IMG/VR virus record: IMGVR_UViG_3300036944_000911
Span: 1 to 40,524 of that record
DNA length: 40,524 nucleotides
DNA from: a virus
Strand: one strand, 5' to 3'
Shown here: piece after piece, positions 1-40,524 of the stretch
How the letters are laid out: the number at the start of each line of letters is the position of its first letter
How positions within the stretch are numbered: the first letter of the stretch is position 1
Translations under genes and position numbers: made by a program
The notes under the pieces: model-generated
Database searches by the model: none
Seen by the model: the letters and a program-made list of their open reading frames with translations, nothing else
What the model was told of the DNA's origin: nothing

Positions 1-1085
1 TCAGCTTCGTGCGCAAGCTTTTTGTACGAGCCTCGCGCCGCCTTTTTAATTGAATCCAGCGCAGCCTTGCTGATATGCCCGTCCTTAACGGAACTAAGCA
101 CAAGCTCTGCCTGTCGTAGCGACGGTGCCAACGCATCAGCAAGATATGGACTTTGCGCAGCCTCGTTCTTCACGCCCAATGCCGCCGCAACGATGTTGTC
201 AGCAGCTATAGGCACACCGTCTGGCACATAAGCTGCCACCCTGTCCCACAGCGTCTTGTTAACGTCACGCCACGACGACCGAGCCGCGTCGGCATCACTT
301 CTTATGCTCTGTCCTATCGAATACGAATCAAGGTCAGGTCCAAGCTTGTCGGCTATGCTCTGGTTCACGTCCTGCGCCCGTGCATAATTGTGCGCGTCAA
401 CCTCGCCCATAATGCTGCCTGTCCCGGGCTTGCCGCGTAACGACTGCGAGAAGGCTTGTGCCTCCGGACTGTCCAGCATACCGACTTCCGGCCTGAATCC
501 TTGCGCCTCCATCTCCGCTATTTGGGACGCGCTCCGCGCCCCAACTGGGCCGACACGCTTCTTGGCGTATGTTTTGATGGGCGAAAATGCAGATTTCGCA
601 GTGTTGCCGACAGCCTGAAACACGGGCCCGAGCACTTTTTCGCCTACAACGTTCAACCCCGCATCAGTCGCGGCTCTGCTGACCTGTTGCGGAACGGTCG
701 GCATCTCTTCGGGGGTAAAAAGCCCCCTCACATAATCGTATGCCGCACCACCCATAGCATCACCGGCGGCCATGGCGGCGGGAACGGTGACAGCCTCTTC
801 CGGCACAGCAGCCTGTGGCCCAAGGTTGCCTAAGACCAGTGCAGCACCACCGCCAAGCGCAGAGCCTGTAGCCTGCGCTACGCCTCGCCAGTCTTGCGCC
901 CTGAGCGAATCCATAAAGCCTGCTTTCTTTTCCGGCGGCTTGGTTGCGCTTGCTACAGCCTTCCAGCCGTCACCCTCAAGGGCGAACACTTCGCCACCCT
1001 TACCGCGAGCGGACGGCACCTTTTCCCACGCATCGCCGTTCAGCTTAAAGACTTCGCCCGTATCGGGGTTATGTGCGTACTGCAT
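1..1085 (-). CDS. Ejection/internal virion protein, allele A (3'-truncated by window edge)
   Basis: The reading frame begins at the ATG at 1085 (protein starts MQYAHNPDTGEVFKLNGDAW) and runs off the left edge without a stop, so about 361 residues are visible. It is the same protein as the N-terminal part of the 661-residue gene at 38483-40468, differing at roughly 20-25 residues. The N-terminus has two short repeats of the form 'GEVF-L-GDxW', followed by an Ala/Gly-rich hydrophobic stretch and then a helical region. Its place after the other two ejection-type proteins suggests a large DNA-ejection protein. That role is inferred from context and composition; I recognise no catalytic motif. The start lies just downstream of the TAA of the preceding gene (1089-1091). 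Confidence 0.7.
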   Translation of the reverse strand, partial: MQYAHNPDTGEVFKLNGDAWEKVPSARGKGGEVFALEGDGWKAVASATKPPEKKAGFMDSLRAQDWRGVAQATGSALGGGAALVLGNLGPQAAVPEEAVTVPAAMAAGDAMGGAAYDYVRGLFTPEEMPTVPQQVSRAATDAGLNVVGEKVLGPVFQAVGNTAKSAFSPIKTYAKKRVGPVGARSASQIAEMEAQGFRPEVGMLDSPEAQAFSQSLRGKPGTGSIMGEVDAHNYARAQDVNQSIADKLGPDLDSYSIGQSIRSDADAARSSWRDVNKTLWDRVAAYVPDGVPIAADNIVAAALGVKNEAAQSPYLADALAPSLRQAELVLSSVKDGHISKAALDSIKKAARGSYKKLAHEA

Positions 1086-1141
1086 GACTTATTGCCCCCC
1101 TACGAGCACGGCACCGTCTGGCAGAGGCGGCAGATTTTTCT
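1..1141. repeat. Left copy of a diverged 1141-bp terminal duplication
   Basis: This segment aligns without gaps to 39384-40524 (constant offset 39383). The first 113 bases (1-113) and last 121 bases (1021-1141) are identical. The 907 bases between carry about 100 substitutions by hand count. This is best read as two alleles of one locus reached at the two ends of a circular assembly path, not as a true terminal repeat. The implied circle is about 39.38 kb. Confidence 0.85.
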
Positions 1142-2258
1142 TGCCAGTGCGAGGCACAGCGTTCAGTGAATCCATACCTCTCGTCAAAACATCGTGCTTG
1201 CCGTAAGTATCACCCCAAGCAGCGCCCTTTGCGCGGAGGTAGTCTTTATAACCCTTCATCTTCGACCTGAGCGTGCCCCAGCTGTCGCTTGCTGTTGGCA
1301 GAAATGATTCAAGTCGAACTTTTTCCTGTTCCGAGACGGCTGCTCCAGAAAGCGCGTTCATGATTTGTGAAGCAAAGTTGCTGATAGCCCCACGCAGATC
1401 AACACCTTCGGGGTCGACGCGAGCGGCTACACTTGCAGGCAGCGCGCCCAATACAAACCCTGTCCCGCCTGATAACGGGCTGGAGGGCTGCTCGTTGTAC
1501 GCCATTTCCCCCGTTTCCGGATTAACGCGAGCGCCCATGATGGAGTTAAATGCGGCTTCAACACGATTGGCATCCGCTACCATCTCTTGCCAGTCCGCGA
1601 GGTTTTTGCGAGCGTTCGAGTCAAGAGGAAGGTATGAAGGCTCGCTCGATGATGGGCCGGCACTGCCGCCGAGAAACGATGCGGCTCCAGTATCCATATC
1701 AACAATATAAATGCCCGGGCCTTTTGGTCCGTCCATTTCGACCTTTTGCAGGTTAGCCTTCGGCACAGGCGGTCTGGCCTCGTTTTCTGCCTTCAACTTC
1801 TGCTTATACAACTCAAGCGCATCCTGCATTTTCTGCTCAGGCGTCCGGTAATGCAGGTCCTCCTGAGTCAGATACGGCAACGGGTTAAACCCGCCATACT
1901 TGGCCCTCATCTCTTCCGGCGTCCGCCCGTACGGGCCGATATCGCCAGACAGCAACCCACTGTTCAGCAAGCCCCGCGCTTTCAGCGTGTTGTCCTGTAT
2001 GGCGTTCTGGCGCTCGCGCTGCTGCTGCTCGGCGTCGTATCGCTGTTGCATCATGTCAAACTGCTGCTGCCGAAAGGCATCCTGCTGCGCCTGCTGCTGC
2101 AGCCTGTCGTCCCTGTCTCTGCGGTCGGCCACGCTCCTGCCCATGTTGCGGAAGGCATCGCCAATGGCCTGCCCCGCCATCAGGGCGCCCATAGCCGCAC
2201 CGGACGGCCCCGCGTAGTGATTGCCGATAGTGCCGCCCATCAATCCACCGTAACGCAT
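1089..2258 (-). CDS. Putative internal virion / DNA ejection protein (389 aa)
   Basis: The N-terminus is Gly/Ala/Met-rich (MRYGGLMGGTIGNHYAGPSG) with a hydrophobic 'AAMGALMAGQAIGDAF' segment. It is followed by a Gln/Arg-rich coiled-coil block (about residues 45-90, many Q and DR pairs) and then a polar region. This composition, with the glycine-rich patch and Q-rich helix, is typical of small podoviral ejection proteins (P22 gp7/gp20/gp16 type). It lies between another Q-rich virion protein (2268-3089) and the large ejection protein (start 1085). A GGGAGG ribosome site precedes the ATG. I do not recognise the exact family; the function is inferred from position and composition. Confidence 0.6.
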   Translation of the reverse strand: MRYGGLMGGTIGNHYAGPSGAAMGALMAGQAIGDAFRNMGRSVADRRDRDDRLQQQAQQDAFRQQQFDMMQQRYDAEQQQRERQNAIQDNTLKARGLLNSGLLSGDIGPYGRTPEEMRAKYGGFNPLPYLTQEDLHYRTPEQKMQDALELYKQKLKAENEARPPVPKANLQKVEMDGPKGPGIYIVDMDTGAASFLGGSAGPSSSEPSYLPLDSNARKNLADWQEMVADANRVEAAFNSIMGARVNPETGEMAYNEQPSSPLSGGTGFVLGALPASVAARVDPEGVDLRGAISNFASQIMNALSGAAVSEQEKVRLESFLPTASDSWGTLRSKMKGYKDYLRAKGAAWGDTYGKHDVLTRGMDSLNAVPRTGKKNLPPLPDGAVLVGGQ

Positions 2259-2267
2259 GGTGCCTCC

Positions 2268-3089
2268 CTATTTCCAAGAAAAGAGGTTACCGAAGCCGTT
2301 CGCTTCACCGGCGCCGGAGAGCAGCCCGCCCAGCACGGAACCGCCCGCGCCAATCCATGCGCCGAGGTTGTTGGCGGCCGACTGCTTATTTGCAGCGTAC
2401 TTGGCCGCATCGTTCTGCATGGTCGCGCTGGCCATGGGCGATCCGCCACCGGCAAGGCCAAGGTAGTTCTCAAACATGCGCTGCTGCCATGCCTGTTCGT
2501 CCTGCCTGCGGGCCAGCTGGTCAGCGTACGCGGCGTCAATCTGACTGTTGCCCCACTGCGCCTGCCCTGCGGACTGCTGGTTGTTGTAGTCGGTCGTGGT
2601 CAAACCCGCTTTCCACTGGTCAAGATTCTGGTCACCGGCCAGCTTATAACTGTCCAGCGTCGAGTTGATGCGGTTCATCTCGTTTTGCATGATGTTCTGA
2701 TTTGCCAGCGTGTTCGCCTGCGCCGTGGCTGTGGCGTAGTTCTGTGCACCGTCCTGCAGCGCGCCGGACATCAGCCCGCCACCGCGAGAGCCGTAAAGTC
2801 CATTAGCAGAAAACCTGTTGGCAATCTGGTTCTGTGCATTGTTCCACGACTGATTGACCGGCTGCATAAAGTCGGCGCGAATCTGGTCCGGAGACTGACC
2901 GATGCCCTGATACGCCGTCATAGACGGATCATAGCCGGTGCCCATCAGCCCCTGCGCCTGCTGCTGGTTGGCGTACGGGTTGGTTTTCTGGTCGCCGTTG
3001 TAGGTAGGGTATGCGGGGTTCTTGGCGTTGCTCAGGTTGTTTTTTGCCTGACCCAACGACCAATCAACCGTCTGCTGCGCTACGCTCAT
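2268..3089 (-). CDS. Putative virion/ejection protein (273 aa) with hairpin leader
   Basis: The product starts MSVAQQTVDWSLGQAKNNLS. It is unusually rich in Asn, Gln, Ala and Gly, with a hydrophobic glycine-rich C-terminal stretch (about residues 240-262, 'LGAWIGAGGSVLGGLLSG'). Phage ejection or tail-tip proteins often look like this. It sits directly downstream, in late transcription, of the embedded immI-like module. The start at 3089 follows an AGGAGG site that lies in the loop of a small hairpin, itself preceded by an ACAGGACGT-loop hairpin (3092-3122). The same leader precedes the capsid, scaffold and tail-fibre genes. Function is inferred from operon position only. Confidence 0.65.
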   Translation of the reverse strand: MSVAQQTVDWSLGQAKNNLSNAKNPAYPTYNGDQKTNPYANQQQAQGLMGTGYDPSMTAYQGIGQSPDQIRADFMQPVNQSWNNAQNQIANRFSANGLYGSRGGGLMSGALQDGAQNYATATAQANTLANQNIMQNEMNRINSTLDSYKLAGDQNLDQWKAGLTTTDYNNQQSAGQAQWGNSQIDAAYADQLARRQDEQAWQQRMFENYLGLAGGGSPMASATMQNDAAKYAANKQSAANNLGAWIGAGGSVLGGLLSGAGEANGFGNLFSWK

Positions 3090-3091
3090 GT

Positions 3092-3122
3092 TGACCTCCT
3101 GTCATGCTGCACGTCCTGTGCA
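3092..3122 (-). promoter_or_regulatory. Two-hairpin AGGA-loop leader of the 273-aa virion gene
   Basis: Read on the minus strand, TGCAC-AGGAC-GTGCA (3122-3108) forms one hairpin. TGAC-AGGAG-GTCA (3104-3092) forms a second whose loop is part of the Shine-Dalgarno. The ATG follows two bases later. The architecture matches the leaders at 9202-9236, 10294-10326 and 38446-38481. Confidence 0.6.
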
Positions 3123-3154
3123 AGAGCGTTGTTTGCTTGGCGGGTTTATGATAT

Positions 3155-3176
3155 CGGCCATCTTATAGCGTGGCCG
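3155..3176. promoter_or_regulatory. Inverted repeat, possible operator upstream of the immI-like module
   Basis: CGGCCA and TGGCCG form 6-bp arms around the 10-base spacer tcttatagcg. It lies in the AT-richer gap between the minus-strand virion gene and the plus-strand module. An operator for the ribbon-helix-helix protein at 3377 is one possibility. No binding data can be read from sequence. Confidence 0.3.
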
Positions 3177-3226
3177 CATTTCTGTATTTTACTATCGTTT
3201 ATAAAAGTGAACAAGGAACAAGTGTC

Positions 3227-3331
3227 ATGACAAAATGGGTGGTTGTGGGAGGTGCCATTATGGCAACCGCAACCACCCCGCAAAAACTTGAACACCTTTC
3301 GCCCATCAAAAAAAGATGGGTTTTTTATTGA
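3227..3331 (+). CDS. Possible 34-aa leader peptide overlapping a terminator
   Basis: The frame ATG (3227) to TGA (3331) encodes MTKWVVVGGAIMATATTPQK followed by 14 residues ending in WVFY. An AAGGAA sits 8 bases upstream. The frame contains a long hairpin (3238-3277) and a rho-independent terminator (3302-3329), so ribosome position could affect termination. Equally, it may be a chance frame within a structured untranslated RNA. Confidence 0.25.
   Translation: MTKWVVVGGAIMATATTPQKLEHLSPIKKRWVFY
3238..3277 (+). ncRNA. Long imperfect hairpin in the leader of the Arc/Rha module
   Basis: Arms GGTGGTTGTGG (3238-3248) and CCGCAACCACC (3267-3277) pair over 11 bp with one G-U. Inside, TGCCA and TGGCA pair around tta. 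It is followed 25 bases later by a terminator, so the plus-strand transcript beginning upstream may be a short structured RNA ending near 3329. P22 has a small regulatory RNA (sar) in its immI region, but this one lies before the repressor, so equivalence is only a suggestion. Confidence 0.4.
3302..3329 (+). terminator. Rho-independent terminator before the Arc-like gene
   Basis: CCCATC and GATGGG pair around seven A residues and are followed by TTTTTTATT. It would end a transcript started upstream of 3230. The Arc-like gene then has its own promoter immediately after. Confidence 0.7.
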
Positions 3332-3356
3332 CAACAAACGTTACAAGGGTTAGCAA
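3328..3356 (+). promoter_or_regulatory. Putative sigma70 promoter of the Arc/Rha module
   Basis: A perfect -35 TTGACA (3328-3333), a 17-base spacer and TAGCAA (3351-3356) as a poor -10 lie just upstream of the GTG at 3377. The -35 overlaps the tail of the preceding terminator. Confidence 0.45.
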
Positions 3357-3376
3357 GTGAACAGGGAGGCCGCACA

Positions 3377-3517
3377 GTGAGCAACCTAAACATAAGAAAT
3401 GTCCCAGAAGATGTGCACCGAGACGCAAAAATTGCCGCGTTGAGGGGGGGCAAGACACTGCAAGAATGGGTGATTCAGGCCATAAAGGAAAAATTGGAAC
3501 GGGAGAAAAAGAAATAA
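3377..3517 (+). CDS. Ribbon-helix-helix (Arc/FitA-like) repressor, 46 aa
   Basis: GTG start with GGAGG seven bases upstream. The protein begins MSNLNIRNVPEDVHRDAKIA and continues with a helix ending in a lysine-rich tail. The pattern (short beta strand SNLNIRNVP, helix A 'EDVHRDAKIAAL', glycine turn, helix B 'TLQEWVIQAIKEKLE') is the classic ribbon-helix-helix fold of Arc and FitA-type DNA-binding proteins, which dimerise and insert the strand into the major groove. It directly precedes a Rha antirepressor in the same orientation, as Arc precedes Ant in P22 immI. It probably represses its own operon, with the dyad at 3155-3176 or the promoter at 3328-3356 as candidate targets. Confidence 0.75.
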   Translation: MSNLNIRNVPEDVHRDAKIAALRGGKTLQEWVIQAIKEKLEREKKK

Positions 3518-3589
3518 AACGGCCCAGCCCGTGAGTTCGCACCTCACGAGCCGAGCCTAACCACAACCAACCTTCACAGGAGGTTTGTC

Positions 3590-4513
3590 ATGGCTAGCGC
3601 AATTATACCTGCTAACACGCCGGAACTCAACATCGTTGAAGGCCGCCCCGTTGTTTCCAGTCTGCAAGTCGCTGAGCACTTCGACAAGCGCCATGAGCGC
3701 GTCCTTGAGACAATCCGCAAAAGCATCGCCGAATGCCCACAAGAATTCATTGAACACAATTTTGTGTTGAACAGCTATTCCGATAAAGTGGGACGCACAC
3801 AGCCCCTGTATTTACTCTCCCGCGACGGGTTCACCCTCGTTGCCATGGGCTTTACCGGCAAGAAGGCGCTTGAGTGGAAGGTGAAGTACATCCAAGCGTT
3901 CAACGACATGGAGCGCGCCCTGATGGAAGGGCAGCACGGTCAACCTGTCTGCCTGCCACCAACTGAACTTACCCCAGAACAGCGCCGTCACCTGCACGAT
4001 GTGATGGATGCAAAAGTTTCGGCAATCCCGAACGAGTCACGCCGCGCCGCCTATTCAGAAGGCTGGACGCGCTTCAATCGCCATTTCCGCATTGCAAAGT
4101 ACGAACAACTGCCGCCCGAACGTTTTACCGAGGCGCTGGAATACCTGATAGCCCTCAAGCTGAAAACAGGACAACGGGCACTGCCAGCAACGCAAGCGGC
4201 ATTACCCGCCCTGCCAAACGACCTGCGGCACAGACTTACAGAGCACGCCCGCGCCTGCTTAGACTTCGGCAGCGAGTTTTACGCACGCTACACAAAGCTA
4301 CAGGCAGAAAGTCGCGCCCTTGCTGGCGACTTGCGCCAACACATAAGCGCTACCCCGTCCTTCGACTCGTCCCCTTCCGGCGCGCTTGCGCGTGAACGGG
4401 TTTACGATGCTATGACAACCTTTGCACGCCGTGGCGGGACAATAGTAGAAGCAGGCACCGACAACCTGTACATGACAGCCCGCCTGATGGAAGGGCTTGC
4501 AGGAATGAAATAG
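3590..4513 (+). CDS. rha: Rha-family phage antirepressor with ORF6C-like C-terminus
   Basis: 307 aa. Residues about 10-110 match the Rha regulatory domain: 'VSSLQVAEHFDKRHERVLETIR', then 'YLLSRDGFTLVAMGFTGKKA' and 'WKVKYIQAFNDME'. Residues about 125-190 ('RFNRHFRIAKYEQLPPERF', 'EALEYLIAL') resemble the ORF6C/antirepressor C-terminal domain. Such proteins antagonise repressors or regulate lysogeny in temperate phages. CACAGGAGG lies upstream of the ATG. The gene is opposite to all surrounding late genes, so late transcription runs antisense through it. A strong hairpin follows its stop. The family is clear; the target repressor is unknown. Confidence 0.88.
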   Translation: MASAIIPANTPELNIVEGRPVVSSLQVAEHFDKRHERVLETIRKSIAECPQEFIEHNFVLNSYSDKVGRTQPLYLLSRDGFTLVAMGFTGKKALEWKVKYIQAFNDMERALMEGQHGQPVCLPPTELTPEQRRHLHDVMDAKVSAIPNESRRAAYSEGWTRFNRHFRIAKYEQLPPERFTEALEYLIALKLKTGQRALPATQAALPALPNDLRHRLTEHARACLDFGSEFYARYTKLQAESRALAGDLRQHISATPSFDSSPSGALARERVYDAMTTFARRGGTIVEAGTDNLYMTARLMEGLAGMK

Positions 4514-4523
4514 CCAGTTTCTC

Positions 4524-4550
4524 ACGGAGGGGGCACTAAACCCCCTCCGT
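4524..4550. terminator. Strong GC hairpin downstream of rha
   Basis: Arms ACGGAGGGGG and CCCCCTCCGT (10 bp, perfect) surround the loop CACTAAA, between the convergent ends of rha (plus) and the 361-aa gene (minus). There is no U-tract on either strand, so it may act as an RNA 3' end stabiliser or a weak bidirectional terminator. Confidence 0.5.
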
Positions 4551-4597
4551 TCCACAACCAGTTCCCTATTCGGTTTTCAAAGAGCCTAAAAATTATG

Positions 4598-5683
4598 CTA
4601 CGCACTCCACGGGTCGCTCCATACGGTGCCCCATGGACTCATTAGCCCCCCCACCTGTGCAAGCGCAGGCGGCGCTTGTCGTTGCAAGTGGCGCAATTCT
4701 TCGGTGCCGTCCTTCTGCGCTCCAGACGTAGGACCGTCGGGGGCGTATCCGTATGCTTGGTTGCGCATCCGCGCAGCGTCAAGCAGTCCAGCAACGCCCT
4801 GAGCGACACCTCCAACCCCGCCAGAAAGCGCAGAAATACCCAATGAGGACAAAGAGCCAAGAGCCTGAGCCGCGATCGGGTTCCCTGTCATACCGTATGC
4901 AGTACGTGCCACCCCTTCTGTGACGGCAGGCTTCATAAGCCCGCCCACGGCTCCCAATATGGCGTTCTGCCCACCGGTAAGCCCCAAGGTGCCTTTCTGT
5001 GTAAGCTGAGAGTACGCCTCCTCCGGGCTACGGTAGTCGCCTTTGAAAGCGGCATCCATCAACCCGCCAAAACTCAACGGCACCTGCCCGAACGTCTTGG
5101 CATAATTCGCGACCTGCTCTTGCAAGTGGGCAGGGGCAAGGGACGGGTTCATGCTCAGCACGCTATTAATCCGCTGGTCGGGACTCATGTTCACAGGCAG
5201 AAAAGAATTAATCTGCTGCTCTAAATGCCGCTTCTCCTCCGTCCGCTCCTTCTCACTCTGCTCATGCCCCCACATGCTGCGCGCCCGCGCCATGTCGTTG
5301 CGCGCCTGTGTGTAGGCGGGCGTTTTAACAGACAACCCCAGATGGTCAGGATCGGCCATGTAGCTGTCAGGGGTGGCGGCAACACCGCCATACGCGGTAA
5401 CCCTGCCTATAGCCTCGTTGTTGCGGCTCAATGTACCGTCAGGGCTGATATTGTAGTTTTTTTGTGACAACAGCCCGCCGATGCCACCCATGCGGTCACT
5501 GCCGCCCCCCAGACCGTCGTTGCGCCTGTCAGACCAGCCGGACATGCCGACCGCGGACCGCGCGTTCTCCCGCGCCTCACGCTCGCGTGCGGTCATGCCC
5601 AGGTTCGTGCCCTGCCTGCGGCCGCGAGAATCTCTGTCCGTGGCGTGGGCGCCGGAGCCGACTCCGTTACTGGAAAAACTCAT
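4598..5683 (-). CDS. Putative internal virion / injection protein (361 aa)
   Basis: Starts MSFSSNGVGSGAHATDRDSR after a GGGAGG site. The first 75 residues are low-complexity Gly/Ser/Arg, with an Arg/Glu-rich helix at about 30-45. The middle contains a charged coiled coil ('EQSEKERTEEKRHLEQQ'). The last third is Gly/Ala/Leu-rich ('LGSLSSLGISALSGGVGG'), potentially membrane-active. It follows the gp10-like propeller protein by two bases, the position of ejection proteins in P22-like genomes. I do not recognise a specific family. Confidence 0.6.
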   Translation of the reverse strand: MSFSSNGVGSGAHATDRDSRGRRQGTNLGMTAREREARENARSAVGMSGWSDRRNDGLGGGSDRMGGIGGLLSQKNYNISPDGTLSRNNEAIGRVTAYGGVAATPDSYMADPDHLGLSVKTPAYTQARNDMARARSMWGHEQSEKERTEEKRHLEQQINSFLPVNMSPDQRINSVLSMNPSLAPAHLQEQVANYAKTFGQVPLSFGGLMDAAFKGDYRSPEEAYSQLTQKGTLGLTGGQNAILGAVGGLMKPAVTEGVARTAYGMTGNPIAAQALGSLSSLGISALSGGVGGVAQGVAGLLDAARMRNQAYGYAPDGPTSGAQKDGTEELRHLQRQAPPALAQVGGLMSPWGTVWSDPWSA

Positions 5684-5685
5684 AC

Positions 5686-7221
5686 CTACCTCCCCACCAC
5701 GGCAAACTCAGCCGTAATCGAGTTTAAAACAACCCGCCCGCCCAGTGTCCGCAACTGCAGCGCTATGCCCGATGACCTCGGTCCGCCGTACAGTACAGGC
5801 TCAACCCGCAGCGCACTATCAGCCAGCGGGTAGTCCGCATCGATCAGTTTGTCATATGCGTCGTACAGCGGTTGCCCTGCGCTGCCTGCGCCCACGTCCG
5901 TGCGGCCCAGTTCGACCTTGGTCACGCCGTCGGCGGTCACGGCCTCGGCAATCACCGTGCACGGCCGCAGCGGGTCCAGAACCATTTTCGTGCGTTTGAC
6001 AATCAGGTCACCGCCCAGCCCCTCAAAAAACCGCGTCCGCAGACTGGCGGCGATGGGCGTTTCAACCCCGGGCGCCAGCTCGTCAGTGCCCTTGTTGCTG
6101 AACCGGTACAGCACCCCGTCATCACCGGCGATATACACCCCGCGCCCTACCTCCACCACGGCGCGCGGCTTGAACGTGCCGAAATCTACCTGTGTAAAAA
6201 CGCCATGAATCGGGCAGTAGATGACCGTGCGCGCACTGCTGCCGGTGCGCACAATGCACCATATCTGCGCCAGAGAATGAACGTACGTCATGGTGCAGGC
6301 GTCTGCGTTCGGCGCAATCTGAGCCAGCAGCTTGTTAATTTTAATGCCCACAATGGTATCAACGGCAATGTCGCCATACTGTCCGTTGGGCGCCGGAGCC
6401 ACGGCCTTGAACCCGTTGGTGTCCATCATGTACGCCGCGCTGCCCACGCCTACAATCGCACCCTGACAGCTTGCGGCGTTCTCGCGGCTGACGCTGATAC
6501 CGCTCCACTGCTCAGGCACTCCGGCAGTGCTGATGCCGTACAGCGACCGGCCCAGCAGGTTACCGTCTGCGTCGCGCCGCACCTTGCTGACAACCAGCGT
6601 GTCATATAGCACGGCAAATCCGGTGATGTCGTACCCGTCACCGAACCCCGCCGGAATTACCAGCGCACCGGCGTCGATATCCCATATGCTGTAGTCCCGT
6701 GGACCGCTGAAAAAAACCTGATCCGCCGCGCCCCGCGACGCGCACACCACCCGACCGCTGATTTCAGCCAGTGACGTAGGATGGGCAGGGCTGCCCGCAA
6801 TGGCGTTAATGGATGTGCCGTCATACACGCTCAGCCCTGTTGCGCCGCTATCGGCTATCAGGCACGCCCCGTTGAACGTCAGAAACGAAGGCGGCTCACT
6901 GCCTGCAAGAGTCGTCACCTCAGCCCACGTTGTGCCGGCGCGCTCCCACACCTTGCCACCGCTGGCCACCAGCAGCCGCATAGTGCCGCTCGCATCCACA
7001 TATGGGTGCATGGCCGTAATGGGCGCCGCCAGTGCCGTTACATCCTCACGCGCCAGCCCCTGCCGTGTACACATGCCGCGTTCCGGCTCGTGCCACCAGT
7101 TGAACGCACGCGACAGCGAACTGTCAGGGATGGCGTTGGCAGGCGCCGACAGGTCAAGTCCGCCGGACGGCACAACCATGCGCGTATCAAGCGACATATG
7201 CTTGCTGCTGCGTCTCGCCAT
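5686..7221 (-). CDS. P22 gp10-like packaged-DNA stabilisation / tail hub protein
   Basis: 511 aa from the ATG at 7221, which shares its A with the TAA of the upstream gene. The protein is made of repeated beta-strand units with Gly-Asp turns and aromatic ends ('VFFSGPRDYSIWDIDAG', 'VYIAGDDGVLYRFSNKG', 'MTYVHSLAQIWCIV'), consistent with a beta-propeller. Podoviral gp10-type plug proteins have this size, fold type and location after the head-tail connector gene. It probably closes the portal channel after packaging and links to the tail fibre. Assignment rests on fold pattern and synteny. Confidence 0.65.
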   Translation of the reverse strand: MARRSSKHMSLDTRMVVPSGGLDLSAPANAIPDSSLSRAFNWWHEPERGMCTRQGLAREDVTALAAPITAMHPYVDASGTMRLLVASGGKVWERAGTTWAEVTTLAGSEPPSFLTFNGACLIADSGATGLSVYDGTSINAIAGSPAHPTSLAEISGRVVCASRGAADQVFFSGPRDYSIWDIDAGALVIPAGFGDGYDITGFAVLYDTLVVSKVRRDADGNLLGRSLYGISTAGVPEQWSGISVSRENAASCQGAIVGVGSAAYMMDTNGFKAVAPAPNGQYGDIAVDTIVGIKINKLLAQIAPNADACTMTYVHSLAQIWCIVRTGSSARTVIYCPIHGVFTQVDFGTFKPRAVVEVGRGVYIAGDDGVLYRFSNKGTDELAPGVETPIAASLRTRFFEGLGGDLIVKRTKMVLDPLRPCTVIAEAVTADGVTKVELGRTDVGAGSAGQPLYDAYDKLIDADYPLADSALRVEPVLYGGPRSSGIALQLRTLGGRVVLNSITAEFAVVGR

Positions 7222-7826
7222 TACAGCAACCATCCCCGCCGCGACCGTACGGACGGCTCGGCCCCTGTGAACTGCGCAACGATATTGTTTTCCAAGTCCT
7301 GCAAAAACTGCGTATCCTGACTCACATCCATTTCATCAGTGTTAAACAGCCGCGTCCGCACGTACTCGATGATGATGTAATCAAGCTTCCCCCCCCACGG
7401 CATGGAGTCAGCTGCGGTCACAGTCGGGGCGGTCGGCCAGTAGCGGAACACAAACGGAACAGGACCGGCAGGGGTTCCGGCAATCAGCAGCTGCTCATCG
7501 TCCACGGCAAACACACTCGCCTCCACGGCAGACATGATGCCTTCCCACCCCTCCTGCGAGAAGTGAGTCAGCGGCCTGTGCGTGTCAGAACGCCACAGCC
7601 CGACCACAGCGGCAAAATCGCCCGGCAAGTCGTACGCCTGCACGCCCGCCGTTGCCGTAAACGCGTGCTTCTTGCGCCCAAAGCTCACGGCGTTGCGCTG
7701 CAAAATGCCTTGTGCCCTGTTCAGCGCTAGGTTGATCTGCCGCAACAGCTCAGCGTCAGACCATCGGGAGTTGCCGGACGTACCCAGACCGTCGCGGATG
7801 TGCTGAAAAATGTCGGTGACGTTCAT
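7221..7826 (-). CDS. Head-tail connector / adaptor protein (201 aa)
   Basis: Starts MNVTDIFQHIRDGLGTSGNS. The N-terminus is a helical pair ('SDAELLRQINLALNRAQGIL'), then 'YDLPGDFAAVVGLWR', a beta-rich middle with 'FRYWPTAPT', and a helical C-terminus ('IEYVRTRLFNTDEMD'). This pattern is common in adaptor proteins that bind beneath the portal (P22 gp4 or 'phage adaptor' type). It sits between the capsid/116-aa pair and the gp10-like protein, exactly where a connector is expected. Its stop overlaps the start of the next gene. Confidence 0.65.
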   Translation of the reverse strand: MNVTDIFQHIRDGLGTSGNSRWSDAELLRQINLALNRAQGILQRNAVSFGRKKHAFTATAGVQAYDLPGDFAAVVGLWRSDTHRPLTHFSQEGWEGIMSAVEASVFAVDDEQLLIAGTPAGPVPFVFRYWPTAPTVTAADSMPWGGKLDYIIIEYVRTRLFNTDEMDVSQDTQFLQDLENNIVAQFTGAEPSVRSRRGWLL

Positions 7827-7830
7827 CGGG

Positions 7831-8181
7831 CTACCTCACAATGATATTACTCGGCCCGCTCCCGACAAATCGCCGTACAGTGCGGTACTCGGGGTTGTCC
7901 GCCAGATACTTGCGCAAATCCTTGCCGGTCAGCACGTCGCCATGTGCGGACGCCGTGGCCTGCAATTCCAAAAACTCGGCCAGCGGTATCTCGCCGATAA
8001 CGCGCTGCGTCCGCTTGTCGCTAAAGCCGTTGCGCCCAAACTCCCGTTCATACGCGGCCTGTTCGCGAATTATCGCCGCATCGTATGTGGTCACGCGCCG
8101 GATCATGTTACGGGCAAGCCTGCCCTTCCCTTCGCGCTGCACAGAGACATGGTTCTCAATATCCATCACTTGTTCAGGCAT
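7831..8181 (-). CDS. Small head-completion candidate (116 aa), unrecognised
   Basis: The chosen ATG at 8181 (MPEQVMDIENHVSVQREGKG) lies just after GGAGGG; longer in-frame starts have no such site. The protein is mostly helical and charged, with a C-terminal 'LTGKDLRKYLADNPEYRTVR' motif. It is the first gene after the major capsid protein and four bases before the connector, so a head-closure or structural role is plausible. I recognise no family. A GC-rich hairpin (8199-8224) separates it from the capsid gene and may lower its expression relative to capsid. Confidence 0.6.
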   Translation of the reverse strand: MPEQVMDIENHVSVQREGKGRLARNMIRRVTTYDAAIIREQAAYEREFGRNGFSDKRTQRVIGEIPLAEFLELQATASAHGDVLTGKDLRKYLADNPEYRTVRRFVGSGPSNIIVR

Positions 8182-8194
8182 AATCCCTCCTGCT

Positions 8195-8224
8195 GTAAAG
8201 GGCAGGGCCACGCGGCCCCGCCCT
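8195..8224 (-). terminator. Attenuator-like hairpin downstream of the major capsid gene
   Basis: In minus-strand RNA, arms AGGGCGGGGCC and GGCCCTGCCCT pair over 11 bp with one G-U around GCGT, followed by UUUA. The U-tract is short, so partial termination or RNA-end protection after the abundant capsid message is the likely role. Confidence 0.5.
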
Positions 8225-8241
8225 GTATAAGAAAGAAGGAT

Positions 8242-9198
8242 TTACACCTTCACGCGGGTAAGATTGCTAATAACGCCCACGCACTTCTTGGAGCGGCATT
8301 TCAGCGACTTTTCGGTCACCAGCATCAGCTTTGTGCCGTCGCCGGTCTTGGCCAGCTCTTCACGTTTCAGCTTGCGGAAAGTCAGCAACTGCATCTTGGC
8401 GCGCTCGTACACGAGCACCTTGTCGTACAGCACGTCCGGGTCGGGGGTGGCGTCAATGTCCGGCTCAATGTAGCGGGCCGGGATAACAGCCACGGTGCCG
8501 AAATCGGTTTCCACGATGCGCACAGCCATGGTGATCTTCTTCTGGCTGGCGTCGGCGTTGATGGACAGACGCCCGCCCTGAGTAAAGGCGCTGATCTTGC
8601 GCTTCTGTGCAGGGGGGGCCAGCACGGTGTCGGGGTCTGCGCCCTGCTCCCACATGTTCTGCAAAATATCGGTCAGGATATCTTCGGTCAGGTGGTTCGT
8701 ACCAGCCTGCGTGCCGCCGAAGTTGTACGAGTTGCCAGCGTCGGCGAAAGCAATTGCCCCGTCCATCTTGCGTGCAGTACCAGCGGCACCGGCGCTCTTG
8801 GTGCTGTTGATCGCGGCCCACTCGCAGTCGCGCGCGATCTCCTTGGTTTTCAGGCCGGTCTGGTAGTTCAGTTCGGACTTGCGCCCGTGCTTTTTGGCAG
8901 CCTCCAGCGAGCCGGAAATGGCGAAACTCTTCGCCATAATCTGAGTATAGTTTTCCAGCCGGTCAGGCGGGGTAATCGCCTTGGCTTCAGCGTCAAAGCT
9001 TTCAAGCTGCGCGTTTTCGCCAGCATCGCCAAGGGTATCCTCCAGCCACTCGGGGTGGGTGGTGTCACAGCCGTCCTTGCCGATGGTGGCAAGAAAGGGG
9101 GTTTCAGTCGGGGCAATGTTGGTAATGAGGCTGTCAACCTCTTCTGCCAGCGACTTGTCCATATTCGCCGTGTACTGCGTGGTTTTTACGTCTGCCAT
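8242..9198 (-). CDS. Major capsid protein, SU10/DUF5309 type
   Basis: 318 aa, starting MADVKTTQYTANMDKSLAEE. Features of the SU10-type capsid family include the N-terminal 'NIAPTETPFLATIGKDG' segment, 'AEAKAITPPDRLENYTQIM', a central helix/loop region, 'FTQGGRLSINADAS' and the late 'DKVLVYERAKMQLLTFRKLK'. It forms the HK97-fold icosahedral shell. The gene lies directly downstream of a scaffold-like gene, as is usual. Its leader carries two hairpins with AGGA loops (9202-9236), the second containing the ribosome site. A hairpin also follows its stop. Confidence 0.85.
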   Translation of the reverse strand: MADVKTTQYTANMDKSLAEEVDSLITNIAPTETPFLATIGKDGCDTTHPEWLEDTLGDAGENAQLESFDAEAKAITPPDRLENYTQIMAKSFAISGSLEAAKKHGRKSELNYQTGLKTKEIARDCEWAAINSTKSAGAAGTARKMDGAIAFADAGNSYNFGGTQAGTNHLTEDILTDILQNMWEQGADPDTVLAPPAQKRKISAFTQGGRLSINADASQKKITMAVRIVETDFGTVAVIPARYIEPDIDATPDPDVLYDKVLVYERAKMQLLTFRKLKREELAKTGDGTKLMLVTEKSLKCRSKKCVGVISNLTRVKV

Positions 9199-9201
9199 GT
9201 T

Positions 9202-9236
9202 GCGACCTCCTGTCGCTTACAGCCACGTCCTGTGGC
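9202..9236 (-). promoter_or_regulatory. Two-hairpin AGGA-loop leader of the major capsid gene
   Basis: Minus strand: GCCAC-AGGAC-GTGGC (9236-9222), a 5-base gap, then GCGAC-AGGAG-GTCGC (9216-9202), then AAC and the ATG. The second loop is the Shine-Dalgarno. The loop and closing pairs match the other three leaders, while the stem bases differ and stay paired. Confidence 0.65.
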
Positions 9237-9248
9237 CGGTATAGGCGT

Positions 9249-10289
9249 TTAATCAAACATTGCGCCAAGCGCGTTCAGGTCTCCCCCGCGCGCCCGCGCC
9301 GCCAGGTCTGCAAACCGCTGCTTGCGGCTCTGCCCTTGACTGCCGTCGGCGCCGGGGGTTGCCAGCACGGGCGGCTTAACTGCCCGCTGCACAGGCTTGG
9401 ATGCGGGCTGCTGCACAAACTTACCATCTGCGCCACGCGGCGGTGTCGCCTGTGGTTGCTGCGGCGTTCTGGCGGCAAGACTTGCACGGGTGCGGCTGTA
9501 CATCTCCATGTACGCCTGCGGGTCGCTGTCGAGCCGCGCATATAGGTCGCGTCCCATCGCTTCGGGAAGCGCCTGCAGCTGCTCGATAATGGCCGTCTGT
9601 ACATCCTTGTACATGGGGTCGGCTGTCACCTGTGCCTGCACACGCTGAATCGCCTGTGCCTGCTGTGCCTGCGCGAACTGGCTGCGCATCTGCTCAAGCT
9701 GCGGATTAAGCATTTGCTCAATCTCGCGCCTGGCCTCCTGTTTCGCCTCCCACTTCATCCGCTCGATGGGGTCTGCAGGCGGTTGCTCTGCCTGTTCGGG
9801 CTGCTGCGCGCCCTGCCCCTGCCCGTATGCGGCAAGGTACTGCCGGAATGCGGGGTCAGACTGCAACTGTTGCCCGAGTACAGAAAGCGCTTCAACGTGC
9901 CGTTCGCGCTCGCGCAGGGCCTGCATCTGTTGCGTGTAGTCTCCGCCCTGCTGCGCCAGCTGCAGGATTTCGGACATGGGCAGCTCCATCTCCTGACCGC
10001 GCACCTTGATTTTGTGCTTCGGCTCGTCCTGTGCTGCGTCGTTACCTTCTTCACCGGCGCTGTCTTTTTTCTCAGACTGGTCGTCTTCCGCTGCGTTCGG
10101 GTCGCCTTCCACTTCCTGTGCAGGCTCCTTGGCATCGTCAGTGCTACCGTCGTCTTCGCTGTCAAACATGGCGCCGATATCGTGCGCGCTCAGTTCGTGG
10201 GTGGTCTCTACGGTCTCAGACTCCACTACCTGATTCCCCACCTGCGGGGTGGTCTCTGCGGACTCCCGCTCAACGGTGATTCTGTCCAC
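9249..10289 (-). CDS. Capsid scaffolding protein
   Basis: 346 aa from the GTG at 10289, chosen because AGGAG lies 7 bases upstream; a longer frame starts at 10316 with no such site. The product is acidic at the N-terminus ('DDGSTDDAKEPAQEVEGDP') and then almost entirely helical and Gln-rich ('RREIEQMLNPQLEQMRSQF'). It ends in a basic patch ('SRKQRFADLAARARGG'). Acidic/Gln-rich coiled coil with a basic C-terminus immediately before the capsid gene is typical of scaffolds, which drive procapsid assembly and then leave. The leader has the AGGA double hairpin (10294-10326). Confidence 0.8.
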   Translation of the reverse strand: MDRITVERESAETTPQVGNQVVESETVETTHELSAHDIGAMFDSEDDGSTDDAKEPAQEVEGDPNAAEDDQSEKKDSAGEEGNDAAQDEPKHKIKVRGQEMELPMSEILQLAQQGGDYTQQMQALRERERHVEALSVLGQQLQSDPAFRQYLAAYGQGQGAQQPEQAEQPPADPIERMKWEAKQEARREIEQMLNPQLEQMRSQFAQAQQAQAIQRVQAQVTADPMYKDVQTAIIEQLQALPEAMGRDLYARLDSDPQAYMEMYSRTRASLAARTPQQPQATPPRGADGKFVQQPASKPVQRAVKPPVLATPGADGSQGQSRKQRFADLAARARGGDLNALGAMFD

Positions 10290-10293
10290 GGTC

Positions 10294-10326
10294 ACACTCC
10301 TGTGTCGGGGCAACATCCTGTTGCCC
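10294..10326 (-). promoter_or_regulatory. Two-hairpin AGGA-loop leader of the scaffold gene
   Basis: Minus strand: GGGCAAC-AGGAT-GTTGCCC (10326-10308), a two-base gap, then ACAC-AGGA-GTGT (10305-10294), then four bases and the GTG start. The first hairpin core ACAGGATGT is the closest of the four to the published CsrA SELEX consensus (ACARGGAUGU). Confidence 0.65.
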
Positions 10327-10340
10327 GTGGCATGCTGTTA

Positions 10341-10634
10341 TTAGGCCACGCGGCCCTGTTTTTTTACGCCGCTTTCTCTGTCGCGCACCTTCTTGGCAGC
10401 TTCCACGTCTGCAACAAGCACGTTGCGCAAGTCGTTCACGGCGTTTTTCCGCTCAATAAGGGACATAAATTTGTCTGTGTCCTTTGCCGCAAGCGCCAGA
10501 ATGGATTTGTCATACTCCGCCTTCACGCGCTCAAGCAGGGCTGTGAAGTATGGGTTTTCAAGCAGCTTGCCCGCCTGTTCTCCGCGCTCAATGGTTGCGC
10601 CAATCTCGGTGGCATTTTCTTGCCGTCTTGCCAT
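10341..10634 (-). CDS. Small helical protein upstream of scaffold (97 aa), unknown
   Basis: The ATG at 10634 shares its A with the TGA of the previous gene, suggesting coupled translation. The protein is one long charged helical region (MARRQENATEIGATIERGEQ, then 'FTALLERVKAEYDKSILALA', 'FMSLIERKNAVNDLRNVLVA'), probably coiled coil. Small helical proteins in this position of podoviral head clusters are common but of unknown function. Confidence 0.6.
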   Translation of the reverse strand: MARRQENATEIGATIERGEQAGKLLENPYFTALLERVKAEYDKSILALAAKDTDKFMSLIERKNAVNDLRNVLVADVEAAKKVRDRESGVKKQGRVA

Positions 10635-10981
10635 CAAACAGCCTCCATAAATATTAACAGCAGGGCTAATTCATCGTCGCTTGCATCAGGCATCAGCGCG
10701 GCTAACTTTTGCGCTGCGCCGCCTACGCGCTCGGCATGTACCGCCTGAAGCCCTTCGGAAGACGCTTGCGCCTTTTGCCCAGCATCCCGCCTGCCTGCTC
10801 GCTGGTGCCGCCCTGCGGTGCCGCCATCTTCCACACGGGCAATCCCCGTTGCGTCCTGCAGGCGTCCAGCCATCCACGGAGCGCCGCCCCCACGCTTGAC
10901 ATCTGCCGCCAGATACCCCGCAGAGACCTGCGACAACGGCCCGCCAAGCCAGCCCCCCACCGCGATATACAGAGTGCCCAC
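10634..10981 (-). CDS. Small hypothetical protein (115 aa) in the head cluster
   Basis: Starts MGTLYIAVGGWLGGPLSQVS. The first 20 residues are hydrophobic and Gly-rich, and might form one membrane or packed strand. The rest is Ala/Gly/Arg-rich and ends in 'DASDDELALLLIFMEAV'. It is tightly packed between the repeat-containing protein (2 bases upstream) and the 97-aa protein (1-base overlap). Two other frames are open here, so the frame call depends on these junctions. Function unknown. Confidence 0.5.
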   Translation of the reverse strand: MGTLYIAVGGWLGGPLSQVSAGYLAADVKRGGGAPWMAGRLQDATGIARVEDGGTAGRHQRAGRRDAGQKAQASSEGLQAVHAERVGGAAQKLAALMPDASDDELALLLIFMEAV

Positions 10982-10982
10982 A

Positions 10983-12041
10983 TTACTGCCTCGTTATTGT
11001 GCTGGACGTTCTGCCGTCGCCGCCAATGGCAAGACGGATCGGCCCTGCCACACGTTCCCGCGTGGTCACCGTCATGGGTGCCGACGCATCCAGTCCGGCC
11101 AGCCTCCACAGCTCCGTCAGCATCTGCCCTGCGGTCACACCCTCCACCAGCTCAACGGCCCACACGTCCTCGGGCAGCAACTCGCCCGGGGTGCGCACGA
11201 TGCCGGACATCTGCACGGCAGGTGCAGGCATCAGTATGGCAAGGCTGCCCGTGATCTCCGGCAACTCCTCGACCACGCCGGACATGGCCACGACAGGTGC
11301 AGACATGGCAACATCCAGCGCACCGGTAACGTCAGCGCTCCCCGCCATATCAACGACCGGCGCGGGCATAGCCACATGCAAATCGCCCGTTATGTCGACG
11401 CTGCCGGTCATCGCCACTGCGGGCGCGGGCATGGCAATGGACAGCGTACCGGTGATGGCTGCCGGATCGTCCAGCGTCTCAACCATGAATGAGTCAACGA
11501 CGGGGCCGTCAGTAGTCGGGTCGTATGGGGCGGTGTAAAAATGTAACCCGGCAACGCCGTCTGCAATAGCGGTGTCGTTAACGTCGAAAATCGTCACGCC
11601 ATCAATAGTGCACAGTATGCGCGTGCCTTCAATGGCTATGCGCCACACCTCGGAGCCGTTTTCGGGCAGCCCCCGCGTCACCTCACCTAGTGTTGTACTG
11701 CTCCCGTCAATGGTTTTACGCAGAATCGCACTGCCGCTGCGCTGGTGATAAAATGCGTAGTACGTGTTCCCGTCGGCAGAACAACGGGCGCACAGATAGA
11801 TATTGCGTGTTGTTGCCGTTTTGCGCGCAAGCACCGCCTCAACGGCATAGTCGGCGGAGGGCGGTACAACCCCCGTAAGGACGTTACGGATATAATAAGT
11901 GCCGGTGCACGTGCACACCCCGGATAGTATCGTGACGCTGCCGCCGTTCGAGCTGTACGTCTCGGTCCACGCCGAATTGTGCGCAGTCAGCAGCGTGCCG
12001 TCGGGGCTGCCTGTAAAATCATCAACGTACAAAACGCCCAC
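10983..12041 (-). CDS. LamG-like protein with four tandem 21-25 residue repeats (352 aa)
   Basis: Residues 1-185 look like a concanavalin/laminin-G type beta sandwich ('DDFTGSPDGTLLTAHNSAW', 'WRIAIEGTRILCTIDG', 'VAGLHFYT'), a fold that often binds carbohydrate. Residues 196-287 hold four repeats of the form [IV]TGxLxxxMxAPxVxMxG (21, 21, 25 and 25 residues). The C-terminal 60 residues are mixed. Location between head genes suggests a capsid decoration or head fibre that could bind sugars on cells or mucus; this is inference. Repeats are visible at DNA level at 11181-11456. Confidence 0.6.
   Translation of the reverse strand: MGVLYVDDFTGSPDGTLLTAHNSAWTETYSSNGGSVTILSGVCTCTGTYYIRNVLTGVVPPSADYAVEAVLARKTATTRNIYLCARCSADGNTYYAFYHQRSGSAILRKTIDGSSTTLGEVTRGLPENGSEVWRIAIEGTRILCTIDGVTIFDVNDTAIADGVAGLHFYTAPYDPTTDGPVVDSFMVETLDDPAAITGTLSIAMPAPAVAMTGSVDITGDLHVAMPAPVVDMAGSADVTGALDVAMSAPVVAMSGVVEELPEITGSLAILMPAPAVQMSGIVRTPGELLPEDVWAVELVEGVTAGQMLTELWRLAGLDASAPMTVTTRERVAGPIRLAIGGDGRTSSTITRQ
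11181..11456 (-). repeat. Four in-frame tandem repeats (63-75 bp units)
   Basis: These encode the four [IV]TGxLxxxMxAPxVxMxG units of the LamG-like protein. The DNA copies are diverged at many third positions, so the repeat is old or under protein-level selection. Slippage could change repeat number. Confidence 0.75.
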
Positions 12042-12229
12042 TACACCACCTCCACGCAGCCCACGGCAAGCATGGCGTCATGCTCTTCCGGTGTCGGGTC
12101 GCACAGCACCACCAAGCCGCCCTCTGAATCGGCGCGCTTGCTCCAACCGGACACAAGCCCGCTGCACACAGGGCGGTACGGGTCGTCCTCAGTCCCCGTG
12201 CCGGTTATGGGGCAGACGTACAGGCGCAT
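12041..12229 (-). CDS. Small hypothetical protein (62 aa)
   Basis: The ATG at 12229 overlaps the stop of the upstream gene by one base, and its own end overlaps the ATG of the LamG-like gene. The sequence begins MRLYVCPITGTGTEDDPYRP and contains 'VVLCDPTPEEHDAMLAV'. The 'TGTGTxxDPYRP' start resembles small proteins found beside head or fibre genes in other phages. Role unknown. Confidence 0.55.
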   Translation of the reverse strand: MRLYVCPITGTGTEDDPYRPVCSGLVSGWSKRADSEGGLVVLCDPTPEEHDAMLAVGCVEVV

Positions 12230-12621
12230 CAGTAGTTCTCGGTCATGGACGCGGAATCGATGGACACGTTCTGTCCGGCTGCAATGCTCGTATTGACGAG
12301 CTGCAGGTCGCCACCGCCGCCGGTTGCCGACACACTGCCCTGCACATGACACGTCGCGCCCTGCTTGATGCGGAAGTGTCCTGCAGTGCCAGCAGCAGAT
12401 GCCACAGCGCTCCACGCACCGTTTTTACTCACGACACCGGCAGCGGCAGCGGTCAGCCAGTCGGCAGGCAGCTGGATGGACACCAGCAGGTCCCCGCTGT
12501 CAGCGGTGGTCACGTCGGCAGGTGCGGCGCCGGAACGGATTTCCATCACAGGGGATGCACCGATGGCGCTTCCAATTGCGTTAGCGCGGGCATTTTTCAC
12601 GGCTTCGCTGAAGTTTACCAT
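12229..12621 (-). CDS. Putative small structural/decoration protein (130 aa)
   Basis: Starts MVNFSEAVKNARANAIGSAI. After a short helix it is beta-rich and low in charge ('GHFRIKQGATCHVQGSVSA', 'GDLQLVNTSIAAGQNVSIDS'), consistent with a small beta-barrel decoration or fibre-associated protein. It sits directly after the portal gene (TAATG junction at 12621). The family is not recognised with certainty. Confidence 0.55.
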   Translation of the reverse strand: MVNFSEAVKNARANAIGSAIGASPVMEIRSGAAPADVTTADSGDLLVSIQLPADWLTAAAAGVVSKNGAWSAVASAAGTAGHFRIKQGATCHVQGSVSATGGGGDLQLVNTSIAAGQNVSIDSASMTENY

Positions 12622-14843
12622 TATTGCTGAACCTCCGTCGCAACGGCCCCGACCAGCTGTCCGGACTCGTCGCGCTGTAGTACGATTTGCTTCTGCCCAC
12701 CGCTAGGCATCATCACCGGCACAACGACCGGCTGCTGGCTCGCCTCGCCTCTGGGCGCCATTTCAGTTTGGCCCGCCCCGCCGTCCTGTGCAGGTACGGG
12801 CGCGTTCGACTTGGCAGCCGCTATTTGCAACTGCCCCTCGAGCTTTTTCCACTCAAGGGTCATTTTTTCTTGCAGTTCACGCCATTTCAATTCCATTTCC
12901 TGCTGCAACTGCTGGCTCTTAAACTGGTACTCGGCCTGCATTTCAGCCTGTCGCAGCTCCGGGCTATTCTTGCTCGCAGCCTGCTGCAGCTTGGCGTTTT
13001 CCTGCTGCACCTGCTGTAGCTGCTGCTGCAATCCCTGCAGTTGCTGCATTGCCTGCTGATTGCCTTCAAATCCATCAGGCGGCAGCATCAGGTCGTCAAA
13101 CGGCACCCCTTGCAACTTGCCGATTTTCGCCTGTGTTTTAATCGCATGTTCCAGCGTCGCGGCGCCCTGCGGTATGGCAAAACCAGTCAGCCACTGCTGG
13201 TGCTGGATCAAGAACTGGCTCTGTGCCATGCGGTCTTGCGGGCCTACACCAACTTCAATCTCTATGGAGTAATGCCCGTCGAACAGCCCCGGTTCCGGCT
13301 GCATGTCCACGTCCTCGATGTGCGGCTCCCACATGCGGTTGATCTCAACCATGTCACGCAGCGCGTCCTGAAGCGTCTCGCCAAGCACCTTGGCGTAAAA
13401 TTTCTGTCGCTGCTGGCCGGAACTGGAAATAATCGAAATGCCGGTCGCGGTTTTGTTCAGACTGTCAGCGTCCAGCCCCTGGTTGTACCGACTGACACCG
13501 CTCTTGCGCTCTACGCCACCCTCGCGCATCTCGATAGCCTGCAGCACTGCAGGGTTCGGCCCCGGCACTTGCGGAAAAGACACCTTGCTGTTCACGTCAC
13601 CATTCACGAGCAGAGACTCGCCGGGCACACGGTCATTCCACTCGGCCTGAAACTCGGCGTCACTGGTTACAGCTGTCGGGCAAGCGGCTTCAGCGGCGGC
13701 ATCCACAAAAAAACGCTGCAGGTTGGACAGCTCCCTCTGATCGCTCTCGAGCACCAGCGGCATAGCCTTGCCTTCCAGCCTGTGGGCAACCTCAATCAGC
13801 CGCCCAACGCGGAACGGCGGGCGTTTATACGGATTCTTTTCAACGGACAGCACCACATCACCGACCATGCGGACTATTACAGGTTCCAGCAGTCCGTCGT
13901 CGTCGATGTCCAGACGGGTGTAGATCTCCCATATGTCGATAGGCCGCGCAGCCTTTGCCGCCTGGTGATCATCGCTAAACGGCCCGTTGTCGTATTCGGC
14001 AACGGTCAGTCCTTCGTTGTCGTACTGCTCTCTCGACTCCTCTACGGTGATGTCACCCTGCAGGCTCCCGCCAGTCTCATCGGGCAGATTTTCAAGCAGT
14101 CGCTCATAGCTGCCCTTGCGGTAGATTCCGGCATTCTCGCCCACCTTGATGTCGTGCATCATGCTGGGCGTCCGATGCGCCACAATGCGCGCCGTATCTA
14201 CGTCTCTGCTGCCTGCCGTGGTGTAAAACTCCCATGCAGGCACCGGCATAAATTTAGGACCACGAAACTTAATTTCACGGCGGGTCGTCTTCACATCCTC
14301 AAGCCATGTCGCAACCTCGCCGGTCATGGGGTCGACTGCTTCTTTGGGCGTGAACTTGATAAACTGATATCCGTCCTGCTCAAGCTGCGCCGCCTCTTCC
14401 GTCGTCAGGCGGTCGAATTCGACCTCCTCGTCGTCGAACTCCTCAACGTAGCAGATTTTCAGCGGTGACAGGTGGTATTTGAGCGCCGTGTCAACGAAAT
14501 CACGAATCGCCCGTTCGCCCTTCTGCTGCACAAACAGTTGATGCCGCAACACCTTGCGCACCTTGTCGCCGCGCTCTGCATCGGCCATCTTGATAGTGAA
14601 AAAGTCGGGGTGGCTGAATATCGCGCATAGCCCCGGCTTCATCCACTCGACGGCCTCATACACGGTCGACGCAACCGATCTGGAAAATCCGTCCCGCTCG
14701 TTACCAAGGGGTGCCATATCGTACAGGTCGCGGCACCGCTTGCGCTCGTTCGAAAGCTGATCGCCCCAGTCCTTTGCATCCCGCAGGGCCGGTTTAATGA
14801 TAGAGACGATCTCCTCGTCACTGATGCGAATCTTACTAGGCAC
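12621..14843 (-). CDS. Portal protein (740 aa)
   Basis: Starts MPSKIRISDEEIVSIIKPAL. The portal-like pattern includes 'YEAVEWMKPGLCAIFSHPDF' (helical wing), 'PIDIWEIYTRLDIDDDG', 'NPYKRPPFRVGRLIEVAHRL' and 'VSRYNQGLDADSLNKTATGI' (conserved crown/stem region). It ends in a very Gln-rich coiled coil (about residues 590-690). At 740 aa it is in the size class of P22 and N4 portals. It directly follows terL (shared base at 14843). The portal forms the dodecameric DNA channel. The long Q-rich C-terminus could be the barrel seen in P22-type portals. Confidence 0.85.
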   Translation of the reverse strand: MPSKIRISDEEIVSIIKPALRDAKDWGDQLSNERKRCRDLYDMAPLGNERDGFSRSVASTVYEAVEWMKPGLCAIFSHPDFFTIKMADAERGDKVRKVLRHQLFVQQKGERAIRDFVDTALKYHLSPLKICYVEEFDDEEVEFDRLTTEEAAQLEQDGYQFIKFTPKEAVDPMTGEVATWLEDVKTTRREIKFRGPKFMPVPAWEFYTTAGSRDVDTARIVAHRTPSMMHDIKVGENAGIYRKGSYERLLENLPDETGGSLQGDITVEESREQYDNEGLTVAEYDNGPFSDDHQAAKAARPIDIWEIYTRLDIDDDGLLEPVIVRMVGDVVLSVEKNPYKRPPFRVGRLIEVAHRLEGKAMPLVLESDQRELSNLQRFFVDAAAEAACPTAVTSDAEFQAEWNDRVPGESLLVNGDVNSKVSFPQVPGPNPAVLQAIEMREGGVERKSGVSRYNQGLDADSLNKTATGISIISSSGQQRQKFYAKVLGETLQDALRDMVEINRMWEPHIEDVDMQPEPGLFDGHYSIEIEVGVGPQDRMAQSQFLIQHQQWLTGFAIPQGAATLEHAIKTQAKIGKLQGVPFDDLMLPPDGFEGNQQAMQQLQGLQQQLQQVQQENAKLQQAASKNSPELRQAEMQAEYQFKSQQLQQEMELKWRELQEKMTLEWKKLEGQLQIAAAKSNAPVPAQDGGAGQTEMAPRGEASQQPVVVPVMMPSGGQKQIVLQRDESGQLVGAVATEVQQ

Positions 14844-16153
14844 TATGCAACCCTCCGTGGGCGATTAACTGCGCGGCGCGGCTGTACGAACTGGTGCCCC
14901 AGTGCCAGATAGCGGAACGCATCCGAGCCGTGGCTGGTCCAGTCGTGCACTGGGCGGTCGTGGTAAATTTTTCGTTCAGGGTCATATTCACGGCGGTATT
15001 GCCTCAGGCAATCAATGCCCTGTTTGCAAGCGTCCTTATCGAAATGGCACTTGGGCAAAAAACTACGCACAGCGTGTATGCCGTCTGCCAGAGACTGGGC
15101 AGGCACCACCTCCACATTGCGCATGCCGAGGCTCTGCAGTGTCTCAAGGCGACTCTTGCCGGAACCGAGTTCAGTCACCTTCACATCATGCGGCAGATAG
15201 TGCTTTGCAAACGTGTAGCCCTGTTCATGCAGCCAGTTGACGTAATGTCCCAGCCCTTGTCCGCTGTTCTCGTAGTAGTTGATAATGCGCATCTCGCCGC
15301 GATACTCTTGAGCGCACCATATGGACGTTGAGTCACTTACGCCCAGGTCCCATGCCGTGTAGACCGGCAAGGCAGGCTCCCAAGGCACTCGGTCAAACCG
15401 GCCTTGAGTCTCCATGTGCTCTATGATTTTGGCGTAGTAGGCGCCCACAAGTGCAGCATCAAAACTAACCTCATACTCCTGACGAAACAGCGCGTCCCCG
15501 TCGTCCGGCCCGTACAGAATGGTGTACTCGCGTCTGGCTTCTGCGAGCTGCTCGGGCGTAAAAACCCCTGTCTCAGAGGCAGGCAAGCGCTGCACGAACC
15601 ATCTCGGGTCGTTCTGCTTCTCTTCAAACAGCTTCGCCGCATGGTTCCGGCCTCGCGGCGTCCCGTTGAACAGTGCCCATCCGCCGTTTTCATCCAAGAT
15701 GGGCCGCAGATACGCCCACGCCAGCGGGTTGGTCAGGGGGTACTCGGAAAATACCAGCCCGTAGGGCGGCGAACCCACAAGGCTGTTAAAATTATCAGCA
15801 CCAACGAAATGAATCATCGAGCCGTTCACCAGCTGGATATCCATTGTCGTGCTGCGCTTCGCTCTGCATATAGCATCCGGGAAAGCCTCATCTATGCGGC
15901 GGCGTCCGGTGTGCGGGTTCACGGCATCCCATATCGCCTTGCGCACCTGGTTAGCCTGCGGCAGCATATACCAGTAGGTGGCCGGTTTGCGGATCGCAGC
16001 GGACGCAGTGAAATGCAGCCCGTTGTCGTCTTTACCCGCGCGGCGGTGCCACACCAGCAGAATGCGCTTGCCTGCCGGGTCGTCTCCGGCATAGCGCCAC
16101 ATCGGGAGCTGGTACTCCCGAGGCGTCCAGTTATTTGGAATCCGAATCCGCAA
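14843..16153 (-). CDS. terL: Terminase large subunit
   Basis: 436 aa. The ATPase P-loop is 'WHRRAGKD' (residues 35-42); the Walker-B-like strand 'YGLVFSEY' (131-138) has Ser where many have Asp, followed by the catalytic Glu. The coupling motif is 'LFNGTPRGRN' (161-170). The RNase-H-like nuclease shows 'AWDLGVSD' (267-274) and a late 'HGSDAFRYLALGH'. It packages DNA into the procapsid through the portal. It overlaps terS by 23 bases and abuts the portal gene. The rather short N-terminal domain is notable. Confidence 0.93.
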   Translation of the reverse strand: MRIRIPNNWTPREYQLPMWRYAGDDPAGKRILLVWHRRAGKDDNGLHFTASAAIRKPATYWYMLPQANQVRKAIWDAVNPHTGRRRIDEAFPDAICRAKRSTTMDIQLVNGSMIHFVGADNFNSLVGSPPYGLVFSEYPLTNPLAWAYLRPILDENGGWALFNGTPRGRNHAAKLFEEKQNDPRWFVQRLPASETGVFTPEQLAEARREYTILYGPDDGDALFRQEYEVSFDAALVGAYYAKIIEHMETQGRFDRVPWEPALPVYTAWDLGVSDSTSIWCAQEYRGEMRIINYYENSGQGLGHYVNWLHEQGYTFAKHYLPHDVKVTELGSGKSRLETLQSLGMRNVEVVPAQSLADGIHAVRSFLPKCHFDKDACKQGIDCLRQYRREYDPERKIYHDRPVHDWTSHGSDAFRYLALGHQFVQPRRAVNRPRRVA

Positions 16154-16580
16154 AACTCACAACCTCAACGGTCAGCGGCCCACCATCAGCGCCGGTCAGT
16201 TCGTTTTTACTCCGCTCCGCGTACTTCTCAGGGTGATGAGCTTTCAGCAGGCAAATCAGCAGTGTGTCCGAGTATTTGCGCGTAGTGCCGCATTGAATAC
16301 CCTTGTGCCACACAGGCTCGTCCCATCCTTCCACGGCACGGCGTCTGGCCTCGTCCTCAAGTCGCGCAGCCCCGATTCGTGCGGCCTCGTCCCAATCGGC
16401 GGCGAACTCTTCATCACGGGCGCGACGTGCATACAGCGCAACACGGCTAAGAGCAGCCTCGTCAGCGGCCCTCGCTACGTTGCCGTATTCGGAGAGCAGC
16501 GCTAAAAACCGTTGCAGCTTTTTAGGTGTCACTGCGTTGTCTTTCCGCTGCTTCGTTTTCGCCTTCTTCGCGCCTGCCAT
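16131..16580 (-). CDS. terS: Terminase small subunit
   Basis: 149 aa with a basic start (MAGAKKAKTKQRKDNA) and a helix-turn-helix at about 20-55 ('FLALLSEYGNVARAADEAAL', 'SRVALYARRARDEEF'). The family's C-terminal signature 'YSDTLLICLLKAHHPEKYAE' is at about 103-122. It recognises phage DNA and regulates TerL. It lies directly upstream of terL and overlaps it by 23 bases, suggesting translational coupling. Confidence 0.88.
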   Translation of the reverse strand: MAGAKKAKTKQRKDNAVTPKKLQRFLALLSEYGNVARAADEAALSRVALYARRARDEEFAADWDEAARIGAARLEDEARRRAVEGWDEPVWHKGIQCGTTRKYSDTLLICLLKAHHPEKYAERSKNELTGADGGPLTVEVVSFADSDSK

Positions 16581-16593
16581 CGGTTGCCGTCTC

Positions 16594-16980
16594 CTATCCG
16601 ATAATTCCGCCCTTACATCGGGCTTCGCCTGCAGAGTCGGTATCGCCTGCCATCCTGCGTTCCGTCATATGTGGCGCATCTGTTTCGCCATATGTGGCGA
16701 ATCCACTATATCGACTACTTTTTAACCGCACCCGCCATATCGTGGCTCTACCCGTACGTACTCGCTCCATCAGCCCGGACGCCTCAAACTCGGCAATCGC
16801 CCTGTCGAGAGTGCGCCCCTTCAATCCGGTTCGCTCTTCAACGGTGTCGCGCCTGAGCCGTGCATATCCGCGCTCCTCAATGACGGCGAGGGCAACCACG
16901 GTGCCGAAATTCTTCGCGTGCGACGAAAGCGGCGCATGTGCAACGGAGCGCACAAGCTCCAGTTTCTCGCTGACTGTCAT
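16594..16980 (-). CDS. Winged-helix DNA-binding protein (128 aa)
   Basis: Starts MTVSEKLELVRSVAHAPLSS. Residues 20-90 form a winged helix of the kind found in replication-initiator N-termini ('LRRDTVEERTGLKGRTLDRA', 'IAEFEASGLMERVRTGRATI'). It sits between the lysis genes and terS, where a DNA-binding packaging or late regulatory protein is plausible. The gene contains two copies of CATATGTGGCG 24 bases apart (about 16666 and 16690). No good ribosome site is visible. Role unknown. Confidence 0.6.
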   Translation of the reverse strand: MTVSEKLELVRSVAHAPLSSHAKNFGTVVALAVIEERGYARLRRDTVEERTGLKGRTLDRAIAEFEASGLMERVRTGRATIWRVRLKSSRYSGFATYGETDAPHMTERRMAGDTDSAGEARCKGGIIG

Positions 16981-16986
16981 TGATCA

Positions 16987-17217
16987 TCACAAATGCCTAT
17001 ATGGTCTGCCTTCAAACCACACCCGCCAGTCACAGGAGGTCATATCGCCGTCCAGTATGCGGCGGGACTTGTACCCCCACCAGCGGCCTGCTGAGTCCAT
17101 CCAGACAAAGTGGGGCAACCATCGCAGCGAACCTTTCAACGCCTTGATGCGCCCGCCGTGCAGCAGCCACATCGCCAGCGCCCAACACAGGCAGTTGGAG
17201 CGGCGCGGGGTGTACAT
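16987..17217 (-). CDS. Small lysis-cassette protein (76 aa), unknown
   Basis: The ATG overlaps the TAA of the upstream gene (TAATG at 17217). Sequence MYTPRRSNCLCWALAMWLLH, then 'KGSLRWLPHFVWMD' and 'WWGYKSRRILDGD'; it is Trp- and Arg-rich with one amphipathic segment. Similar short proteins occur near lysis genes in other phages, but I know no assigned function. Confidence 0.55.
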   Translation of the reverse strand: MYTPRRSNCLCWALAMWLLHGGRIKALKGSLRWLPHFVWMDSAGRWWGYKSRRILDGDMTSCDWRVWFEGRPYRHL

Positions 17218-17471
17218 TATTTCCGCGCCTCGACGCGCGTTACCCGCGTGTCAATGTCGTCGACTTTGGCAGACAACGCGGAAAACTCCTCCCGCGTGGC
17301 AAAATTCTTTGCGTTATCAAGCTGGCAGGCATGCTGCGATGCCTCAAAACAGTCCATGCGGCGCACCACTTTGGCAACGGCGTCTTTCAGCTCGGACGTC
17401 CAGAGCCGTAAAAAGACGAGCACGAGGCCGGAGCCGACGAGGGGCGACAGGAGAGACAGAATATTGTCCAT
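17217..17471 (-). CDS. Membrane-anchored coiled-coil lysis protein (84 aa)
   Basis: An N-terminal hydrophobic segment (residues 4-22, 'ILSLLSPLVGSGLVLVFLRL') is followed by a charged helix with heptad-like spacing ('FSALSAKVDDIDTRVTRVEA'). One TM helix plus coiled coil directly after the holin suggests a spanin-like or holin-accessory function. No lipobox outer spanin is seen nearby, so a complete two-component spanin is not demonstrated. Confidence 0.6.
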   Translation of the reverse strand: MDNILSLLSPLVGSGLVLVFLRLWTSELKDAVAKVVRRMDCFEASQHACQLDNAKNFATREEFSALSAKVDDIDTRVTRVEARK

Positions 17472-17474
17472 GAG

Positions 17475-17879
17475 TTACCGCGCTATGCCCTTGCTTTTTT
17501 CCCACGACCGCAGCCCCCCCATGCCCAGCATGCCGAGTGTCAGCTCCCACAACACGCCATCCAGCACTGGCAACGGCGGCGCAGTCGGGTCTCCCCACAT
17601 CAATACGCACCAGACCATCACAGGGCGAAAAACCACATAGGCCACCCCCGCCGCGCAGCACCAGCCGATACAGGGCCGCCACCCGGCGACAAAAATCGAC
17701 CGGTGAGCGGCCTCGGTTCTGTTGATCTCCCGCTGGTCGGCATCGGCCTGCGCCGCGATAGACAGCATCTCGCGCTGATACTCGGCCTCAGCTCTGGCCC
17801 GCGCGTTCGGGTCAGGAATCAGATCGAGCAGTTTCTGAACAGCCGGACCGATCAGGGGAATAAACGCGGCAAATCCCAT
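17475..17879 (-). CDS. Holin, 3-TM (GTA-type) family
   Basis: 134 aa from the ATG at 17879, which overlaps the endolysin stop (TGATG) and follows GAGGTG. It has an N-terminal hydrophobic stretch ('FAAFIPLIGPAVQKLLDLI'), then a charged helix ('RARAEAEYQREMLSIAAQAD'). Then come two hydrophobic segments around 'RPCIGWCCAAGVAYVVFRPV' and 'VLWELTLGMLGMGG'. The 'FVAGWRPCIGW' signature is typical of the 3-TM holin family. It makes the membrane lesion that releases or activates the endolysin. Confidence 0.8.
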   Translation of the reverse strand: MGFAAFIPLIGPAVQKLLDLIPDPNARARAEAEYQREMLSIAAQADADQREINRTEAAHRSIFVAGWRPCIGWCCAAGVAYVVFRPVMVWCVLMWGDPTAPPLPVLDGVLWELTLGMLGMGGLRSWEKSKGIAR

Positions 17880-18334
17880 CACCGCACCTCGCCATCACGC
17901 ATCTGCAGCGCCAGACGCGTGGCGCGCGTTTTAACCTGCCGCGCCCATTTGCTGTGCAGCATCTCGGTTGCGGCCGCGTCCCAGTCCTGCCGATCAATGG
18001 CGGACAGCATCATGCGGAACGTGCGCAGTCTGGGCAGCCCCAGATTATACGCCATGTCGATCAGCACATCGGCGCGCACGTCCTCCCCCTGCCCGCGCAG
18101 CGCCACATACTGGGGCAACCCGCGCAGCTCACGTTCTACGCGCTCGGCGTCGGCCACCAGCAGTCGGTGTGCCTGATCCTCGTTAATACGGGTTCCGTCC
18201 GTGATGCCCGGCACAGGGTGCGCGTCCAGATTATGCCCGTACCCGATGGTGCGGGCGCCTGCCGAACAGCGGTACACCTCAGGGGAAAACCCCTCATGTC
18301 GTTTGATCTGGTCGATTATATGAGGCGACAGCAC
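17879..18334 (-). CDS. Endolysin, T4-type lysozyme (GH24)
   Basis: 151 aa from the GTG at 18334 (GGAGG seven bases upstream; the start shares G with the upstream TAG). The catalytic layout is Glu14 in 'IKRHEG', Cys23 in 'EVYRCSAGART', Thr29 in 'RTIGYGH'. This is the E-8-(D/C)-5-T triad spacing with cysteine in the Asp position. It cleaves the glycan between MurNAc and GlcNAc. No signal or SAR anchor is seen, so export depends on the holin. Confidence 0.88.
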   Translation of the reverse strand: MLSPHIIDQIKRHEGFSPEVYRCSAGARTIGYGHNLDAHPVPGITDGTRINEDQAHRLLVADAERVERELRGLPQYVALRGQGEDVRADVLIDMAYNLGLPRLRTFRMMLSAIDRQDWDAAATEMLHSKWARQVKTRATRLALQMRDGEVR

Positions 18335-18531
18335 TACAGCACCTCCAGAGCGCCGGAATAGCAGAATGGGCACACGCCCTCGGGGTTGGTGGATATGGTG
18401 CCGCAGACACGGCACAGAGCAATCACAGGGATGCGCGGCGCAGGATGGGGCCGACACACAGCGGCGCACGGCCTGAACTGCCGCTCCGCCATGTCGTACT
18501 GGCACCTGTCTAACGCCGTCCGTCTATCCAT
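18334..18531 (-). CDS. Small zinc-ribbon protein, first gene of the late operon (65 aa)
   Basis: The C-terminal half holds 'CRVCG' and 'CPFCY' spaced by 11 residues, a CxxC-CxxC zinc ribbon. The stop overlaps the endolysin GTG. The start is uncertain. The ATG at 18531 lies only a few bases past the -10-like element TATAGA (18540-18535), so a transcript from there would favour the ATG at 18492 (52 aa, MAERQFRPCAAVCRPH). Function unknown. Confidence 0.5.
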   Translation of the reverse strand: MDRRTALDRCQYDMAERQFRPCAAVCRPHPAPRIPVIALCRVCGTISTNPEGVCPFCYSGALEVL

Positions 18532-18534
18532 ATA

Positions 18535-18540
18535 TCTATA
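18535..18540 (-). promoter_or_regulatory. Candidate late promoter -10 element
   Basis: TATAGA on the minus strand, without a recognisable -35 at 16-18 bases. The 24-bp dyad at 18576-18599 is centred about 60 bases before the expected start, the position of a class I activator. This fits an activator-dependent late promoter. Confidence 0.4.
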
Positions 18541-18575
18541 GTCGCATGGCGTCAGGTGCGGGGCGAGGAAAACAG

Positions 18576-18599
18576 GGTTGGAAAACTGGTTTTCCAACC
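18576..18599. promoter_or_regulatory. Perfect 24-bp dyad upstream of the lysis/late operon
   Basis: Arms GGTTGGAAAAC and GTTTTCCAACC (11 bp each) are separated by two bases. It lies between the early-operon terminator and the late-operon start. A site for the phage late activator, possibly the zinc-ribbon protein at 18632-18820, is the simplest reading. Confidence 0.65.
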
Positions 18600-18609
18600 A
18601 CAAAGAGAA

Positions 18610-18627
18610 AGGCCCGTTATCGGGCCT
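18610..18627 (-). terminator. Terminator of the early replication operon
   Basis: AGGCCCG and CGGGCCT pair around a four-base loop. On the minus strand the hairpin is followed by TTCTCTTT. It directly follows the stop of the zinc-ribbon gene at 18632. Confidence 0.7.
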
Positions 18628-18631
18628 CTGT

Positions 18632-18820
18632 TCACTGGTCTATCGGTCTTGGTGGTATATAGTCTGTCACAGATTCATGCGTCTTTACCACTCCGCCACA
18701 TTGTGGGCAAAAGCACACCCTGCTTTTCCCGCTACCTACGCCCGTCACCGTTTTCAGTATTTCCGTGGGGACACCGCATGTAGGGCACAAAACCCCTCCT
18801 TTGCCTCTAGGCCGTGCCAT
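18632..18820 (-). CDS. Zinc-ribbon protein, candidate late transcription activator (62 aa)
   Basis: Starts MARPRGKGGVLCPTCGVPTE, with 'CPTC' near residue 12 and 'CPQCGG' near 38, then 'VVKTHESVTDYIPPRPI'. The CxxC...CxxC arrangement and the 'ESVxxYI' tail recall Ogr/Delta activators of P2-like phages, which recruit RNA polymerase to dyad sites upstream of late promoters. It is the last gene before a terminator, followed by a perfect dyad and the late operon. The assignment is from pattern and position; other small zinc ribbons could look similar. A longer start at 18841 lacks a good ribosome site. Confidence 0.5.
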   Translation of the reverse strand: MARPRGKGGVLCPTCGVPTEILKTVTGVGSGKSRVCFCPQCGGVVKTHESVTDYIPPRPIDQ

Positions 18821-19046
18821 ACCCACCCCCTGAGAAAACATAGCTCGGCACGGGCATCAGGCGCCCGTCCATACTGGCAACGCGCTTCCGCGTCGCTGTT
18901 GCCGTGCCCGCCGCTATGGCGGTTTTCACCGCCTTGCGCACACGATTTTCTGTCCAGCCTGTTTTCTCCACCAGCTCCGCCACCGTCCACCCTTCGCCGC
19001 TGTCTGCGTCCGTCTCAAACAGCACCAGCAAGTCAGGGTCCACCAT
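18807..19046 (-). CDS. Winged helix-turn-helix protein (79 aa)
   Basis: The ATG at 19046 overlaps the stop of the metallophosphoesterase gene (TAATG). Sequence MVDPDLLVLFETDADSGEGW, then 'TVAELVEKTGWTENRVRKAV' (helix-turn-helix) and a wing-like 'GTATATRKRVASMDGRLMPV'. A DNA-binding regulator is likely. It immediately precedes, and overlaps, the zinc-ribbon gene, so the two may act together in the switch to late expression. Confidence 0.6.
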   Translation of the reverse strand: MVDPDLLVLFETDADSGEGWTVAELVEKTGWTENRVRKAVKTAIAAGTATATRKRVASMDGRLMPVPSYVFSGGGYGTA

Positions 19047-19834
19047 TACGCTTTGACGGCTTTCGGGCGCGTCCGTTTGATGTCGAGTAGATGTGCCTGC
19101 CACGAAAAACCTCCGTCGTCGTCCACGTCAAAATGAATAAAGCCGAAATCGACTATGCCGGAGCACTGGCGCACCCCGTACTTGCTGCCCGGCCCCTGCA
19201 GGGCGGGCGTGGTCATGGCTATGTGTGTCGGGTCGCCGCTGAATGCGTGGTAGTGAACGTGGGACCGGACAATCACGCGCGCTTTCGGTGCCCAGCTGCG
19301 TTCATTCCACAGCACGTTCCACAGCCGCTCACGGGCAACCGCCGTATGCCTGCCATGCGGCACGCCTGAACTGCCTACTTTGTGTTTAAAATCAAAGACA
19401 CACCCGTTCACGTCCAGCCATTCGTGGCCTCCAGCCATGCCGCCTACGCGCTCGGCAAGGATGGATTCCCAGTCCTCGCCGTCAGGTCCGACGTGATACG
19501 GCGTACCGTGGATGATCAGGTGGTTCGCAGCCTGTGCCTCCTCGATGCAGGCCGCTGCCATTCTGGTCTGTTCGTTGAGGTCGGTTGTCAGCAGTTCAGA
19601 ACCACCGGAGCGTGAGCCGCGTCCGTCGATGGCGTCCCCGTTCACCACCAGCCAGTCTATGGGCTGCAGGGCGCGCAATTCTTTGCTGAACCACGTGTAT
19701 AACTCCCGCTGCAGCCGCCCCCACTGTATGCGCGGGTCGTCCACCTCCCCGCGTGACGGCAGCTGCCACCCAGGCGGGGTCAACCCGGCAAGGTGTCCGC
19801 AATGCAGGTCGCTGAGTATGACTATGCGTTTCAT
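19046..19834 (-). CDS. Calcineurin-like metallophosphoesterase (262 aa)
   Basis: Signature motifs in order: 'ILSDLHCGH' (residues 6-14), 'LVVNGDAIDG' (about 62-71), 'HLIIHGTPYHVG' (GNHE-like position), 'VIVRSHVHYHAFSG' (GHxH-like). These build the two-metal site of phosphodiesterases and phosphatases. Phage members can process nucleic-acid ends or small nucleotides; the substrate cannot be told here. It overlaps the upstream gene by four bases (ATGA) and is in the early operon, coupled to an ATP-grasp-like protein. Confidence 0.85.
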   Translation of the reverse strand: MKRIVILSDLHCGHLAGLTPPGWQLPSRGEVDDPRIQWGRLQRELYTWFSKELRALQPIDWLVVNGDAIDGRGSRSGGSELLTTDLNEQTRMAAACIEEAQAANHLIIHGTPYHVGPDGEDWESILAERVGGMAGGHEWLDVNGCVFDFKHKVGSSGVPHGRHTAVARERLWNVLWNERSWAPKARVIVRSHVHYHAFSGDPTHIAMTTPALQGPGSKYGVRQCSGIVDFGFIHFDVDDDGGFSWQAHLLDIKRTRPKAVKA

Positions 19835-21195
19835 TGTGCTATCCGCGATGGTATATTGCCCTTCCGCATCTTGTCGGCAAAGTGGCTGCCGACACCTATA
19901 TGCCCGGTGAAAAGAATACCCTCGCCGTCAGCCATTCCCCCAATAAGCGCATCCAGCGCCGCCATGCCACCGGCGGGGTCAAACCGGTGCCAATGCGTAG
20001 CCTCGCCGGGCACTATTGTGCGGCCCTGCGACGCGCTCGCGCCGGTGTGCAGCTGCACTACCCATACCCGCTCGCCGTCATACACCCACTCACCGCGCAC
20101 GGGCCGCATGAGGCGCACGCTAGCACGGATAAACACGGCCATAACCATATGCCGCACGCCGTCCGGCAGGTCCTCGGGAGCGCGCTGCGCGAGCATATAC
20201 TCGTCGCCATAGCCACGGCACCCCTCGACGAGCGGCGTGCCGTCCGCCTGCGTTACGTATGTGCCGGACCATTTCGCCCGTACACCATCCTGCGCCAGAC
20301 AGCTGGCAAGTGCTGTGCCGTCGGGGTCGTCTGCCTGCATCAACTCGTATGGGTCACGCCAACCCCTGCAGGTTGTGTACTTGCCCGGCATCTGTACCGC
20401 CGGACTAGTGCGCATCCACACGACACCGCGATGTGTGCGCGAGCCTATTGTAAACGGAGTAAGCGCCCTGTTGCGCGGGTAAACCGTGGCCGATGGCACG
20501 GGCAGGCCAATACAGGCGGCAACCAGCAGGCCAAACGCTTTGTCGCCGATATGCCGTGAAAACCGGCACGGCCAGAACATGGACGGCTGCACGTCAATGG
20601 CGCCCACATGCTGCGCTTCCCATATAATTGCCGTGTCGTGCAGGTACCCGCGCCGCGCGGGGTGCACCGAGAACTCAACGCGCGTTTCATCATCAAACCC
20701 GGTACACAGTGCGGACAGTTCGCCATAAACGTGTTGCAGCATTGCCAGCCCCGTACCGCGCGGCCATGCCGGTATATCCTCGGTGCTCTGTTCGACAAAA
20801 CGCGGCGTAACCCCCGGCGCAAACTCAACAACGCCGCCCTGTATGACACCTGAAACACCACCGTCATCGAGTGCTATTGATTCGTTAATGATTACGCTGT
20901 ACCCATTATGGCACAGGCTGCGCGCGGCATTGGCCGCATCAGCAGCGTTCAGTTCACGCAGAAACGGGCACCCCTGCGGGTCATCGGGCCTGTAGCTGCG
21001 CACATTCAATAAGCCCTCGCCTGAGCTGTTTATAAGGTTTCGGGCGGCGTCATCTATACCATCAAAGGCATGACCAATCCCCCAGCCGCGCACAGCGCTG
21101 TACGTCTGTTCCATCGCCGGGGTGAACGCAACAAATTGCGCCACATTGTGCCCTGCCACGACCATGTCATGCAGTACTCTGTCCTTACGATGCAT
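19831..21195 (-). CDS. Large early protein with possible PEP-synthase-type ATP-grasp features (454 aa)
   Basis: Start at 21195, preceded by GGGGGTGGC. Residues about 65-80 read 'LLNVRSYRPDDPQGCPF', about 105-140 'VIINESIALDDGGVSGVIQG' then 'VVEFAPGVTPRFVEQS', and about 180-205 'ETRVEFSVHPARRGYLHD'. The order VRSxx, xSGVxxG, late E/D strand resembles the pyruvate/PEP-binding ATP-grasp domain of PEP synthase and PPDK. The rest (about 220-454) is unrecognised. If correct, it would phosphorylate or ligate a substrate using ATP. I am unsure; a novel family is equally possible. It overlaps the metallophosphoesterase by four bases. Confidence 0.55.
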   Translation of the reverse strand: MHRKDRVLHDMVVAGHNVAQFVAFTPAMEQTYSAVRGWGIGHAFDGIDDAARNLINSSGEGLLNVRSYRPDDPQGCPFLRELNAADAANAARSLCHNGYSVIINESIALDDGGVSGVIQGGVVEFAPGVTPRFVEQSTEDIPAWPRGTGLAMLQHVYGELSALCTGFDDETRVEFSVHPARRGYLHDTAIIWEAQHVGAIDVQPSMFWPCRFSRHIGDKAFGLLVAACIGLPVPSATVYPRNRALTPFTIGSRTHRGVVWMRTSPAVQMPGKYTTCRGWRDPYELMQADDPDGTALASCLAQDGVRAKWSGTYVTQADGTPLVEGCRGYGDEYMLAQRAPEDLPDGVRHMVMAVFIRASVRLMRPVRGEWVYDGERVWVVQLHTGASASQGRTIVPGEATHWHRFDPAGGMAALDALIGGMADGEGILFTGHIGVGSHFADKMRKGNIPSRIAQ

Positions 21196-21532
21196 TGCCA
21201 CCCCCTTCGCTGCTAGGCGCACCTTTGCCCGCCTCTATCTCCTCAAGGCTTATCACCGTGGCGGCGATGTAGTTAATCGCGCCGTGCAGCTCTGCTATGG
21301 CCGCCCCCGCCCCGCGCAGCTTGTACAGTCTGCCGGACTCAATAGTCTTTTTGATTGCCTGATAGGCCAACGCGCCCACAGGATGGTCGCCCACAAGTCG
21401 CGTAATCTGCATAATGGGCTGGTCTTCAAATCTGTTGTTGTCGGCGTGACGCTCCCTGCCCTTGCCGTCACTGGCCTGCTTACAGGCATCCTCAAGCACT
21501 TTGCGCAGCGCGCTATACCTGTCTTCCGTCAT
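21185..21532 (-). CDS. Hypothetical helical protein (115 aa)
   Basis: Starts MTEDRYSALRKVLEDACKQA, then 'MQITRLVGDHPVGALAYQAI' and 'IAELHGAINYIAATVISLEE'. It is mostly helical and acidic near the end. The start overlaps the previous gene's stop by four bases (ATGA), and its own end overlaps the 454-aa gene by 11. It has the look of small phage nucleotide-metabolism or regulatory proteins, but I cannot name a family. Confidence 0.6.
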   Translation of the reverse strand: MTEDRYSALRKVLEDACKQASDGKGRERHADNNRFEDQPIMQITRLVGDHPVGALAYQAIKKTIESGRLYKLRGAGAAIAELHGAINYIAATVISLEEIEAGKGAPSSEGGGNAS

Positions 21533-21705
21533 ACCCCACTCCGTCTCGCATGGTCTCTGCGCGCCTGTTCGGGGAACGGGCACGACTCCAGTTTATGCAG
21601 GGGCACACGCTTACCGCGCTCACCCCACATTATGCCGCCTATACAGTCCCGCGCCCCGATACAGCACTGCCCCGCGAAATGGGGACTATCGCACGGTTTC
21701 AACAT
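21529..21705 (-). CDS. Cys-rich small protein (58 aa)
   Basis: ATG at 21705 with GGAGGTG upstream and TGATG coupling to the nuclease gene. It ends at 21529, overlapping the next start by four bases. Sequence MLKPCDSPHFAGQCCIGARD, then 'CIGGIMWGERGKRVPLHKLE' and 'SCPF'. Five cysteines in the first 45 residues suggest a metal-binding or disulphide mini-protein. Tight overlaps on both sides support it as real. Function unknown. Confidence 0.65.
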   Translation of the reverse strand: MLKPCDSPHFAGQCCIGARDCIGGIMWGERGKRVPLHKLESCPFPEQARRDHARRSGV

Positions 21706-22004
21706 CACTGTGCCACCTCCGTAATCACGTTCAACGCCTGCTCCACCGTCTCCACCACATGCACAGGCGCACGGTTGCGCACCTCAAGCAGCCACCGCGC
21801 TTGGTCGAGCGTCAGCTTGCGCTTGCTTTGCGCCTTGCCACCGTCCTTAACCTCCATCACAAACCAGCGCCCCCGACTGCCCACAAGCAGATCAGGGACG
21901 CCTTGCCCTGCCGGGGCCATGGACTGCACAAAGCAGCCCACAGCCCGCAGCGCCTCCACAATCTGAGGCTGGTTGTCGTCGATCTTGGCGGCTCGTCTGC
22001 GCAT
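21705..22004 (-). CDS. VRR-NUC / Holliday-junction-resolvase-like nuclease (99 aa)
   Basis: The PD-(D/E)XK core is visible: 'GQGVPDLLVGSRGRWFVMEV' gives D38 and E51-V-K53, followed by 'LTLDQARWLL'. Small stand-alone proteins of this kind are phage nucleases thought to cut branched DNA during recombination or packaging. It is adjacent to the ParB-like gene with no gap and precedes the Cys-rich gene with a one-base overlap. Its place in the replication operon fits. Confidence 0.82.
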   Translation of the reverse strand: MRRRAAKIDDNQPQIVEALRAVGCFVQSMAPAGQGVPDLLVGSRGRWFVMEVKDGGKAQSKRKLTLDQARWLLEVRNRAPVHVVETVEQALNVITEVAQ

Positions 22005-22379
22005 TTAGTCGACATCCTCCACCCATGTTGGCGGCGGCGTCACATCAAACCTAACAGCCGGGATTGTTGCATTGCCGTCCACCAAAGCCCGTACAATTCG
22101 ATGCCAACCGTCCATAATAAATCCGTCTTCATCCAGAATGACGGGGGCGCTAGTATCGGCATTGATCACCCTTTGCATATGCTCTGCGAAGCGCTTTGGT
22201 GTTTCGATAGGGTCCCAAATGGTGCGGCTTAAATCGACACAACACAAAGGCATGTCGAACACTGGCAGCTCTTTGGCATATTCAATCAGCGCAGGGACAG
22301 ACCAGCGTTTGCTACCAGCGCGGAACTTGTTGGTTGCCACGCTGGACGCCTCAAGCTTTACTGATGGGTATTGCGACAT
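22005..22379 (-). CDS. ParB-like (ParB/Srx fold) nuclease or binding protein (124 aa)
   Basis: Residues 80-110, 'ILDEDGFIMDGWHRIVRALV' then 'TIPAVRF', match the ParB/sulfiredoxin-type motif in which a D/E-G-x-H-R segment binds nucleotide. An AGGAGGTGAG site lies before the ATG at 22379. Phage single-domain relatives are seen in early operons, with DNA-nicking or regulatory roles proposed. The fold is fairly clear; the activity is not. Confidence 0.75.
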   Translation of the reverse strand: MSQYPSVKLEASSVATNKFRAGSKRWSVPALIEYAKELPVFDMPLCCVDLSRTIWDPIETPKRFAEHMQRVINADTSAPVILDEDGFIMDGWHRIVRALVDGNATIPAVRFDVTPPPTWVEDVD

Positions 22380-22387
22380 CTCACCTC

Positions 22388-22855
22388 CTAAAACGGCACA
22401 TCGTCCATGCCGCTTGTTTCGCTCGGGAATGAAGGCCCGATGTCATCCGCATCGTAGCCGCGCTGGCGCTGCTGCCCGTTGTTGCGGCCCTGCTTCTGCC
22501 CCTGCCCAGATGCACCGGCACCATCGCCCTTCCGGTCAAGGAACTGCACACGCTGGCCTTTGATTTCGGTGGTGTATCTGTTCTGGCCGTCTTTATCCTG
22601 CCACTGGCGGGTTGTGATGCTGCCCTCCACATACACCATGCTGCCCTTGCTCAGGTAGTTGGCGCAGTTTTCGGCGGTGTTGTTCCATACAACCACGGTA
22701 TGCCACTCCGTGCTTTCCTGCCGGTTGCCTTCGCGGTCCGTATAGGTTTCGCTGGTGGCAATGCGCATACGCGCAACAGGTGTGCCGGACTGTGTGTATT
22801 TAAGCTCAGGGTCAGCACCCAGCCTGCCTATGATCATCACTTTATTCAGACTCAT
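22388..22855 (-). CDS. ssb: Single-stranded DNA-binding protein
   Basis: 155 aa from the ATG at 22855 (a longer frame exists but the coupled ATG fits). OB-fold residues 1-105: '[20 protein letters not shown]', '[14 protein letters not shown]', '[20 protein letters not shown]', '[15 protein letters not shown]'. Then comes a Gly/Gln-rich linker and the acidic tip 'SGMDDVPF', the classic C-terminal interaction tail. It protects single-stranded DNA in replication and recombination. The start shares a base with the preceding stop (TGATG). Confidence 0.95.
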
Positions 22856-23325
22856 CACATCCTCACTTGGTTGTTGACGGCCGCTTCCAGCTTCCGGATC
22901 TGCATATCCAGATCGCTGCTCCTCACGCCCCTGCGCTGCAGCTCTCTGGCCGCTGCCAGTGCCCCGGCGTCGTTTTTCCCTATCCGGCACTGAATCATCT
23001 GCACCCACAGGCGGGCATTGCTGCTGCTGTTTCGTGCCACTTCTTCCAGCGTCTGGGCGTTGCGCGACTGCCCCGCCTCAGTCTCTGCCCTGCGTACCGT
23101 CTGGCACTCCTCGTGGGCATCCAGCACCATGCGACCCACATTGGCGCCCCGCGTCAGCCGGTCGCGCGTACTCAGCAGGTGGTCAACGGCTGCACTCAGC
23201 TCGGCGCCGCTCAGGTGGCGCAACACCCTGCCGTACAGTTCCAGCGTATCGGCTGCAGGCTTCGGGTAGTTGAAACCGCGCCACACCGCGTCCAGTGCGC
23301 GGTCTATGTCCAGTTGCGTCAGCAT
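22855..23325 (-). CDS. Putative helicase-loader-like protein (156 aa)
   Basis: Starts [20 protein letters not shown] with AGGAGG seven bases upstream. All-helical, with '[20 protein letters not shown]' and a charged second half. The small N-terminal helical domain followed by a flexible tail recalls loaders such as G39P. Its position between the replication initiator (7-base overlap) and ssb also fits a loader. I cannot confirm the family by eye, and no replicative helicase gene is visible, so the phage would use the host DnaB. Confidence 0.5.
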
Positions 23326-24287
23326 ACGGCAGCCTCCTGCCGAACCTCGCTGTGCAGCAGCAGCTCAGGCGCACATGCCGCCCGATAGGGTTCGGGGTTC
23401 AGCCTGTGGTCGCTGCAATATCGCTCCAGCCCCTGCACGCCGTACGTTTTGGCGTAATAGCGCACGTCGGCAATCTGCGGCAGGCTCTCCGCTTTCTCGC
23501 GCTCCACAGGCGGCGGCGACTCCCACAGTCGTTCACGCAGAAATCTGGCCAGCCCCGGAGCAAAGCCGCGCTGCCACTGCCCGGACTTCGCCCACGCCTC
23601 CATGCCGGAAAACACAGGCTCAAGCGCAGCAGGACCGTGGTTGCGCCCGAAAAGCTGAATAAACTCCGTCAGTCCGGACCGTGGCCCTTCTGCCCTGCCA
23701 ACCTCGCTGTATCGCTGGCGCAGCTCTTCAAACGCGATTGCCGGTGACGTGTGTAGGTGGTCTGCCGGTGAAGAAGCAGAAACATCAGCCTCGGCACTCA
23801 CACACACCTCCCCCTGCGAGGGGGGTAAGGGGGGTGTAGTATTTCTTCTTGCTTTATTATTACTTCTTGTCTTGTGGCCCTCATCCATGCCCACTTGCTG
23901 GCCCATCTCCGTGCCCGTCTCCGTGCCCTCATCCATGCCCACTTGCTGGCCCATTTCGGGTTTCCTGCCCTGGTAACTACTCCAATTTACAAATGAAACT
24001 ACGGTATATTTACTGGCCGTCCTGCTGGCCACTACGCCCATGTTTTTTAGTAGTTCCAAAGCAGTGCGCACCTGCTTTTCAGACAGATTCAGGTCTGCGG
24101 CGGCGCGGTGTCGGCCAAACAAAACATCACCAGCACACAGGTCGACCACAGCCCCGCCGACAACCCGCTTGCATGGCTTGTGTGACGCACTCAACAGCAG
24201 ATAGCCGAACAGCTGCCACGCGGGGCCATTCTGCAATAAACCGCTATTAAGAATTTTGCGGTAAAATTTCACGTAACCACCGCTCAC
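23319..24287 (-). CDS. Replication initiation protein (winged-helix N-terminus, 322 aa)
   Basis: GTG start at 24287 chosen for GGAGG eight bases upstream; it shares its G with the upstream TAG. Residues 1-85 are a replication-initiator winged helix ('MSGGYVKFYRKILNSGLLQN', 'LNLSEKQVRTALELLKNMGV', 'SKYTVVSFVNWSSYQG'). A low-complexity linker follows with two near-identical 'MGQQVGMDEG' units (about 95-125). The C-terminal half ends in a domain with 'YYAKTYGVQGLERYCSDHRL'. It probably binds the phage origin and recruits loader and helicase. A lambda O-like origin could lie in the linker DNA. Confidence 0.75.
   Translation of the reverse strand: MSGGYVKFYRKILNSGLLQNGPAWQLFGYLLLSASHKPCKRVVGGAVVDLCAGDVLFGRHRAAADLNLSEKQVRTALELLKNMGVVASRTASKYTVVSFVNWSSYQGRKPEMGQQVGMDEGTETGTEMGQQVGMDEGHKTRSNNKARRNTTPPLPPSQGEVCVSAEADVSASSPADHLHTSPAIAFEELRQRYSEVGRAEGPRSGLTEFIQLFGRNHGPAALEPVFSGMEAWAKSGQWQRGFAPGLARFLRERLWESPPPVEREKAESLPQIADVRYYAKTYGVQGLERYCSDHRLNPEPYRAACAPELLLHSEVRQEAAVC
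23874..23955 (-). repeat. Direct repeats inside the initiator gene linker
   Basis: Two copies of a segment coding MGQQVGMDEGxxT, separated by GTE(T/M)GT codons, lie at the middle of the initiator gene. Lambda-type phages place origin iterons inside their initiator gene, so this is the best origin candidate in the window. There are only two clear copies. Confidence 0.35.
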
Positions 24288-24421
24288 TACTGCCACCTCC
24301 TACACTCAAGCAGAGCCGCCCACACAGCCACCACAACGGCTATCGGCTGTCCCGACTTTCGGGCCACCAAAGGCCACTTATCGTCAGACACAGCACCGTG
24401 ATACCAGCGGAACCACTCCAT
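24287..24421 (-). CDS. 44-aa fragment-like protein related to initiator N-termini
   Basis: Sequence MEWFRWYHGAVSDDKWPLVA, then 'VVVAVWAALLECRRWQ'. 'EWFRWYHG..DDKW' is the usual opening of phage replication initiators with a winged-helix N-terminus, yet this frame stops after 44 residues and the following gene has its own start. The ATG overlaps the DUF5131 stop. It may be an intact small protein or the remnant of an initiator split by cassette exchange. The last 8 codons and ribosome site are nearly identical to those ending the gene at 25329. Confidence 0.6.
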   Translation of the reverse strand: MEWFRWYHGAVSDDKWPLVARKSGQPIAVVVAVWAALLECRRWQ

Positions 24422-25326
24422 CACGCCACCTCCGGCACTTGCCGCCACTCCTGCCCGTCCAGCAGGTGGCCTGCGGCTTTCTTGCCGCCGCGGGAGCAAG
24501 GCCACGCGCCATCATCGCCTGCCCCTGCCTTCGCACGCAAAACGCCATCAGAGTCCATGAAATGGGTATTGCGTGCTCCGGTAAAAGCCCACTCACCCCA
24601 CTGCTTAAAAAAGAAAGGCACACCGGCATCCACGCACTGGTCACGCAACGAGCGGAACCAGTCGGGATGTGACGGGCGGGCATTCGGGCCGGACTCGCCG
24701 CCAGCTATTACCCAGTCGAGGCCGCTGCCGTGCAAGGGCCATATCTGTGCAGCGCAACCGTTGTTGTCTTCCACAGTAACCAGTGAAAAGTTCACCGGCC
24801 CCAAAAGCGGCTCACAACTGACAAACCGCTTTGCCGCCGGAGTTTCAAGCAGCACGGGTATGCGCTCATCTGCCCGCTGCTGGTCTTCGACTGTGCAGCC
24901 AATCCAGACGTTGGGAAGCGGCTCACGAGCTTTGCAACGCTCAACAAGATATTCCCGCATCCGCTCCGGCCTCTTTGTCAGCACTTGGAATGTATGCTGC
25001 GGACAAAGAGCCATGACGGCAAAAACCTTGGCAATCCATTCATCAGGCACGGATTCATAAAACAAGTCAGACATGGAACACACGAAAATTCGGCGCGGCT
25101 TCTTCCATGACAGCGGCTTTTCCAAAGCAGCATTGTTAAAACTGCACTCTCCGCTCCACTTGCCGTCTTTTATCGTGTCTGCGTACCAAGGTGTTTGCGG
25201 ATTAGCCGCCAACCTGCGGGCCATTACTTCCGCATAACAGTTTTGACAGGCTGGACTAACCTTGCTGCAGCCCACGATGGGGTTCCATGTTGCGTCAGTC
25301 CATTCGATTTTGCTGTTCTGTGCCAT
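24421..25326 (-). CDS. DUF5131 (phage Gp37/Gp68) radical-SAM-like protein (301 aa)
   Basis: Start at 25326 (MAQNSKIEWTDATWNPIVGC). The hallmark is Cys20, Cys27 and Cys30 in 'GCSKVSPACQNCYAE', which could hold an iron-sulphur cluster. It is followed by 'FVCSMSDLFYESVPDEWIAK', 'TFQVLTKRPERMREYL', 'FVSCEPLLGPVNF' and 'DWVIAGGESGPNARPSHPDW'. This family is frequent in phages and related by pattern to radical SAM enzymes, but its substrate is not established. It sits in the early operon beside the initiator. Confidence 0.85.
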   Translation of the reverse strand: MAQNSKIEWTDATWNPIVGCSKVSPACQNCYAEVMARRLAANPQTPWYADTIKDGKWSGECSFNNAALEKPLSWKKPRRIFVCSMSDLFYESVPDEWIAKVFAVMALCPQHTFQVLTKRPERMREYLVERCKAREPLPNVWIGCTVEDQQRADERIPVLLETPAAKRFVSCEPLLGPVNFSLVTVEDNNGCAAQIWPLHGSGLDWVIAGGESGPNARPSHPDWFRSLRDQCVDAGVPFFFKQWGEWAFTGARNTHFMDSDGVLRAKAGAGDDGAWPCSRGGKKAAGHLLDGQEWRQVPEVA

Positions 25327-25328
25327 AG

Positions 25329-25520
25329 CTACTGCCACCTCCCGCACTCAAGCTGTGCAAGCTGCATCTCTGCAGCGCGGCGCACCCACTTAGCGCCCTC
25401 GCGCTCGGCAATCTGCGGCCCAACAACTTCGGGGATGGATGCCAGCACCCGCTCGGCTTCCAAAAGTTCCTGTTCAAGTAGGAACTTCTGGTTGTTGACT
25501 TCTGCTACGGTTTTGTGCAT
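25329..25520 (-). CDS. Small coiled-coil protein (63 aa)
   Basis: The ATG at 25520 (MHKTVAEVNNQKFLLEQELL) follows AAGAGGA; a longer frame to 25646 would overlap the CII-like gene and has less natural composition. Charged helix with heptad pattern, ending 'MQLAQLECGRWQ'. Its leader is the complement of the predicted plus-strand small RNA at 25530-25588, so that RNA could affect its translation. Function unknown. Confidence 0.6.
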   Translation of the reverse strand: MHKTVAEVNNQKFLLEQELLEAERVLASIPEVVGPQIAEREGAKWVRRAAEMQLAQLECGRWQ

Positions 25521-25523
25521 ACT
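25495..25523 (+). promoter_or_regulatory. Predicted sigma70 promoter for an OOP-like RNA
   Basis: TTGACT (25495-25500), exactly 17 bases, then CATACT (25518-25523). It points toward two stem-loops and a terminator ending at about 25588, on the strand opposite all nearby genes. Confidence 0.5.
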
Positions 25524-25529
25524 TAGGTC

Positions 25530-25588
25530 CTCTTCTCGCTTCCGATGGTCGGAAGGTTTGGCCCTTGTTCCCGCAAGGGCTTTTTTAT
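25530..25588 (+). ncRNA. Predicted small RNA antisense to the 3' end of the CII-like gene (OOP-like)
   Basis: From the predicted start near 25530 the transcript would form CTTCCGA-TGG-TCGGAAG (25539-25555), then GCCCTTG-TTCCCG-CAAGGGC (25561-25580) with six U residues (25581-25586), a textbook rho-independent end. It would be about 57 bases. It reaches into the CII stop codon (25585) and covers the leader of the 63-aa gene. Lambda OOP RNA has the same orientation relative to cII and comparable size. Existence is predicted from promoter plus terminator only. Confidence 0.5.
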
Positions 25589-26037
25589 TTCTGCTCACCA
25601 GCCATAAACGGCGCCAACTGGTCGTGGATGGACACAGCCAGCTCAAACAGTGCCAACCTCTCGGCCTTATCCAGTTTTCCGTCCTCCAGAAAATCCTTCA
25701 GCCCGTCAGCCAGCCTGCCCACTCCCGTCACCACGCTTGCCAGCTGCTCATACGCGCCGCTCTCCGCCACAGGCTCACCACACACAGGGTGCGGGTCATG
25801 CCCCAGCCCGCCGCAGATCAGCCGCAGCGCGTCGTGACTGCCAGTCAACTGCATAATCTTCACAGCATCTTCCAGCCCAAGCTTTGCACGGTCGCCGCCA
25901 AACGGGTTCAGCTCATTGTAAAGTGTCCCCGGCGCTTTATTCAGGTCAGCGGCAAGCCGCTTCATGCCGTACTGCTGCGCGGCGGCCTGCAATGCCTCCA
26001 GCACCTTGTCATGTGTGAATGTGGCGCTCATTTTCAT
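25585..26037 (-). CDS. Phage regulatory protein CII (CP76 family), 150 aa
   Basis: Starts MKMSATFTHDKVLEALQAAA; a second ATG at 26031 has slightly better spacing from AAAGGA. Residues 15-75 form the helix-turn-helix ('GMKRLAADLNKAPGTLYNEL', 'KLGLEDAVKIMQLTGSHDAL'). The C-terminal half is an amphipathic helix ('DGKLDKAERLALFELAVSIH'), consistent with oligomerisation. Family members are phage regulators of the lysis-lysogeny decision or replication. It is the first gene of the leftward early operon. A 14-bp palindrome lies just upstream, and a predicted antisense RNA ends at its stop codon. Confidence 0.82.
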   Translation of the reverse strand: MKMSATFTHDKVLEALQAAAQQYGMKRLAADLNKAPGTLYNELNPFGGDRAKLGLEDAVKIMQLTGSHDALRLICGGLGHDPHPVCGEPVAESGAYEQLASVVTGVGRLADGLKDFLEDGKLDKAERLALFELAVSIHDQLAPFMAGEQK

Positions 26038-26050
26038 GTATCCTTTTGTA

Positions 26051-26064
26051 TAAACTCGTTTATC
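26051..26064. promoter_or_regulatory. Palindromic operator candidate between CII-like gene and divergent ORF
   Basis: ATAAAC and GTTTAT flank two bases (perfect 6-bp arms) at 26051-26064, 14-27 bases from the CII start and 10 bases from the ATG of the plus-strand 77-aa gene. A repressor site controlling both is plausible. Confidence 0.45.
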
Positions 26065-26073
26065 CTGTTTAGC

Positions 26074-26307
26074 ATGGATTTATCGTTACCGACCATCCAT
26101 GCACACCTTTCCGTCCGCCGGTGTCACAACGGGTACTCCGTCGCCGTTGTGCGCCTCACGTTCCCCGACCGCGTCGAATGGTTCACCGACCGCCTGTCGT
26201 CCCATGCCCTCACGTCCGCAGAAGCCGACGCCGCTGTCAGCGCGGCAGCAGCCCGTTACGCGCAGGGCCGTTGCCGCGTTGTCCGGCAGGGGGTGCTTTG
26301 TGTTTAA
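26074..26307 (+). CDS. Small hypothetical protein (77 aa)
   Basis: The ATG at 26074 has no ribosome site; it would be nearly leaderless behind the palindrome at 26051. Sequence MDLSLPTIHAHLSVRRCHNG, then 'YSVAVVRLTFPDRVEWFTDR' and an Ala-rich helix ending 'RCRVVRQGVLCV'. The alternating beta pattern and natural composition favour coding. A long antisense frame (26086-26814) is judged a shadow. Function unknown. Confidence 0.5.
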   Translation: MDLSLPTIHAHLSVRRCHNGYSVAVVRLTFPDRVEWFTDRLSSHALTSAEADAAVSAAAARYAQGRCRVVRQGVLCV

Positions 26308-26312
26308 TTTTC

Positions 26313-26372
26313 TCCTCCTTCCTGATATGGGCTTCGATAAACACATCAGACTCCCGTTATCGGGAAGGAGGA
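26313..26372 (+). promoter_or_regulatory. Hairpin that sequesters the GIY-YIG gene ribosome site
   Basis: TCCTCCTTCCTGATA (26313-26327) pairs with TATCGGGAAGGAGGA (26358-26372) over 15 bp with one G-U. The whole AAGGAGG site of the gene starting at 26377 is inside the stem. A competing small hairpin CCCG-TTAT-CGGG (26353-26364) shares the 3' arm, so two exclusive structures are possible: a translational switch. Confidence 0.55.
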
Positions 26373-26376
26373 AGGT

Positions 26377-26718
26377 ATGAGTAAAATTGGTGATGCCACT
26401 TTTGTTGGAGCCTCCGGGAAGGAATATGTTTTCGGCGTCTTCCCCCTCGGGACCACTTTTAAGGAAATAGCAGGGCTGTATATTTTCGGAAAACTTGTGT
26501 CTACTGGACTGATGGGCGGTGGCAGTATTGCTCCGCTCTACATTGGACAGGCGGGCGACTTGGAACAACGCATATTCGGCCACAAGAAGCTCGAGTGTGC
26601 ACAAATCCATGGGTTTAACTGCATTTGCGCCATGGCATTCAACGGCACCAGAGCACAGCGAATTGATGTAGAAACGGACTTGCGGCACGGCAACCCTACT
26701 CCGTGCAACGACCAGTAG
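26377..26718 (+). CDS. GIY-YIG superfamily small nuclease-like protein (113 aa)
   Basis: GIY-YIG core: 'AGLYIFGKL' and 'APLYIGQAGDLEQRI' carry the paired YI motifs, and the C-terminal 'RIDVETDLRHGNPTPCNDQ' has the Glu and Asn of the family's closing motif. Single-domain members are found in phages and bacteria, some as nucleases. A very strong GGAAGGAGGAAGG precedes the ATG but is buried in a predicted hairpin, so expression may be conditional. Located on the plus strand between leftward early genes, like an inserted accessory gene, and convergent with the 128-aa gene (23-base overlap of ends). Confidence 0.75.
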   Translation: MSKIGDATFVGASGKEYVFGVFPLGTTFKEIAGLYIFGKLVSTGLMGGGSIAPLYIGQAGDLEQRIFGHKKLECAQIHGFNCICAMAFNGTRAQRIDVETDLRHGNPTPCNDQ

Positions 26719-27082
26719 GCTGTGATACGTCGGGGGTCTGTGAAAAGACCCCCACACCGTACTGCGCACCTGCCAATCTGCGCTTGGCTTCTTCGGTAAA
26801 AGGCTCAAGGCCACGCTCTCTCAAAATCTGCTTGTGCATCTCCGAAGGGCACGGCAGGTCCCGAAGAACCGCAAAAAATGTAGGACATATATAGACGACA
26901 TCAAAAATTTCCACCTTGCCCGTGTGGTGCGCTTCATGAACGCAGACATAGCAGCCATCATCAAGTTTGATGTGAAACTTGCCGCCCCATTCATCCACAA
27001 CGGTTTTCAGAATGTGTGTTTTCTTTACGTAGTCCTCAGGCAGAGTGCTCGTATCCGGTTCAGGAAGTATGGTGTAGCTCAT
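26696..27082 (-). CDS. Early hypothetical protein (128 aa) after Cro-like gene
   Basis: Starts MSYTILPEPDTSTLPEDYVK and overlaps the Cro-like gene by four bases (ATGA). Contains 'KTVVDEWGGKFHIKLDDGCY', 'CVHEAHHTGKVEIFDVVYIC' and a Pro/Thr tail. 'VHEAHHTG' gives a His/Glu cluster reminiscent of an HExxH-type zinc site but with different spacing, so no enzymatic call is made. Its 3' end contains an 8-bp hairpin (26732-26753). Confidence 0.55.
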   Translation of the reverse strand: MSYTILPEPDTSTLPEDYVKKTHILKTVVDEWGGKFHIKLDDGCYVCVHEAHHTGKVEIFDVVYICPTFFAVLRDLPCPSEMHKQILRERGLEPFTEEAKRRLAGAQYGVGVFSQTPDVSQPTGRCTE

Positions 27083-27333
27083 ATTCTACTCTCCATCCCG
27101 CGCTGTGCGGGGGTTGGGGTGGTGGGGTGAGGCTCTGCCCCAAAAAGGTCTGGACGAAGCTCGTCAAGCGGTATACCGAGTGCGCGGCTGTAGCGAATCG
27201 CTGCGTCGCCGCTGATCCGGATGACGCCCTTGCAGTGTTTGAAAGTGGTGGCAGTAGAGTAGCCAGCCTTTCGGCCGAGGGCCGCGAAGGACAGTCCCTG
27301 TTCGACGCGGTATGCTTCCAAATAATTTTCCAT
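27079..27333 (-). CDS. Cro-like helix-turn-helix regulator (84 aa)
   Basis: Starts MENYLEAYRVEQGLSFAALG. HTH at residues 12-60: 'LSFAALGRKAGYSTATTFKH' then 'GDAAIRYSRALGIPLDELRP'. Divergent from the CI-like repressor gene across an 83-base gap, the arrangement of cro and cI. It likely binds the shared operators and turns down repressor synthesis. The C-terminus is a Pro-rich tail ('EPHPTTPTPAQRG'). Confidence 0.72.
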   Translation of the reverse strand: MENYLEAYRVEQGLSFAALGRKAGYSTATTFKHCKGVIRISGDAAIRYSRALGIPLDELRPDLFGAEPHPTTPTPAQRGMESRI

Positions 27334-27415
27334 GCCGAATTATTGCCTACAAGCGAGAAAAATGTCCAGTAGAAATCGCTCACACAAGATAGATTTGGGG
27401 TGTCATTCTGAAAAA
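27334..27415. promoter_or_regulatory. Divergent operator/promoter region between Cro-like and CI-like genes
   Basis: 82 bases, AT-richer than the flanks. It contains cacacaagatagattt (27381-27396), similar to the CACAAAATATA repeats at 29591 and 29625, and inverted arms AGCGA/TCGCT. Clear sigma70 hexamers are not obvious, so exact promoters are not assigned. Confidence 0.5.
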
Positions 27416-28066
27416 ATGAGACTCGCATCTAAATCTGACACCTTGTGGGAAGCTTTTATTTCCCGCGTAAAAGACGAGCTTGCCGCTGGCTGGGGGGCAC
27501 AGGACAGGCTCGCAAAGCGTCTTGGCGTAACTCCGGGCAACATTAAAAAATGGGTGAACGGAGACATTAAAACAGCGAAGTATCAAGACATGCTAAGATA
27601 TATGGATGTTCTTGGGATTAAGCTGGAAGACATTTTTAAGGAATATAAGCCTGAGAATTGCGGCTATGGCTATGTCCGCAAAGTTCAAGCGAAGCTCGGA
27701 GCCGGCTCAAGCCTCGTCACCAACGGAGACGTGTCCGGACTCTACGCCTTTAGGCAAGATTTCCTCAATACAGTGGGCGGCAATCCGGATCAGCTCATCC
27801 TGTTTGATGTGATGGGTGACAGCATGGAGCCGACCATCCCAGACAAATCAACAGTACTCGTGGATATGCGCGACACACAGCCCCGAGACGGCATGATTTA
27901 CGCCGTGCGCGTTGAGGACGAGCTGCTTGTAAAAAGGATATTCCGTGCACCCGGCAAGCTTATCTGCAAAAGCGACAACCCGCGCCGTGGCGAGGTCACA
28001 ATTGACGGCGAAACGCCGGATTTTGAAATTTACGGCAGGGTTCGCTGGGTGGCCACGATAATGTAG
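27416..28066 (+). CDS. CI-like repressor 1 (HTH + S24 peptidase), 216 aa
   Basis: Start MRLASKSDTLWEAFISRVKD at 27416. Residues 25-75 form a phage CI-type HTH ('AQDRLAKRLGVTPGNIKKWV'). A linker holds an Ala96-Gly97 candidate self-cleavage site ('KLGAGSS'). The S24/LexA-like domain has catalytic Ser136 in 'MGDSMEPT' and Lys173 in 'DELLVKRIF'. It should maintain lysogeny and be inactivated by RecA-stimulated autocleavage. It is divergent from the Cro-like gene and followed 19 bases later by a second repressor of the same design. Confidence 0.88.
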   Translation: MRLASKSDTLWEAFISRVKDELAAGWGAQDRLAKRLGVTPGNIKKWVNGDIKTAKYQDMLRYMDVLGIKLEDIFKEYKPENCGYGYVRKVQAKLGAGSSLVTNGDVSGLYAFRQDFLNTVGGNPDQLILFDVMGDSMEPTIPDKSTVLVDMRDTQPRDGMIYAVRVEDELLVKRIFRAPGKLICKSDNPRRGEVTIDGETPDFEIYGRVRWVATIM

Positions 28067-28085
28067 ATTAGATAATGTGGATGGG

Positions 28086-28715
28086 ATGAAAGAGATAAAA
28101 ATAACATCTGAGGCTCTCAGGCACTGGATGAAGGCGAAAAACCTGTCTCAGGTTGAGCTGGAAAGGCTGTCTGGAGTGAGCCAGAATTATATTTCCCAAA
28201 TACTCAGCGGGAAAAGGCTGCCCGCGCTCAATAAGATTCAAGACATATGTAAGGGTATCGGCATCACGTTGGCTGAATTTTTTGCTCAGGAAGAAAAAAC
28301 GCCCGTTGATTTTTCCATAGTGCCAAAAGTAAAGGCCAGGCCGAGGGCCGGAAACGGAGGACTTGAAACTGACGGCGACTATGAAGGGCTGTACAGCTTT
28401 CATACAGCGTTCCTGCTGCGCCGTGGCAATCCTTCCGAAATGCGCCTGTTTACCGTTGCAGGCGACTCTATGGAGCCGACCTTTGCAGAGGGCGATATGA
28501 TTCTTGTGGATATGTCTCAGCGCGACGTGACAACAGGTAAAGTTTATCTCGTCCGCATCAGTGACGAACTAATGGTAAAGCGCGCGGAGAACCGCCCGGA
28601 CGGCCTTTTGCTTAAAAGCGACAATCCGGACTACGAGCCTATCCACGTTCCAAAAAATGAAACCGTCGACGCAGCGATACACGGGCGAATAGTCTGGTCG
28701 TGTCGCGAGCACTAA
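28086..28715 (+). CDS. CI-like repressor 2 (HTH_3 + S24 peptidase), 209 aa
   Basis: ATG at 28086 (an alternative GTG at 28077). Residues 8-62 form a canonical HTH_3 ('NLSQVELERLSGVSQNYISQ', 'ILSGKRLPALNKIQDICKGI'), unlike repressor 1. Ala88-Gly89 is the candidate cleavage point ('RPRAGNGG'). Catalytic Ser128 lies in 'AGDSMEPT' and Lys165 in 'DELMVKRAE'. The two C-terminal domains are clearly paralogous and the N-termini are not, so it probably has different operators. A GC hairpin (28721-28742) follows. Confidence 0.87.
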   Translation: MKEIKITSEALRHWMKAKNLSQVELERLSGVSQNYISQILSGKRLPALNKIQDICKGIGITLAEFFAQEEKTPVDFSIVPKVKARPRAGNGGLETDGDYEGLYSFHTAFLLRRGNPSEMRLFTVAGDSMEPTFAEGDMILVDMSQRDVTTGKVYLVRISDELMVKRAENRPDGLLLKSDNPDYEPIHVPKNETVDAAIHGRIVWSCREH

Positions 28716-28720
28716 CTATA

Positions 28721-28742
28721 CGCCGCACAAAATCGTGCGGCG
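28721..28742 (+). terminator. Hairpin after the tandem repressors
   Basis: CGCCGCAC and GTGCGGCG pair perfectly around AAAATC. No U-tract follows, so it is more likely an RNA-stabilising or attenuating structure between the repressors and the accessory gene at 28766. Confidence 0.45.
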
Positions 28743-28765
28743 CAACCCAGCACGGGAGGTGTCAC

Positions 28766-29287
28766 ATGTCGCCAGATTCAACCATTTGGGAAGCAGTTGG
28801 AGCATTAGCAAACGCCGCAGCGGCTATTTTTATAGCCCCTGCGGCGCATTCTATTGTTAATGGGCACCGCCCCGTTGTGGAAAGCGTGGAGCACGGCGTA
28901 AGCGTTACGCTGTTTAACCCCAATAGCCATCCGGTAATAATTTTTGGGGCCATTGCCACGACTGGGCTGTTAGTTGGGTCTCTTGGTCATGGCACGGGTG
29001 AAATTGACGTTTGTGGCGACTTAAGCAGCCATTGGGAGCACAGGCGCCTCTGTGTCATTAAACCTCACGAGAGTGAAGCAATTAGCGTGCACGCCTTAAA
29101 AGACCCCAGACATGCTATGGCTGTGCGCACCAACGTCGCAGTCTGGAGAATAAAACCGATAACAAAGACTCACTTTTGCATTGTTTTCTACCAGCAAGAG
29201 GCGTGGTGGCGTAATTTGCTTCCCCTACTCTCTCGCAGAATGCGCCTGTATCTTCGAAAGGCTTACGCCGAATCAGCGCAAGACTAG
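28766..29287 (+). CDS. Accessory gene next to repressors, N-terminal hydrophobic segment (173 aa)
   Basis: ATG at 28766 with GGGAGGTG upstream (MSPDSTIWEAVGALANAAAA). Residues 10-32 are hydrophobic enough for a membrane anchor ('ALANAAAAIFIAPAAHSIV'). The rest is beta-rich ('HGVSVTLFNPNSHPVIIFGA') and ends in a basic aromatic tail ('WWRNLLPLLSRRMRLYLRKA'). The position after cI is a common place for lysogenic-conversion or superinfection-exclusion genes. Its last 173 bases lie opposite the end of the gene at 29115-29540. No family recognised. Confidence 0.6.
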   Translation: MSPDSTIWEAVGALANAAAAIFIAPAAHSIVNGHRPVVESVEHGVSVTLFNPNSHPVIIFGAIATTGLLVGSLGHGTGEIDVCGDLSSHWEHRRLCVIKPHESEAISVHALKDPRHAMAVRTNVAVWRIKPITKTHFCIVFYQQEAWWRNLLPLLSRRMRLYLRKAYAESAQD

Positions 29288-29540
29288 GGATAGTAAAAAG
29301 CCCTACGTCAAAACATGGCCTCCACGGGGCGTCTTTATCCACCCCGAACACGTGGTATCCGACAAATTCTTCAAACGGCATCTCCGGCTGATGCCCAAGC
29401 CTGCATAAAGTCACATATGCCAAGGTATTATAGCGCGTAAACGCCACCCTCCGCTGTGGTCGGTCGAGCATTTTTCTGTCAGAGACGTTGATTAGCGGAC
29501 TACAATCGAACTCCATAATCTTCATTTCTGGTCTAAACAT
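29115..29540 (-). CDS. Antisense accessory gene (141 aa), tail-to-tail overlap
   Basis: ATG at 29540 chosen for GAGGGAG upstream; the frame stays open to 29627. Starts MFRPEMKIMEFDCSPLINVS, then 'RRVAFTRYNTLAYVTLCRLG' and 'MPFEEFVGYHVFGVDKDAPW'. The N-terminal 85 residues look like a genuine folded protein. The last 57 lie opposite the end of the 173-aa gene and have weaker composition. It is transcribed against the repressor operon, like a moron. Function unknown. Confidence 0.45.
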   Translation of the reverse strand: MFRPEMKIMEFDCSPLINVSDRKMLDRPQRRVAFTRYNTLAYVTLCRLGHQPEMPFEEFVGYHVFGVDKDAPWRPCFDVGLFTIPSLALIRRKPFEDTGAFCERVGEANYATTPLAGRKQCKSESLLSVLFSRLRRWCAQP

Positions 29541-29560
29541 ATTTTTTCTCGCTCCCTCTT

Positions 29561-29587
29561 GCCGCTTTTCAGCGGCTTTTTTATTTT
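29561..29587 (+). terminator. Rho-independent terminator of the repressor/accessory transcript
   Basis: GCCGC-TTTTCA-GCGGC followed by TTTTTTATTTTTT on the plus strand. It would end transcription coming from the tandem repressor genes before the second early operon starts. Confidence 0.75.
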
Positions 29588-29589
29588 TT

Positions 29590-29653
29590 ACACAAAATAT
29601 ATCTTTTAAGCAATTTTTAGCTTGCACAAAATATAGCTTGCAGGCAATATTTA
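29590..29653. promoter_or_regulatory. Tandem 34-bp-period repeats, putative second operator/early promoter
   Basis: ACACAAAATATATCTT... (29590) and GCACAAAATATAGCTT... (29624) match at 24 of 30 positions with a 34-base step. Similar bases occur between the Cro and CI genes. Possible weak promoter elements TTGCAC (29622-29627), 17 bases, CAATAT (29645-29650) overlap the second repeat, as expected of an OL/PL region. Confidence 0.5.
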
Positions 29654-29993
29654 CTCACGAACGGCGCGAAAGACCGAAACGGCGCGGCGCAGCCCGCTAC
29701 AGGTCGGAACCGCCGGGAGTTACCGCCAACAAGTACCGAGCACGGAAAGCCAGCCCTAGAGGCGGCGTACGACGGCAGGGAACGGCGCAGAACGGCAGAG
29801 GACAGACAGAGTACGGTTCCCGCCCTGCGGAGCGGCAGCGATTAGTAGGGCGCTGCCGCTGGCAACCCACGGCAAGGGCGGCTGCGGATCAGCACCGGAC
29901 ACCCCGCAAACACGGGTTTTCTGATGATTAAGTGCCTCACAAGGGGCTGTCCGGATACCGCAGGGCGGGAACAGCAACAGCGAGGAGCCTTCA
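29654..29993 (+). ncRNA. GC-rich, structured untranslated leader of the recombination operon
   Basis: 340 bases without a convincing gene: open frames give Arg-rich low-complexity products and lack ribosome sites. AACGGCGC recurs. A perfect 10-bp stem AGCGGCAGCG / CGCTGCCGCT (29831-29860) surrounds a 10-base loop, and CCCG-CAAACA-CGGG followed by TTTT (about 29903-29920) looks like a weak terminator. It could be a leader with antitermination signals, a small RNA or an origin-like segment. Confidence 0.4.
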
Positions 29994-30152
29994 ATGTGGA
30001 TCGTCACAGCACGAAAAAACGGCCAGATAGCGGCCCTGTCCAGCGGCGACGTGCAGCAGGCCCTCAGACACCTGTGGGGTCTGGCACAGCAGGGATGCAA
30101 CGTAAAACTACGGAGGGAACCGGCATGTGGCACGCACTCAAACGCGAACTGA
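29994..30152 (+). CDS. Small early protein (52 aa)
   Basis: GAGGAG precedes the ATG. Sequence MWIVTARKNGQIAALSSGDV, then 'QQALRHLWGLAQQGCNVKLR'. A compact beta-alpha pattern, first gene of the rightward early operon, overlapping the next start by 28 bases. Unknown function. Confidence 0.6.
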   Translation: MWIVTARKNGQIAALSSGDVQQALRHLWGLAQQGCNVKLRREPACGTHSNAN

Positions 30153-30235
30153 CGGCGATCGTATGCGGCCTGTTAGGCGTGGCGGTTCTGGCCTTCCTGC
30201 TCGGCCTCGCAGACTACATGGAGCGGACACTATGA
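30125..30235 (+). CDS. Single-pass membrane mini-protein (36 aa)
   Basis: The ATG at 30125 follows GGAGGG at seven bases. Sequence MWHALKRELTAIVCGLLGVA then 'VLAFLLGLADYMERTL': a short basic N-terminus and one TM helix (about residues 9-29). The end overlaps the next ATG (ATGA). An early phage membrane peptide of unknown function. Confidence 0.6.
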   Translation: MWHALKRELTAIVCGLLGVAVLAFLLGLADYMERTL

Positions 30236-30474
30236 GCGGATACGCAGCAATCATTTTTGACGAAGACGAGTGCACCCCCTCAAGCGTCTGGTACGGCACC
30301 GAGGATGATGTGTGCGCATGGGTTGAAGAAGCGTGCGCAGCAGGGAAGAGTGCTTTTGTGGCGCGCATTACGGACGAACGGCGGCCTCAGATTTCACAGC
30401 AGGAAGCTGATGCGCAAGCGTGGCGCCTGCAGTGCCTGACAGACACGCTGATGGGCGCCCGGACGAGGCACTAG
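30232..30474 (+). CDS. Small early protein (80 aa)
   Basis: Starts MSGYAAIIFDEDECTPSSVW and overlaps the membrane peptide stop. Acidic, with 'DDVCAWVEEACAAGKSAFVA' and a C-terminal helix 'EADAQAWRLQCLTDTLMGAR'. Probably a small alpha/beta protein; no family recognised. Confidence 0.6.
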   Translation: MSGYAAIIFDEDECTPSSVWYGTEDDVCAWVEEACAAGKSAFVARITDERRPQISQQEADAQAWRLQCLTDTLMGARTRH

Positions 30475-30476
30475 CC

Positions 30477-30575
30477 ATGCCGACAGAAGCCTACCCCTGC
30501 GACGACTACGAGGAATGGACCAGCCACGAAGCGTGGCGGCAGGCCCTTGAACACAACGACATAACGGAATTTTAG
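30477..30575 (+). CDS. Very small acidic protein (32 aa)
   Basis: ATG at 30477, two bases after the previous stop, ending TAG at 30575, nine bases before the Sak4 start and inside its ribosome-site spacer. Sequence MPTEAYPCDDYEEWTSHEAW then 'RQALEHNDITEF'. Natural composition and tight packing support it. Confidence 0.5.
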   Translation: MPTEAYPCDDYEEWTSHEAWRQALEHNDITEF

Positions 30576-30583
30576 GAGGCAAC

Positions 30584-31486
30584 ATGTTTAAGCGGGCGGA
30601 ACGGAAAAAAGCAAAGCTGCGGCTGGCGCTGTGCGCGCCCAGCGGGGCGGGAAAAACATACTCCGCCCTGCTCATTGCTCAGGGACTCGGCGGCTCCATC
30701 GCCATGATCGATACAGAACGCGGCAGCGGAGAACTGTACTCGCACCTGTGCGCATACGACGCCTGTCAGGTTGAACCGCCGTACACGCCGCAAAAATATA
30801 TCGAGGCGATCCGGTTCGCAGAGCGTGCAGGCTACACCACCATCATCATAGACAGCCTGACCCACGCATGGGCCGGTCAAGGCGGGCTGCTGGAAGAAGT
30901 GGATAAACGCAAGGGGCGCGGCAACGATTTTACGGCATGGCGCGATATCACCCCGCAGCACAACGCGCTTGTTGACGCCATGCTGCAAAGCTCCTGCCAC
31001 ATCATCGGCACCATGCGCACAAAAACAGCCTACGACATGGTCAAGGACGACCGCACCGGCAAGGTGAAACCCGTCAAGGTCGGCCTCGCCCCCGTCCAGC
31101 GCGACGGCCTTGAATACGAATTTACTGTCGTCATGGACATCGACACAGAGCGCCACATGGCAACGGCCAGCAAGGACCGCACCAGCCTGTTCGACGGAAA
31201 AGTTTTTGTCCCCACGGTGGACACAGGCCGCGCCCTGCTCGAATGGCTGGAAGGTGGCAAGCCCGCGCCGGAACAGAAACAGGTGGACATGCACGAGGTG
31301 GAGACGGCTTTTTTCAGCGCAACCACAGAATCCGACCTCAATCAGGCGGCAACCACTCTCGGTGTGGGTAAAGGGCATCCCCAACGCGCAGCGGTAGAAG
31401 CCGCTTACAGGCAGCGCCTTGCAGAAATCCACGGCGCACAACAGGCGGCTGCAAACGGCGCCGCACAGGAGCATGCACATGCTTAA
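30584..31486 (+). CDS. Sak4-like RecA-fold ATPase (phage recombinase), 300 aa
   Basis: AGGAGG precedes the ATG. Walker A 'APSGAGKT' (residues 18-25), 'MIDTERGSGELYS' (41-53), Walker B 'TTIIIDSLTHAWAG' (85-98). Later 'IIGTMRTKTAYDMVKDD' and a 'GLEYEFTVVMDID' strand complete the core. The C-terminal 60 residues form a helical tail. Sak4 proteins are RecA-like ATPases that stimulate single-strand annealing during phage recombination, often working with an SSB; the phage ssb is in the other early operon. The end overlaps the DUF1351 gene by eight bases. Confidence 0.85.
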   Translation: MFKRAERKKAKLRLALCAPSGAGKTYSALLIAQGLGGSIAMIDTERGSGELYSHLCAYDACQVEPPYTPQKYIEAIRFAERAGYTTIIIDSLTHAWAGQGGLLEEVDKRKGRGNDFTAWRDITPQHNALVDAMLQSSCHIIGTMRTKTAYDMVKDDRTGKVKPVKVGLAPVQRDGLEYEFTVVMDIDTERHMATASKDRTSLFDGKVFVPTVDTGRALLEWLEGGKPAPEQKQVDMHEVETAFFSATTESDLNQAATTLGVGKGHPQRAAVEAAYRQRLAEIHGAQQAAANGAAQEHAHA

Positions 31487-32420
31487 CGAACAACTGAAAA
31501 TCAACGAATCCCTGCCGCAGATCAGCTTCGACTACGAAGGGCTGAAAGCATGGGCCATCAGTATCACAGAACAGTTCAAGGGACTGGTGGTAACGGAAGC
31601 CGACATTGCCGCCATCAAGTCAGAAATGGCCGGGCTGAACAAGGCAAAAGACATGGTCGAAGCGGCACGCAAAGAGGCCGTCAAGCGCGTATCGGCGCCC
31701 ATCAAGGAGTTCGAAGCGCAGGTCAAAGACGTTGTTGCCATCATCATAGAGGCCCGCGCCGCACTCGCCGAACAGGTCAAGCGGTTCGAGGACCAGCAGC
31801 GCGAAGACAAGCGCGTGGCCGTTCAGTTCCAGATTGACGCCCTTAAAGACGAGCACGGCGTCAGCATCGACATACCCGTTCAGGACTCATGGCTCAACAA
31901 AACGAAGAAGCTCGGCGATGTCAAATCAGCTGTCGAGGCGATTATCCTGCAGCACATCAAAGCAGAGCGCGAACGCGAAGAGCTGCAACGCGCCAGACAG
32001 GAGCGCGTGTACGCCATCGAGCAGCGCGTGCTGAGTAAAAACGAAAGCTGCGGTCTCAACGTGTCTATTTCGGCCTTTCAGATATTCATGGACAGCGACA
32101 CCCCGCTGGAGGAGGTCTACCGGCAGATTGACCACTATTTTTACGAGGCGCATCAGCACGCCGAGGCCGAAAAACTCCGCGCAGCAGAACGCCAGCGCAG
32201 GGCAGAAGAAGCAGCGGCAGCGCGTCAACAGACCGCACCGCAGCAAACCACGGCACAGCGGCAAGCGACTGTGCAACCGCAGCGCCGCGAACTGCGCACC
32301 CTGTCCATAATGATGGAATACGACGCCGTAAACGAGGCAGCAGTCAGCGCCAGCATTGACGCCCTGCTCTCTCTGGCAACCCGCCAGCGGGTAACCCGCA
32401 GCCACCAACAGGCAGCCTAA
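31479..32420 (+). CDS. DUF1351 recombination-associated protein (313 aa)
   Basis: Start at 31479 (MLNEQLKINESLPQISFDYE) with AGGAG seven bases upstream. Long coiled coil: 'AIKSEMAGLNKAKDMVEAAR', 'KRVSAPIKEFEAQVKDVVAI', 'LAEQVKRFEDQQREDKRVAV'. A Gln/Ala-rich linker ('RQQTAPQQTTAQRQATVQPQ') and a short C-terminal domain follow. The DUF1351 pattern is usual beside phage recombinases. The function is not known; a scaffold or nuclease-modulating role is speculation. Confidence 0.8.
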   Translation: MLNEQLKINESLPQISFDYEGLKAWAISITEQFKGLVVTEADIAAIKSEMAGLNKAKDMVEAARKEAVKRVSAPIKEFEAQVKDVVAIIIEARAALAEQVKRFEDQQREDKRVAVQFQIDALKDEHGVSIDIPVQDSWLNKTKKLGDVKSAVEAIILQHIKAEREREELQRARQERVYAIEQRVLSKNESCGLNVSISAFQIFMDSDTPLEEVYRQIDHYFYEAHQHAEAEKLRAAERQRRAEEAAAARQQTAPQQTTAQRQATVQPQRRELRTLSIMMEYDAVNEAAVSASIDALLSLATRQRVTRSHQQAA

Positions 32421-32432
32421 CCGGAGGATACC

Positions 32433-32621
32433 ATGAGCGACGAACGCACACAGACCATCGAGCTGATCGACCAGATCAACGCCAAGCAGACAGCGCTTCA
32501 GGCAGAACTCGCAGACGTTGCACGCAAACACAACAAGTCGGCAGCACGCCGGGCACGCAAAATCACGCTGGAACTGGACGCCCTGCACAAGCGGTTCCGC
32601 AAGGTCTCAACCCACATTTAA
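32433..32621 (+). CDS. Small basic coiled-coil protein (62 aa)
   Basis: CGGAGGA precedes the ATG. MSDERTQTIELIDQINAKQT then 'ARKHNKSAARRARKITLELD' and 'ALHKRFRKVSTHI'. It has an acidic N-terminal helix and a Lys/Arg-rich C-terminal helix that could bind nucleic acid. Small histone-like proteins occur beside phage recombinases. No family named. Confidence 0.65.
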   Translation: MSDERTQTIELIDQINAKQTALQAELADVARKHNKSAARRARKITLELDALHKRFRKVSTHI

Positions 32622-32625
32622 GGCC

Positions 32626-32898
32626 ATGACTACCGCCCTCACCATACAAGAGCTGCGCGAGGCCGTGGAGGCGGCCTCCGCACCACCAAAAGTTCCTAAC
32701 CGTGAAGGAATATCTGCTGGCGACCGCTACCACATAAGAGTGAAGGCCAGCGGCGAGATGCAGTACGAACCGGTGCTGGTGGTACGAGCCCCTTACCTCG
32801 CCCCGTTCGGCCAGGGCCGTCAGGCATGGTATGTCGATGTATCCGGCTGGAACTACAGAGGGCCGGTGTTGGTGACAAAACTTATCGAGGTGAAGTGA
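32626..32898 (+). CDS. Small beta-rich protein (90 aa)
   Basis: MTTALTIQELREAVEAASAP, then 'GDRYHIRVKASGEMQYEPVL', 'QAWYVDVSGWNYRGPVLVTK'. A strand-rich small domain. The stop overlaps the next ATG (TGATG), suggesting coupling. Not recognised. Confidence 0.6.
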   Translation: MTTALTIQELREAVEAASAPPKVPNREGISAGDRYHIRVKASGEMQYEPVLVVRAPYLAPFGQGRQAWYVDVSGWNYRGPVLVTKLIEVK

Positions 32899-33569
32899 TG
32901 GAACGTCCGATTTTATTCAGTGGCCCCATGGTTCAGGCAATACTGGAAGGCAGGAAGACGCAGACACGGCGGGTCGTTAAGCCTGTCGACAGGCTCGGAG
33001 ACATCAAGTCCATAACCCATGCCGACTACCATAGCGTGTTTGGCGGTGATGCGTGGATCGCGGCAAACGGGACAACGCCCCCCTATTTAAGCACCCGCAT
33101 CGAATGCCCCTACGGCAAAAAAGGCGACCGCCTGTGGGTTCGGGAGACGTGGAGGTTATTCGACGCAATAAAAGAGTGTGAATGCTTAGAAACTCCCTGT
33201 GGATGCCCAAAAACTGGCACACCATTGTACAAAGCATCACATGACGATGGGGAAAGTAAATGGAAACCATCCATCCACATGCCCCGCGCCATATCGCGCA
33301 TTTTGCTTGAAATTACCGACATCCGCGCTGAACGCCTGCAGGACATCAGCGAGGATGACGCAGTGGCGGAGGGCGCTATCTTAGACTGCTCGCGAGACAG
33401 CGAACGATGCGCCCTCGAATACTGTAAAAACGAGGTATCGTGCCCCCACATAACTCGTATCGGAGGGTTCCGTCAACGCTGGGACTCCATCAACGCCAAG
33501 CGCGGCTACGGATGGGCAAAAAACCCTTGGGTATGGGTCGTCGAATTTAAACTCATTACACAGTCATAA
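32898..33569 (+). CDS. ASCH-like protein of phage early regions (223 aa)
   Basis: Begins 'MERPILFSGPMVQAILEGRK' then 'TQTRRVVKP', the opening of PUA/ASCH-related phage proteins. It continues 'YGKKGDRLWVRETWRLFDAI', 'SIHMPRAISRILLEITDIRA', 'WAKNPWVWVVEFKLI'. Six cysteines cluster near residues 95-105 and 170-190 ('CECLETPCGC', 'CKNEVSCPH'), which may hold a metal. Such proteins are frequent in phages, and RNA or modified-base binding is suspected for the fold. Activity unknown. Confidence 0.7.
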   Translation: MERPILFSGPMVQAILEGRKTQTRRVVKPVDRLGDIKSITHADYHSVFGGDAWIAANGTTPPYLSTRIECPYGKKGDRLWVRETWRLFDAIKECECLETPCGCPKTGTPLYKASHDDGESKWKPSIHMPRAISRILLEITDIRAERLQDISEDDAVAEGAILDCSRDSERCALEYCKNEVSCPHITRIGGFRQRWDSINAKRGYGWAKNPWVWVVEFKLITQS

Positions 33570-33847
33570 CCCCCATCACCAGCCGCGACAGGAGGTGATC
33601 TCGGAACATAGTCGCGGTTGGCAACGGAGCAGTTACGCAATTGGCTGCTTCGCGAGGGAACCTGAACAGCGACCGGCTCCGTGTCGGGTGCGGTGATCTT
33701 AGTCTAGCCGCACTGCCAGGACAACGGGCCACGTAACGCGCACGGCGCCTCCTTGCCTCATCGGTGCAGAGGTCGAAGCGCGTAAAGCACCAACGGACGT
33801 GGGGGCGGGGTTGCAGCCCCGCCCCATGTCGGAAACTGGAGGGAGAT
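33570..33847 (+). other. 278-base gap with a GC hairpin, no convincing gene
   Basis: Open frames here are short or lack starts: one GTG frame after GGAGG (from 33594) gives only 33 residues. A perfect 9-bp hairpin GGGGCGGGG-TTGCAG-CCCCGCCCC (33802-33825) lies 22 bases before the ATG of the next gene. No U-tract. It may be an RNA processing or stability element. Confidence 0.5.
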
Positions 33848-34183
33848 ATGAGCGAAGTAAAATTTACCAAGGGGCCGTGGAAGAAAGAAGGTCATGCTGT
33901 TTATGGCCCCAAGCACGCATTGTCTAAACATAAAAACGGTCGCGTGCTCGTGTGCGAAGTCGTTCGCGGGTCACACCGTGCAGACCCCGTGCTGGATGGC
34001 GGCGCAGACCGCTTCGGGTTCGATTCCGAGGCAGACGCCCACCTCATCGCCGCCGCGCCGGACCTGTACGCCGCGCTTGAAGCGATGTGCAGGAACGCAC
34101 TTGAAATCGGATATTGCCACATGGCGGAATGCAATGAATGCAAAACAATGGCAGCCCTCCGCAAGGCGCGGGGCGAGGAGTAA
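33848..34183 (+). CDS. Common phage hypothetical protein (111 aa)
   Basis: GGAGGGAG precedes the ATG. 'MSEVKFTKGPWKKEGHAVYG', 'GFDSEADAHLIAAAPDLYAA', 'LEAMCRNALEIGYCHMAECN'. The 'FTKGPWxxxxxxVYG ... ADAHLIAAAPDLYAAL' pattern is shared by many temperate-phage proteins with no assigned function. This copy has a C-terminal Cys/His cluster (C-x4-HMAEC-x2-C) that may bind zinc. Confidence 0.75.
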   Translation: MSEVKFTKGPWKKEGHAVYGPKHALSKHKNGRVLVCEVVRGSHRADPVLDGGADRFGFDSEADAHLIAAAPDLYAALEAMCRNALEIGYCHMAECNECKTMAALRKARGEE

Positions 34184-34185
34184 AC

Positions 34186-34356
34186 ATGCTGACAGTCAAC
34201 AGGCCCCTGAAAACCTACTGCCAGCACGAACAGGAAAAGAAGACTCTGCCCATGCGCATGTGCTTTGCAGCCGGCTGCCCGATTCGATGCGCCGTGTACT
34301 GCGAGCGGCGCGGGTATGACAGGTATGGCAGGCCGGTGCGTGGTGAGGTGAATTGA
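34186..34356 (+). CDS. Small Cys-containing protein (56 aa)
   Basis: GAGGAG then ATG at 34186, two bases after the previous stop. MLTVNRPLKTYCQHEQEKKT, 'MRMCFAAGCPIRCAVYCERR', 'YDRYGRPVRGEVN'. Four Cys in 'C-x4-C-x3-C-x3-C' suggest a small metal site. Unknown role. Confidence 0.6.
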   Translation: MLTVNRPLKTYCQHEQEKKTLPMRMCFAAGCPIRCAVYCERRGYDRYGRPVRGEVN

Positions 34357-34445
34357 AGACGCTGCCCAGCGGCAATGTCTCTATCGAGGCCCGCGCGGTG
34401 CCCGCGTAGCAAAAACCGCGCAAAACAAGCAGGAGGAAGACAGCA

Positions 34446-34892
34446 ATGCCAACAGTAACATGCCAATATTGCGGCAGCGAGTTCGAGGCGCCGCAGTCCA
34501 GAATCGACATCGGTCGCGCCAAGTTTTGCAGTCGTCAATGCGCCAACGCGGCGCGTGTCAAAAAACCTCAGACAGGCACGTGCGCGTGGTGCGGAGTCGC
34601 GTTTACGGCGTCACACCCGAACCAGCGTTTTTGTTCACAGTCGTGCGGCGCAAAAAATCAGGCGCTCAGCGCCCAGCGCATATGCAGGTACTGTGGCGAA
34701 AAGTTCAAGGCCACATCCCCGAAACAGCGATTCTGCGGCCCCCTGTGCCGGTCGCGTTCGCTGTCTGCCGACAGAAAAAAGTTTCTCGCCACACAACAGC
34801 AGAAGGAAAACTGCTACGGCATGAGCTTTGACCCGTGGGCGGTCAAGGCGACTCACGGCGGGGTGTCAACAAGCGAATGCCCGTTCTGGTAG
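34446..34892 (+). CDS. Triple zinc-finger protein (148 aa)
   Basis: AGGAGGAAG precedes the ATG. Three similar CxxC...CxxxC units: 'CQYCGSEFE...FCSRQC', 'CAWCGVAFT...RFCSQSC' and 'CRYCGEKFK...RFCGPLC' (residues about 6-38, 46-70, 81-105). Each resembles the treble-clef fingers attached to phage and homing-endonuclease DNA-binding proteins. A C-terminal tail ('MSFDPWAVKATHGGVSTSEC') follows. It probably binds nucleic acid. It lies two genes before the integrase. Confidence 0.7.
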   Translation: MPTVTCQYCGSEFEAPQSRIDIGRAKFCSRQCANAARVKKPQTGTCAWCGVAFTASHPNQRFCSQSCGAKNQALSAQRICRYCGEKFKATSPKQRFCGPLCRSRSLSADRKKFLATQQQKENCYGMSFDPWAVKATHGGVSTSECPFW

Positions 34893-34901
34893 GTGGATAA
34901 G

Positions 34902-35192
34902 ATGCAGCTACTGAATAAAAGCCAGATTGCGGATGCGCTCAGCTCGACGCCCAGCGTCGCTGCCGCAATCCTCGCCGAAAAGGGTGTCCACCCGATCGAC
35001 TTCGGACTAGGCCGATCCCGTGGAAAACGGTGGCTGAAATCGGCTGTGGATGCAGCGATTCAGCAACTCCACTCCGAGGCCAACCCAAAGCCCAGAGAAC
35101 GCAAACCACGACCGCAACCCCCGGTTGTCTCTCTCGCCACGATGTCTGCAGCAGACGTTTACGCATTGACCAGACAACACCCCACGCAGTAA
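34902..35192 (+). CDS. Putative excisionase-like DNA-binding protein (96 aa)
   Basis: Start ATG at 34902 after AGGTGG (an alternative GTG at 34893). 'MQLLNKSQIADALSSTPSVA' then 'FGLGRSRGKRWLKSAVDAAI' has the layout of a small MerR/excisionase-type winged helix (LLNKSQIADAL helix, wing with GRSRGKRW). A basic Pro-rich tail follows. Position directly before int supports a recombination directionality factor, but xis proteins are too diverse for a firm call. Confidence 0.5.
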   Translation: MQLLNKSQIADALSSTPSVAAAILAEKGVHPIDFGLGRSRGKRWLKSAVDAAIQQLHSEANPKPRERKPRPQPPVVSLATMSAADVYALTRQHPTQ

Positions 35193-35196
35193 CAAC

Positions 35197-35217
35197 GTGC
35201 CAAGGCACATTTGGCAC
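35197..35217. promoter_or_regulatory. Inverted repeat upstream of integrase, resembles its arm-type sites
   Basis: GTGCCAA and TTGGCAC flank seven bases (perfect 7-bp arms). The element contains the reverse complement of ATGTGCCAA, the motif repeated around attP. The integrase or excisionase might bind here and regulate int (start 35234). Confidence 0.45.
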
Positions 35218-35233
35218 GAAAGGAGATGACCGC

Positions 35234-36322
35234 ATGGCTATCCGCTATCGTGCAGGGCGCAAAAGCCCTTGGCAAGTATACTGGAACAACCCCCACACGG
35301 GGAGGCGCGAGTGCGCCAGTTTCGCAACGGAGACAGAGGCCAAAAAAGAAAACTCCCTTATTGCACACCGACTAAAGCATGAAAGGGAGTTTTTCACAAA
35401 AGAGTCTTCTGAGCCAGAATCACGGCACATTACTCTGGAGGCCGTATATCTGCAATACCTCAAGGCGAAGCAGTTCAGCAAGAAAGACTTGTACTGGCAA
35501 ATGGACAGCATGCGCACACCCCTGCAAATGCTTGGAAATGAGGACATAGCCAAAATCACCACGAAGCACCTTGAGGCCGTCATAGACGAACTCAAGCAAA
35601 AAGGCGTCAAGCCCATCACCGTACGTGTTCGTGCCAGCGTGTTGCGGGCTGTGATCCGCTGGGGGGCAGCACAGGGCTATTGCGAGCCTGTCGCGTTCCC
35701 CAAACTGCCCTCAGCGCAATGCGAAAAGTTTGTCCCGCCGACGCCCGAGGAGTTGTCGCTTATCATGATGCACGCACCGTCACATATCCAGCGCGTCGTT
35801 ATCCTCGGCTCTCAACTGGGCGTGCGTGTGGGGCCGTGCGAACTGCTACGCCTCACATGGGCGGACGTTGACTTTTCCCGGGCCTCGCTGCGGGTGCACG
35901 GCTCAAAAAAGAACAAAAGCCAACCTTGGCGCGAAGTACCAATCCGGCAAAGCCTCGTCCCGATATTCAAAGAGTGGCACGCAGAGGATGGGCACACAAC
36001 CGGGCACATTGTCCATTTCAGAGGATCACCAGTGCAGTCTATCAAGACCTCGTGGAATAAAACCCTCAAACGCGCCGGCATCACCCGCCGCATACGCCCG
36101 TATGATCTGCGCCACGCATTTGCCACAGAGGCTATAGCCGCTGGGGTAGATGTCGGCACGGTTTCAAAACTAATGGGACACACGACGCCGACCATGGTGC
36201 TCAAGCACTACCAGCATGTCCTCGACCAGCAAAAACGAGCCGCAGTCGAGACATTGCCGGAGGTACAATATGTGCCCAAAGAAATGTGCCCAAAAGAAAA
36301 GGCACTTCCTGACTTGCAGTAA
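35234..36322 (+). CDS. int: Tyrosine-recombinase integrase (362 aa)
   Basis: ATG at 35234 after AAAGGAGA. An N-terminal arm-binding region ('MAIRYRAGRKSPWQVYWNNP') and a SAM-like core-binding domain (about 65-150) precede the catalytic domain: Arg198 in 'LGVRVGPCELLRLTW', 'VHGSKKNKSQPWREVPI' (lysine region), Arg293 in 'PYDLRHAFATEA' (with Tyr in the HxxR His position, as in many phage integrases), His316 in 'LMGHTTPT', nucleophile Tyr326 in 'VLKHYQHVL'. It integrates the phage at the tRNA site that begins 15 bases past its stop. Its last codons contain two attP arm repeats. Confidence 0.95.
   Translation: MAIRYRAGRKSPWQVYWNNPHTGRRECASFATETEAKKENSLIAHRLKHEREFFTKESSEPESRHITLEAVYLQYLKAKQFSKKDLYWQMDSMRTPLQMLGNEDIAKITTKHLEAVIDELKQKGVKPITVRVRASVLRAVIRWGAAQGYCEPVAFPKLPSAQCEKFVPPTPEELSLIMMHAPSHIQRVVILGSQLGVRVGPCELLRLTWADVDFSRASLRVHGSKKNKSQPWREVPIRQSLVPIFKEWHAEDGHTTGHIVHFRGSPVQSIKTSWNKTLKRAGITRRIRPYDLRHAFATEAIAAGVDVGTVSKLMGHTTPTMVLKHYQHVLDQQKRAAVETLPEVQYVPKEMCPKEKALPDLQ
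36270..36292 (+). promoter_or_regulatory. Left arm-type repeats (two ATGTGCCCA)
   Basis: ATGTGCCCA at 36270-36278 and 36284-36292, 14 bases apart, inside the int 3' end. They match the repeats on the other side of the tRNA segment, as integrase arm sites do. Confidence 0.65.
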
Positions 36323-36328
36323 GTGCCT
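36300..36328. terminator. Bidirectional terminator between int and the late operon end
   Basis: AGGCACTT and AAGTGCCT (8 bp, perfect) flank 13 bases spanning the int stop. Plus-strand side continues GTATTTT and minus-strand side TTTTCTTTT. It would stop int transcription and also late transcription arriving from 36521. Confidence 0.6.
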
Positions 36329-36336
36329 GTATTTTC

Positions 36337-36381
36337 TGGAGCCAGCAAACAGAATTGAACTGTTGACCTGCTGATTACGAA
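36337..36381 (-). other. attP core: 3' half of a tRNA-Thr (CGU)
   Basis: On the minus strand this reads anticodon loop TTCGTAA, stem TCAGC, AGGTC, T-arm AACAG-TTCAATT-CTGTT, acceptor TGCTGGC and TCCA. That is the complete 3' half of a tRNA gene with CCA. There is no matching 5' half in the phage. Temperate phages carry exactly such a segment so that integration restores the host tRNA. It lies 15 bases after int. Confidence 0.85.
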
Positions 36382-36435
36382 ACTCAGGGGTTACGGCTTA
36401 ACAGGCTGTAATAACACAGCAAGCCAACATATAAT

Positions 36436-36488
36436 ATGTGCCAAATGTGCCCACATAGCACATAAATATGTGTCCAAAAATGTGCCCA
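36436..36488 (+). promoter_or_regulatory. Right arm-type repeats (four ATGTGCCCA-like sites)
   Basis: ATGTGCCA (36436), ATGTGCCCA (36445), ATGTGTCCA (36468) and ATGTGCCCA (36480). With the two left sites they bracket the attP core. The region 36382-36520 otherwise has no gene. Confidence 0.65.
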
Positions 36489-36520
36489 CAGCAAACGGGC
36501 ACAGTCCGCGGCTATTCCGC

Positions 36521-36838
36521 CTAGAGCGCTAACCCCGCCCGCTCACTTCTCAGCGCCTGCGCCTGCGCCTCGATATCAGCAAGCCTCGCATCATCCTCCG
36601 GCGTGCCGCTTCCGGCAACCTTCGCCCGCAGCGGACGCACCGCCTCAAGGTCAAGCCGCATCAACTCCGCGTCAATCTCTGCAATGCGCGCCGTGGGTGG
36701 CAACACCCAGCCGCCGGAAGCGTCAGCCACATGGGCAGGCGTCGGTTGCGCCTCTGTCATCTCAATTGCACCTGCAGGCGCAAGATGCGGCAGGCACATC
36801 TCATACCGCGCCTCGCCGACAAATCCATAAAGAGGCAT
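36521..36838 (-). CDS. Tail-fibre partner / small structural protein (105 aa)
   Basis: MPLYGFVGEARYEMCLPHLA, then an acidic helix 'RIAEIDAELMRLDLEAVRPL' and 'LADIEAQAQALRSERAGLAL'. The N-terminal beta segment plus long helix after a fibre gene resembles fibre-associated or assembly proteins. It is the last gene of the late operon before the terminator at 36300. Inference only. Confidence 0.55.
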   Translation of the reverse strand: MPLYGFVGEARYEMCLPHLAPAGAIEMTEAQPTPAHVADASGGWVLPPTARIAEIDAELMRLDLEAVRPLRAKVAGSGTPEDDARLADIEAQAQALRSERAGLAL

Positions 36839-36841
36839 AGC

Positions 36842-38440
36842 CTACCTCCTCACCACAACGGGTGTCGTGTTCACGGTTACGCCGCTGATAGCGGCAGGCG
36901 TAGCACTCAGCAGTGCGGTTCCCTGCGTGGCCTGCACATGCCACCCGCCGAACGGGTTATCCAGTATGGTGCCGGTGGCAGGCAGCCGTACGCGGTCGCC
37001 AAGGGCATAGCCGTTGACTGCAGTTATTGCGCCGCCGGATTTTACAGCCGTTCCGATGTAAACGCGGCAGGTAGGTGAACCCGCGACGTTGTACATTATG
37101 ACCTCTGCGGGGTTGAAGATATCGGCCAGCGCGTCGGCTCTTTCCGCCCCGACCTCAGGCACAACGGCAGTCGCACCGAATCCAAAGAAATTCCCGTCTT
37201 CAGCTATATCAGCGTACACATGGCGAGTTCCGTCAGCCGCAGAAGACAGGTCGATAGCTTGTAGAGATGCTAACTCCTCTGAAAGCTGTACTCGACCACT
37301 ATCTGCATACGCAACCTGCAGCCCTGCCGGTATTGCAACATGCCCCGCGGGTACATCATCAAACGTAATATTCAACTCACCGAAAACTACATATGTAGAA
37401 GCAGTATCCTGAATTCCCGTTATCCGCATACGCAGCACCTTGCACCTGAAAGGAGCAGAAAGGGGAACCTCTTTTGCTGCCTGCTGTGCATCAGGAGCTA
37501 ACCCTGTAATGTTTTCAACAACAACCCCATCGGCAATTAGTTGAAAATCTTTGGGGAATCTTGACAACCAATCTGTGCTCAGACGCGGCATTATGCTAAT
37601 GGCGCTGACAGAACGTTCTACGCCGAAGTCAATTTCGACGAACTCATCACCCACGCCACCTACAAAAGAACCAGACACACTCGCCCAGCTATCAGTAGGG
37701 TCAACGGCTGTCCCGTTAAACAGCTTCCATGCGGCAGAAACATCATTATATTTTGAACTCTCCCGCACGGTCATACCGTCACACCAGTAAGCGGAAAAAA
37801 GAGGTACCTGCGGCGCAAGGATACTCATCACTGGCGCGTCGCAGTCTTCTGCGGTCCACCCTGTGGGTCGCGCTCCAAGCGGAGCCTTGACAATAGACTG
37901 AGGAGCGTGCGCAGTGCCGGTCCTGATGCCGCCCAGCGCGGCGTCAACAGCACCCTTGCTGTACACGTCAAGCGCAGCCCTCGCGCCCTCTGCGGTGCTT
38001 GCACCTGTGCCGCCCTGTGCCACGGGCCATACCGTAGTACCCAGCCCGTGCGCGCTGGCATCGGCATTGTGTGTGGTGACGGCAGAGTTTGCAGCCGCAA
38101 CCCCCGCCCCTGCGGCCTCCGCACCGATAGCGGCGCGCCATGCGGCACCGTCAGTCACGTTGCTGGCGTCTGCCTGTGCGGCCTGATCCGCCGGTACGCC
38201 GTCACGCCATGATACGACGCCCGCTGGGCTCTGGTGCAGGTAGCGGCTGCCTGTTGCCGTGCTCGTGGCAGGGTAATGCCCGCCCTGTACTTTGTGGTGG
38301 TTCAGGTCTGTCGGCCCATCGTCCACGGCGGCGTCAATCTTGACAGCCACGGCGCTGTTTACGGTATCGCCGTCGGGCGTCTCGTCCAGAATGGTCGTCA
38401 CCCGGCGCTCGTACTGGCCGGTCTCGCTGTTGTATGGCAT
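36842..38440 (-). CDS. Tail fibre with discoidin-like (F5/8 C) domain (532 aa)
   Basis: Start ATG 38440 (GGAGGA upstream), giving MPYNSETGQYERRVTTILDE. The N-terminal part is a fibre-type attachment region. 'TVWPVAQGGTGASTAEGARA' (about 140-160) is the phage-fibre 'GGTGA' repeat. Residues about 215-345 resemble a discoidin/F5-8 type C carbohydrate-binding domain ('SWASVSGSFVGGVGDEFVEI', 'DFGVERSVSAISIMPRLSTD', 'PKDFQLIADGVVV'). The C-terminus is beta-rich. It should recognise surface sugars. Leader hairpins as in the capsid gene. Confidence 0.78.
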   Translation of the reverse strand: MPYNSETGQYERRVTTILDETPDGDTVNSAVAVKIDAAVDDGPTDLNHHKVQGGHYPATSTATGSRYLHQSPAGVVSWRDGVPADQAAQADASNVTDGAAWRAAIGAEAAGAGVAAANSAVTTHNADASAHGLGTTVWPVAQGGTGASTAEGARAALDVYSKGAVDAALGGIRTGTAHAPQSIVKAPLGARPTGWTAEDCDAPVMSILAPQVPLFSAYWCDGMTVRESSKYNDVSAAWKLFNGTAVDPTDSWASVSGSFVGGVGDEFVEIDFGVERSVSAISIMPRLSTDWLSRFPKDFQLIADGVVVENITGLAPDAQQAAKEVPLSAPFRCKVLRMRITGIQDTASTYVVFGELNITFDDVPAGHVAIPAGLQVAYADSGRVQLSEELASLQAIDLSSAADGTRHVYADIAEDGNFFGFGATAVVPEVGAERADALADIFNPAEVIMYNVAGSPTCRVYIGTAVKSGGAITAVNGYALGDRVRLPATGTILDNPFGGWHVQATQGTALLSATPAAISGVTVNTTPVVVRR

Positions 38441-38445
38441 ATGTC

Positions 38446-38481
38446 CTCCGTCCTTGGAGCCGTGCCCCACGTCCTGTGGGG
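38446..38481 (-). promoter_or_regulatory. Two-hairpin AGGA-loop leader of the tail-fibre gene
   Basis: Minus strand: CCCCAC-AGGAC-GTGGGG (38481-38465), a 5-base gap, then CTCC-AAGGAC-GGAG (38459-38446), five bases, ATG. The second hairpin's 3' arm and following bases hold the ribosome site GGAGGA, so here it is in the stem rather than only in the loop. Confidence 0.6.
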
Positions 38482-38482
38482 T

Positions 38483-40468
38483 TTATTGCTGCGGTCTATT
38501 TACGGGGCGCCCTGTGGCCTCAGAAAGATACCAAAGGAAGTCGTCCGATGTTTCCCGCGCAGTGTCACCGGCAAGAGCCATAAGGGCCAACCTGCCGAGG
38601 TGCTGCGGAATCTCGGAGGGCACAGACGCCGCCTTGTTCGTTCCGTCTGCTAGCCACTTTACAAAGTCGGGATTGGTCATCAGGCGCGCTATCCTGCGCT
38701 GCGTACCGAGCCGTGCGGCCTGCAATGCAGTGCCAGCAACTGCGCCCTGAACAGCACCGGAAACACTCATGCCGCCAGCCCCGCCAAACACCGCGCCTGT
38801 GCCTGCAGTGTTTAGGATCGGCCGCCAAAGCTCATCCCACGCAGCACTCTGCGCCGTCTTGCTGCTGTTTGCGTATTTATCAAGAGACTTGAAGAACTCA
38901 GCATTTTTCAACAGTCCGTCCATCTCCTTTTTTGCGGGGCCGAAAAGAATATCAGCGGCGCCCGGCGACGCCTGCTGCATCTTGTTGTAGTTCGTCAAAA
39001 ACGTTGAAAAGCTGAAAGTGTCGCCTGCTGCGCCTTGGTTGCCCGGCGTTGCCCTGCCAAGGTCTCTGTATGCTCTTGACCTGACAGCGGATGCAGTCTC
39101 AGGCGAAAGCATGTTGAATGTCTTCATCAGGCTTTCAACGGCAGGCTTGCCGCCGTTCATCAGCCTGTTGTATATAGCGGCAGGCTCAGGGTTTTTCAGA
39201 ATGCCAGCGGCCTCGTCAAGCAACCCCACGTCGCCCATTTTCTTGTCACCGCGTCCGCGCTTGTACCAATCTTTCGCCATTGCTATATCTTGCGCGGCAT
39301 CGTCACCGCCATTGCGCAATGCAGCAGCGGCAATGTCTTTGTCTGCCGCGCGTTCAAAAGCCATGCGCAGCCTGTCAACGTCGTCAGCTTCGTGCGCAAG
39401 CTTTTTGTACGAGCCTCGCGCCGCCTTTTTAATTGAATCCAGCGCAGCCTTGCTGATATGCCCGTCCTTAACGGAACTAAGCACAAGCTCTGCCTGCCGC
39501 AATGACGGGGCAAGCGCGTCGGCAAGGTAAGGACTTTGCGCAGCCTCGTTCTTCACACTCAATGCCGCCGCAACGATGTTATCAGCTGCAATAGGAACAT
39601 CATCAGGCACATACGCCGCAACGCGGTCCCACAGCGTTTTATTGACATCCCGCCACGACGACTGAGCCGCGTCAGCATCACTTCTTATGCTCTGTCCTAT
39701 CGAATACGGGTCAAGGTCAGGTCCAAGCTTGTCGGCTATGCTCTGGTTCACTTCCTGCGCCCGTGCATAGTTGTGCGCGTCAACCTCGCCCATAATGCTG
39801 CCTGTGCCGGGCTTGCCGCGTAAGGATTGCGAAAAAGCCTGCGCCTCCGGACTGTCCAGCATGCCGACTTCCGGCTTGAACCCTTGCGCCTCCATCGCCG
39901 CTATTTGGGACGCGCTCCGCGCCCCAACTGGGCCGACACGCTTCTTGGCGTATGTCTTGATGGGCGAAAATGCGGATTTCGCAGTATTGCCGACAGCCTG
40001 AAACACGGGCCCGAGCACTTTTTCACCTACAACGTTCAAGCTTGCGTCAGTTGCTGCCCGGCCTATCTGCTGTGGTATGGTGGGCATCTGTTCGGGGGTA
40101 AAAAGCCCCCTCACATAATCGTATGCCGCGCCACCCATAGCGTCACCAGCAGCCATAGCGGCGGGCACGGTGACAGCCTCTTCCGGGAAAGCCGCCTGCG
40201 GGCCAAGCTGCCCGGCAACCAGCGCAGCACCACCGCCAAGCGCAGAGCCTGTAGCCTGCGCTACGCCTCGCCAGTCCTGTGCTTTAAGCGAATCCATAAA
40301 GCCGGTTTTCTTTTCAGGCGGTCGGGTTGTGCTTGCAACATCCTTCCACCCGTCACCCTCAAGGGCGAACACTTCGCCACCCTTACCGCGAGCGGACGGG
40401 ACTTTTTCCCACGCATCGCCGTTCAGCTTAAAGACTTCGCCCGTATCGGGGTTATGTGCGTACTGCAT
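38483..40468 (-). CDS. Large ejection/internal virion protein, allele B (661 aa, complete)
   Basis: MQYAHNPDTGEVFKLNGDAW start, two 'GEVFxLxGDxW' units, an Ala/Gly-rich hydrophobic patch (about 70-115, 'LGGGAALVAGQLG', 'AMAAGDAMGGAAYDYVRG'), long helical middle ('KRVGPVGARSASQIAAMEAQ', 'LDSIKKAARGSYKKLAHEAD'). A second Gly/Ala hydrophobic patch lies near 555-585 ('TGAVFGGAGGMSVSGAVQGA'). The layout fits a podoviral DNA-ejection protein that crosses the envelope. The N-terminal 361 residues are a diverged allele of the gene at 1-1085. It ends just before the hairpin leader of the fibre gene. Confidence 0.7.
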   Translation of the reverse strand: MQYAHNPDTGEVFKLNGDAWEKVPSARGKGGEVFALEGDGWKDVASTTRPPEKKTGFMDSLKAQDWRGVAQATGSALGGGAALVAGQLGPQAAFPEEAVTVPAAMAAGDAMGGAAYDYVRGLFTPEQMPTIPQQIGRAATDASLNVVGEKVLGPVFQAVGNTAKSAFSPIKTYAKKRVGPVGARSASQIAAMEAQGFKPEVGMLDSPEAQAFSQSLRGKPGTGSIMGEVDAHNYARAQEVNQSIADKLGPDLDPYSIGQSIRSDADAAQSSWRDVNKTLWDRVAAYVPDDVPIAADNIVAAALSVKNEAAQSPYLADALAPSLRQAELVLSSVKDGHISKAALDSIKKAARGSYKKLAHEADDVDRLRMAFERAADKDIAAAALRNGGDDAAQDIAMAKDWYKRGRGDKKMGDVGLLDEAAGILKNPEPAAIYNRLMNGGKPAVESLMKTFNMLSPETASAVRSRAYRDLGRATPGNQGAAGDTFSFSTFLTNYNKMQQASPGAADILFGPAKKEMDGLLKNAEFFKSLDKYANSSKTAQSAAWDELWRPILNTAGTGAVFGGAGGMSVSGAVQGAVAGTALQAARLGTQRRIARLMTNPDFVKWLADGTNKAASVPSEIPQHLGRLALMALAGDTARETSDDFLWYLSEATGRPVNRPQQ

Positions 40469-40524
40469 GACTTATTGCCCCCCTACGAGCACGGCACCGT
40501 CTGGCAGAGGCGGCAGATTTTTCT
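39384..40524. repeat. Right copy of the diverged 1141-bp terminal duplication
   Basis: Partner of 1-1141. Substitutions lie mostly at third codon positions, indicating a functional allele under purifying selection rather than sequencing error. Confidence 0.85.
40472..40524 (-). CDS. C-terminal end of the 389-aa ejection protein (partial)
   Basis: Identical to 1089-1141: the TAA and the last 16 codons of the gene seen complete at 1089-2258. It confirms that sequence past 40524 continues as at 1141, closing the circle. Confidence 0.75.
   Translation of the reverse strand, partial: KNLPPLPDGAVLVGGQ

Follow-up and report, generated by a model that had tools for sequence, protein, structure and literature searches.

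Four late genes of a 40.5-kb virus record (the window, by which we mean the whole stretch of DNA analysed), namely those for the major capsid protein, the scaffold protein and two other late proteins, carry the same leader, in which two hairpins with GGA in their loops precede the start codon. This leader is a real and rare RNA element. In the explanation that we favor, to which we give a probability of roughly 0.6, each leader works as a CsrA/RsmA-type translational operator with two sites, through which the CsrA protein of the host would control all four genes. More generally, the stems of the first hairpin covary around an invariant loop, and hence we predict an operator that acts at the level of RNA; the data support a protein-binding site with a CsrA/RsmA-like signature.

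The two-hairpin leader and the genes that carry it

The record encodes an integrase, two S24-type repressors and a Rha/ORF6C regulator, the last of which (3590-4513, plus strand) lies opposite the late operon and adjoins one of the four leader-bearing genes, gene 3089. The late genes occupy the minus strand of the window, and their head gene set of portal, scaffold and capsid is SU10/LUZ24-like by profile and gene order. The same two lines of evidence back the identities of the major capsid protein gene (8242-9198, minus strand; SU10_MCP/phrog_1328) and of the scaffold protein gene (9249-10289, minus strand; LUZ24-like gene order, 36% to the scaffold of the related record G001). For the scaffold gene, the GTG at 10289 is the probable start, chosen by spacing; the mechanical start of the open reading frame, at 10316, falls within hairpin 1. 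At 10341-10370 the window has GGCCACGCGGCC followed by CTGTTTTTTT, a possible plus-strand terminator opposite the late operon. A reading made earlier from the sequence alone (below, the sequence-only reading) had named all four genes. Its capsid and scaffold stand, but its “tail fibre” (gene 38440; 36842-38440, minus strand, from profile and start options) and its “virion protein” (gene 3089; 2268-3089, minus strand, 273 aa, 58% to a protein encoded by G068, a collinear relative) match no family of known function in a profile search.

The window contains exactly four copies of the motif ACAGGAYGT (3111-3119, 9225-9233, 10313-10321 and 38469-38477, all on the minus strand) where 0.51 would be expected, and not one of 100 shuffles reaches that count; the motif is, in other words, commoner than chance. 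The copies precede the capsid gene, the scaffold gene, gene 3089 and gene 38440, and there is none elsewhere in the window. In each of the four leaders, the motif supplies the loop and the closing pairs of hairpin 1, which has a stem of 6-7 bp and folds with a probability of 0.84-1.0 in a 120-nt context. Hairpin 1 reads CGGCCAC-AGGAC-GTGGCTG ahead of the capsid gene (9220-9238; 26.4 bits with model R2), GGGCAAC-AGGAT-GTTGCCC ahead of the scaffold gene (10308-10326), TTGCAC-AGGAC-GTGCAG ahead of gene 3089 (3107-3123) and CCCCAC-AGGAC-GTGGGG ahead of gene 38440 (38465-38481), all on the minus strand and all backed by model R2 and by folding. The stems are unlike one another, and AC pairs with GT in every one of them.

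Hairpin 2, with GGA in its loop, comes before the start codon in all four cases (each on the minus strand and defined by folding) and overlaps or abuts the Shine-Dalgarno sequence. The sequence-only reading had put the Shine-Dalgarno sequence in the loop in three leaders, and this is fully true of two: in the capsid leader (GCGAC-AGGAG-GTCGC, 9202-9216) and the gene 3089 leader (TGAC-AGGAG-GTCA, 3092-3104), GGAG lies wholly within the loop and is unpaired with a probability of 0.99. In the scaffold leader, by contrast, hairpin 2 (ACAC-AGGA-GTGT, 10294-10305) overlaps the Shine-Dalgarno sequence with an AGGA tetraloop, the last Shine-Dalgarno G is paired, and the closing pair has a probability of 0.40, whereas in the weak hairpin 2 of gene 38440 (CTCC-AAGGAC-GGAG, 38446-38459; probability 0.15) the loop is AAGGAC and the Shine-Dalgarno-like GGAG falls in the 3' arm. 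From GGA to GGA, the two hairpins are 20, 18, 17 and 21 nt apart (capsid, scaffold, gene 3089 and gene 38440, respectively), and the GGA site of hairpin 2 stands 10-13 nt before the start codon.

These features can be written as a tandem grammar, in which an AGGAN loop, closed by C-G and carried by a stem of 5 bp or more, is followed first by a GGA hairpin and next by a start codon. The window holds four matches to this grammar, against a mean of 0.045 and a largest count of 1 in 200 dinucleotide shuffles, while 975 kb of other phage DNA, from loci collected by terminase and not by the leader motif, hold two matches, neither of them leader-like. The leaders are therefore real rather than compositional. 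The remaining late genes of the window have no tandem leader by the same scan, and the claims of the sequence-only reading that four late genes share a leader, that its first hairpin sets a common core on different but paired stems and that other late genes do without it are all borne out. At the gathering score, the window has no Rfam match. A single-hairpin look-alike without hairpin 1, the Shine-Dalgarno hairpin CGGCAG-GAGG-CTGCCG (23325-23342, minus strand), stands directly before the ATG at 23325 of a 156-aa gene that ends at 22855.

Relatives and compensatory change

A DNA search of the GenBank phage collection returned no near relative of the window, and no prophage relative emerged when genomes were scanned with the capsid protein. 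A contig that is 95% identical to the window, L001, has unchanged capsid and scaffold leaders and so adds no covariation. Pattern scans of IMG/VR yielded the more distant record G001 (IMGVR_UViG_3300048577_000448, 57.5 kb), which runs collinear with the window (identities of 39% for the terminase, 30% for the portal, 36% each for scaffold and capsid and 74% for an AAA protein). It contains exactly two matches to the tandem grammar, on the scaffold and capsid genes, with stems paired differently from those of the window. The scaffold leader of G001 is the match of the search pattern itself. Its capsid leader, CGCTCAC-AGGAC-GTGAGCG, is the same element although the search pattern would not match it, and for that reason it counts as an independent match. 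Between the window and G001, then, the orthologous scaffold and capsid leaders have stems that differ by paired changes. At about 4844-6687 in G001 (L149), the capsid gene is split by a frame for a LAGLIDADG-type homing endonuclease, with flanks that are out of frame, in an intron-like arrangement.

Across nine hairpin-1 sequences, 92% of the cells are paired, whereas shuffled sequences reach 62% and slid controls 27-41%. Five of the seven stem pairs vary on both sides, and the two loop-adjacent pairs are constant; these two belonged to the search motif, which makes their constancy outside the window a matter of construction, whereas the five outer pairs did not. ACA and GU, with AC paired to GU, are present in all nine (again by construction for those outside the window). 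Hairpin 1 thus has the compensatory changes of a conserved structured RNA element, and the covarying stems that had been read from the window alone are confirmed in the larger set.

The distribution of the element among relatives is patchy. Contig L011, the head genes of which belong to a different family, has both hairpins in perfect form before a gene that adjoins its capsid gene, and L004, L016 and L019 have hairpin 1 with weaker second hairpins. L016 (2700-2815) and L019 (minus strand, about 3494-3502) are related contigs that have in common a promoter-like stretch and a CTGCAC-AGGAC-GTGCAG leader, which precedes different small genes of 75 and 61 aa. The leaders are absent from G068, which is collinear with the window and has tail proteins about 60% identical to its own, and the element is absent from the leaders of LUZ24-like relatives and from 80 terminase relatives; indeed, every relative looked at by terminase or capsid lacks it. 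When IMG/VR was scanned with a looser pattern, 48 more stretches came up, and not one of them had the two hairpins together. The expectation that related phages would conserve the leader was therefore correct for the scaffold and capsid genes of G001, with their changed stems, and for L011, but not for G068, the LUZ24-like phages or the terminase relatives.

Predicted control by host CsrA and competing readings

The likeness to CsrA/RsmA sites that the sequence-only reading had pointed out is extensive but incomplete. In the SELEX consensus of CsrA, RUACARGGAUGU, ACA and GGA are invariant, GU is nearly so, and AC pairs with GU; CsrA can bridge sites 10-63 nt apart, with an optimum of about 18 nt or slightly more (PMC7652899). 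The phage leaders have the ACA, the GGA and the GU of this consensus, they present GGA in the loops of short hairpins (weakly in hairpin 2 of the scaffold gene and gene 38440), and their two sites, one of which is on the Shine-Dalgarno sequence, are 17-21 nt apart and hence within the bridging range. The R of the SELEX hexaloop ARGGAU is lacking from hairpin 1, which has a pentaloop instead, and stems of 6-7 bp are stronger than those of most SELEX ligands, which have four pairs or fewer (PMC7652899). The loop shorter by one base had been counted against CsrA; this objection is weakened, given that the natural repeats of CsrB look alike and that the AGGAX pentaloop is a documented natural type of RsmE/CsrA site with lower affinity (PMC4005645). 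Inside the scaffold gene, GUACAAGGAUGU at 9601-9612 is an exact copy of the SELEX consensus (PMC7652899). It belongs to the hairpin TGTACAAGGATGTACA (9598-9613, minus strand), which has the canonical hexaloop AAGGAU on a stem of 5-6 bp and is also present in L001; possibly it is an extra, third contact, or else a coding chance.

Which CsrA would be the ligand? The integrase of the window shares 38-40% identity with the integrases of Lawsonia and Nitratidesulfovibrio, compared with about 24% for the next matches, so that the host, judged from the integrase alone, is probably a member of the Desulfovibrionaceae. A host of this family would be expected to possess csrA. Because neither the window nor G001 encodes a csrA gene, we infer that the ligand is CsrA of the host. 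The sequence evidence covers the paired hairpins, the constant loop and closing pairs, the spacing, the placement at ribosome sites and the restriction to four genes. We posit that one dimer of host CsrA would grip hairpin 1 and bridge to hairpin 2, shutting the ribosome sites of the capsid gene, the scaffold gene and the two other late genes. By analogy with the flagellin gene flaA, binding would repress, and repression would be lifted once CsrA is titrated by plentiful late transcripts or by an antagonist from the host, for example FliW. The outcome would be a single delayed, coordinated burst of capsid and scaffold synthesis, with the rest of the late operon translated freely.

Could a protein of the phage, rather than of the host, be the partner? 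An operator of the same design might serve a phage-encoded RNA-binding protein in autoregulation or timing, as with regulators of the T4 RegA type, and the confinement of the leaders to late genes of two related phages, together with the many phage genes without known function, would suit that idea. We consider it unlikely, however, because the loop and the closing pair of the motif both agree with those of a natural CsrA site, because no candidate gene tracks the leader and because L011 also carries the leader with another head-gene family. The Rha/ORF6C-type protein, which is common to the window and G001 (42%) and was not found in the leader-less G068, is no known RNA binder. Quite unlikely, too, is an enhancer that works without any protein, in which the Shine-Dalgarno-like AGGA loop of hairpin 1 would give ribosomes a standby site and hairpin 2 would present an open Shine-Dalgarno sequence, the whole raising the output of abundant virion proteins. 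Both loops are able to pair with the anti-Shine-Dalgarno sequence, the Shine-Dalgarno sequence is open in the capsid and gene 3089 leaders, and capsid and scaffold are high-copy proteins; yet such an enhancer does not account for a constant spacing of 17-21 nt, for closing pairs that are invariably A-U and C-G or for the pyrimidine at position 5 of the loop.

If host CsrA does bind, is control of the phage genes the point of it? Abundant late mRNA might above all draw CsrA off host mRNAs, as CsrB does, with secondary effects on the phage genes. The hairpins match the CsrB repeat, there are eight sites across the four leaders, and titration of CsrA has been described for the flaA leader (PMC4894983). 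As the main function we regard this as very unlikely, since the hairpins stand strictly at the ribosome sites of particular genes and the second site falls on the Shine-Dalgarno sequence, a placement that suggests control in cis; a sponge role is nevertheless compatible with the operator that we favor and may be additional to it. The least probable reading is that of an RNA processing site, or else of a palindrome that is bound at the DNA level as a promoter or operator. The location between cistrons and the single strand of all copies are in keeping with it, but variable arms around a fixed asymmetric center fit RNA hairpins and not a DNA palindrome. A scan around the capsid and scaffold leaders found no sigma-70-like promoter, and on that result the DNA promoter version was rejected.

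CsrA is among the most widespread of bacterial RNA regulators, and searches of the literature on CsrA and phage genes turned up no title or abstract on a phage with CsrA-type operators at its own late structural genes. If the leaders are indeed operators for host CsrA, they would give host physiology a simple way to set the timing and amount of capsid. The eight GGA hairpins, with their different stems, would also form a natural series of two-site operators for measuring CsrA recognition outside the Gammaproteobacteria.

Comparison with known elements

Repeated elements just upstream of several start codons, associated with inverted repeats, are also known as SAS/ESAS from the Cluster K mycobacteriophages; in the part of the source that we draw on, these are 17-bp inverted repeats of conserved sequence with little support for mRNA hairpins, and the element as described there has no CsrA signature (PMC3203893). 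Set against that description, the complete difference in hairpin arms between phage leaders rules out repeats of the SAS/ESAS type. A CsrA homologue is encoded by 85 records of the GenBank phage collection, mostly Pseudomonas and Vibrio phages; the CsrA-encoding phages VvAW1, YMC11/07/P54 and 431E45.1 have no tandem leader at their late genes.

Other parallels come from small RNAs. SL3 and SL4 of RsmZ and the RsmE/CsrA pentaloop sites have, like hairpin 1, an AGGAX loop without the N of ANGGAX, but RsmZ SL3 and SL4 do so in an sRNA context, with Pseudomonas proteins and lower affinity (PMC4005645). The repeats of the CsrB sRNA of Escherichia coli are C-G-closed CAGGAYG pentaloops (AGGAU or AGGAC) on variable, paired stems that are unlike one another, and they lack the R in the loop just as hairpin 1 does. 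When 49.6 kb of E. coli DNA was searched with a C-AGGA[ACT]-G grammar that requires 4 bp or more of stem, eight of nine matches fell in the 369-nt CsrB, and both matches to the tandem grammar in E. coli DNA lie inside it. Model R2 scores the CsrB hairpins weakly (11-12 bits, not significant), because it demands an A-U pair; the looser grammar detects them. CsrB differs in being a noncoding sponge of many hairpins, whereas the phage element has two hairpins, lies in the leader of an mRNA and invariably carries an A-U pair beneath its closing C-G.

The flagellin gene is a classic CsrA target. Model R1, built from phage leaders only, picks out a single match in a deltaproteobacterial genome of 2.7 Mb (a metagenome-assembled genome, or MAG, that encodes csrA). 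This match is the leader of a flagellin gene (L212, G010:C20:15136-15178, minus strand); its plan is nearly the same as that of the phage leaders, and its hairpin 2, TGAC-AGGAG-GTCA, agrees letter for letter with the one at gene 3089. Run over 58 genomes belonging to that phylum, the model finds only this match and a weak one with no credible downstream gene, and 30 other flagellin leaders of the phylum do not have the element. As a link to CsrA control, the match is suggestive only, given those other leaders and given that the genome was reached via a motif scan.

The same overall design is found in the CsrA-FliW-flagellin switch, at the leaders of flaA in Campylobacter jejuni and of hag in Bacillus subtilis. 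There, too, the gene of a mass-produced structural protein is preceded by a pair of GGA stem-loops, of which the second occupies the ribosome site; the flaA leader, with ANGGA in both stem-loops, is repressed by CsrA and is backed by compensatory changes (PMC4894983). The difference is that flaA and hag are cellular flagellin genes with ANGGA loops, while the phage leaders serve virion genes with AGGAY loops. We speculate, tentatively, that phages have copied the kind of CsrA switch seen at flagellin genes and placed it on their genes for capsid and scaffold, such that virion production would be gated by the CsrA (and FliW/flagellin) state of the host and late mRNA would drain CsrA from host targets; if so, the motility or growth state of the cell and the lytic burst would be linked in both directions.
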